The notes under the pieces are model-generated. The model made no database searches, was not told where the DNA came from, and worked only from the letters and a program-made list of their open reading frames with translations. A stretch of DNA of 39,568 bases from positions 1 through 39,568 of the forward strand of contig JADFYJ010000020.1 in NCBI GenBank assembly GCA_015233115.1. Reading direction: 5' to 3'. Positions 1 to 39,568 of this stretch are shown here, piece by piece. This DNA comes from Candidatus Omnitrophota bacterium. GTDB lineage: Bacteria > Omnitrophota > Gorgyraeia > Zapsychrales > Zapsychraceae. Each line of letters starts with the position of its first letter. Positions within the stretch are counted from its first letter, which is position 1. The position numbers and the translations under genes were made by a program.

Positions 1-1689
1 AATTAAGTTTTCGGTGATAAATCCAAATTTATTGTTAAAACCTCGTAAGCTCGCGAATTTTTCATTAGTATTTTTGAGCCAGTTTTCCAGAACGTCATAA
101 ATTTTGAGTCTGATTTCTTTGGGAATTCGGGAAAGACTGGGAGCGGTTAAAGTGCCGGTTAGCATGGCGCGGTCTTGTTTTACGATCAAACTGCTAACGA
201 TGCGTTGGAAGTAACTGATAATACCGTGAAAAATAATGGGATTGCCTATTTCACCGGAAGAAAATGCAAAAGTTATTGATTCTTTTTTGGTTTTATAAGA
301 TGCAAATAACATTTGTTTTGTGTTTTGGGTCATATTGGAAAGGTTTAATATTGTTTCGAAGAGTTGGTCAGGTGTTTGTATTTTTCTTTCATAAATTAAT
401 TTAGTCAATAATTCTGGATTACGGTCATACTCGCTTAATTTGATTTGGATTATGTGTAAAGCAGTTTTAAGATTAATTAATTGGGTTGTAGATGTTAGAT
501 CCACTGTGACTTTCGCTAATACGTCAGGATTAAGTTGGGCTATTTGTGCAGTGGTTGCTGTGCTTTCGACGACCATTGCTTCATCTGTCTCTAAAGCTGT
601 CCCGCCTGAAAAATATTTGTGAGCGACAACTTTTTGCTCAGCAGGATCATAGTCTTCCTTAATATAGTTAAACACCCCGGTTTTAAAGGCTTCTAAATAT
701 TGGGCGTAGATTTTGGCATTTGTTTTAGAATCATTATCATTGATGCCTTTAGTTTTATTTTTATTCACATAAATCTGGCCAAGTAAGGATTCTTTTAAAG
801 ACCGTTTAAACCAGGTTGCTAAAATATTTGAGTAATAAATTTGTCGTAAATTAGCGAAAGTTTTGCCTTCATTGACTTCTTTTTCAATTTCCGGGATCAA
901 AATTTCTTTAACAATCTGTGATGTGACGCCACTGATAACTTTGGTGTCTTTAGATATCAGGTTTTCCATGCCGAATTTCTGGTCGCCCATGTTCTTTTGC
1001 AGGGCGATGTAGTCTTCTTCCAACAAGACCTTTAAATGGCTTTCCATAATAAATGCAGTAACTTTTGGTGAGCCTGTTGAACCATGCTCATAAACCACGG
1101 CTTTAGACGGGACGATCCATACTTTATTGAAGGTGTTAATCGGAATATCTAAAAATTTGTCATTCCCGCGAAAGCGGGGATCAAGTGATAGTTTTTTATA
1201 TACACGATTCCAAAATTCAGCGCCTAAACTTTTTTCCGGGAACATCAAGGATGAGGTTAATTGTTTCAGCATGTAATCCTGCGCTAATAAATCGCGGCCC
1301 ATTTCTGTTTGGCCGAATTTTTCATTGATCATACGGTCTTTTTCATAAGGAGACAAATTGACCCATAATTCTTTCTCGGGTATAGTTAGAGATGCTAAAA
1401 AATATTTGATGAGTTTTAAAGATTCGGCTTTAAAAGGTTCCCCTTGCATTTTCTCTTGACCGCGGTCAATTAAAAAGTTAAATTGCAATGGATTTTTGGG
1501 GTCAACAGTCATGCCACGCACAATAGCGGGCGCGAAATTGGCTGTGGGAGTGACTAAAATTCCTGGTGCTGTCAAATTAAGCTGGGCAGAAGCTGGCGCT
1601 AATAAAATACTGGAAGTTGTGAATGTAATGAGGATTAAAATTGAAAAGAATTTTCGGAAAAGCGAGAATTTTGATGCTTCTACAGTCAT
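1..1689 (-). CDS. Partial secreted protein, Omnitrophota-type modular family (3' end off window)
   Basis: I translated this frame from the ATG at 1689 down to base 1 without a stop; about 563 residues are visible and the C-terminus lies outside the window. Residues 1-35 form a signal peptide (basic start, hydrophobic core, ASA-Q cleavage site). The next ~310 residues match the protein at 12015-15188 block by block: WVNLSP, FGQTEMGRD, KVWIVP, EVNEGKTFA, KYFSGG. After that the two diverge, so this looks like a common N-terminal domain with a different downstream part. Residues 168-178 (SLDPRFRGNDK) are encoded by a dispersed palindromic repeat. The start is supported by AAAGGAG 8 nt upstream. 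I do not recognise a function; export to periplasm or surface is inferred. Confidence 0.85.
   Translation of the reverse strand, partial: MTVEASKFSLFRKFFSILILITFTTSSILLAPASAQLNLTAPGILVTPTANFAPAIVRGMTVDPKNPLQFNFLIDRGQEKMQGEPFKAESLKLIKYFLASLTIPEKELWVNLSPYEKDRMINEKFGQTEMGRDLLAQDYMLKQLTSSLMFPEKSLGAEFWNRVYKKLSLDPRFRGNDKFLDIPINTFNKVWIVPSKAVVYEHGSTGSPKVTAFIMESHLKVLLEEDYIALQKNMGDQKFGMENLISKDTKVISGVTSQIVKEILIPEIEKEVNEGKTFANLRQIYYSNILATWFKRSLKESLLGQIYVNKNKTKGINDNDSKTNAKIYAQYLEAFKTGVFNYIKEDYDPAEQKVVAHKYFSGGTALETDEAMVVESTATTAQIAQLNPDVLAKVTVDLTSTTQLINLKTALHIIQIKLSEYDRNPELLTKLIYERKIQTPDQLFETILNLSNMTQNTKQMLFASYKTKKESITFAFSSGEIGNPIIFHGIISYFQRIVSSLIVKQDRAMLTGTLTAPSLSRIPKEIRLKIYDVLENWLKNTNEKFASLRGFNNKFGFITENLI
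1159..1185. repeat. Short palindromic repeat (ATTCCCGCG-aaag-CGGGGAT type) inside a gene
   Basis: The bases TCATTCCCGCGAAAGCGGGG form a hairpin within the coding sequence of the secreted protein at 1-1689. The element resembles the ATTCCC-N-GGGAAT palindromes known from Neisseria (dRS3) and many other genomes. Read in frame it gives the typical DPRFRGND peptide, which replaces an unrelated linker in the paralogue at 12015-15188. Related variants lie at 4421-4453 and 8686-8745, and a half copy near 25660. Confidence 0.8.
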
Positions 1690-1694
1690 GTGCC

Positions 1695-1721
1695 GATCTC
1701 CTTTAAAAAGAAAACGTTTTC
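1695..1721 (-). promoter_or_regulatory. Strong RBS and GAAAACGTTTTC operator-like palindrome
   Basis: On the minus strand, AAAGGAG (about 1699-1705) lies 8 nt before the ATG at 1689 and fixes that start. Just upstream, 1710-1721 is a perfect 12-bp palindrome, GAAAACGTTTTC, like the central-CG operators of LacI-family repressors. TTGACA occurs further upstream near 1770, but I find no convincing -10 at the right spacing. The operator role is inference from symmetry and position. Confidence 0.5.
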
Positions 1722-1834
1722 ATGGAAAGAGTATTACAAGTGTGGCATATAATATTTTAAATGTCAAGATTGAGGCTGGCCCATAACATATTGCAGTTAA
1801 TAAATTTATAAAAATAATTAAAAAGGAAAAATAA

Positions 1835-2455
1835 ATGGCACTTCCTAAAAGTCTTATAGACAAAAGTCTTATATTGAAACAAATTGAAATTGGCCCAATG
1901 GGAAACTTTACTTACTTCATAGGTGATGCATTATCTAATGAAATTGCCGTAGTTGATCCGGGATGGCAAGCAGAGCAAATTTCTGAGTTGGCAAAAGAAG
2001 AAGGTTTTAAAATTAAGGCTGTTTTGTTGACGCATGGACACTTTGATCATGTTCAAGCAACCGGTGATTTATTAAAATGGCATAATGTTCCGGTTTATAT
2101 TTCAAAAAAAGATATAGTCAAGATTCTGGGGGCGGAAATAAAATTCATAAATGATAGTGACAAAATAAAAATCGGGAGTATTGAGTTGGAATGTATCCAC
2201 ACGCCGGGCCACACGCCGGGCGGTATGTGTTTTCGTTATAAAAACGTGCTTTTAACTGGAGATACTTTGTTTATCAATGCCATTGGTCGCTGTGATTTGC
2301 CAGGCAGTGATGAAATAGCAATGGAACATTCACTTGAAAAAATTTGTAAACTGCCTGACGATACTCTTATATTTAGCGGACATGGGTACGGACCAAAAGA
2401 TTGGGATACGTTGGGAAACCAAAGAAAGACGAATCCGTATTTACAGAATTTATAA
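1835..2455 (+). CDS. Metallo-beta-lactamase fold hydrolase (glyoxalase II-like)
   Basis: This 206-residue protein has the MBL-fold metal site: HGHFDH at 67-72, then HTPGHTPGG, TGDTLF and SGHG, which supply the remaining His and Asp ligands. Length and motif order fit the short glyoxalase II-like branch that hydrolyses thioesters or related substrates in the cytoplasm; the true substrate cannot be read from sequence. There is no signal peptide. The start has a clear AAAAAGGAAA ribosome site. It is transcribed divergently from the secreted protein at 1-1689 and converges on the glycosidase ORF, overlapping its end by 6 bp so that TTATAA at 2450-2455 contains both stop codons. Confidence 0.9.
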   Translation: MALPKSLIDKSLILKQIEIGPMGNFTYFIGDALSNEIAVVDPGWQAEQISELAKEEGFKIKAVLLTHGHFDHVQATGDLLKWHNVPVYISKKDIVKILGAEIKFINDSDKIKIGSIELECIHTPGHTPGGMCFRYKNVLLTGDTLFINAIGRCDLPGSDEIAMEHSLEKICKLPDDTLIFSGHGYGPKDWDTLGNQRKTNPYLQNL

Positions 2456-4453
2456 AGCGTTCCATATTGATCTGAAATAATAATAACTTTTTCGTAAATC
2501 GCGTTGGAAAGGTGAGTGTTTTCCGTTTCCCTGCCCTGCAATACCGAACCACTCTTCATTTCCTATTCCGTCAGGGAAATTATAGGCGTGTTGGCCGCGG
2601 ATTTGTTGTTTATTTTCTGGATCTCCCCAAGTATCTTTCCACCATTCGTCGAGGTATTCGAATATGACGCCGCCGATGGCATTCCCTTCTCCGTCACCTC
2701 CTGCCAAATTATTGACAATATCAATCCAGTTTCCTTTTAAATACTCAAGCTGACCGTCTTCGTCAACGCCGCGGTCTGTATAATAGGCGTCACAGCCAAA
2801 CTCGGTAATTAAAACTGGCCGGTCAAATTTTTGTTTGGCTTCAGCCCAAATATTATCAAAACCATTTTTGCCATGATAAGCATTGACGCCGATAATATCA
2901 ATTTCAGGCGCGTAATTGTTATAATATTCAATCAAATTGAGTTCGAGATTTCCTACGGAGACCGGGTGGTTAGCGTCGATGGTGTGGATCATTTTTGCCG
3001 TATCATTTAAGAAACACGAATATTCGAATGGATGACTGGCAGCATTGGTTCGGGTGGCGTTGATGCCATTGTAAGTCGCGGGCAAATTGTTTTCATTTCC
3101 TAAAACCCACATCAGGACAAATGGTTCATCTTTTAAATCTTCCACCATATCGTGCACAACTTTGGTCATGGTTTTTCGTTGTTGGAGATCAGAGTAATCA
3201 GTCCCTTTTTCCCAAGACGCGCCTGATCCGTCCGTATAAGCTCCAAAAAAATTTCCAATGATTGTGTATATTCCGAATTTGTTATAAAGTTCACGCAATA
3301 AAGGTTTGTTAATCTTTTCAGGATCGTACTTTCCGTCAGGGGCAGGCAAATAAATGCGGATGGCATTAACACCCATATTTTTCAGTAATTGGAAATCGCC
3401 AATCGTCGGTTCAGAAGCTTCCTGTTTATTGTTGTGATTTTCATCCACCCACGCATCATAAGGGGCATCAATTAAATTATTATGATTGGCATCTTCAAAC
3501 ATCCAGCGCGTGCCGTAATAGCGGTCAGAATGCGGGCCGAGTCCGACTTTTGTCGGAGCGTAATGGATGCCATGAATAATAAATGGCTGATTGTTAATCA
3601 TCATTTGCCAATGACCGTTGGAAAATTTAACCAGACGAACTTTCCCTTCTCCTCGTGATCCTAATACGGCAAAATATTTTTCTCGCTCGGATTGAGGGGC
3701 TGCAGTTATCAGCTGCCCAGGATCGGTTTTAATAATGTCATTGTTAAAATTTAAATCATTTCCATTTCGGACGATAACGCTGGCGCCCGTTAATTTGATG
3801 CCTAATTGTGGGTATTGCCGGCACAATCGTTCGATTTGTCCAATAGCGGTTGGCGCAACATACCACACAAACGATTTATCTTTGCTCCAGCAATAGGCTT
3901 TGGGGAAATGTACCAAAACAGTATAATATGCTTTTATCGCAGGAATAATATACCCGGCATTTTCGAGAATTTGACCAATAAAAAAGTTTTTTACTCCTCC
4001 GGGTTCAGGACAATTGGCCCAAATAAAAAATAATTTTTCCAAGTCCTTCTCATTTTTTAAAGCTTCCCAATGATTGGTATGCAGCTGACCTTTTTTTAAA
4101 TATTGCTGATAAGCTGGATTTGCCTCTATGCCCGAATAATTAGGAAATATCCCTGGCCCGTTGTATGCTTTTAACCCTTCTGAATCTGTGATGGTAAATT
4201 TATATAATGTGGTGCCTTTGTTTTCAAATTTTCCAAAATGTGAATAATCTTGAATTTGTAAATTGGTATCTGTAAAAAATTTGAACACCGGAACAGGCAA
4301 ACAGTTTTGATTTTCTTTTTTTATTTTATTAGCTTCGAGAAAATATGCCGCGGGAATTTTGTCATCAGCAAATGAAAGTTGGGCTGAAACACAAATATAT
4401 AGTAAAAAAATAACTAGCGTTGTCATCCCTGAGTGTTTGAAACGGGGATCCAT
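2450..4453 (-). other. Probable independent reading of the secreted glycosidase (internal start)
   Basis: An ATG at 4453, preceded on the minus strand by AAAAGGAAAA, would give a 667-residue secreted enzyme. Its first ten residues (MDPRFKHSGM) come from the palindromic repeat and supply the basic n-region; the hydrophobic stretch LVIFLLYICV and an A-x-A type site near SFADD follow. A second possible start is the ATG at 4426. Mature residues include a helical, TPR-like stretch before the catalytic barrel. Specificity within GH2/GH5-like enzymes cannot be assigned. Confidence 0.55.
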
Positions 4454-5317
4454 TTGACATTTTCCTTTTATCCTTTTTCTAAAGGTGCTGTTAACAATGT
4501 TGCTAAATAATTTGAATGGAAAAAATTTCCTTAGGAAATATATCATTTTTACGGATAAACCCGGAATATTGCGTAAAGGCGGATTGTTCTGGCGGATGAG
4601 TTTATCAATCAGCCGGACCACATCCATGGGATCGCGCTTATTTTTACGGATCGAATCCATGGTGAGGTCTTTTAAAGATTGGGAAAATTGATAATAAGGG
4701 CTCTTAGTGTCGTTAAACTGTTCAGCATATCGAGCGTTTTCTTCAAAAATTTTAGTTCGGTAAGATCCTGGTTCGATCAGGCATATATTAATGCCAAAAG
4801 GTTTGACTTCATAAAACAGGCATTCGCTGAATGCTTCCAGCGCCCATTTACTGGCGTTATATGCGCTTAAACATGGATAGCAGATTAAACCTGCAATACT
4901 GGAAATATTAATGATTGTTCCTTCGCGTTGAACGCGCATAATGGGCAAAACCGCTCGGGTCACATTTTGAACTCCGAAAAAATTGGTTTCCATAATAGAG
5001 CGGATATCCTGGTCGGATAAATCTTCAAAAAATCCGCCCATGCTAAAGCCGGCGTTGTTTACCAACACGTCAATACGTCCGTATTTATCTTTAATATAGT
5101 CGATGATTTTTGAAATAGATTGCGGCTGAGTGACATCGAGTTGCTGGATATCTATGGAGGTTTGAAATTTGCTGGCCCGGCTTTTAAGTGTTTCGCCCTT
5201 ATCCATATTCCGCATGGTTGCGATAACCTGGTATCCTTGCGAGCTTAAATAAACCGCAGAGAGCATTCCAAATCCGCTGGAGCAACCGGTGATGAGTATG
5301 ACTTTGGAATTTTTCAT
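2450..5317 (-). CDS. SDR oxidoreductase fused in frame to a secreted GH2-like glycosidase
   Basis: One uninterrupted 955-codon frame holds two proteins. Residues 1-288 are a complete classical short-chain dehydrogenase: TGCSSGFG (10-17), NNAG (87-90), catalytic Ser139/140, Tyr153 and Lys157 in YNASK. Residues 289-955 begin with a signal-peptide-like segment (298-316) and end in a TIM-barrel glycosidase of GH2 type, with NEN at 741-743 (acid/base Glu742) and TEFG with nucleophile Glu839. Two EF-hand-like calcium loops start at Asp609 and Asp625. A signal peptide in mid-protein makes no sense for a cytosolic SDR, so I infer two tandem genes whose separating stop was lost; the junction is a dispersed repeat (4421-4453). 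The glycosidase may be translated from its own ATG at 4453. It follows aroC after 93 bp. Confidence 0.75.
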   Translation of the reverse strand: MKNSKVILITGCSSGFGMLSAVYLSSQGYQVIATMRNMDKGETLKSRASKFQTSIDIQQLDVTQPQSISKIIDYIKDKYGRIDVLVNNAGFSMGGFFEDLSDQDIRSIMETNFFGVQNVTRAVLPIMRVQREGTIINISSIAGLICYPCLSAYNASKWALEAFSECLFYEVKPFGINICLIEPGSYRTKIFEENARYAEQFNDTKSPYYQFSQSLKDLTMDSIRKNKRDPMDVVRLIDKLIRQNNPPLRNIPGLSVKMIYFLRKFFPFKLFSNIVNSTFRKRIKGKCQMDPRFKHSGMTTLVIFLLYICVSAQLSFADDKIPAAYFLEANKIKKENQNCLPVPVFKFFTDTNLQIQDYSHFGKFENKGTTLYKFTITDSEGLKAYNGPGIFPNYSGIEANPAYQQYLKKGQLHTNHWEALKNEKDLEKLFFIWANCPEPGGVKNFFIGQILENAGYIIPAIKAYYTVLVHFPKAYCWSKDKSFVWYVAPTAIGQIERLCRQYPQLGIKLTGASVIVRNGNDLNFNNDIIKTDPGQLITAAPQSEREKYFAVLGSRGEGKVRLVKFSNGHWQMMINNQPFIIHGIHYAPTKVGLGPHSDRYYGTRWMFEDANHNNLIDAPYDAWVDENHNNKQEASEPTIGDFQLLKNMGVNAIRIYLPAPDGKYDPEKINKPLLRELYNKFGIYTIIGNFFGAYTDGSGASWEKGTDYSDLQQRKTMTKVVHDMVEDLKDEPFVLMWVLGNENNLPATYNGINATRTNAASHPFEYSCFLNDTAKMIHTIDANHPVSVGNLELNLIEYYNNYAPEIDIIGVNAYHGKNGFDNIWAEAKQKFDRPVLITEFGCDAYYTDRGVDEDGQLEYLKGNWIDIVNNLAGGDGEGNAIGGVIFEYLDEWWKDTWGDPENKQQIRGQHAYNFPDGIGNEEWFGIAGQGNGKHSPFQRDLRKSYYYFRSIWNAL
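4421..4453. repeat. Diverged palindromic repeat at the SDR/glycosidase junction
   Basis: The plus strand reads TGTCATCCCTGAG, then ACGGGGATCCAT. This is the same TGTCATCCC...GGGGATC family as 8686-8745 and, more distantly, 1159-1185. It lies exactly where the SDR domain ends and the signal peptide of the glycosidase begins, and it is read through in frame. Confidence 0.65.
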
Positions 5318-5324
5318 AAAAGAA

Positions 5325-5421
5325 ATGGTGTCAGACCTCGGCTTGAAACAGTTTGCTTGAAATTTAAAATGATCGCCGGATAAATGCCTGGCGCCAATGG
5401 GCAGTCGAGTTCAGACACCAT
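5325..5421. repeat. 97-bp element with 16-bp imperfect terminal inverted repeats
   Basis: The left end ATGGTGTCAGACCTCG (5325-5340) and right end CGAGTTCAGACACCAT (5406-5421) match as inverted repeats at 14 of 16 positions. The interior has no ORF. The element fills the gap between aroC and the SDR ORF, and its right end supplies the last two codons and TGA stop of aroC. Size and ends suggest a small non-autonomous mobile or REP-type element; no transposase is nearby. Confidence 0.6.
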
Positions 5422-6484
5422 ATTTTATTGCTTGTTGCGCCATTAATGCGTCGACTAAGACAATTGCGGTCATCGCTTCAACAACCGGAACCATGCGTGG
5501 GCACAGACATGGATCATGCCTGCCTCCTATGTCGCAAAAGATATCTTTACCCTCTTTGTTGACAGTGGCTTGGCGTTGAGCTATGGAAGATGTCGGCTTA
5601 ACCGCTAAGCGGAAAATAATATTTTCTCCATTACTCATCCCGCCTAAAATACCGCCGGCGTGATTTGTTAAAGTCCGGACATTTTTACCATCCATATAAA
5701 ATTTATCATTGTGTTGAGATCCAGTCATGCGGCTGGCAGCAAAACCTTCTCCGAATTCAATCCCTCTAATGCCGCCGATTGAAAGCATGGCATAGGCAAG
5801 ATTAGCATTTAATTTTTCAAATATGGGGTCTCCTAATCCAGCTGGACAATGAGATACGACAGTTTCGATAATCCCGCCGATGGAATCATTTTGCGCTTTG
5901 ACAAATTCGATTTTTTGAACCATCGCATCAACGATTTCCGGATCCACCGTACGAACTGGATTTTTTTCAATAAAATTAAAATCTTTTGTTTTAGCAACGA
6001 TGTCGCCAATCGCCAGTGTATACGCGGCAATATTGATTTGTTTTTCTTCTAATATTTTTTTGGCGATTGCCCCGGCGGCTACGCGTCCGATTGTTTCACG
6101 ACCTGAGGCCCTGCCTCCTCCGCGATGATCGCGGATGCCGTATTTAGTAAATGTCGTGTAATCAGCGTGGCCCGGACGAAACAGCCCTTTGATTTTGTCA
6201 TAGTCAGAGGTCCGCTGGTCGCTATTACGCACGAGTAACGCGATCGGTGCGCCAGTTGATTTTCCTTCAAAAACGCCGGATAATATTTCAACTTTATCTG
6301 CTTCCTGGCGGGGAGTAGTAACAGCGCTTTGTCCAGGTTTACGCCGGTCAAGATCATGCTGGATATCCGTTTCTTTGATCACCAGATTGGGAGGAATCCC
6401 ATCAATAACCACCCCAATCCCCACCCCATGGCTTTCCCCAAAAGTCGTGATTTTAAAAATATTTCCAAATGAGTTACTTGCCAT
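5411..6484 (-). CDS. aroC: Chorismate synthase
   Basis: A 357-residue chorismate synthase, the last shikimate-pathway step, converting 5-enolpyruvylshikimate-3-phosphate to chorismate with reduced FMN. Signatures are GESHGVGIG near the N-terminus, RPGHAD, and GGGRASGRETIGRVAAGAIA. Length is normal for the bacterial enzyme. The start follows AGGATAATT. The C-terminal residues Gly-Val and the TGA stop lie inside the inverted repeat at 5406-5421, so the original C-terminus may have been altered slightly. It sits 117 bp after leuD, with a palindromic repeat and a heptamer tract between them. Confidence 0.97.
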   Translation of the reverse strand: MASNSFGNIFKITTFGESHGVGIGVVIDGIPPNLVIKETDIQHDLDRRKPGQSAVTTPRQEADKVEILSGVFEGKSTGAPIALLVRNSDQRTSDYDKIKGLFRPGHADYTTFTKYGIRDHRGGGRASGRETIGRVAAGAIAKKILEEKQINIAAYTLAIGDIVAKTKDFNFIEKNPVRTVDPEIVDAMVQKIEFVKAQNDSIGGIIETVVSHCPAGLGDPIFEKLNANLAYAMLSIGGIRGIEFGEGFAASRMTGSQHNDKFYMDGKNVRTLTNHAGGILGGMSNGENIIFRLAVKPTSSIAQRQATVNKEGKDIFCDIGGRHDPCLCPRMVPVVEAMTAIVLVDALMAQQAIKYGV

Positions 6485-6519
6485 AATTATCCTAACTTTG
6501 GTAAAAATTTTAAGCTTTT

Positions 6520-6548
6520 GTAGGGGAGATCTCCCGATCTCCCGTTAC
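6520..6548. repeat. GTAGGGG-type palindromic repeat (copy 1)
   Basis: The sequence starts GTAGGGGAGATCTCCC and ends GATCTCCCGTTAC, giving nested dyads around GGAGATCTCC. It belongs to the family seen three more times at 11570-11749 and lies between leuD and aroC, where it would form a hairpin in the transcript. Confidence 0.75.
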
Positions 6549-6580
6549 AAAATTATCGCTTTTCCAATCTTTTTATTTTT

Positions 6581-6601
6581 ACTTTGTACTTTGTACTTTT
6601 T
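6581..6601. repeat. Heptamer tandem tract (ACTTTGT x3)
   Basis: Three 7-nt units ACTTTGT, ACTTTGT, ACTTTTT end directly against the leuD stop codon (6602-6604). One of several 7-8 nt period tracts at gene ends in this window. Confidence 0.8.
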
Positions 6602-7216
6602 TTAACTAAGCCATGGTTGTTCTTTTTTTAATTTTTCTTCGTGCCCGGTGATCATTTTTTCATATTGCATGGTCCATCCGATTTGATCTAGGCCTTTTAA
6701 TAAACAATCCTGGGTAAATTTATCCAGCGTGAACATAAATTCTTTTTTCGATAGAGTAATAACTTTATTTTGTTCTAGATCAGCAGTTAATTGAAAGCCC
6801 GGATTTGTTTTGGTTAATTGGAACAGTTCTTCTACTTCTGTACTTGTTAATTTTACAAGAAGAATTCCAATTTTCGCACAATTATTATAGAAAATATCCG
6901 CGAAGCTTGGCGCGATCACACAACGAAACCCAAAGTCTGCCAAAGCCCAAGGAGCATGTTCGCGGCTGGATCCACAGCCAAAATTATCCCGTCCTAACAG
7001 GATAGTTGCTTTGCGGTAAGGTTCTTGGTTCAAAATAAAATCCGGATTTTCTTTGGTGCCGTCGTAGTCGGTATAACGAAGTTCATGAAACAAATGTTTC
7101 CCAAACCCCTGCCGGTCGACTTTTCGCAAAAATTGTTTAGGAATAATACAATCCGTATCCACATTCGCCCGGTCAAGCGGCGCGACGATGCCGGTATGTT
7201 TTGTAAAAGGAGTCAT
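6602..7216 (-). CDS. leuD: 3-isopropylmalate dehydratase small subunit
   Basis: This 204-residue protein is the small (swivel-domain) subunit that completes isopropylmalate isomerase with LeuC in leucine synthesis. The N-terminus MTPFTKHTGIVAPLDRANVD, the stretch DCIIPKQFL and GRDNFGCGSSREHAPWAL are typical LeuD features. Length fits the proteobacterial-type small subunit. It starts 13 bp after leuC with an AAAGAAAGGTAAC ribosome site and is clearly in the same operon. Confidence 0.97.
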   Translation of the reverse strand: MTPFTKHTGIVAPLDRANVDTDCIIPKQFLRKVDRQGFGKHLFHELRYTDYDGTKENPDFILNQEPYRKATILLGRDNFGCGSSREHAPWALADFGFRCVIAPSFADIFYNNCAKIGILLVKLTSTEVEELFQLTKTNPGFQLTADLEQNKVITLSKKEFMFTLDKFTQDCLLKGLDQIGWTMQYEKMITGHEEKLKKEQPWLS

Positions 7217-7229
7217 ATGTTACCTTTCT

Positions 7230-8630
7230 TTATAGATATTTTCGACAATCCGCAATTTTTCCCTCAATCGCAGCGGCTGCGGCCATGTAGGGGCTGACTA
7301 AATGAGTACGGCTTCCCGCGCCTTGACGGCCTTCAAAATTCCGGTTGCTGGTTGAGGCACAGCGGTCTCCGGCTTTCATACGGTCATCATTCATGGCCAG
7401 GCACATGGAACAGCCGGCATAGCGCCACTGACAACCTGCGTCTTTAAAAATTTTATCCAGTCCTTCTTTTTCCGCTTCTTTTTTAATTGGTTCTGAACCA
7501 GGGACGATTAGCACTGTCACATTTTTATTTACTGTTTTACCCTTTAAAATCTGTGCAGCGGCGCGTAAATCTTCGATACGGCCGTTGGTGCATGACCCTA
7601 TAAATACATAATTAACCGGTATATTGGTCATGGGTGTGCCGGGTGTTAAGTCCATATATTTAATTCCGAGGCGAGCTGCGTTGGCTTCTACAGGATCTGT
7701 AATTTTATCTGGATCAGGAACAACATTGTCTATAGATGTCCCTTGTCCTGGGCTGGTGCCCCAGGTGACCATAGGTTTTATATCTTCTGCTTTTAAATTC
7801 AGAACTTTATCAAATTTAGCACCAGAATCACTCGGCAAAGTTTTCCAATAAGCGATGGCTTTGTCCCAATTATCACCTTTCGGCGCATAAGTACGGCCTT
7901 TTAAATATCCAAAGGTGACATCATCAGGTGCAATCAATCCTGCTCGAGCTCCTGCTTCAATCGTCATGTTCGATATGGTCATTCGTCCTTCCATAGATAG
8001 CGACCGGATTGCGCTTCCGGCATACTCAATGGCATATCCAGTGGCGCCTGCTGTCCCAATTTTGCTGATAATATAAAGAATAATATCTTTGGCAGTGACG
8101 CCTTTGCCTAATTTTCCGTCGACATTGATCTGCATGGTCGGCATGGTATTTTGTTGAATAGTTTGGGTCGCCAAAACATGTTCAACTTCTGACGTGCCGA
8201 TTCCAAAAGCTAAGGCTCCAAATGCACCGTGCGTCGCGGTATGTGAATCTCCGCAGACAATGACCATGCCGGGTAAAGTTAAGCCGATTTCTGGCGCAAA
8301 AATATGAATGACTCCATTGTTCTGATCCAGATAATCAAAGCAACGGATATTGAATTGTTTACAGTTATCCGCTAAAGTGCTTAATTGAATCTGTGAAGTC
8401 TTCTCCATCTCTGAAAAAACTTTGGTTTTAGTAGACGTATTGTGGTCCATAGTCGCAAAAGTTTTTTCCGGATGCCGCGCTTTTCGTCCAGATTGACGAA
8501 GTGCTTCAAACGCCTGCGGACTGGTCACTTCATGAATTAAATGCCGGTCAACATAAAGAATATTCGTGTCGCCTTGGCTTTCTCTGACTAAATGGGCGTC
8601 CCAAATTTTTTGATACATTGTTTTACTCAT
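7230..8630 (-). CDS. leuC: 3-isopropylmalate dehydratase large subunit
   Basis: A 466-residue aconitase-superfamily protein and partner of LeuD. The iron-sulfur ligand cysteines are in GSCTNGR and in [10 protein letters not shown]; the [18 protein letters not shown] stretch is typical of LeuC. The start has AAAGGATTCACA before ATG. It begins a leuC-leuD pair, followed by aroC. Its upstream gap of 148 bp to acnA holds a heptamer tract and a nested hairpin, so a separate promoter is possible but I cannot point to one. Confidence 0.97.
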
Positions 8631-8650
8631 TGTGAATCCTTTCTAAAAAA

Positions 8651-8671
8651 GTGAAATGTGAAAAGTGAAAC
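8651..8671. repeat. Heptamer tandem tract (GTGAAAN x3)
   Basis: GTGAAAT, GTGAAAA and GTGAAAC follow each other exactly, 21 bp upstream of the leuC start. The unit differs from the other tracts but the 7-nt period is the same. Confidence 0.75.
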
Positions 8672-8685
8672 GAAAAATCTGTGTT

Positions 8686-8745
8686 GTCATCCCCGAGTGC
8701 TTGAGTACCCTCGTGCCGGGTACTATCGTTGGTCGTCGGGGATCA
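8686..8745. repeat. 60-bp nested palindromic repeat
   Basis: The outer arms TCATCCCCGA (8687-8696) and TCGGGGATCA (8736-8745) pair, and inside them AGTACCC (8704-8710) pairs perfectly with GGGTACT (8718-8724). The outer arms match the TGTCATCCC...GGGGATC family at 4421-4453. It lies between acnA and leuC. Confidence 0.75.
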
Positions 8746-8778
8746 ATAAAAAATGACAAGTACAAGCTGTTATATGTT

Positions 8779-11478
8779 TTATTTTGCTAACTTTTTTAAT
8801 ACGGTTTTTAAAATTCCACCATTACGAAAATAATCGATCTCCACTGGGGTGTCTAAACGCACGATCATATCAAAAGATATTGATTTACCTTTTGAGGATT
8901 GTGCAGTTACTTTTATCAATTGACGCGGTTTCAAATCATCGGTAATACCTACAAAATTAAAAATTTCTTCCCCGGTTAAACCTAATGATTGGGCGTTTTG
9001 ATCGTTTTGGAATTGAAGCGGTAAAACTCCCATACCTGCCAGATTACTGCGATGGATGCGTTCATAACTTTCGGCAAATACAGCTTTTACTCCCAAGAGT
9101 GCCGTACCTTTGGCCGCCCAGTCTCGGCTGGAACCTGTGCCATATTCTTTTCCTGCGATGACTAATAATGCTGTATGCGTTTTTTTGTATTGTTCCGCGG
9201 CGTCAAAGATACTGATGACTTGGTTATTTGGAAAATAGGTAGTCCATGACCCTTCTGTCCCGGGTGCTAGCTTATTGCGTAAACGGATATTAGCGAAAGT
9301 ACCGCGGGACATGACTCGGTCGTTACCACGCCTTGAACCATAACTGTTAAAATCCGGCGGCTGTACCCCCAGTTCCAACAGATACTTTCCCGCTGGACTG
9401 TTTTGCGCGATTGAACCTGCGGGAGAAATATGGTCAGTCGTAATCGAATCACCGAGCATCACTAAAACGCGGGCATCTTTAATCGGTTGTATTGCTTTAT
9501 CCTCCAAAGACAAGTCCGTAAAAAATGGCGGTTCTTGGATGTAGGTGCTTTTAGGATTCCAGTCGAATTGAGCAGATTTAGTGCTTTTTATTTCTGCCCA
9601 TTGTTCACTACCCAAAAATATATTTTTATATCGGGTTTTAAATGCGGAAGGTTTTAAGCCGCGGTCAATATTTTTTAATATTTCCTCTTCGCTCGGCATA
9701 ATATTTCCTAAAAATATATCATGTCCTTTTTGATCTTTTCCAATCGGTTCCGTCGCAAAATCAATATTAGTCGTTCCAGCTAAGGCATAAGCCATGACCA
9801 ACAAAGGGCTGGCTAAATAATTCGCTTTAACATGAGGATTGATCCGTCCTTCAAAGTTACGATTGCCGCTGGTCACACTAGATACGACTAAATGCCCGGC
9901 TTGGATCGCTTCGATCACTTCAGGGCTTAAAGGCCCGCTGTTTCCAATGCAGGTCGCGCATCCGTATCCAACGATATTAAATCTCATATCTTCAAGATAT
10001 TTTAATAATCCGCAGTTTTTCAAATATTCCTCAACAACTTGTGAACCCGGGGCAAAACTGGTTTTTACATAATCCTTGATTATCAAGCCTTTTTCAAAAG
10101 CTTTTTTTGCCATGAGTCCGGCAGCGATTAACAATGACGGATTCGAAGTATTGGTACAGCTGGTGATGGCAGCTAAAACGACTGATCCATGCCCGATTTG
10201 ATCTTTGGCTTTGTTGTTAACAGTAATTTTTTTGTTTAGATCTTCCAGTTTAATGTTAAATCCTCCATCAGAAACAGGAGCAGTAAACACGTTGTGGTAA
10301 TGGGTTTTAGCGTTTTTTAACAAAATCCGGTCTTGCGGGCGTTTGGGCCCGGAAATACATGGCTCGACCGTCGAAAGATCCAATTCTAAATTGGAACTAT
10401 ACTGGCTTTCAGTTTTGTATTCGTAGAACATCCCTTGCGCTTTCAGGTAATGTTCCAGCAGTTCGACGTCAGCTTTGTCCCGGCCAGTAAAATGATAATA
10501 ATCCATAGTAACCCGATCGATCGGGAAAATGCCCATGGTCGCGCCATATTCGGGTGCCATGTTCGCTATAGTTGCACGGTCTGGTAAAGATAAATATTTA
10601 AGTCCATAGCCATAAAATTCCACAAATTTATCGACGACACCGTGTTTACGGAGCATTTGTACCAGAGTTAAAACCAGATCTGTGGCTGTAACACCATTGG
10701 GCAATCGTCCGGTTAATTTTACGCCTACGACTTCCGGCATGACCATATCAATTGGTTCGCCCAGCATCACCGCTTCCGCTTCAATGCCGCCAACACCCCA
10801 GCCGACAATGCCTAGGCCATTAATCATAGTGGTATGGCTGTCCGTCCCGACTACAGAGTCAGGATAAACAATAATTTCTTTATTGTGCTTCTTTTTGAAT
10901 ATGCCAGAGGCCAAATATTCTAAATTGATCTGATGAATAATCCCTGTAGCCGGCGGAACCACATTGAAATTTTTAAACGCGTTCTGCCCCCATTTTAAAA
11001 ATTCATAGCGCTCTTTATTGCGCTTAAATTCTAAGGTCGCATTTTGGCCAAAAGCTTTTTTGTCGCCGTAATGATCAACCTGCAGAGAATGGTCAATGAC
11101 CAGGTCACACGGCACTTGCGGATTTATTTTTTTAATATCTCCGCCAGCCTTGGCAATCGCGGAACGCATGGCAGCCAGATCAACCACGCAGGGCACTCCG
11201 GTAAAATCCTGCAAAATAACCCGGCTAGGTTTAAACGCGATTTCTTTGGTTGATTTTATTTTTGGCGACCAGTTTAGTAAGGTCTGAATATCTTCCAACC
11301 GGACTTGATAATCGTCATAATTTCGTAAGGCGCTCTCCAGAAGTATTTTTATGGAAAAGGGTAATTGGGCAGGATCCCCTAACCCGGTTTGCGCCAATTT
11401 TTCAAAACTAAAATAAGTAAAATTGCCTTCGGATGTTTTTAATTCGGCTTTTATGTCTTTTTGATTAAATTTAAACAT
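8779..11478 (-). CDS. acnA: Aconitate hydratase, AcnA/IRP type
   Basis: This 899-residue enzyme isomerises citrate to isocitrate through cis-aconitate. It has the AcnA layout: N-terminal three domains with the [4Fe-4S] ligands in SCTNTSNPS and in [12 protein letters not shown], a linker, and a C-terminal swivel domain with [16 protein letters not shown]. Length is normal for bacterial AcnA. The start has AAGGACAGACC before ATG. It stands alone as the first gene of the minus-strand run that continues into leuC after 148 bp. Together with citrate synthase (31719-33047) and fumarase (27437-28828) it supplies TCA steps, although the three are scattered. Confidence 0.97.
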
Positions 11479-11497
11479 GGTCTGTCCTTATTAATGC

Positions 11498-11518
11498 CAT
11501 AGGCGATAGGCCATAGGC
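11498..11518. repeat. Heptamer tandem tract (NATAGGC x3)
   Basis: Units CATAGGC, GATAGGC and CATAGGC lie 20 bp upstream of the acnA start, followed by a partial AATA. Confidence 0.8.
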
Positions 11519-11569
11519 AATAAGAAAAAATATTAGTTTGATTTTAAGTTATAATTTTGGGGCGTTTTT

Positions 11570-11596
11570 GTAGGGGCGATCTCCTGATCGCCCGTA
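11570..11596. repeat. GTAGGGG-type palindromic repeat (copy 2)
   Basis: It starts GTAGGGGCGATC and ends GATCGCCCGTA, around a CTCCT centre; GGGCGATC and GATCGCCC pair. It is followed directly by the core motif TATCAGTCGTTTT. Confidence 0.8.
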
Positions 11597-11661
11597 TCAG
11601 TCGTTTTGCCATCATTTTAAAAAAATTATTATAAATAACATAACAAAAAAACGGCAATTTT

Positions 11662-11690
11662 GTAGCGGGAGGTCAGGAGACCTCCCCTAC
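11662..11690. repeat. GTAGGGG-type palindromic repeat (copy 3, opposite orientation)
   Basis: GTAGCGGGAGGTC, AGGA and GACCTCCCCTAC form a near-perfect hairpin. Relative to copies 2 and 4 it is inverted (the GTAGGGG end is on the right). Confidence 0.8.
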
Positions 11691-11725
11691 AACAGCGTCG
11701 ATTTGATTAACAAAAAATGTTCGTT

Positions 11726-11749
11726 GGGCAGATCTCCGGATCGCCCGTA
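11726..11749. repeat. GTAGGGG-type palindromic repeat (copy 4, left end diverged)
   Basis: GGGCAGATCTCC then GGATCGCCCGTA. It is followed after 7 bp by another TATCAGTCGTTTT, mirroring copy 2. Confidence 0.65.
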
Positions 11750-11843
11750 AAACGGCTATCAGTCGTTTTGTGGTTGTTTAAAATTGTATTTTAAATTTAA
11801 AAGATTTTATATTATACGTAAACAGTTGGCTGGCGTCAATAAA

Positions 11844-12003
11844 GAACCCCTAAAATGACGGTGGGGGCAAATCCCGGACTGTGCGGGACCATCATTCCAG
11901 GGGTTGAATTTTTGAAGTTTGTCCTTGAAGGACCCTTCCCCCCTTCAAATCTATTTAAAGTATATACGACATTTGGCAAAAAAAAAGGGGTTTTTAGGGG
12001 TTC
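11844..12003. repeat. 160-bp element with 12-bp perfect inverted ends and an internal hairpin
   Basis: GAACCCCTAAAA (11844-11855) and TTTTAGGGGTTC (11992-12003) are perfect inverted repeats. Inside, AACCCCT (11845-11851) also pairs with AGGGGTT (11899-11905), with ATGACGGT/ACCATCAT and CCCG/CGGG as inner stems. The element ends 12 bp from the stop codon of the protein at 12015, so the hairpin may act as its terminator. A miniature mobile element is the alternative reading. Confidence 0.55.
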
Positions 12004-12014
12004 CAAGAAAGCCT

Positions 12015-15000
12015 TTACTTGACGAGTTCCTGTAAATTTTTGATTGGCTCAATAGAAATAAACACAGGTTTTAAACCCTGCGAGAAATCTATATTGGTCA
12101 TTGCACGATCCGTCGTAACGGGGGAATTCAGATTTTCTTTAACTGCCAACGCACTCATATCAATACCACCGGGAGCTTTTGGGTTTTGATTAGTTGGGTT
12201 TATTATTGTAGTCATGGGCGTATTTTTGACTGGCAGGTTATAAAAAATATTAGCATTTTGAGGCGTGCTAATCATAGCTGAGTCAGCGTCATGTGTTTCC
12301 CGGATTTTTTGTTCACGAGCGTAGCGTTTTAAAAATACATATCCATATACCGGCCAGCCTTTGCTAACATCTTTTTCATCATTAATCAGACCATTAATGC
12401 TTCCCGGATTACAAATGTGATTTAAAAAATTATAATATTTTTCTAAAGCCTCGAGAGTATTTTTGCATATCTTAATATATCGACTGTAGTTTTTTAAAGA
12501 AATTTTCAAACCTAATGGGCTTTCCCATAATATTAAAAAATCCTGATATTGGCGTAATCTGTCTTCTAAATCGCGTTTAACGGCTTCTCCTCCAAACATA
12601 ACTGTGAAGAGGTTTGTTTTATCAAAGGCTTGAGTGCCATAATCCCCCAGTTCTTTATAAATATAGGCAGCCAATTTATCATTCTTTTCCTTCATTAAAT
12701 TGTGCATTTTTTTTAATTCGTCTATGAGTTCTTGCGGCGGTTTTGCGGATAGCGGATTAAATACATAATCATCGGTTGAAAGGAATTGAAAATTTTCACG
12801 AATAAATTCATGCCAGTGGCGAATTTGTTCAGTGATCTTATTATCATTCCAGACAGTTATGCTCCCTTGAGCAATTTTTTGTATATTTTTAATATATTCA
12901 ATAGCACTGTTCCAGTCTTCATTCGACATCCGCTGCTCGTTATCCTTTGCGGGTGAAGACATAGCATAATCGGTTTGTACAGCACCAACAGTTGTAGCGA
13001 GTTCAGACTCATTATCTAACAAATCGAGCTGCGCATCTTTAGCTGTCAATATTTTCCAAATTCGATTTACATCTCGTCCTAAAGTTGCGCGGGTTGATTC
13101 CAAATACTTGACGACTTTTTCCAAATCGGCACCGATATATCCGGCTTTAATCGCAGTTTGACGAATATTATTAATTTGTTTGAATTTCCGGATACTTTCC
13201 TTCAAATTTTCCACTGTTAAACCCTCAGCCGCTACTATGCCTGCGCCAAAACCTCGTTGACGTATAAATTCCTCTTCGATGATAAGGTTTTGTGTTCTGA
13301 TATTTGACATTTGATATAAATTTAAAACATGGGCCATGTTTTGATGCCATTGTTCTGAGGCAGAATAGATGCCGGTTTGAATGACATAATTTATTAAAAA
13401 ATTATGAATAAAATCAGAGCCGTGCTCATCAAAAAATGTGATGTTATCCAAATCTACAGTCACAGGAATACTGTCTATAAATCCTAAATTCCCTAAATGT
13501 GGATCAAACCTGCCGAGAAAAATATTTGCCACCAGAGCCGCGGCAAAGGCTTTTTCTGGGGATTGTTTTGACAGGGAATCACGGTCTATGTTGCCTTCTG
13601 CTACTAGACGCGTTAAATAGTAGTCGTTCTTATCAGTAGGTAATCCGAGGTTAAACGCTTCATCGTTTTGTAAAATCCTAATATCGACAAAATTAGCCCG
13701 GCCTTGAGTTAACAAATGAGCTAAATATTCGCGCTGCCGGATATTTTTCAATGTCCCATTTTTTACAGGCTCGGTTTTTTTTAGAATCCAAAATTTTCCT
13801 TTTTCATCTTTGAGTAAATTTTCATGAAATACTCGGTATTTACTGTATCCTAATTTATGAACCCGCATGGAATCCCAACGCATGGATTTATATTCATAAG
13901 CGGAAGCCTGGCGAATTCCATCCGCGAATTTTTTTTGGTACAGGGCAATGTTGGCTTCCCAGTTTTTTTGTAATGATTGGTAGAAAGTATTGAGAATTTT
14001 TGCACCGTTGGTGTTGCCGTCGTTTTCGTCATGGTCTTTTATTATTGTGTACACGTGATGAGAAGAAACCGGCGCGACTTCAATCCGCATCCTTTCAACC
14101 GGTCTGGGAAGCTCTCGCAGAATTTGTGCGCTTTTCAGCGAGGTTTCCTGCAGCATAGCCAGATCCATTTTTACCCCGCCGGAGAAATATTTACGGGGAA
14201 TAATGGTTTGTTTTTGAACGTCATATTCTTCTTTTATGAATTCGTAAGCGCCTTGTTTGAAACCATTGAGATATTTTTGGTAGATGCTCTGTGCGGCGTA
14301 TTTATCGTTAATTTCAATGGCATGCGTGTGGTTTTGATCAACATACCCATGTCCTATGGCGGTCTTAAAGAAATGTTTTTTGTACCAGGCCGCTAAAATT
14401 AGTGAATGATAAATCTGGCGTAAAGGCGCGAAAGTTTTGCCTTCGTTGACTTCGCGTTCAAGAACGGGAATTATAAACTGTTTTAATAAAGAAGATAGAC
14501 GATAGACGGGAGAGGATAGATTAGAAACAGATTTCAAATAATCATCTTCAGCCAGTACTTTCAACTTGGCTTGGGCAATGAATACATTTTGCCCATGAAC
14601 ATAAACTTCAGCTTTTTCAGGCACAATCCAGACTCGGCTTAAAATATCTACCGGAATATCTAAATTGTCAGATGCTTGTCTATCTTCTAATTTCTCCCTT
14701 CTATTTTCATAAATCTTTGAATACACAGCTTCCCAAAATTTTTGACCTATTTCTCCGTTGGGATTCATTAAACTGGCAGTCATCTGTTTTAACAAGTAAT
14801 CTTGCTCCAGCATATCCCTGCCCATTTCGGTTTGGCCGAAGGCTTGAGGAATAATGTGGTGGGGGTCTTTAGGGGACAGGTTCACCCACATATCTTTTTC
14901 TGGTACAGTTAATGCGGCAAGAAAGTAACGCGCCAGTTTCAAGCCTTCTTGTTTCGCATCTATTTGAGGATTATCCCCTTGGTCTAAAATGAAATCAAAA

Positions 15001-15188
15001 CGGAATGGTTGTTGAGGATCAAATGTTGCACCTTGCAGAATTATTGGGTGATATGTGGTTGAAGAAAGAATGTTCGATGGTGGATTAACTGGCAAAATCT
15101 GTGCAGACACTTTTGGACCGCAAAGAGTTTGCAAAATGAATATGCCGATTAAAAGTATAGAAAAAAATTTATGACTGAATCGATTCAT
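12015..15188 (-). CDS. Large secreted protein with HipA-like kinase motifs and GGID tail
   Basis: This 1057-residue protein has a signal peptide (residues 1-29, VSA-Q cleavage) and an N-terminal domain to about residue 340 shared with the protein at 1-1689. Residues ~440-600 carry a protein-kinase-like motif series: WILKK (Lys470/471), REYLAHLL (Glu487), DYYLTRLV hinge, then GRFDPHLGNLGF (Asp562, His564, Asn567) and VDLDN (Asp579/581), matching the D-x-H-x-x-N ... D pattern of HipA/CtkA-type kinases. Residues 700-1000 are unrecognised helical sequence. The last ~50 residues start with GGIDM and end with PVFISIEP, a tail also found at 33877-34611. DxAM occurs four times in linkers (Asp342, 740, 969, 1027). 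Residues ~220-230 are encoded by a heptamer tract. Secreted kinase activity is inference. No clear ribosome site is visible. Confidence 0.9.
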   Translation of the reverse strand: MNRFSHKFFSILLIGIFILQTLCGPKVSAQILPVNPPSNILSSTTYHPIILQGATFDPQQPFRFDFILDQGDNPQIDAKQEGLKLARYFLAALTVPEKDMWVNLSPKDPHHIIPQAFGQTEMGRDMLEQDYLLKQMTASLMNPNGEIGQKFWEAVYSKIYENRREKLEDRQASDNLDIPVDILSRVWIVPEKAEVYVHGQNVFIAQAKLKVLAEDDYLKSVSNLSSPVYRLSSLLKQFIIPVLEREVNEGKTFAPLRQIYHSLILAAWYKKHFFKTAIGHGYVDQNHTHAIEINDKYAAQSIYQKYLNGFKQGAYEFIKEEYDVQKQTIIPRKYFSGGVKMDLAMLQETSLKSAQILRELPRPVERMRIEVAPVSSHHVYTIIKDHDENDGNTNGAKILNTFYQSLQKNWEANIALYQKKFADGIRQASAYEYKSMRWDSMRVHKLGYSKYRVFHENLLKDEKGKFWILKKTEPVKNGTLKNIRQREYLAHLLTQGRANFVDIRILQNDEAFNLGLPTDKNDYYLTRLVAEGNIDRDSLSKQSPEKAFAAALVANIFLGRFDPHLGNLGFIDSIPVTVDLDNITFFDEHGSDFIHNFLINYVIQTGIYSASEQWHQNMAHVLNLYQMSNIRTQNLIIEEEFIRQRGFGAGIVAAEGLTVENLKESIRKFKQINNIRQTAIKAGYIGADLEKVVKYLESTRATLGRDVNRIWKILTAKDAQLDLLDNESELATTVGAVQTDYAMSSPAKDNEQRMSNEDWNSAIEYIKNIQKIAQGSITVWNDNKITEQIRHWHEFIRENFQFLSTDDYVFNPLSAKPPQELIDELKKMHNLMKEKNDKLAAYIYKELGDYGTQAFDKTNLFTVMFGGEAVKRDLEDRLRQYQDFLILWESPLGLKISLKNYSRYIKICKNTLEALEKYYNFLNHICNPGSINGLINDEKDVSKGWPVYGYVFLKRYAREQKIRETHDADSAMISTPQNANIFYNLPVKNTPMTTIINPTNQNPKAPGGIDMSALAVKENLNSPVTTDRAMTNIDFSQGLKPVFISIEPIKNLQELVK
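14494..14521. repeat. Heptamer tract (GATAGAC) inside a coding sequence
   Basis: Units GATAGAC, GATAGAC, GGGAGAG and GATAGAT run in register within the gene at 12015-15188. They encode part of the segment NLSSPVYRLSS, which has no counterpart in the paralogue at 1-1689. Confidence 0.65.
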
Positions 15189-15217
15189 AAGTTATATTTG
15201 ATAGTACATAATAATTA

Positions 15218-15246
15218 TTGACAAAGTATGCCATATAAATTTATAT
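15218..15246 (+). promoter_or_regulatory. Sigma70-type promoter for the radical SAM gene
   Basis: TTGACA (15218-15223), a 17-nt spacer and TTATAT (15241-15246) give a consensus-like housekeeping promoter. Transcription would begin near 15253 and leave an ~80-nt leader before the ATG at 15335. Confidence 0.65.
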
Positions 15247-15334
15247 CGCGCAAAAAAAAATATAAACTTTTTCGGATTCGGTTTTGTGTGTATATTTCCC
15301 TTGCTTTTGAATAAAATTCGGCTATTTTAAAAAC

Positions 15335-16771
15335 ATGAATATTACGATTCTTAATCCTTCGTTTGGAGAAAATTTTGTGCGTGTTGCACGTTGGGCGGCT
15401 AAATCCCGCGGACGGGTTCAACGTCACCCAGAGTATTTATTGATTGCGGCGCAAGTCCTTTTGGATAAAGGTCACAACGTTAATTTTATTGATGCGTCGG
15501 CGCGGAATATTTCTCCGGAGAAAACTTATCCGCTTATTGATGCGCAAAAACCGGATTTACTCGTCATTCACGCGACCACCCCTTCTATTTATAATGATAT
15601 TGAACAAGCTGGCGTTATTAAATTGCGCACAGGATGCCAAGTCGTTTTTGTCGGACAGCATGTTTCCGCTGAACCTGACAACACGTTTACTATTGCCAAA
15701 GGTGTCATCGATTTTATTGCCCGCAGGGAATACGACTATACGCTGGTGGATCTTGCTGATGGTAAAAAGCCGCAGGATATTCTCGGGCTTTCATGGATCA
15801 AAGACGGCCAAGTAATGCATAATTCAGAGCGTCCATGTGTAGATGTGAATGAACTTCCTTTCCCTGCTTGGCAATTAATCAAACCTGAATGGTATCCTGA
15901 TGCCGGGAAAAAATATCCGTTTTTAACTTTGCTGACTGGCCGAGGCTGCAACAATGCCTGTACTTTTTGCCGCGATCCGGAATTGATGTATGGACGCAAC
16001 TTACGCATTCGGTCAGCTATGAAAGTTGTCGATGAAATGGAATATGATCTTAAATTGTTTCCGCAATTACGGGAAATTATGTTTGAGACGGATACTTTTA
16101 CGGCAGAACCAAAACATGTCGAAGACGTTTGCCGGGAAATCATGCGGCGTGGTTTGCATAAAAAAATTTCCTGGTCATGCAATGTGCGGGTGAACGTGAA
16201 ATTGGATCTTCTGCCTTTAATGAAACAAGCCGGCTGCCGTATGCTCATGGTGGGTTTTGAATTTGGCTATGATGAGGCGTTGAATGCCATAAAAAAAGGC
16301 GGGGTAACTATTGAAATGGCCCGCCAATTCGCGAATTTAGCACATAAATTAGGATTTACTATTCATGGCTGCTTTATGATCGGCGCACCTGGGGAAACCC
16401 GGGAAACCGCGCAAAAGACCATTGATTTTGCCAAGTCCCTGCCGTTGGATACGATTCAAATTACTGGCATCGCCGTATATCCGGGAACGGTTCTCTATAA
16501 TTGGGCGAAACAAAACGGATATGTGTTGGCGAAAGATTGGACGGATTGGTTGACATCCGAAGGTGAACAAAAAACATTATTAAATTATCCGCAATTATCC
16601 AATACGGAAATTGATGAGTTAATAGATAAGGGTTTGAAAGAATTTTATCTGCGGCCCAAACAAATGTGGCAAATGCTGATTTCGATCCGGTCAGTCGGAG
16701 ATCTTTTGCGGAAATTATACGGTTTTAAAGCGTTTGTAGATTATTTTTACAAGAAATTGACTAAAAAATAA
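15335..16771 (+). CDS. B12-binding-domain radical SAM protein
   Basis: This 478-residue protein has an N-terminal Rossmann-like cobalamin-binding type domain (residues ~1-140) and a radical SAM core with the cluster motif CNNACTFC (Cys205, 209, 212). GFEFGYDEALNAIKKG and the C-terminal half match the BchE/HpnJ-like class of B12 radical SAM enzymes, which do methylations, cyclisations and related reactions on lipids or cofactors. The substrate cannot be named. There is no Shine-Dalgarno before ATG at 15335 (TTTTAAAAAC), but no better start is in frame. It is the only plus-strand gene here and is divergent from the secreted kinase-like protein. Confidence 0.9.
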   Translation: MNITILNPSFGENFVRVARWAAKSRGRVQRHPEYLLIAAQVLLDKGHNVNFIDASARNISPEKTYPLIDAQKPDLLVIHATTPSIYNDIEQAGVIKLRTGCQVVFVGQHVSAEPDNTFTIAKGVIDFIARREYDYTLVDLADGKKPQDILGLSWIKDGQVMHNSERPCVDVNELPFPAWQLIKPEWYPDAGKKYPFLTLLTGRGCNNACTFCRDPELMYGRNLRIRSAMKVVDEMEYDLKLFPQLREIMFETDTFTAEPKHVEDVCREIMRRGLHKKISWSCNVRVNVKLDLLPLMKQAGCRMLMVGFEFGYDEALNAIKKGGVTIEMARQFANLAHKLGFTIHGCFMIGAPGETRETAQKTIDFAKSLPLDTIQITGIAVYPGTVLYNWAKQNGYVLAKDWTDWLTSEGEQKTLLNYPQLSNTEIDELIDKGLKEFYLRPKQMWQMLISIRSVGDLLRKLYGFKAFVDYFYKKLTKK

Positions 16772-16831
16772 CATATCGTTTTTTTTTACATTGTCACACT
16801 TTTACGTTTTTAATAAAGCGCGTGGTAGGGC

Positions 16832-16918
16832 GGTTTGCATTTAAACCGAATCCTTCGCTCAAACAGCAGATCCGAAGCGGAGCTGAACTCGCTCTGGGAT
16901 TCAGTTTAAACGCTAACC
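16832..16918. repeat. 87-bp inverted-repeat element
   Basis: The left arm (16832-16853) starts GGTTTGCATTTAAACC and the right arm (16897-16918) ends GTTTAAACGCTAACC; they match as inverted repeats at about 19 of 22 positions. A further small hairpin around CTTCGCTC lies in the loop. There is no ORF inside. It lies between two convergent genes and could act as a two-way terminator or be a miniature element. Confidence 0.65.
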
Positions 16919-16965
16919 TTGAGTAAGAGCACGCGGTTAACGGATTTGTTTTTCAGGTTTTTTTG

Positions 16966-16989
16966 CATTGTCACACTGTTACATTGTCA
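16966..16989. repeat. Octamer tandem tract (CATTGTCA/CACTGTTA)
   Basis: Units CATTGTCA, CACTGTTA and CATTGTCA end 13 bp from the stop of the DUF2148 gene. A related partial tract (CATTGTCA, CACTTTTA) is at about 16789-16804. Confidence 0.8.
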
Positions 16990-17002
16990 CGTTTTTGCTT
17001 TG

Positions 17003-17539
17003 TCATTTCCGGTCAAAAAACGGATTCTTTCCAGTCGCAGTTAGCGGTATGCCCATGATAATGCGATATTCAGGGGCGAGTAAATCCAGGGCGCGGACAG
17101 CTAACCCTACCGAATACATAATCCTATTGTCAACGCGGTTATCTGACGCAATGCCAACAGCCGAACCAACTGCAATGCCCAGATCATGAGTGTTAAACGC
17201 GCAGGGCGCGTCAGGATTTTTTAATTTGGCTTCACAATTTGGATAACCGCATAAACCGCAGACTTTAAGCCCGAGCGGGGCAATCTTCGTGGCTAAAAGT
17301 ACGATGACATCCGCTTCTAAAATATTCAGACCGTCACGTCTAAAACCTTCCGCTTGATGTTGATCTGCCATTTTTATTAAATGGTTGGATATTTTTTTGA
17401 TCGTGTCGGTCTCCGCGATCGTGATCAGCAAATTATCAACTCCCCTGCCTTTTGGCGCTGTACGGGCCGCAATACACATTCTCTTGGCAATGTCACGCAC
17501 AACAGGAGTTTTAATATCTTCATATTTAATTAGTGACAT
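17003..17539 (-). CDS. DUF2148 ferredoxin-domain protein
   Basis: This 178-residue protein matches the DUF2148 family: AARTAPKGRGVDNL near the start, then a cysteine cluster CGLCGYPNC followed by PCAFNTHDLGIAVGSAVGIA, and the VDNRIMYSVGLAV ending. The four cysteines (spacing C-x2-C-x4-C-x10-C) could hold an iron-sulfur cluster; no reaction is established. I place the start at the ATG at 17539 because GGAG lies 7 nt before it. The frame is open up to 17605, but those codons come from an octamer repeat tract and have no ribosome site. Confidence 0.85.
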   Translation of the reverse strand: MSLIKYEDIKTPVVRDIAKRMCIAARTAPKGRGVDNLLITIAETDTIKKISNHLIKMADQHQAEGFRRDGLNILEADVIVLLATKIAPLGLKVCGLCGYPNCEAKLKNPDAPCAFNTHDLGIAVGSAVGIASDNRVDNRIMYSVGLAVRALDLLAPEYRIIMGIPLTATGKNPFFDRK

Positions 17540-17557
17540 GTTAATGCTCCTTTTAAT

Positions 17558-17597
17558 AGTAACAGAGTAACCGAGTAACAAAGTGACAAAGCAAAAG
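17558..17597. repeat. Octamer tandem tract (AGTAACNN x5)
   Basis: Units AGTAACAG, AGTAACCG, AGTAACAA, AGTGACAA and AGCAAAAG lie just upstream of the DUF2148 gene and make its frame look longer than it is. Confidence 0.75.
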
Positions 17598-17666
17598 CAC
17601 AGCAAAAAAGTGATAATAAAGCAAAAGCGTAAAAAAGATAAGAAAAAGCGAGTAGGGTTAAAAAAA

Positions 17667-18263
17667 TTATTTTAAATTTTTTACAATTTGTTCAGCGAAT
17701 TTTTTAGCGTATTGGGGCCCGGAAGCGGTTATGATTTTTCCGTCTGCAAACACGCCTTCTCCCGCGTATTTCGCGCCTTTTTGTTTTATTTGATCAATAC
17801 TGTCAGGCCAAACTGTGGCATTTGTATTTTTGAGGACCCCGGCATTAGCTAAGGTGACAGGCGCCAAACATATGGCGGCAAGTATTTTATTGTTTTGAAT
17901 AGTTTTTTGAGCTAATTCATGGGCTATGGGATCGTCCCAATATTGGACAGCACCAGATCCGCCGACGAAAACAATGGCATCAAATTGGGCAGAATCCAAA
18001 TCGAGATATAATTTTTCGGTTTCAATCGTTTTTCCACGCATGCCGGTATGTTCGCCGATTTTAGAAGAAGTAACAGTAACTTCAGCACCGGATTTTTTAA
18101 AGTATTCCAGCGGAATAAATAATTCATCATCCTGAAAATTTATATCCGCGATAATCATGGCAATTTTTTTGCTTTTGAGTGGTTTACTATCTTGAGCCCA
18201 AGCGGGAGTATGGCTTAGCATAGACACAAAACCGAAAATAAGTAGAAGTAACAAACGTTTCAT
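17667..18263 (-). CDS. Secreted DJ-1/PfpI family protein
   Basis: This 198-residue protein has a signal peptide (MKRLLLLLIFGF, AWA-Q cleavage near residue 24) ahead of a DJ-1/PfpI domain. The nucleophile-elbow cysteine is in AAICLAPVTLANAG and the conserved acidic residue is in FQDDELFIP. Family members include deglycase/chaperone-like and protease-like proteins; activity cannot be assigned here. Export is uncommon for the family. It is 61 bp after the DJ-1-facing SPL-like gene and before DUF2148, all on the minus strand, so possibly co-transcribed. I see no strong ribosome site. Confidence 0.88.
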   Translation of the reverse strand: MKRLLLLLIFGFVSMLSHTPAWAQDSKPLKSKKIAMIIADINFQDDELFIPLEYFKKSGAEVTVTSSKIGEHTGMRGKTIETEKLYLDLDSAQFDAIVFVGGSGAVQYWDDPIAHELAQKTIQNNKILAAICLAPVTLANAGVLKNTNATVWPDSIDQIKQKGAKYAGEGVFADGKIITASGPQYAKKFAEQIVKNLK

Positions 18264-18315
18264 ATTTTTATGTTTTTGTTGTTGGATTATTCATATTGTT
18301 AAATTGATGTTTTGC

Positions 18316-18362
18316 CATCAATCGTTTTTTCATTGTTACACTGTCACATTGTCACAGTTACA
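18316..18362. repeat. CATCAATCGTTTT core plus octamer tract overlapping a gene end
   Basis: CATCAATCGTTTT (18316-18328) is followed by CATTGTTA, CACTGTCA, CATTGTCA, CAGTTACA. The tract covers the stop and last codons of the SPL-like gene. Confidence 0.75.
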
Positions 18363-19664
18363 TTTTTTATGCATTGCCTGATCTTCCATGCAGAGATATA
18401 CGTGAACTTGCTTTGAATGCTGATGAATTTTATCCAGGAGCGTCTGATATAACTCTGCCCTTAAAACATTATTATACCTCAGCTTATCATCAAATCCACA
18501 GATAAATTCCTGGTCTAAAATGGTATTTTGCGGAAAACGGGATTCAATGGTTTGTTTTTGTTTTAAGGTCATACGCAGTGTTCCTAGGCTGATCCAGGCG
18601 ATTTTTTCTGCTTTAACAGACGTAAAAATATCGTCGATAACTTGAGTATATTCCTCTTTCCATTTATCAAAATATATAATCGGATCAAAATGAAACGCCA
18701 CTTTGTACCCGTGATCTTGGCATTGTTTTGCCGCCGTTAATCTTTCCTGTAACGAAGCAGTAAAATGTTCACATTGGTCAATAAGTCTTGGCGGATTTAT
18801 AGACCATGCCGCCACCACATTTTCGGCGGCAGGAATACTCAGAAGATTGGTAATGTTATTACTTTTCGTTTTAAATTCAAATTGGATATGCGGTTTATTT
18901 CGAACGAATGGGATAATTTCTTTTGAATATTCAGTGATATGGTCAAAAATCAATGAGTCAGTAAATTGACCGGTGCCTATGCGGGTTGGGTTAGTAATCT
19001 CTCCTATTTTTTGAAGATAGTCTTCGATATTAGCAGGTATCACAATCCCCGGCGCGTTGGTATAAGATTGCAAAAAACAATATTCACACTCAAAACCGCA
19101 TCCGGTCCCGCAATTGAGAATTGTATAACCGCAACAAACGCAGTCTTTGGTGCAAGGACAGGGTGTTATGTAGTTAAATTTTTCTTGAACGACAAAAATC
19201 TGATTTAAACGATGGTTATAGTTTGTAATCGAAAATTGATTTTTTTTAATATGTGAATTGTAGGAATCAATTAAATGGACTGGAGTATGCGGAAAAAGCT
19301 GGCTGACCCTTTTTGCCAGTCGTGAGTCTTTGACTGCTTTTTCAATTAAAAATTCTTGTGGTTTTATTTTAAGTTTTGTCCTGTTCAGGTCAACAGCCAG
19401 CGCCGGATCTAGATCAAGTGACGGAAATATTTTAACCTGGCTAATTTCATCTTTAGAACAATTGGGATATCTTTGTTTGAGCAAACAAGCTTTGATCTGG
19501 TCAAATTTGATCAAATGTCGAGGAATAGAATTCAATACTTCTTCTTCAGAAATATGGTCGCGTTTGGCTATTTCATACACCAACCGCGTCATAGTCTGAA
19601 CTTTATTTACGCCGAATTTAGGATACTTAGATTTGGTTTTTTGTTGGATAGAATTAATTAACAT
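18336..19664 (-). CDS. Spore-photoproduct-lyase-like radical SAM protein
   Basis: A 442-residue radical SAM protein whose core contains TPCPCTKDCVCCGYTILNCG and then CGFECEYCFLQSY, i.e. a C-x3-C-x2-C cluster motif in the SPL family setting. Later features such as AAWSINPP, GYKVAFHFDPI and VYLCMED also fit SPL-like proteins. True SPL repairs the spore photoproduct thymine dimer, but nothing else here suggests sporulation, so a different DNA or nucleotide substrate is possible. The ~170 residues before the cysteines are an N-terminal extension. The last residues (CNCDNVTV) are encoded by an octamer repeat tract and are probably not ancestral. Confidence 0.85.
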   Translation of the reverse strand: MLINSIQQKTKSKYPKFGVNKVQTMTRLVYEIAKRDHISEEEVLNSIPRHLIKFDQIKACLLKQRYPNCSKDEISQVKIFPSLDLDPALAVDLNRTKLKIKPQEFLIEKAVKDSRLAKRVSQLFPHTPVHLIDSYNSHIKKNQFSITNYNHRLNQIFVVQEKFNYITPCPCTKDCVCCGYTILNCGTGCGFECEYCFLQSYTNAPGIVIPANIEDYLQKIGEITNPTRIGTGQFTDSLIFDHITEYSKEIIPFVRNKPHIQFEFKTKSNNITNLLSIPAAENVVAAWSINPPRLIDQCEHFTASLQERLTAAKQCQDHGYKVAFHFDPIIYFDKWKEEYTQVIDDIFTSVKAEKIAWISLGTLRMTLKQKQTIESRFPQNTILDQEFICGFDDKLRYNNVLRAELYQTLLDKIHQHSKQVHVYLCMEDQAMHKKCNCDNVTV

Positions 19665-19677
19665 GTATTTTGTGATA

Positions 19678-20076
19678 CTAAAAAAATTCTAAATCAGGAA
19701 TAATTTTTTTAATAAAAAAGTAATCTTGATCGTTATGCAGTAATTTTAGGTTATGTTCACAAGCGATCTGCGCGACCAGGCAATCGACACTGCTATTAAT
19801 TGTAAAACCTTTTTTTCGGCAGAGGAAATAAATCTGTGCGGCTTGAGCGTACGATTCCCGTGAAGATTTTGGATCATATATCGGAAATGTATTTAGATAT
19901 TTTTTAAGTAACTCGAATTGCTGTGGTGTGCGTACTCCTTGAAGAACTTCCTGAAAAATAAAGGATGTTATCCCGATAGGAATTTTTAGGTCAAGCGCAT
20001 ATTGCAACCGGTTGGACGTCTCAGTTTGATTTCCTTTTAAATAGTCGATCAATACAGAGGTATCAATCAGAATCAT
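19678..20076 (-). CDS. vapC: PIN-domain toxin, VapC family
   Basis: This 132-residue protein has the PIN-domain acidic set: Asp5 in LIDTSVLIDYL, Glu in FIFQEVLQG, Asp in SSVDCLVAQIA and Asp in HNDQDYF. VapC toxins are Mg-dependent ribonucleases that cut tRNA or rRNA. It starts 5 bp after the upstream antitoxin gene, with AAAAGG before ATG, which is the usual antitoxin-then-toxin order. Confidence 0.92.
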   Translation of the reverse strand: MILIDTSVLIDYLKGNQTETSNRLQYALDLKIPIGITSFIFQEVLQGVRTPQQFELLKKYLNTFPIYDPKSSRESYAQAAQIYFLCRKKGFTINSSVDCLVAQIACEHNLKLLHNDQDYFFIKKIIPDLEFF

Positions 20077-20081
20077 GCTAG

Positions 20082-20279
20082 TTAACCTTTTCGTAGTTTT
20101 TTGTAATTATATTCAGGGTCAAAGTCAATGTGGCCTTTCAAGTCGGCAATATTTAAGCGGGAATGATTAATGACAAATTCTTTCAAGGCTTTTTCAACGA
20201 TTTCCCGTTTGGTTTTGACCTGAGAAATTTTTTTCGCTTTTAGTAACAGTTCATCATCAATATTAATATTTGTGCGCAT
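20082..20279 (-). CDS. vapB: VapB-type antitoxin
   Basis: A 65-residue protein with the type II VapB layout: MRTNINIDDELLLKAKK starts a ribbon-helix-helix DNA-binding segment, then TKREIVEKALKEFV, and an acidic C-terminus (HIDFDPEYN) that should clamp the toxin. I chose the ATG at 20279 because AAGGAGGTG lies upstream and homologues start there; the open frame to 20339 overlaps the promoter. It probably represses its own promoter through the palindrome at 20306-20320. Confidence 0.88.
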   Translation of the reverse strand: MRTNINIDDELLLKAKKISQVKTKREIVEKALKEFVINHSRLNIADLKGHIDFDPEYNYKKLRKG

Positions 20280-20303
20280 ATATCTATACACCTCCTTATG
20301 TGT

Positions 20304-20333
20304 ATAATATATCATATATTGACCGTTAGGCAA
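20304..20333 (-). promoter_or_regulatory. vapBC promoter with overlapping palindromic operator
   Basis: On the minus strand TTGCCT (20328-20333), an 18-nt spacer and TATTAT (20304-20309) form a promoter. AATATATCATATATT (20306-20320) is a perfect 15-nt palindrome around a central base and overlaps the -10 and spacer, the expected place for VapB autorepression. Confidence 0.6.
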
Positions 20334-20359
20334 GGTCATTTTTTAAATACTCAATAAAC

Positions 20360-21283
20360 TTATATTATTTTGCATTGTTCATCAATAATCCTCAATTGTT
20401 CGGAAGTTAATTCCCAGTCAGCGGCTTCGGCGTTTTGTTTGAGCTGTTGGACGTTGCGGCAGCCGACCAGGACTGTGGATATGCCTTCTTGTGCGAGCAG
20501 CCAGTTAATGGCGACTTGATTAAGGGGTTTTCCAAAACTGCGTAGGGTGTCAACCATTTGAGTGACTTTTTTAAACACATCACCGTGATAATATTTGTAA
20601 AAGAAGTTCCGGGTGTCTGCGCCTTTAAATTCCGGTTCGGTTTTATATTTTCCGGTTAGTATACCTCCGGCTAAAGGGCCGTAGCAGAAGACATTTATTT
20701 TATGTTTGCGGGTGTAGGGCAATGCTTTTGTCTCAATTGTGCGGTCTAAAATGGAATATTGATTTTGCAGTGTAGATATCGCAGTATATTGTTCTGCTTC
20801 TTCTAAAAGTGTAGAGGTAAAATTTGATACCCCGATAAAACGCACTTTCCCCTGTTCTTTGAGTTTCAGTAACGTAGACATGGTTTCTTCAATGGGTGTA
20901 TTCGAATCTGGCCAATGGCATTGATAAATATCAATGTAATCGGTTTGCAATCTTTTCAAAGAAGTTTCAACTTCAGTCAGAATGGATTTTTTACTTAAAT
21001 TATGCTTAATGTCCGCGCCACGTCCGATTAAGCCGCATTTGGTTGCCAGAATAACTTCTTTACGCCGGGGCTTAACAGCTTTTCCAATAATAATTTCAGA
21101 TGCCCCATAACCGTAAATCGGCGCGGTATCAATCATATTGATACCTAAGTCTAATGCAGTATTAATGGTTTGGATGCACTCAGTCTCTTCGACTTTGCCC
21201 CAAACATCACCGCTGTAAACCCAGGTGCCGAGAGCAATGCGGGGTATTTTAATTTCTGAGTTACGTAATTTTGTATATTTCGT
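20360..21283 (-). CDS. Aldo/keto reductase, possibly with an ACG start
   Basis: A ~307-residue aldo/keto reductase: IPRIALGTWVYSGDVWG, NMIDTAPIYGYG (catalytic Asp and Tyr), ATKCG (Lys), YQCHWPD (His) and a C-terminal NADPH-binding region ending VLVGCRNVQQLKQNAEAADW. The family expects Met at the position before KYTKLRNSEIKIPRI, but the codon there is ACG (21281-21283), correctly placed 6 nt after AAAAGGA. The nearest in-frame ATG (21385) is inside the divergent nucleosidase gene and would add ~34 unrelated residues. Either ACG/near-cognate initiation is used, or a start-codon mutation has weakened the gene. Confidence 0.85.
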   Translation of the reverse strand, partial: TKYTKLRNSEIKIPRIALGTWVYSGDVWGKVEETECIQTINTALDLGINMIDTAPIYGYGASEIIIGKAVKPRRKEVILATKCGLIGRGADIKHNLSKKSILTEVETSLKRLQTDYIDIYQCHWPDSNTPIEETMSTLLKLKEQGKVRFIGVSNFTSTLLEEAEQYTAISTLQNQYSILDRTIETKALPYTRKHKINVFCYGPLAGGILTGKYKTEPEFKGADTRNFFYKYYHGDVFKKVTQMVDTLRSFGKPLNQVAINWLLAQEGISTVLVGCRNVQQLKQNAEAADWELTSEQLRIIDEQCKII

Positions 21284-21305
21284 AGGAGATCCTTTTGTAA
21301 TTAAT

Positions 21306-21313
21306 GTTATAAT
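21306..21313 (+). promoter_or_regulatory. Extended -10 promoter for the nucleosidase gene
   Basis: TGTTATAAT contains a perfect TATAAT (21308-21313) preceded by TGn. No good -35 exists at the right spacing. The start at 21337 follows with AAAAGGA. Confidence 0.5.
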
Positions 21314-21336
21314 CTTATCATAAAAGGATAAAAAAT

Positions 21337-22035
21337 ATGAACACAAAAACATTATTCGGTTTATCAGAAAATGAATTTCAGTCAACCTGTATGATTTTGC
21401 CGGTTGGATTAAAGGCGCTGCTTAAGGGTTTTGGCATAAATAAATTAACGGACAATGTCCCTTTCCCTTCTGCCAATTGCGAAAAGTGCACAGTTATTAT
21501 TGGTAAAGTCGGGGCCGCATTTGTTGGAGATATAGTTTTAGCTTTAGAACAAACTTCATGTAAAAATATTATTTTGTTGGGGGCATGCGGAATTTTGGAA
21601 GAAACTCCGGTTTTACGGTTTGGTTCTTTGGTTGTGCCGTCTTTATCTTATGATTTAGAAAGTTTTTCCATAATGCTCGGAGGCCCGCTTGACAACGTGC
21701 CGAACTTTACCAAAGCATCAACGGCGATGTTTAAGGCTTTTACTGCCGCGCATCCTCAAATACCGGAAGTCAAATGCGCCACCGTTGGATCGATTTTATT
21801 AGAAAATAGATATTTACAATTTTTTAAAAAGCATAAAATAGAAACTGTAGATATGGAATGTTCCGCTTTTTTTAATGCGGGCCGTAAAACCAAAAAAAAC
21901 ATCATTGCGCTATTTTTTGTGACGGATATCGTGGGTAAGGCTAATGGTTATATTTTATGGAATGAGGAACAGAAAAAACTTATCAGCCAGGCTTGTGTTA
22001 ACGCGGTCAATTTAGTTAAAAATTTTACATATTAA
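21337..22035 (+). CDS. Nucleoside phosphorylase/nucleosidase family protein
   Basis: This 232-residue protein fits the PNP/UDP phosphorylase superfamily: IILLGACGIL near the middle (the GxxGxL-type phosphate or ribose loop) and TVDMECSAFF, the DMEsaa motif that contacts ribose. Such enzymes cleave N-glycosidic bonds in purine salvage or in the MTA/SAH or futalosine routes; which one is not decidable. Start: ATG with AAAAGGATAAAAAAT upstream. It is divergent from the aldo/keto reductase and ends 1 bp from the stop of a small convergent membrane protein gene. Confidence 0.85.
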   Translation: MNTKTLFGLSENEFQSTCMILPVGLKALLKGFGINKLTDNVPFPSANCEKCTVIIGKVGAAFVGDIVLALEQTSCKNIILLGACGILEETPVLRFGSLVVPSLSYDLESFSIMLGGPLDNVPNFTKASTAMFKAFTAAHPQIPEVKCATVGSILLENRYLQFFKKHKIETVDMECSAFFNAGRKTKKNIIALFFVTDIVGKANGYILWNEEQKKLISQACVNAVNLVKNFTY

Positions 22036-22036
22036 A

Positions 22037-22207
22037 TTATCTGAAAATATCTACGGTGTCTTCTTTAATTTTTTCATTTTTCTTCTTCTCAACTGCACCT
22101 TTACTCCCTACATATAAAAGCACAACGATGATGATGGGAACCAGAATAAAAGCGGCGATAATCCACATTTGAGGACGTTTTTTAAGCGGGTCGTAGAATA
22201 AAGTCAT
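22037..22207 (-). CDS. Small single-pass membrane protein (56 residues)
   Basis: I translated this by hand. It starts MTLFYDPLKKRPQMW, has one hydrophobic segment (residues ~15-34, IIAAFILVPIIIVVLLYVG) and then a highly charged tail of Lys/Glu ending in VDIFR. A strong AGGAGATCAA precedes the ATG at 22207. The N-terminal charge and tail suggest one membrane anchor with a soluble C-terminal tail; no family recognised. It converges on the nucleosidase gene with a 1-bp gap. Coding status is supported by the ribosome site and by the membrane-segment organisation. Confidence 0.7.
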   Translation of the reverse strand: MTLFYDPLKKRPQMWIIAAFILVPIIIVVLLYVGSKGAVEKKKNEKIKEDTVDIFR

Positions 22208-22246
22208 TTGATCTCCTGTTTTGAATATTCAAGTATGTAGTATGTC
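22208..22246. repeat. Leader repeat with GTATGTA heptamers upstream of the small membrane protein
   Basis: The segment reading CAGGAGATC on the minus strand, a perfect TTGAATATTCAA palindrome and GTATGTA/GTATGTC heptamers. About 30 of 36 bases match the leader of xthA (23079-23114). Confidence 0.65.
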
Positions 22247-22272
22247 GTAAAAAAAGAATTTTTGGTTTTTAT

Positions 22273-22298
22273 CATTGTGACCTTGTGACTTTGTGACC
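22273..22298. repeat. Octamer tandem tract (CNTTGTGA x3)
   Basis: CATTGTGA, CCTTGTGA, CTTTGTGA, then CC, ending 15 bp from the xthA stop codon. Confidence 0.75.
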
Positions 22299-22313
22299 TG
22301 TTTTTTCCGCGCG

Positions 22314-23081
22314 TTAAATATTTATTTCCAGCGCGATAGGGCAATGGTCGGAACCTAATACCTCATTAAGTATCGTCGATTTTTTAACCTTTTCAATCAT
22401 ATTATCGGAAACAAAGAAATAATCAATACGCCAGCCGATATTTCTTTCGCGGGCTTTGGTCTTGTAATCCCACCAGGTATAATTTCCGCCGTCTTTAGTG
22501 AAATGGCGGAAGGTGTCGATATACCCATGGTCAATAAATTTGCTTACCCATTCCCGTTCTTCAGGAAGAAAACCGGTATTTTTTTCGTTTTCTTTTGGGC
22601 GGGATAGATCGATTGGCATGTGCGCGGTGTTGACATCGCCGCAAATAATAATTTTTTTACCATTTTTTTTCAGTTTATCAACTTTATTAAGAAAAAAATC
22701 ATAAAAGGACATTTTAAACGGTACTCGTTTATTGCCTGCGCCTCCGTTGGGAAAATATATGTTAAAGAGAATAAAATTATCGTATTCCAGCATGAGGACG
22801 CGGCCTTCTACATCAAATTCAATATTTCCTAGACCAACTGTAACTTTATTAGGTTTAATTTTTGAAAAAACCGCAACGCCGCTGTAACCTTTTTTAATGG
22901 TTGAGTATGCCCAATATGATTGGAATCCCTCCGGAGCTAACATTTCAGGTGATAATTGGATAGGTTCAGCCTTGGTTTCCTGAAGGCAAAGAATATCAGG
23001 ATCTTCTTTTTTAAACCATTCCCAAAACCCTTTATTCGAGATCGCGCGGATCCCGTTCACGTTCCAACTAATCAATTTCAT
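22314..23081 (-). CDS. xthA: Exodeoxyribonuclease III
   Basis: A 255-residue AP endonuclease/exonuclease III of the EEP superfamily, acting in base excision repair. Motifs in order: MKLISWNVNGIRAI, LQETKAE (metal-binding Glu), ICGDVNTAH (Asp/Asn), GWRIDYFFVS, and the C-terminal LGSDHCPIALEI (catalytic His). Length matches the family. The ribosome site is AGGTGATC, within a leader that repeats the one of the 56-residue membrane protein. Confidence 0.96.
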   Translation of the reverse strand: MKLISWNVNGIRAISNKGFWEWFKKEDPDILCLQETKAEPIQLSPEMLAPEGFQSYWAYSTIKKGYSGVAVFSKIKPNKVTVGLGNIEFDVEGRVLMLEYDNFILFNIYFPNGGAGNKRVPFKMSFYDFFLNKVDKLKKNGKKIIICGDVNTAHMPIDLSRPKENEKNTGFLPEEREWVSKFIDHGYIDTFRHFTKDGGNYTWWDYKTKARERNIGWRIDYFFVSDNMIEKVKKSTILNEVLGSDHCPIALEINI

Positions 23082-23134
23082 ATGATCACCTGTTTTGATT
23101 GTTCAAGCATATAGCATATGGCATGTAGCATGTA
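23082..23134. repeat. Leader repeat plus GCATRTR heptamer tract upstream of xthA
   Basis: After the leader shared with 22205-22240 come GCATATA, GCATATG, GCATGTA, GCATGTA (23107-23134), ending 8 bp from the stop of the next gene (23143). Confidence 0.75.
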
Positions 23135-23142
23135 GTAAAAGC

Positions 23143-24204
23143 TTATATATTCACTGGTTCCCGTTTATCACCCCAGAGTCCTTGCTCTGCGTCGAAAAAG
23201 CCCGCGCACGGCGTGTTACATTTGGGACAGCAGCCGTTGATTAAATTGAAATTTTTAATTTCAAACCATTCCCGTTCAATTAATGCGGTTTGGCATTTAT
23301 GACATGAGGTAATTGAGCCTGTCCGATGCGCGACATTGCCAGTATAGACATATTTTAAACCATTCGTTAAAGCAATTTCTCTCGCGCGAATCAGGGTTTC
23401 CGGCGGCGTAGCCGGCTTGTCGAGCAATTTGTAGCTTGGAAAAAATGCTGAAAAATGTAAAGGCACATCATCGCCCAAATTATTTCTAATCCACAAGGTC
23501 ATTTGATCAATTTCTTTAGGATCATCGTTTTCACCTGGAATTAAAAGATTGGTTATTTCAAGCCAGATTTTGGTGTGTTTTTTGATGTAAAGCAGGGTGT
23601 CTAAAAATGGTTGAAGTTTGGCTTGCACCAAATCCTTATAAAATCGGTCTGAAAAGCCTTTTAGGTCGACATTAGCCGCGTCAATAAATTCAAAAAATTC
23701 TGGCTGTGCATGTGATGTGATATATCCGGAGGTTACCACAATGGTCTTAATCCCGTTTTCGCGGCATAACCGCGCCGTATCAATCACATATTCCGCGAAT
23801 ATGACTGGTTCATTGTAGGTAAAAGCAATACTCTTGCAATTATAATTTTTAGCGGCTTGAACGATTTTTTCAGGGGTGGCGTGTTCAGTTAAAAAGCTGA
23901 GATCTTTAATTTTGGTGATCCGCCAGTTTTGACAGAATATACAACCTAAATTACAGCCGCCTGTGCCAAATGATAAAACTCCGGTTCCGGGATAAAAATG
24001 GTATAAAGGTTTTTTTTCTATCGGATCAATGCAAAAGCCGCTGGTTTTACCGTAAACCAGACTCATGAGCTGGCCATGATGGTTTTCTCTGACTCCGCAG
24101 TATCCTTTTTGATCTGACAATAGAATACATTGACGGGGGCATAGGTCGCATTGGATTTTTTCCCCTTCAAGAATATGCCAGAAACGGGCGTTGGATTTCA
24201 TCAT
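23143..24204 (-). CDS. amrS: AmmeMemoRadiSam-type radical SAM enzyme
   Basis: A 353-residue protein of the AmrS family (pyruvate formate-lyase activase-like): an N-terminal zinc-like knuckle CDLCPRQC...YCGVREN, then GGCNLGCIFCQNW with the C-x3-C-x2-C cluster, and a C-terminal CPKC zinc motif. The family usually sits with Memo and AMMECR1 proteins; neither is in this window. It is the last gene of the PilZ-RseC-NfnA-NfnB set, 6 bp after NfnB, so redox coupling is suggested only by position. Two adjacent Met codons make the exact start uncertain by one residue. Confidence 0.85.
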   Translation of the reverse strand: MMKSNARFWHILEGEKIQCDLCPRQCILLSDQKGYCGVRENHHGQLMSLVYGKTSGFCIDPIEKKPLYHFYPGTGVLSFGTGGCNLGCIFCQNWRITKIKDLSFLTEHATPEKIVQAAKNYNCKSIAFTYNEPVIFAEYVIDTARLCRENGIKTIVVTSGYITSHAQPEFFEFIDAANVDLKGFSDRFYKDLVQAKLQPFLDTLLYIKKHTKIWLEITNLLIPGENDDPKEIDQMTLWIRNNLGDDVPLHFSAFFPSYKLLDKPATPPETLIRAREIALTNGLKYVYTGNVAHRTGSITSCHKCQTALIEREWFEIKNFNLINGCCPKCNTPCAGFFDAEQGLWGDKREPVNI

Positions 24205-24210
24205 AATTTT

Positions 24211-25692
24211 TTATTTTTGCGCTAAAAATTCATTAATGGAGCGGGCTGCCTCTCGTCCTTGACCCATGGCCAAAATAACTGTGGCTGAGCCCAGGACAAT
24301 ATCGCCTCCGGCCCAAATACCCTTGATCGAAGTTTTGCCATCCGTATCTGTTATTATATAGCCATTTTGATTAACCGCAAGATCTGGTGTCGATTGCTTG
24401 ATCAGTGGATTCGAGCCATTACCAACAGCAATAATTACCGTGTCTACTTCCATGGTAAATTCACTTCCTTTTATAGGAACTGGACTGCGGCGTCCAGTCG
24501 TGTCGGGGGCGCCTAATTCATAACGGAGGCATTCAATGGCTTTAACATACCCGGCATCATTACCTAAAATGCGATGGATGTTTTGCAACAAATGCAGTTT
24601 AACTCCTTCTTCTTTGGCATGTCCCACTTCTTCGGCCCGTGCCGGCATTTCTGCTTCTGTTCTGCGGTATATAACGTGAACTTCTTCTGCTCCCACGCGT
24701 AATGCCGTGCGAGCGGAATCCATGGCTACATTGCCTCCTCCGAGAACCGCGACTTTGCGGCCGTGATATATGGGTGTTTCAAATTTTTCAAGCTGATAAG
24801 CCTTCATTAAATTTAAGCGAGTCAGATATTCATTCGCGGAAAAAACTCCAATGCAATTTTCACCTTCAATATTCATAAATTTTGGTAAACCTGCGCCGCT
24901 TCCAATGAATATTGCGTCAAAGTAGTCTTTTTGCATTAAATCGAGAAGTTTGCGGGTTCGGCCGACTACGAAATCCGTGATAATATTCACGCCCATTTTT
25001 TTCAGAGTTTCAATTTCCAGCTCAACTATTTTTTTAGGGAGACGAAATTCAGGAATGCCGTAAACCATCACACCCCCTGGCTTATGAAAAGCTTCGAAAA
25101 TTGTAACTGAGTGACCTGCTCTCCGTAAATCAGCTGCTGCGGTTATTCCTGCAGGGCCGCTTCCGATAATGGCGACTTTTTTTCCGGTTTCTGCCTGAAT
25201 CACCGGAGATTTAACTAAATGATTTTGGCGGTCCCAATCTGCCGCGTATCTTTCAAGCCGCCCGATGGATACTGCCTTGTTTTTATCTTTTAAAGTCTTT
25301 CCCAAAGTACAGGGTGATTGACATTGCTCTTCCTGGGGACAAACTCGTCCGCAGACTGCGGGGAGTAAACTGGTTTGTTTAATGATGTTGATCGCGTTTT
25401 GATAATCACGCTGGGCTATTGCATTAATAAAACCTGGAATATTAATGCGTACCGGACAGCCTTGAACACATGGCGCGTTTTTGCATTGAAAACAACGGTT
25501 GGCTTCAACCAGAGCTTGTTCCTCAGTATAGCCGAGTGAAACCTCAGACATGTTTTTGACGCGTTCATTAGGATCTTGAGCCGGCATTTCCTGCAGAGGA
25601 ATTGTCATCCGGTGATGAGTAGATAATACGCCGTAAGCCTCGATTTTTTTGAGGTTTTCGCGGGAATGACATGTATTCTTCTTTGTGTTCAT
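24211..25692 (-). CDS. nfnB: NfnB-type FAD/NADPH oxidoreductase subunit
   Basis: A 493-residue protein of the glutamate-synthase small-subunit family. Cysteine motifs CFQCKNAPCVQGCPV and CGRVCPQEEQCQSPC bind two [4Fe-4S] clusters; GSGPAGITAA and GGGNVAMDSARTA are the FAD and NADPH Rossmann sites. The gene directly upstream encodes NfnA, so I call it the large subunit of NADH-dependent reduced ferredoxin:NADP oxidoreductase, an electron-bifurcating transhydrogenase, rather than GltD of glutamate synthase, for which no large subunit is present. Residues 8-13 (CHSREN) are encoded by a half copy of the palindromic repeat, so the natural start could be Met29 (MTIPLQEMPAQDP). Confidence 0.88.
   Translation of the reverse strand: MNTKKNTCHSRENLKKIEAYGVLSTHHRMTIPLQEMPAQDPNERVKNMSEVSLGYTEEQALVEANRCFQCKNAPCVQGCPVRINIPGFINAIAQRDYQNAINIIKQTSLLPAVCGRVCPQEEQCQSPCTLGKTLKDKNKAVSIGRLERYAADWDRQNHLVKSPVIQAETGKKVAIIGSGPAGITAAADLRRAGHSVTIFEAFHKPGGVMVYGIPEFRLPKKIVELEIETLKKMGVNIITDFVVGRTRKLLDLMQKDYFDAIFIGSGAGLPKFMNIEGENCIGVFSANEYLTRLNLMKAYQLEKFETPIYHGRKVAVLGGGNVAMDSARTALRVGAEEVHVIYRRTEAEMPARAEEVGHAKEEGVKLHLLQNIHRILGNDAGYVKAIECLRYELGAPDTTGRRSPVPIKGSEFTMEVDTVIIAVGNGSNPLIKQSTPDLAVNQNGYIITDTDGKTSIKGIWAGGDIVLGSATVILAMGQGREAARSINEFLAQK
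25655..25674. repeat. Half copy of the ATTCCCGCG palindromic repeat
   Basis: TTTTCGCGGGAATGACATG (plus strand) lies near the nfnB start and encodes CHSREN. Only one arm of the hairpin remains. Confidence 0.5.
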
Positions 25693-25697
25693 ATATT

Positions 25698-26528
25698 TTA
25701 CAGCTTTTCAAGCCGGCATTTATGCCACGCCTCTTGTTCGGTTTTTTTATATGCGCTCAAGCGTTTAATTAAATTATCAAAATCAACTTGATGGCCGTCA
25801 AACTCTGGTCCGTCTACACACACAAATTTTGTTTTTTGACCTACAGAAACTCGGCATCCGCCGCACATTCCTGTGCCGTCAATCATGATGGAATTTAAAG
25901 AAACCATGGTCGGGATTTTAAAAGGCCTTGTGGTTTCCGCGCAGAATTTCATCATTATAGCCGGGCCTATGGCAACCACCATATTGGGGTTTGGAGAATT
26001 TTCGCACAGGGCTTTGAGCGGTTCTGTGACCAAAGCTTTGCGTCCATAAGATCCATCGTCTGTGCATACGATCAGTTCATCCGCAATTTTTTTCATTTCG
26101 TTTTCCAGAATGATCAAATCTTTTTGTCTGGCACCCAGAATCACAGTCAGTTTGTTGCCGGCTTGTTTCATGCCCTGGGCGATAGGGTATAACGGGGCAA
26201 TGCCGATCCCTCCCCCTACGCATATGACATGGCCGAATTTTTCGATATGAGTTGGCATGCCGAGCGGGCCGACTATATGCGCGACCTGATCGCCTATTTT
26301 TAGAAGAGATAAGCATGTGGTGGTTTTGCCGACAACTTGAAAAATGACAGTTACGGTTCCGGATGTTATATCAGCGTCCGCGATAGTCAAAGGAATTCTT
26401 TCTCCGTCATCAGACACTTGCAAAATAATAAATTGTCCGGGGAGACGCTCTTCTGCGATCAAAGGCGCGAGGATTCGCATCTGGTAAACAAATTCAGATA
26501 ATTGTTTTTTGTCTGTAATGGTATTCAT
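25698..26528 (-). CDS. nfnA: NfnA-type FAD/NADH [2Fe-2S] subunit
   Basis: A 276-residue protein of the dihydroorotate dehydrogenase electron-transfer (PyrK)/NfnA family. GQFIILQ and ERIPLTIADAD bind FAD; VGGGIGIAPLYP binds NADH; the C-terminus carries the [2Fe-2S] ligands in GTGMCGGCRVSVG and FVCVDGPEFDGH with DFD after it, the NfnA signature. It sits 12 bp after an RseC-type gene and 5 bp before nfnB. The pair would couple NADH and ferredoxin to NADP in the cytoplasm. Confidence 0.9.
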   Translation of the reverse strand: MNTITDKKQLSEFVYQMRILAPLIAEERLPGQFIILQVSDDGERIPLTIADADITSGTVTVIFQVVGKTTTCLSLLKIGDQVAHIVGPLGMPTHIEKFGHVICVGGGIGIAPLYPIAQGMKQAGNKLTVILGARQKDLIILENEMKKIADELIVCTDDGSYGRKALVTEPLKALCENSPNPNMVVAIGPAIMMKFCAETTRPFKIPTMVSLNSIMIDGTGMCGGCRVSVGQKTKFVCVDGPEFDGHQVDFDNLIKRLSAYKKTEQEAWHKCRLEKL

Positions 26529-26540
26529 AATATTAAAGTT

Positions 26541-26945
26541 TTACGGTTTTTCTACGGAAACCGTGAATTGAGTTTGAGTTTTTTTGAAAAGAAAAAATAA
26601 ACTCAAACCGTAAATAAGCAGTGATGCGCCGGTGATCGACCACAAAAGTTTAGGCCGGTTCAAATGCGCGTTGATGATCTGTGTCACAATAAGTGTGAAT
26701 AAAGGGATAATTCCCGCCAGCCAAAACGCGGAAGCGTTGATGACTGGTTTCATTATAATGTCAAGTTTATCATTGAGTTTAAATTGTTTTGGATCACATT
26801 CGATTTCAATTTGGATAGTTGAACATTCCGACTTAGATTGACATTGCCCGTGGCAAGATGGACAAGACGCTATTTGTTGGGTTTCCGCCAGGATTGAGTT
26901 GTTGCGGATTTCTTTAACTATAGCGGGATGTTTAATTATTTTCAT
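26541..26945 (-). CDS. rseC: RseC/MucC-family membrane protein
   Basis: A 134-residue protein with a soluble N-terminus containing four clustered cysteines (28, 31, 35, 41; CPSCHGQCQSKSEC) and two transmembrane helices (~72-92 and 100-120). This is the RseC layout; E. coli RseC works with the Rsx membrane redox complex to reduce SoxR and affects sigma E signalling. Here it lies directly between a PilZ gene and nfnAB with 12-13 bp gaps, so a role in membrane redox sensing or electron transfer is plausible but unproven. Confidence 0.82.
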   Translation of the reverse strand: MKIIKHPAIVKEIRNNSILAETQQIASCPSCHGQCQSKSECSTIQIEIECDPKQFKLNDKLDIIMKPVINASAFWLAGIIPLFTLIVTQIINAHLNRPKLLWSITGASLLIYGLSLFFLFKKTQTQFTVSVEKP

Positions 26946-26958
26946 TGTTTGAACAATT

Positions 26959-27348
26959 TTATATTTGAAATTTTATGCTTGGGTGTTTTTTAGTGGTTTT
27001 TGATTTAGATTGCAGTTTAGTGCCAGTTTCGGATTTTTTGACTAATAATTTTACACCAACTAAATAATAGATACCGGATTTCTTTTTGGATAGACGGACG
27101 ACGGTCCCAAGTCCGCGATAAATTTCCAAAAGGCCTGACATGGTGACTTTGAGATCGAGAATATCATTTTGTTGATATTCAAATTCTGAAAAAAATGCCA
27201 CGCCGTTAACGCTCATATCATAGGTTGTGGATAAATGCCATTTTTTTTCCGCAGTTCGTCCAATGCCTTTGCTTAACCGGTATTCAATACTTAATACTCG
27301 CTTAGCGCGGTTAAATGCACGACGATCTTGTTCAGGTGTTTTTTCCAT
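26959..27348 (-). CDS. PilZ-domain protein (cyclic-di-GMP receptor)
   Basis: A 129-residue protein with both parts of the c-di-GMP site: RRAFNR (Arg9, Arg10, Arg14) and DMSVNG (Asp44, Ser46, Gly49), followed by the beta-barrel strands (VAFFSEF, LDLKVTM, GTVVRLSKK, YYLVGVKL). The C-terminal ~20 residues are Lys/Ser-rich. No ribosome site is clear. It heads the compact gene set with RseC, NfnA, NfnB and AmrS, which would link second-messenger sensing with redox genes if co-transcribed. Confidence 0.85.
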   Translation of the reverse strand: MEKTPEQDRRAFNRAKRVLSIEYRLSKGIGRTAEKKWHLSTTYDMSVNGVAFFSEFEYQQNDILDLKVTMSGLLEIYRGLGTVVRLSKKKSGIYYLVGVKLLVKKSETGTKLQSKSKTTKKHPSIKFQI

Positions 27349-27436
27349 AACTTTGAAATCAATAAGGGTTTATAAATATACAACGACTATATCAAAAAAA
27401 AACTAAAGTAAGAAGCAAAAAAATTAAAAGTAAATT

Positions 27437-28828
27437 TTATTCAGGCCTGATCATTTTTTGGGGATCGACAATTGTATCAAATTCTTCGGCTGTTAAAAAT
27501 TGTAATTTAAGCGCCGCATCCCGTAAAGTTGTATTTTCAGCATATGCTTTTTTAGCAATCTGCGCCGCTTTGTCATATCCAATATGGCTGTTTAAAGCAG
27601 TCACCAGCATTAATGAGTTATTAAGGTGTTTTTGTATTTGCTCCGTATTCACTCTAATACCGTCAATACAATGGTTTTTAAAACTTTTGCATGCGTCTGT
27701 TAAAAGCCGGATAGATTGTAACAAATTATAAATGATCACGGGTTTATAGACATTTAATTCGAAATTTCCGCCTGCTCCCGCAGCTGTAATGGCTGAATCA
27801 TTGCCTATCACTTGAACGCATACCATTGTCATAGCTTCACACTGTGTGGGATTAACTTTACCGGGCATGATGGAACTGCCTGGTTCATTAGCAGGCAAAC
27901 TGATCTCTCCGATTCCACAGCGCGGGCCAGAGCTGAGCCATCGTATATCATTCGCGATCTTCATTAAGGCTACGGCTAAAGTTTTTAATGCGCCGCTGGT
28001 TTCGACCATAGTATCATTACTGGCTAACGCTTCAAACTTATTCTCTGCGCTTTCAAAAGGAAAGTGTGTTAACTCTGCGATTTTTTGAGCTGTCTTTTCT
28101 GCAAATTGTAAAGGCGCATTAAGGCCAGTTCCTACGGCAGTGCCTCCTAACGCGAGTTTGTATAAACGGGGCATCACACTATTGATCCGGTCAATACTGT
28201 ATTTGATTTGTTGGGCATACCCGGAAAATTCATTGCCTAAGGTTAAAGGTGTTGCGTCCATTAAATGTGTGCGGCCTATTTTGATAATGCCGCTAAATTC
28301 ATTTTGTTTCGCGGTCAATGATGTTAATAGATGCTTTAATTCAGGGATCAATTTGGTGTTGATCTGTAAAGCGGCTGTAACGTGCATGGCGGTTGGAAAA
28401 ACATCATTGGATGACTGCGATTTATTAACATCATCATTGGGGTGTACTGGTTTCTTACTGCCTATAATCCCGCCTAACAGCTCGATAGCGCGGTTGGAAA
28501 TGACTTCATTGACATTCATGTTGGTTTGGGTGCCGCTGCCAGTCTGCCAGATCTTGAGCGGAAAATGATCAGTCCATTTTCCTTCTATAATTTCATCACA
28601 CGCGCGGATGATCGCGTCCGCTTTTGGGCTAGGGAGTAAAGATAATTCACAATTAACAGCCGCACAAGACTTTTTGACCAGGGCCAAACTGTGAATAAAT
28701 TCAGGCGGAAAAATTTCACTGCCGATCTTAAAATTTTCCAAAGAACGGGCGGTCTGCGCTCCGTAATATTTATCCGCTGGAACAGCTATTTCCCCCATTG
28801 TGTCAGATTCGATGCGTTGTGTGGTCAT
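27437..28828 (-). CDS. fumC: Fumarate hydratase class II
   Basis: A 463-residue class II fumarase, interconverting fumarate and malate. The signature [15 protein letters not shown], the N-terminal [20 protein letters not shown] and [11 protein letters not shown] are all present. I start at Met 28828 (MTTQRIESD) because the frame upstream to 28876 encodes a lysine/asparagine/glutamine-rich stretch that comes from a heptamer tract and is absent in the family. No Shine-Dalgarno is visible. It follows the stomatin gene after 90 bp. Confidence 0.95.
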
Positions 28829-28843
28829 TATCGTGGTTGATAG

Positions 28844-28919
28844 TTTTTGGTTGTTGGTTTTTGGTTGTTTTTTCATCAGTCGTTTTTTCTTCTGACGTCT
28901 GACTTTTGACTTCTGACCC
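28844..28919. repeat. Compound tract: TTNTTGG heptamers, CATCAGTCGTTTT core, CTGACNT heptamers
   Basis: TTTTTGG, TTGTTGG, TTTTTGG, TTGTTTT (28844-28871), then CATCAGTCGTTTT (28874-28886), then CTGACGT, CTGACTT, TTGACTT, CTGACCC (28892-28919). The last base forms part of the stop codon of the SPFH gene (28919-28921). Confidence 0.85.
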
Positions 28920-29668
28920 TAATCTTTTTTTTGTGGCATAAATGCTTTTATAAAATCCATAGGTATCGGGAATACAGTCGTCGTATTTTTGTCGCCGCCG
29001 ATTTCTACTAAAGTCTGCAAATACCGTAATTGAATCGCAACGGGATATTTTTCCATCAAGGCTGCGGCCTGACAAATTTTTTCAGCAGCGGAAAATTCCC
29101 CCTCTGCCGCGATAATTTTGGCGCGGCGTTCCCGTTCTGCTTCGGCTTGGCGTGCCATAGCGCGGCGTATTTCTTCCGATATATCGACATGCTTGATTTC
29201 GACATTGGTTACCTTAATCCCCCAAGGGTCTGTTTGCCGGTCAAGAATGGTTTGTAATTTTTCATTGATCATTTCGCGCTGTGATAAAAGTTCGTCAAAT
29301 TCCATTTCACCTAAAATGGTCCGCAAAGTTGTCTGCGCCATTTGCGATGTGGCGTAGTTATAATTTTCAACTTCAATGATTGATCGGATTGGATCAATAA
29401 CCCGGTAAAATACGACCGCATTGACTTTGACTGATACATTATCTTTGGTAATAACATCTTGCGGTGGAACATCTAAAGCGACTAGACGGGTGGGAATGAG
29501 AGTGGCTTGATCGATTGGCCACAAAATAAAACAAAAACCTGGACCGCGGGGTTCAGCTAAAACACGACCTAGACGGAATACCACTAACCGTTCATATTCT
29601 TTAGGAAAGCGGACTGAGTTAATCAACCAAATAACGAATAACGCGACGGTAATATACATGGTATTCAT
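28919..29668 (-). CDS. SPFH/stomatin-like membrane protein (slipin)
   Basis: A 249-residue stomatin-family protein: an N-terminal membrane hairpin (residues ~4-20), then an SPFH domain with [18 protein letters not shown] and [15 protein letters not shown], and a coiled-coil tail [18 protein letters not shown]. Such proteins form membrane-associated oligomeric cages in lipid microdomains and commonly pair with NfeD proteins. Start: ATG with GGAGGCAGAC upstream. It follows nfeD after 13 bp, confirming the usual pairing. Confidence 0.95.
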
Positions 29669-29681
29669 GTCTGCCTCCGAT

Positions 29682-30158
29682 TTATTGCTTGGTTACTGTA
29701 AGAGTTAATCCGTCAACATTTTTAACCATAACGGCATCACCCATTTTTATATCCGTATCAGCGATTGCATTCCAAAGTTCGCCATGTATATAAATTTTTC
29801 CTTTGACGCCTTTTGGCATGTCGGATTTTGCTTCTCCGCTTGTATTGAGCAGGCCTTCACGCCCGCCTTGCACCTTGGCCGTTTTTGCCTTTAAAGCCAG
29901 AACCAGCATGATAACAAGTAAAACTGCTGCAACAACGGTAAACGCAAAAATATAAATTCGGAAATGCAACAAGACCGGATCTGTGGTTTGAAATAATACA
30001 TTTGAACCCGCTACGATGGCGATTAGCCCTGCGATACCGCTGATCATGTGCCCGGGAATGTGAAGTTCAACGCTTAATAAAATAAGCCCAAGAAAAATCA
30101 ACCCTATGCCGTTGGATTGGCTGTGGCTTAAAATTTCCATAATGGAATTGAAGTCCAT
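29682..30158 (-). CDS. NfeD-family membrane protein
   Basis: A 158-residue short NfeD: three membrane segments (~20-55 and 70-90) and a C-terminal OB-fold domain ([23 protein letters not shown] written in two parts: [13 protein letters not shown], then [11 protein letters not shown]). It lacks the ClpP-like protease domain of long NfeD. AAAGGAG at its start is inside the end of pepA, with a 1-bp gap between the genes, suggesting translational coupling. It partners the stomatin gene downstream. Confidence 0.9.
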
Positions 30159-30159
30159 A

Positions 30160-31602
30160 TTATTTCTCCTTTAAAAAATGCGTGAGCAAGCGTACTCCGA
30201 AACCTGTCCCGCCGTAACTGTAATACCAGCGTCCGGCATTCTCAACAAATGCGGGACCGGCAATGTCTAAATGCGCCCACGGCGTTTTTTCTGTAAATTG
30301 CCGCAAAAATTCCGCGCCGGTGATTGCTCCGCCGCCTTTTATATTGCTGACATTTTTTATATCCGCGTAATGAGACTTCATGGCATCTTTGATTTCTGCA
30401 TATAACGGTAACCGCCAAGTGCGGTCATCTGTGGCATCTGCTGATTTCATTAATGCCGCAGCTAATTTATTGTCAGTACTTAACAGCCCGGCATAATCAA
30501 AACCTAATCCAACTACACAAGCACCGGTTAAAGTGGCAATATCAATAATTTGGGCTGGTTTATAATTCTTAATCGTATATGCGATTGCGTCCGCAAGTAC
30601 CAGCCGGCCTTCCGCATCAGTATTTCCTATTTCGACACTTTTCCCTGAATAACCGACAAATACATCACCCGGCTTATACGAGCATGATCCAATCGCGTTT
30701 TCTGCTAAACCGCACACAAACAAAAGATTCTTTTTAATGCCGAGTTTTAATACGTTTTTAAGAGTACCGACCACAGCCGCTGCTCCGCTCATATCAGAGC
30801 GCATGGTTTCCATGTGTCCTGATGGTTTTAAATTCAGCCCTCCTGAGTCGAATGTTAAACCTTTTCCGATTAACGCTGTATAGGGTTCAGAAGTTTTTCC
30901 GCCGGAATATTTGACAATTATTAATTTTGGTTCCTTATTGCTCCCTTTATTCACGGCTAAATGCAATCCCATTTTTTGGGCGGTTAATTCCTTTTCGTTA
31001 AGGATTTTGAGCGTAATATTTTTTTGGCCTTTAACGAGCGTTTTAATGGTTTTTTCGAAATATTCCGACGTGATAATGTCCGCGTTATCATTGACTAAAT
31101 CCCGGGCAAAATTAACGCCCGCACAAATATCTATGGCTTCTTGATACGCGGGCTTGTTTTTGCATATTAAAGTGATTTGTTTGGTCTCCGGAACATCTTT
31201 GTCCGCTTTAATGTATTTTTTCCATTGATAGGTTCCTATAAGGATTCCTTCGATAACGGCGTTAATAATAGCGTCATCATTTTGATGCGGAATCAATTCA
31301 ACAGTTTTAGCATTTTTAAGATAAGACGATAAAATGGCTTTACGAACAGTCACCCGTAAACCGGTCATATTCGCGTCTTTGCTGTCATCGACCCCAACAA
31401 CCAAGGCTATCTTTTTATCAATAGTTAAAGGGAATGCCGCATCCTTTTCACCTGAAAAATTTTTAGTTTTGAATAGTTCGACAATGGCGTTTTGTATAGA
31501 CAGGGATGAAAAATTAAATTTTTTATTTTGAATCTGAGATTTAGTAACGAAAATCACAGAAACATTTTTATCAAATTGAGCAGATTCACGAAAATTAAGC
31601 AC
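30160..31602 (-). CDS. pepA: Leucyl aminopeptidase (M17)
   Basis: A 480-residue M17 aminopeptidase. The C-terminal catalytic domain has GKGLTFDSGGLNLKP (Lys, Asp metal ligands), NTDAEGRLVLADAIAY, and the downstream zinc-site residues; the N-terminal domain (to ~160) is the variable macro-like domain. It begins with GTG at 31602 (AGGA 9 nt upstream) and heads a pepA-nfeD-SPFH run. The enzyme removes N-terminal residues from peptides in the cytoplasm. Confidence 0.95.
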   Translation of the reverse strand: MLNFRESAQFDKNVSVIFVTKSQIQNKKFNFSSLSIQNAIVELFKTKNFSGEKDAAFPLTIDKKIALVVGVDDSKDANMTGLRVTVRKAILSSYLKNAKTVELIPHQNDDAIINAVIEGILIGTYQWKKYIKADKDVPETKQITLICKNKPAYQEAIDICAGVNFARDLVNDNADIITSEYFEKTIKTLVKGQKNITLKILNEKELTAQKMGLHLAVNKGSNKEPKLIIVKYSGGKTSEPYTALIGKGLTFDSGGLNLKPSGHMETMRSDMSGAAAVVGTLKNVLKLGIKKNLLFVCGLAENAIGSCSYKPGDVFVGYSGKSVEIGNTDAEGRLVLADAIAYTIKNYKPAQIIDIATLTGACVVGLGFDYAGLLSTDNKLAAALMKSADATDDRTWRLPLYAEIKDAMKSHYADIKNVSNIKGGGAITGAEFLRQFTEKTPWAHLDIAGPAFVENAGRWYYSYGGTGFGVRLLTHFLKEK

Positions 31603-31620
31603 GGGATAATATCCTATGTT

Positions 31621-31712
31621 GGTTGATGGTTTTTGGTTGCTGGTTTTTGGTGTTTAGTTTTTTTTCACCAATCGTTTTTTCATTGTCACATTGTTACACT
31701 GTTACATTGTCA
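31621..31712. repeat. Compound tract: GGTTNTT heptamers, CACCAATCGTTTT core, CATTGTCA octamers
   Basis: Six heptamers (GGTTGAT, GGTTTTT, GGTTGCT, GGTTTTT, GGTGTTT, AGTTTTT; 31621-31662), the core CACCAATCGTTTT (31666-31678), and four octamers (CATTGTCA, CATTGTTA, CACTGTTA, CATTGTCA; 31681-31712), ending 6 bp from the citrate synthase stop codon. Confidence 0.88.
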
Positions 31713-31718
31713 TGTTTT

Positions 31719-33047
31719 TCATTTCGCCGGGTTGAACCTTTTTTGCGGATCAACTGTCGCGCGTTGTTCAATCGGTGTATAATTTTGATTTGTATTTCCA
31801 ATATAAATTTGACGAGGCCGGCCGATTTTCATATTCGGGCTCTCAATCATTTCTTTCCATTGGGCAATCCATCCGGGCAATCGTCCGATGGCAAACATGC
31901 TAGGGTACATATTCACGGGAATGCCGATGGCTTTGTACATAATGCCGGAGTAAAAATCCACATTGGGATAAAGTTTGCGTTCGATAAAATATTCATCTTT
32001 AAGTGCGGCTTCTTCCATCTTTTTGGCTAGATCCAATAAAGGATCATGGATATGGAGCTTTTCAAATAATTCATCCGCACGCGCTTTGATAATTCGTGAG
32101 CGCGGATCAAAGTTCTTATAAACCCGATGGCCAAAGCCCATGAGCCTAAAATGGTCATTTTTGTCTTTGGCTTTTTCAATATATTTTTTGTAATTACCTC
32201 CATCAGCGTAAATCATTTGCAGCATTTCAATAACCGCCTGATTTGCGCCGCCATGTAACGGCCCCCATAATGCGTTAATCCCTGCGGAGACAGATGCGAA
32301 CAAATTAGCCCGAGAACTCCCGACTAGCCTCACCGTTGAGGTACTACAGTTTTGTTCATGGTCCGCGTGAAGAATGAAAAGCGTCTGCATGGCCCTGACG
32401 ACTACATCATCGATCTCATACGGCTTTGCAGGAGATGAAAACATCATGTTAAGAAAATTTGGAATATATTTCAGATCATGACGCGGATACACAAATGGTT
32501 CACCAATCGATTTTTTGTATGCGAAAGCTGTAATTGTGCGGATTTTGGCTAATAATTCGACAGTAATTTTGTCTATTTCTTGTTTGGTTGGATTAGGGTT
32601 CATTAATTCCGGATAATAAGCGGCTAAAGCGCCAATCATGGCAGACAATATCCCCATAGGGTGGCCATTAGATGGATACCCGTTAAAAAATTGTTTCATG
32701 TCTTCATGAATCATGGAAAAACGCGTGAATGCGGCGGAAAAAGAATCAATTTCAGTCTGGTCAGGCAGATGACCATAAATCAGCAAATAAGCTGTTTCCA
32801 AAAAAGTGGAATGTTCCGCCAGCTGTTCAATCGGGAACCCCCTGTAGCGTAAGATCGCATTTTCCCCATCCAGGAACGTGATACTGCTTAAGCATGAACC
32901 GGTATTCGCGTAACCCTGGTCAAGCGTGATATAACCGCTCTGAGTGCGCAAATTGCTGACGTCAACCGCTTTCTCGCCTTCGGTGCCCTCGATAATCGGG
33001 AGTTCGTAAGTTTTGTCATCGATGATAAGCTTGGCAAATTTGTCCAT
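31719..33047 (-). CDS. gltA: Citrate synthase
   Basis: A 442-residue type II citrate synthase, condensing oxaloacetate with acetyl-CoA. Active-site segments are HADHEQNCSTSTVR (His), GPLHGGANQAV (His) and GFGHRVYKNFDPRS (Arg/His); the N-terminal beta-rich region (DKFAKLIIDDKTYELPII) is typical of Gram-negative enzymes. Start: AAAGGAATATGCCAC before ATG. It is 22 bp after a nucleotidyltransferase antitoxin gene and so probably in that transcript. Confidence 0.97.
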   Translation of the reverse strand: MDKFAKLIIDDKTYELPIIEGTEGEKAVDVSNLRTQSGYITLDQGYANTGSCLSSITFLDGENAILRYRGFPIEQLAEHSTFLETAYLLIYGHLPDQTEIDSFSAAFTRFSMIHEDMKQFFNGYPSNGHPMGILSAMIGALAAYYPELMNPNPTKQEIDKITVELLAKIRTITAFAYKKSIGEPFVYPRHDLKYIPNFLNMMFSSPAKPYEIDDVVVRAMQTLFILHADHEQNCSTSTVRLVGSSRANLFASVSAGINALWGPLHGGANQAVIEMLQMIYADGGNYKKYIEKAKDKNDHFRLMGFGHRVYKNFDPRSRIIKARADELFEKLHIHDPLLDLAKKMEEAALKDEYFIERKLYPNVDFYSGIMYKAIGIPVNMYPSMFAIGRLPGWIAQWKEMIESPNMKIGRPRQIYIGNTNQNYTPIEQRATVDPQKRFNPAK

Positions 33048-33069
33048 GTGGCATATTCCTTTTTAAATT

Positions 33070-33387
33070 CTAAACAAAAATAACTTCGCCTTCTTTCGCG
33101 TATTCACAAACGCTATTTTCCCCATTCTTCCATTCTTCAGTTGTCAAAGCAACGACTTCAAAAGGCGCAAAAATTTTGTAAATGGCGGATGATATGATAT
33201 TTACCCTATCCCAATAATCTTTCCCTTTAAAATCATCAGAAATAACGACTAAATCAATATCGCTGTCTTCAAGCGCAGTCCCTTTTGCCCATGACCCGAA
33301 AAGGATAATTTTTGCCGCAGAAATCCCCTGCGACTTTAAAGTGTTATTAAACTTTTTTATCAAAATTAAAACGTCTGCTTTATCCAT
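33070..33387 (-). CDS. MNT-type nucleotidyltransferase (antitoxin)
   Basis: A 105-residue minimal nucleotidyltransferase: ILFGSWAKGTALEDSDIDLV carries the GS motif (31-32) and metal-binding Asp43/Asp45. MNT proteins paired with HEPN toxins neutralise them, in some systems by adding nucleotides to the toxin. It overlaps the HEPN gene by 22 bp, the usual tight arrangement. Confidence 0.92.
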   Translation of the reverse strand: MDKADVLILIKKFNNTLKSQGISAAKIILFGSWAKGTALEDSDIDLVVISDDFKGKDYWDRVNIISSAIYKIFAPFEVVALTTEEWKNGENSVCEYAKEGEVIFV

Positions 33388-33743
33388 TCCAGCACATCCT
33401 GTGTGTTGTTTATAATCTGTAATGTTTTTTCTTCAGAATAAATGGCCTGTAATTTATGCAAATTTTCCGGATAACGAGTTGGTATACTTGCCTGATCGAG
33501 AAATACCAGGAATTTACCAATATTTTCCGGAGGATTTATCTGTGCTTTATTAGCCAGTTGAATGAGACTGTGGGTTCTGGGCGGCTGTTCTTTTATTAGT
33601 CGTGTAATCATGCCTTTCAAAATTTTCTCTATTGCCAAATGGCACATAAACACAGCATAAATATACCTTTGCCCCTGCGCCATATATTTAGCCGTCTCGT
33701 AATCATAATCGGCTTGTGTTATCCACTCTTGAAAATTTTGCAT
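33366..33743 (-). CDS. HEPN-domain protein (toxin partner of MNT)
   Basis: A HEPN protein of ~125 residues: helical ITQADYDYETAKYM at the start, AIEKILKG in the middle, THSLIQL and a C-terminal Arg-x5-His pair in TRYPENLHKL that fits the HEPN ribonuclease motif. I start at the ATG at 33743 (MQNFQEW), which has GGAG 12 nt upstream and fits the family; ATG at 33761 would add six residues. The MNT gene overlaps its end. Confidence 0.88.
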   Translation of the reverse strand: MQNFQEWITQADYDYETAKYMAQGQRYIYAVFMCHLAIEKILKGMITRLIKEQPPRTHSLIQLANKAQINPPENIGKFLVFLDQASIPTRYPENLHKLQAIYSEEKTLQIINNTQDVLEWIKQTF

Positions 33744-33814
33744 TATAAGTACTTGCTCCATGGCAAAATTTTGATGAAATTATCTAATCTGCGCCCCCTC
33801 GGGAATGTTGTTCA

Positions 33815-33843
33815 ATTATAATATGGAGTTGATTTAAATGCAA
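33815..33843 (-). promoter_or_regulatory. Sigma70-type promoter for HEPN-MNT (and perhaps citrate synthase)
   Basis: On the minus strand TTGCAT (33838-33843), 17 nt, then a perfect TATAAT (33815-33820). Transcription would start near 33808, ~65 bp before the HEPN start. Confidence 0.7.
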
Positions 33844-33876
33844 GTTGGTTGTTGGGGAATTTTATGAATGGTAAAT

Positions 33877-34611
33877 TTAATGTGATACGGCATTTATACC
33901 AAGAAACGTTCGCAAATCCGTCATCGGCTGGATACTGATGATCATAGGCACAAAACCAGGGGCGCTTTTCAACTGCTCTAGCATGGCTGGATCAATGTTG
34001 AATTTAATCTCGCCGCCATTATTTTTTATTTTTAAAGCATTATCTACGGGATTAAGATCAATACCTCCTTTTAGCGCTGGTTCAGCTAACTGGGGACTGT
34101 CATTTGTTTTAAATTCTTTCGCCCGAGTTTCGCGGTAATCTTCTAGTGTTGAAGACAACGCGACAAGATCTTGGTGCACATAGGTCTCTCTGATTTTGAT
34201 GCCTAAATTAATCTGCGCAATCATAGATAGAGCGTCGCCCATCGACGCTCCTGCTCGGCCGGCAGGATTTGCTTGGAAAAACCACCACTCTAAATCAGCT
34301 AATGCTTTTTTTCTTTCATCAAAATTTTCGGATTTATTGTAAATTTTTACCCATAAACGCGCAAGATAGGCCATAATATCTGCTACTTGTGTTCCAGAAC
34401 AGTGAAAAACTGTGAAACCATCGCTTTTAATAGAACCTGCTATTAATTGGATGTATTCTTGTGCTTTATTATTTTTTCCGATATACGAATATTTTTTTGT
34501 AAATATGTCATCTTTTATAAATATTTTGTTTGGGCTTTTTTTATTAAAAATTCCATTTTTTAACATTTTAAATAGTTCTTGTCCGATACTTTCAATATCT
34601 CTACTCTTCAA
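33877..34611 (-). CDS. Small GGID-tail protein of unknown function (possible truncated family member)
   Basis: A 244-residue protein with no signal peptide. The centre holds FFQANPAGRAGASMGDALSM and a helical stretch to about residue 165, which I do not recognise. From about residue 180 the tail starts KGGIDLN and continues to GFVPMIISIQPMTDLRTFL, matching the end of the protein at 12015-15188 (GGIDM ... PVFISIEPIKNL). The annotated start is TTG (34611), weakly supported by AAAGAG. A better-placed ATG at 34633 opens only a 10-codon frame overlapping this start, so a frameshift in an originally longer N-terminus is possible. Confidence 0.7.
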   Translation of the reverse strand: MKSRDIESIGQELFKMLKNGIFNKKSPNKIFIKDDIFTKKYSYIGKNNKAQEYIQLIAGSIKSDGFTVFHCSGTQVADIMAYLARLWVKIYNKSENFDERKKALADLEWWFFQANPAGRAGASMGDALSMIAQINLGIKIRETYVHQDLVALSSTLEDYRETRAKEFKTNDSPQLAEPALKGGIDLNPVDNALKIKNNGGEIKFNIDPAMLEQLKSAPGFVPMIISIQPMTDLRTFLGINAVSH

Positions 34612-34633
34612 TTAACTCTTTGCGTATTGCCAT
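34601..34633 (-). other. 10-codon upstream frame (MAIRKELIEE), frameshift candidate
   Basis: ATG at 34633 with AAAGGGG upstream reads ten codons to TAG at 34601-34603. It overlaps the TTG start at 34611 in another frame. One base removed near 34610 would join the two frames. Confidence 0.4.
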
Positions 34634-34672
34634 AATCTTCAGCCCCTTTCTGAGCTATACATCTTACTTAAG

Positions 34673-34701
34673 ATTATGCATTTACACAAATTTTATGACA
34701 G
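34673..34701 (-). promoter_or_regulatory. Probable promoter for the GGID-tail protein
   Basis: On the minus strand CTGTCA (34696-34701), 17 nt, CATAAT (34673-34678). Four of six and five of six consensus bases; it lies between the glycosyltransferase end and the gene start. Confidence 0.45.
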
Positions 34702-34734
34702 ACTCGGTGAAAGCGTTTTCTTTTTAATCTGGCA

Positions 34735-35844
34735 TTACTTTTTGTTAAATAATGTGTACATTTGATTAAAAATAGTTTTCGAATCATAACCATCTAGGTT
34801 TTTAAGCCCTTCCTGAACAAGCTGACTGCGGAGGTCTTTGTCTGATAATATTTGGAGCATGGCATCAGTAAAACCTTGAACGTCCTGTGGCGGCACTAAC
34901 AGACCGGCTTTTTTTAATACTTCGGGGATTGATGAGTAATTTGAAGCGGCAATGGGTGTGTGGCAGGCCATGGCTTCGATAAGCGGAAGACCAAAGCCTT
35001 CGTAGCAGCTTGGGATGACCATCATTTCCGCGGCGCTGTAAATCAGATGTGGGTCATTGTTTTCAAAAATTGTCCCTACGAATTCGACTTTATCGCTGAT
35101 CTGTAACTCTTCTGCCAAATTTTCCAGCATTTCATATTGGTGAGTTTTGGGGCCGACCAGGACTAATTTTAATTTGGAAAATTGTTCAGCGACCAGCATA
35201 AAAGCTTCGATTAAGGTAGCCACATTTTTATGAGGCTTGAAATTTCCCATGTAAAGGATATAACCGTCTTTAGCATTGAATTGTTCTCTCACCTGGGCCA
35301 ATTTGGCGGGGTCGGATTCATAGCGGTAAATCGGACTCAAACTGAGCGGGATAACAGAAATTTTTGAAGGAAATACAGAGTATAAACGGCAAATATCTTT
35401 TTTGGAGTGTTCCGAACAGGTTAAAATATGATTGGCTCTCCACACGCAAAAAGTTCCAAAGGTCAGATAATAAAGTTTATCGAAAATCGACATACGGTTT
35501 TTGTAATATGGAAAAACTTGATAAGTTAAATCGAGAATTGTACTGATAATTTTACAAGGCGCGAATAAAGGAATTTTATAGTAGGGCGAAAAAAATAGAT
35601 CGATTTTTTCTTTTCCTAAGCGTGAACAAAGATGAAATTGGTCCCAAATAAATGTATGGGCAGGTTTGATGATAACATTTTTAATGCGGCTATCTTTATA
35701 AGTTAAAATTGGAAATTCTGAAAAAAGGACATAGGTGTCTTCGTGATCGCTGCGCATAAATTCATTGATAAAATTTGCCAGATAGCGGCCCGTGCCATTA
35801 TAAACTCCGTTTTGAATGTCTCGTGCGTCAATGCCGATTTTCAT
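34735..35844 (-). CDS. Glycosyltransferase, GT4-type
   Basis: A 369-residue GT-B glycosyltransferase. The C-terminal half has LYMGNFKPHKNVATLIEAF and the nucleotide-sugar site PSCYEGFGLPLIEAMACHTP with the E-x7-E pair. Such enzymes transfer a sugar from a nucleotide donor to a growing polysaccharide or lipid carrier at the cytoplasmic face. Start: AAGG before ATG. It follows the polysaccharide export gene after 9 bp, so it belongs to an envelope polysaccharide operon. Confidence 0.93.
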   Translation of the reverse strand: MKIGIDARDIQNGVYNGTGRYLANFINEFMRSDHEDTYVLFSEFPILTYKDSRIKNVIIKPAHTFIWDQFHLCSRLGKEKIDLFFSPYYKIPLFAPCKIISTILDLTYQVFPYYKNRMSIFDKLYYLTFGTFCVWRANHILTCSEHSKKDICRLYSVFPSKISVIPLSLSPIYRYESDPAKLAQVREQFNAKDGYILYMGNFKPHKNVATLIEAFMLVAEQFSKLKLVLVGPKTHQYEMLENLAEELQISDKVEFVGTIFENNDPHLIYSAAEMMVIPSCYEGFGLPLIEAMACHTPIAASNYSSIPEVLKKAGLLVPPQDVQGFTDAMLQILSDKDLRSQLVQEGLKNLDGYDSKTIFNQMYTLFNKK

Positions 35845-35853
35845 AGATAAACC

Positions 35854-37281
35854 TTAATAAATTTTTATGCGGTGTTTTATTAATAACAGTAAACCTAAAG
35901 ATAAAAAAATTCCTAAAAAGATTCCTATAATTAAATTAAAATGTAAATTAAGTTTAACGGAGTTTTTAGGAACAGGTATTGGAGCTTGGACACCTTTTGG
36001 GTTGGATTCTTTAATTTGCGTAACGGATTTCTGTAGCTCGTAATTATGATTAACAATGCCGGATAACATTTCTTGATGGACAACCAGAAAAAATTTCTTC
36101 ATAGATAACGCGAATTCTGTTTCTTGATCAAGGGAAATTTTAATATTCGCGTAAGTTTTGATCGTGTCGACTATTTTTTGTTTAACATCCTTAATAGTTG
36201 CGTCAATGGATAAAACATCCGGATGCTTTTCCGTATCATCAAGCAGTAAAATAAATCGGTTAAATTCTAAATTTAGCAATTGGTTTTTTAGATTTATAGT
36301 TTTAGGATTTTCTGCCAATATCTTTTTAACTGTTTGTTCTATGTTACCGTTATTTAGCTGGTTGATTTGTTCGTCAATTTTTTTGAGATGCGTGTCTAAT
36401 TCCAGCATTTGAGTTTGAAATTCAAAGGTTTTTTCCGAAGGCCTATGGTCTAAAATATTTTTAATTTCTGGCGTTACTTTAAAAAGTTTTTCATTCTGTT
36501 TAACGTCCAATATTTCAGTTGTTTGTTTGATTTGTGGTTCTTCAGTCTGCGGTTTTAGCGTGAATTGATCAATAGGCGAAAAAACATGAAAAGACAAAAT
36601 ATCGGGTAAAATTTCTTGTTTAAATATTTCAAAATTGGATATTATCTCATTCGGTATGAAAATAATATCTCCGGGTTTTAAAACAACATTATCAGATTGA
36701 TCACCTCGTTTAATCATTTTGTTGAGATCTAATTTCATAATCGTCGATTTTTTTGTTGTTCCTCTAATCAAAATGACACTATTTAAATTTGCCTCAGTCC
36801 TGTCATAGGGGATATTTAACAGGGTATCCATTATTTTTATTCCGGATTTAAATTTGTACGTGCTGGGCGTACCTACAGCACCGATGATACAATATTTTTC
36901 TTCCAAATTTATAGCAATTTGCGCATTAGGATCCCGGATATATTCTTGCAAAGTACTGTTGATCATATCCCGGGTTTGTCGGCGGTTTAAACCGGAGATT
37001 TTAAATGTTCCGATCAGGGGGATAAATATTTCTCCATTAGCAGAAACGGGGTATACTGCTTTTTGAATTTGACCGTGGTCTTTGTACACGATAGTAATTA
37101 AATCTTGGGGAAAAATTTTTATGCGGGTATCAATATATTCGGTAACGGTCTTAAGTTGATTAAGTATGAGCTTTTTTTCAGAAACATAAAGCATTTTTGA
37201 TTCTGTTTCAGATTGGCCTGAGGCAGTGCCGCTCAGCAGAACAAACATTACTATAATGAGGATCAGTTTTTTTTTCGTCAT
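35854..37281 (-). CDS. Polysaccharide export (Wza-like) protein with Wzz-like C-terminus
   Basis: A 475-residue protein: signal peptide (1-22), Poly_export domain (~52-125, FPQDLITIVY to VSANGEIFIPLIG), SLBB-like domain (~128-215), then a long coiled coil (~280-430) containing a GNVR-like stretch (LDDTEKHPDVLSIDATI), and a C-terminal transmembrane helix (~448-470) with basic end. The N-terminal part is that of outer-membrane export channels; the rest resembles chain-length regulators (GumC/Wzz). The combination in one polypeptide is unusual. Start ATG overlaps the stop of the coiled-coil gene by 4 bp (ATGA). Confidence 0.85.
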   Translation of the reverse strand: MTKKKLILIIVMFVLLSGTASGQSETESKMLYVSEKKLILNQLKTVTEYIDTRIKIFPQDLITIVYKDHGQIQKAVYPVSANGEIFIPLIGTFKISGLNRRQTRDMINSTLQEYIRDPNAQIAINLEEKYCIIGAVGTPSTYKFKSGIKIMDTLLNIPYDRTEANLNSVILIRGTTKKSTIMKLDLNKMIKRGDQSDNVVLKPGDIIFIPNEIISNFEIFKQEILPDILSFHVFSPIDQFTLKPQTEEPQIKQTTEILDVKQNEKLFKVTPEIKNILDHRPSEKTFEFQTQMLELDTHLKKIDEQINQLNNGNIEQTVKKILAENPKTINLKNQLLNLEFNRFILLLDDTEKHPDVLSIDATIKDVKQKIVDTIKTYANIKISLDQETEFALSMKKFFLVVHQEMLSGIVNHNYELQKSVTQIKESNPKGVQAPIPVPKNSVKLNLHFNLIIGIFLGIFLSLGLLLLIKHRIKIY

Positions 37282-39568
37282 TTAATCTTATTTAACAAAT
37301 CAACCGCGCTGTCGAGTTCCTGTTTAAGCAGTTTTTGTTCCTGCTCCTTGTTTTTAGTCACAGGATTATTCGCGGGGTTAGGGGTTTGACGAACTTGATC
37401 CAGCTGGTCTGTTAAAGCGTTTAGTGCTTTTTGCAGCTGAGCCCTATCTTTTTGGATTTGTATGATCATACTATTAAGTGAAGAATTTTTATTTTCTAAC
37501 ATTTTAACAGCAGATTCTTTTTCCTCGATTTGTGAATTTTCTGCTTCGATAGTTTGTTCTAATTCTTTAATTTTAGCCAATAAAGGCAGTTTGGTGTCTT
37601 CCAGTTGGGATTTGTTGTTTTGGGATAAGTCAGTGATTTGATTTTTCAAGATTTGGCTTTTTTCCTGCCATTTTTTTTCGGAAGAATCATATTGCTGAAT
37701 TAGTTTATTTAAAGTGTCCTGCAGTGTAAGTTTTTCATTTTGTGTATCTGCTAATCTTTTATTGATCTCATTGATTTGATTGCTTAATGGTTGTTGTGCT
37801 GTCTTAATTTGGGCAGTCAGACCATTGTTTAACGAGCTAATTTCTTCTTTTAAAGTTTTGACTTGTTTTTCGAGTTCGGTTTTAGATGCCGAGATCTCTT
37901 GGTTTTTTTGTGTCTGTAAATCTTTAAGTTGTTGAGAAACCGTATCATATTGGGTTTTTAATTCATCGGTCTTTTTTTGGGCGAGTTTGAGTTCAGCGGT
38001 GTGGATATCGCGTTCGCTGGATAGATCCTGAAATTCAAAATTCTTTTCATCAAGTTGTTTTTGTAAGGCAATGGTTTTTTTATCCAGGTCGATAATTCTA
38101 TTTTCTAATGTTTGACGGCTTTGCTCACTTTGCTGAGCTAATGAATTTTTTTGATTATCAAGATTTTCCTGCGAAGATTTTTTAAGGTCAGACAGTTGTT
38201 GTTCCATTAAAATTTTTTCTTGCTGGACAGTTTGTAATTGTTTTTGTGCTGTTTGTGAAGTGGTTTCATGGTTCTTGAGATCCATATCACGCATTTTGAT
38301 TTGTTCGTTTAGATCCGCAATTTTTTGTTTTAAGTCGGCAAGACTTTCTAAACCTGCTTGATTTTGTTTTTTTAGGTTTTGTTCAAATTCTGTTTTTTGT
38401 TGACTCAGCTTATCTTCCAAACTTTTAATTTTGGAGCGCAGTGGCTGTTTCGCATCTTCCAAGCGGCTGGAATAAGTAGTTTTTATTTTTGCGGACTCGG
38501 ATACTGTCCGGTTAAGCTGATCTGATAGTTTAGATTTCTCATCAGTTAATTTTTCATTGAGCGCCGCGATTTTATTTTCAAACTCTTTATTGGCTAAGGT
38601 TAATTTATTTTGGGTTGTGTTTTTTTCATTTTGGAGTTGAGCGGTTAATTCTTGATTCATCTTATCCAATAGAGACTTGTTTTGATTTTGGTTTAATAAA
38701 TCAGAGTTTAATTTCTGATTGGTATTTTGCAATTGAGCAATGCTATCTTGGTTATCTTTAATTTTTGCTGAAGCATCATTCAAGCGGGTTTCTAAAACTT
38801 TAACCATTTCTTCAAAAGGTAATTTAGCAATTTGAATTTTTTCATTTAACGCGTTTTTATTATTGTTAAGTTCTTGGCTCATTTGCTCAAGTTTTGAATT
38901 AAAATTTTGTTTTTCGGTTTGTAAACTAGCCAATTGTTGTTCCGCAGTAGTTTTTTCTAGCGTTAATTTTTTCATTAACGTCATGTCGCTGGTTAGCATG
39001 TTTTGCGTTTTGGTTAAGGTGCTTTCCAGGTCCGTAATTTTGGCTTGCAAAGGTTCGTTGGCTTTTTTAATCTGAACAGTTGTATCTTGTTTTAACTTGT
39101 CTGTTAAAGAAGTTAATTCGCCGATTTTAACGGCTAGTGCGGTTTTTTCATCAGAGGTTGATTTAATGGATTGTTCTAATGATGATTTAGCATTTTTAAA
39201 AGTTTCAAGTTGTTGATTGGCTTGTTTTAAAGAATCCTCATGTTGTTTAATTATTATCTCTTGGGAGTTAATTTGGTCCATCGCTGATTTGAGTTTGCTG
39301 TCAGATTCAACTTTAGTTTGGTTCAATTCAGAAATTTGTTTTTCTAAGGGGACGCGTGCTTGGAACATTTTTTCATCAATGCTGTGTTTGAGTGTAGCAA
39401 TTTGTCCCTTGAGTTCATCTGCTTGACTTTGTAACGCCATTCGAACAGTATTATTTTGTGAGATCTGGCTTCTTAATTCTGCACTCTCTTTGGATATGCT
39501 AGCTGTTTCTTGTTCAAATTTTTGTATCTGGGTATCACGATTTTTAATATCTTGTTGTAGTTGCTTAA
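37278..39568 (-). CDS. Very long coiled-coil protein (partial; 5' end off window)
   Basis: The frame is open from 37278 to the window edge, so the N-terminus is missing; at least 763 residues are visible. It is Gln/Lys/Glu/Asn/Ser-rich, heptad-like coiled coil almost throughout, with an ASP/Pro-containing break near the C-terminus (RQTPNPANNPVTKNK). A motif A-x-x-P-(L/F)-x3-I-x2-L recurs; with residue 1 at the internal Met at 39440, its proline is at 31, 130, 208, 333, 551 and 619. No enzyme domain is seen. It directly precedes the export protein with ATGA overlap, so it likely acts in polysaccharide export, or as a scaffold, tether or length ruler. Caution: low-complexity coiled coils give false homology. 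Confidence 0.8.
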   Translation of the reverse strand, partial: KQLQQDIKNRDTQIQKFEQETASISKESAELRSQISQNNTVRMALQSQADELKGQIATLKHSIDEKMFQARVPLEKQISELNQTKVESDSKLKSAMDQINSQEIIIKQHEDSLKQANQQLETFKNAKSSLEQSIKSTSDEKTALAVKIGELTSLTDKLKQDTTVQIKKANEPLQAKITDLESTLTKTQNMLTSDMTLMKKLTLEKTTAEQQLASLQTEKQNFNSKLEQMSQELNNNKNALNEKIQIAKLPFEEMVKVLETRLNDASAKIKDNQDSIAQLQNTNQKLNSDLLNQNQNKSLLDKMNQELTAQLQNEKNTTQNKLTLANKEFENKIAALNEKLTDEKSKLSDQLNRTVSESAKIKTTYSSRLEDAKQPLRSKIKSLEDKLSQQKTEFEQNLKKQNQAGLESLADLKQKIADLNEQIKMRDMDLKNHETTSQTAQKQLQTVQQEKILMEQQLSDLKKSSQENLDNQKNSLAQQSEQSRQTLENRIIDLDKKTIALQKQLDEKNFEFQDLSSERDIHTAELKLAQKKTDELKTQYDTVSQQLKDLQTQKNQEISASKTELEKQVKTLKEEISSLNNGLTAQIKTAQQPLSNQINEINKRLADTQNEKLTLQDTLNKLIQQYDSSEKKWQEKSQILKNQITDLSQNNKSQLEDTKLPLLAKIKELEQTIEAENSQIEEKESAVKMLENKNSSLNSMIIQIQKDRAQLQKALNALTDQLDQVRQTPNPANNPVTKNKEQEQKLLKQELDSAVDLLNKIK

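What the first reader, a model, noticed from the sequence alone, without database searches (positions are those of the whole stretch)
12015..15188. Kinase-like core (HipA/CtkA pattern) inside a signal-peptide-bearing protein
Seen: WILKK, REYLAHLL, a hinge-like DYYLTRLV, GRFDPHLGNLGF and VDLDN in the right order and spacing within about 115 residues. Known: HipA/CtkA-type kinases have a nucleotide-binding Lys, an alpha-C Glu, a D-x-H-x-x-N loop and a downstream Asp. Inference: this secreted protein could be an extracytoplasmic kinase. A secreted kinase would need an ATP source, which makes an effector role in a host or prey cell worth testing.
Basis: partly seen in the sequence, partly recalled or inferred. 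Interest (0 to 1): 0.75.

Follow-up and report, generated by a model that had tools for sequence, protein, structure and literature searches.

The report
Exported modular protein with HipA-like kinase
This bacterial gene encodes an exported protein with a distant HipA-type kinase domain held inside a shared carrier (a new front domain, a repeated four-letter linker and an end tag) that Omnitrophota bacteria use to wrap dozens of different enzymes, a layout I found described nowhere.

Summary
The 1,057-aa ORF (12015-15188, minus) has a signal peptide and a kinase-like core at residues 404-719. Homologues from about 20 of 384 Omnitrophota genomes keep the predicted catalytic residues (Lys470 21/25, Glu487 26/27, Asp562 25/28, Asn567 20/26, Asp579 26/27). 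Profile-profile comparison links the family to true HipA_C kinases (E 2.4e-5, probability 76%; shuffled and reversed controls far lower), with Lys, Glu and D-x-H-x-x-N in register. The kinase fold itself could not be modelled (pLDDT 34 without an alignment).

The larger finding is the carrier. The kinase is one payload of a family with about 26 members in this genome, found in 137 of 384 Omnitrophota genomes. Members share (i) a signal peptide plus a ~310-aa N-module with a confident model matching no PDB fold, (ii) a D-x-A-M motif (176 seen, 14 expected) lying outside annotated domains (0 of 48 inside), and (iii) a GGID-type C-terminal tag (55 of 58 complete ORFs). Other payloads include phosphoglucose isomerase, transketolase, NDK, epimerase, HATPase and an ABC1 kinase.

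An extracytoplasmic HipA-like kinase is therefore likely. Delivery into a host or prey cell, and cleavage at DxAM, are inferred and untested.

The parts
12015..15188 (-). whole gene, 1,057 aa, stop codon included
15102..15188 (-). signal peptide, residues 1-29, cleavage expected at VSA|Q
   Evidence: sequence; A-x-A-Q-type ending repeated across the family
14166..15101 (-). shared N-module, residues 30-341
   Evidence: alignment of 22 paralogues; distribution; model pLDDT 78, no PDB fold match
14154..14165 (-). DxAM motif (DLAM, residue 342) at the N-module/payload border
13032..13979 (-). HipA-like kinase domain, residues 404-719
13779..13781 (-). Lys470, putative nucleotide-binding Lys
   Evidence: Lys in 21/25; aligned with the HipA Lys
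13728..13730 (-). Glu487, putative alpha-C Glu
   Evidence: Glu in 26/27
13488..13505 (-). DPHLGN catalytic-loop motif, residues 562-567
   Evidence: Asp 25/28, Asn 20/26; aligned with HipA DxHxxN
13452..13454 (-). Asp579, putative metal-binding Asp
   Evidence: Asp in 26/27; lies beyond the HipA profile match, so assigned by order only
12960..12971 (-). DxAM motif (DYAM, residue 740) after the kinase-like domain
12285..12959 (-). second payload segment, residues 744-968, function unknown; part of it recurs next to a tag in G011 (L128)
12273..12284 (-). DxAM motif (DSAM, residue 969) before the tag
12018..12173 (-). GGID-type C-terminal tag, residues 1006-1057 (contains a further DRAM at residue 1027)
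   Evidence: tag profile E 3e-14
1..1689 (-). second N-module gene in the window, cut by the contig end
   Evidence: E 5e-152
33880..34611 (-). orphan GGID tag: C-terminal remnant of a further family gene
   Evidence: (tag profile E 6e-23), no N-module; no Pfam match

Best explanation
The gene encodes an exported modular protein of an Omnitrophota family. Sec exports it (signal peptide: read from the sequence). The N-module and the GGID tag form a common chassis that directs or holds the protein outside the cytoplasm (shared architecture shown; function inferred). The payload between them is a HipA-type kinase domain with its catalytic residues intact, followed by a second segment. D-x-A-M motifs sit at the segment borders (shown) and are probably linkers that a protease cuts to free the domains (inferred). 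The kinase would then phosphorylate a target where ATP is present, most simply inside a partner or prey cell (inferred; the weakest step).
For: Catalytic residues conserved across distant homologues. HipA_C profile match with controls. Signal peptide in this protein and A-x-A-Q-type endings across the family; separate small homologues of the kinase-like domain with signal-peptide-like starts. Same N-module with many different payloads. Tag in 55 of 58 complete ORFs. DxAM 176 against 14.3 expected and 0 of 48 inside recognised domains. Predatory or parasitic lifestyle proposed for Omnitrophota (PMC10066038).
Against: No usable model of the kinase (pLDDT 34) and no PDB match by sequence profile. 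The window copy alone scores only 12 bits against PF07804, cut-off 30.5. No experimental localisation, secretion partner or protease was identified. Known ATP-import genes (ATP/ADP translocase) do not co-occur with the module. Many payloads are housekeeping-type enzymes, which is unusual for effectors.
Confidence: 0.55

Rival explanations
1. Same chassis, but the enzymes stay with the producer in its periplasm, surface coat or an extracytoplasmic compartment. The kinase acts on the cell's own envelope proteins or sugars, as secretory-pathway kinases do, with ATP supplied in that space.
For: No evidence of transfer into another cell was found. Payloads such as phosphoglucose isomerase, transketolase, NDK and epimerase look like a set of metabolic enzymes more than a set of toxins.
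Against: ATP and NAD(P) are normally scarce outside the cytoplasm (general knowledge). The great diversity of payloads between shared ends resembles effector repertoires.
Confidence: 0.25
2. The kinase-like domain is a pseudokinase or a binding domain: the HipA fold is kept for nucleotide or ligand binding, or as a structural unit of giant adhesion-type proteins, without phosphotransfer.
For: Some homologues lack the catalytic Asp (Asn in 2, Gly in 1) or the Asn. The domain recurs inside giant ORFs of 3,847-16,369 aa, a class of proteins with proposed adhesion roles (PMC10066038).
Against: The window copy keeps every catalytic residue, and the catalytic positions are the best conserved in the family.
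Confidence: 0.12
3. The hydrophobic N-terminus is not a true export signal, and these are cytoplasmic or inner-membrane multi-enzyme proteins.
For: Many payloads are cytoplasmic-type enzymes, and no localisation data exist.
Against: Signal-peptidase-like A-x-A-Q ending repeated across the family (104 of 116 ORFs by a loose pattern), and separate small homologues of the kinase-like domain with signal-peptide-like starts. In the one genome tested, the bracketed phosphoglucose isomerase is accompanied by a second, divergent copy in a 430-aa frame.
Confidence: 0.06

Closest known systems
HipA_C kinases (PF07804; HipA, and CtkA by general knowledge)
   Same: Lys, Glu and D-x-H-x-x-N in register, profile-profile E 2.4e-5; PF07804 hits 3 of 12 family members
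   Different: Below Pfam's gathering score in this protein (12 against 30.5 bits); no HipB-like partner ORF next to it; exported and embedded in a chassis
Secretory-pathway kinases (Fam20C, CotH type)
   Same: Kinase-like domain in an exported protein; the DND/DLD motif recalls the LDNG motif of Fam20C (from memory, a lead only)
   Different: No PDB profile match to either. CotH (PF08757) was found in 1 of 97 Omnitrophota genomes and could not be compared by profile
Polymorphic toxin and effector families
   Same: Constant ends with exchangeable enzymatic middles, many paralogues per genome
   Different: The constant N-module is a new family without a known fold; the variable part is in the middle, not at the C-terminus; DxAM motifs; housekeeping-type payloads; immunity genes were not examined
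Omnitrophota giant ORFs (Seymour et al. 2023, PMC10066038)
   Same: Same phylum; the kinase-like domain also occurs in ORFs of 3,847-16,369 aa
   Different: The giant ORFs checked lacked N-module and tag over the stretches held; the passages read mention neither module, tag nor DxAM
C-terminal sorting tags (PEP-CTERM, type IX CTD)
   Same: Short conserved C-terminal tag on many different exported proteins
   Different: No NCBIfam tag model matched the five proteins scanned; a conserved N-module accompanies the tag

Membership tests
HipA_C (PF07804) | Reaches Pfam's gathering score | tested here: not met
   12 bits against 30.5 for this protein; best family member E 4e-4
HipA_C (PF07804) | Lys, Glu, D-x-H-x-x-N and metal Asp | tested here: met
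   All present; conserved across homologues; first three in register with HipA. Asp579 lies beyond the aligned region
HipA_C (PF07804) | Homology by profile comparison | tested here: met
   E 2.4e-5, probability 76%, score 42.9; shuffles at most 19.3, reversed 19.4
HipA_C (PF07804) | Kinase fold of the HipA type | tested here: inconclusive
   Single-sequence model pLDDT 34
HipA_C (PF07804) | HipB-like DNA-binding partner gene next to it (HipA toxin-antitoxin loci) | tested here: not met
   Only 53-56-aa chance-type ORFs between 11478 and 12050; 146-base gap upstream to a radical SAM gene
HipA_C (PF07804) | Kinase activity | not testable with these tools
   Needs the purified domain
Known C-terminal sorting tags (type IX CTD, PEP-CTERM) | Match to a curated model | tested here: not met
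   No such NCBIfam hit in five proteins
Polymorphic effector families | Constant region plus exchangeable enzymatic region in many paralogues | tested here: met
Polymorphic effector families | Delivery of the payload into another cell | not testable with these tools
   Needs localisation experiments
Polymorphic effector families | Immunity gene next to each effector | not tested
   Not examined systematically; none is evident beside this gene

The most novel reading that the evidence does not exclude
Omnitrophota export a large repertoire of enzymes (kinases, glycolytic and nucleotide enzymes) as polyproteins on one universal chassis: a new-fold N-module, DxAM cleavage sites between units and a GGID tag, delivered to another cell or to an extracytoplasmic compartment. 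This would be a delivery and maturation system unlike any described.
Probability: 0.3. Interest if true: 0.92.

Novelty: new variant of a known kind. Interest (0 to 1): 0.74.

Why it matters
Omnitrophota are widespread, uncultured and suspected predators or parasites (PMC10066038), and how they act on other cells is unknown. A family present in 137 of 384 genomes, with dozens of candidate copies in many, gives a concrete list of exported enzymes, a marker for finding them, and sites (A-x-A|Q, DxAM) that can be tested in existing proteomes. A HipA-like kinase working outside the cytoplasm would extend a family known to me mainly as cytoplasmic toxins.

Tried and rejected
Pfam, NCBIfam, PADLOC and PHROGs on the whole protein: nothing significant. 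PDB sequence and profile searches: none. Single-sequence AlphaFold2 of the kinase: unusable, so it was not put through a fold search. N-module fold search against PDB and viral models: no match at E<=0.001. Kinase homologues in viral contigs: none. ATP/ADP translocase as ATP source: present in 25 of 384 genomes, none of them N-module genomes, so not supported. DxAM as an internal start codon: Shine-Dalgarno-like rate 7% against 9% at other internal Met and 42% at true starts, rejected. DxAM as a DNA repeat: 66 distinct 12-mers among 83 and all four Ala codons used, rejected. CotH and APH comparison sets were too small to align. Literature searches found no description of the module, within an open-access library only.

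Full report
OBSERVATION. The ORF 12015-15188 (minus, 1,057 aa) and every motif named are present. No Pfam, NCBIfam or PDB sequence match reaches significance for the whole protein, so the kinase pattern had to be tested by family conservation.

KINASE-LIKE DOMAIN. Searching 384 Omnitrophota genomes with residues 400-650 found relatives in 12 genomes, and with the resulting profile in 20 (both counts include the window's own genome). They align over about 320 residues. PF07804 HipA_C matches 3 of 12 members (best E 4e-4; the window copy only 12 bits). I collected true HipA_C proteins from relatives, aligned them and compared profiles: E 4.7e-4, probability 32% with 12 kinase-like sequences, and E 2.4e-5, probability 76%, score 42.9 with 19. 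Forty column-shuffled HipA profiles reached at most 19.3 and the reversed profile 19.4; the unrelated N-module profile gave probability 2%. Lys, Glu and D-x-H-x-x-N are in register; the match ends before Asp579. I read this as distant HipA-type homology with an intact catalytic set.

CONTEXTS OF THE DOMAIN. The domain occurs in three settings: (a) this N-module/tag protein and one in G075 whose tag is GGIDF; (b) giant ORFs of 3,847, 5,606, 7,604 and 16,369 aa in other Omnitrophota; (c) small proteins whose N-termini look like signal peptides (G343, 301 aa; G398; G161, judged by eye).

THE CHASSIS. Residues 6-350 match about 26 genes in this genome at 40-56% identity, each with a different remainder. 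I therefore take the window to be Omnitrophota. 137 of 384 genomes carry the module, with up to 80 first-look candidates in one genome (candidates are not confirmed copies). Its AlphaFold2 model is good (pLDDT 78.3, pTM 0.77), and Foldseek finds nothing at E<=0.001 in PDB or viral models. At the other end, 22 of the own-genome ORFs end in a GGID tag of about 50-65 residues, and a profile of it is found in 55 of 58 complete N-module ORFs from other genomes.

PAYLOADS. Between the two ends lie epimerase, HATPase, alanine dehydrogenase/PNT, methyltransferase, HAD, HD, ABC1 kinase and GH26 domains here, and phosphoglucose isomerase, transketolase, histidine phosphatase, NDK, PGK, radical SAM, response regulator and ATP-grasp domains elsewhere. 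Many payloads have no Pfam match.

DxAM. D-x-A-M occurs 176 times in 77 N-module-plus-tag proteins against 14.3 expected, only once inside the N-module, and is the top motif of its form in payload regions (160 against 10.2). Other ORFs of the same loci have 6 against 2.8 expected. None of 48 payload DxAM lies in a recognised domain; such domains cover 23% of that length (P 3.6e-6; I chose the domain list from the earlier scans, so this is indicative). In this protein it lies at 342, 740 and 969, between N-module, kinase, second segment and tag, and at 1027 inside the tag. It is conserved as protein, not as DNA, and it is not an internal start. Cleavage there is a guess.

MECHANISM AND RIVALS. 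Shown: exported-type modular protein, conserved kinase residues, shared ends, DxAM at borders. Inferred: catalysis, cleavage, destination. The predator or parasite lifestyle proposed for Omnitrophota (PMC10066038) makes delivery to another cell attractive, but a producer-envelope role fits almost as well. ATP/ADP translocases do not co-occur with the module.

VERDICT. A real, conserved, HipA-like kinase domain within an apparently undescribed exported modular family. The kinase is a new variant of a known kind; the chassis may be more than that.

Noticed in passing
window 11836-12006 (minus): A 56-aa ORF just downstream reads STPGMMVPHSPGFAPTVILG, like the start of the N-module (LPAPGxMVxLSxxFxPxxLKG): probably a decayed tandem copy.
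   Followed up: no
window 33880-34611 (minus): Orphan GGID tag without N-module, next to a glycosyltransferase-like gene.
   Followed up: partly
N-module loops, e.g. L028, L029, L024, L032 and window 1-1689: Palindromic repeats (for example GTCATTCCCGCGAAAGCGGGAATC) sit in frame inside two N-module loops of several paralogues, read as VIPAKAGI or DPRFRG, with other repeats (PLRGEGRVRG, SNLSSPVY) at the same loops. This recalls Rickettsia palindromic elements.
   Followed up: partly
L100: A complete phosphoglucose isomerase domain (E 1.5e-189) lies inside an N-module/tag protein; that genome has only one further, divergent PGI match.
   Followed up: partly
L029:1801-6036 (+): A second kinase-type payload in this genome: an N-module protein with an ABC1/UbiB-like kinase domain (E 1.8e-25).
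   Followed up: no
window 2450-5317 (minus): 955-aa protein joining a short-chain dehydrogenase to a glycosyl hydrolase family 2 barrel-like region.
   Followed up: no
G398:C108 (L147, L212): A small kinase-like protein whose profile match runs past an in-frame TGA.
   Followed up: no
G164:C41 (L161): Two kinase-like domains in tandem in one frame of about 4,082 aa; the second has Asn in place of the catalytic Asp.
   Followed up: no
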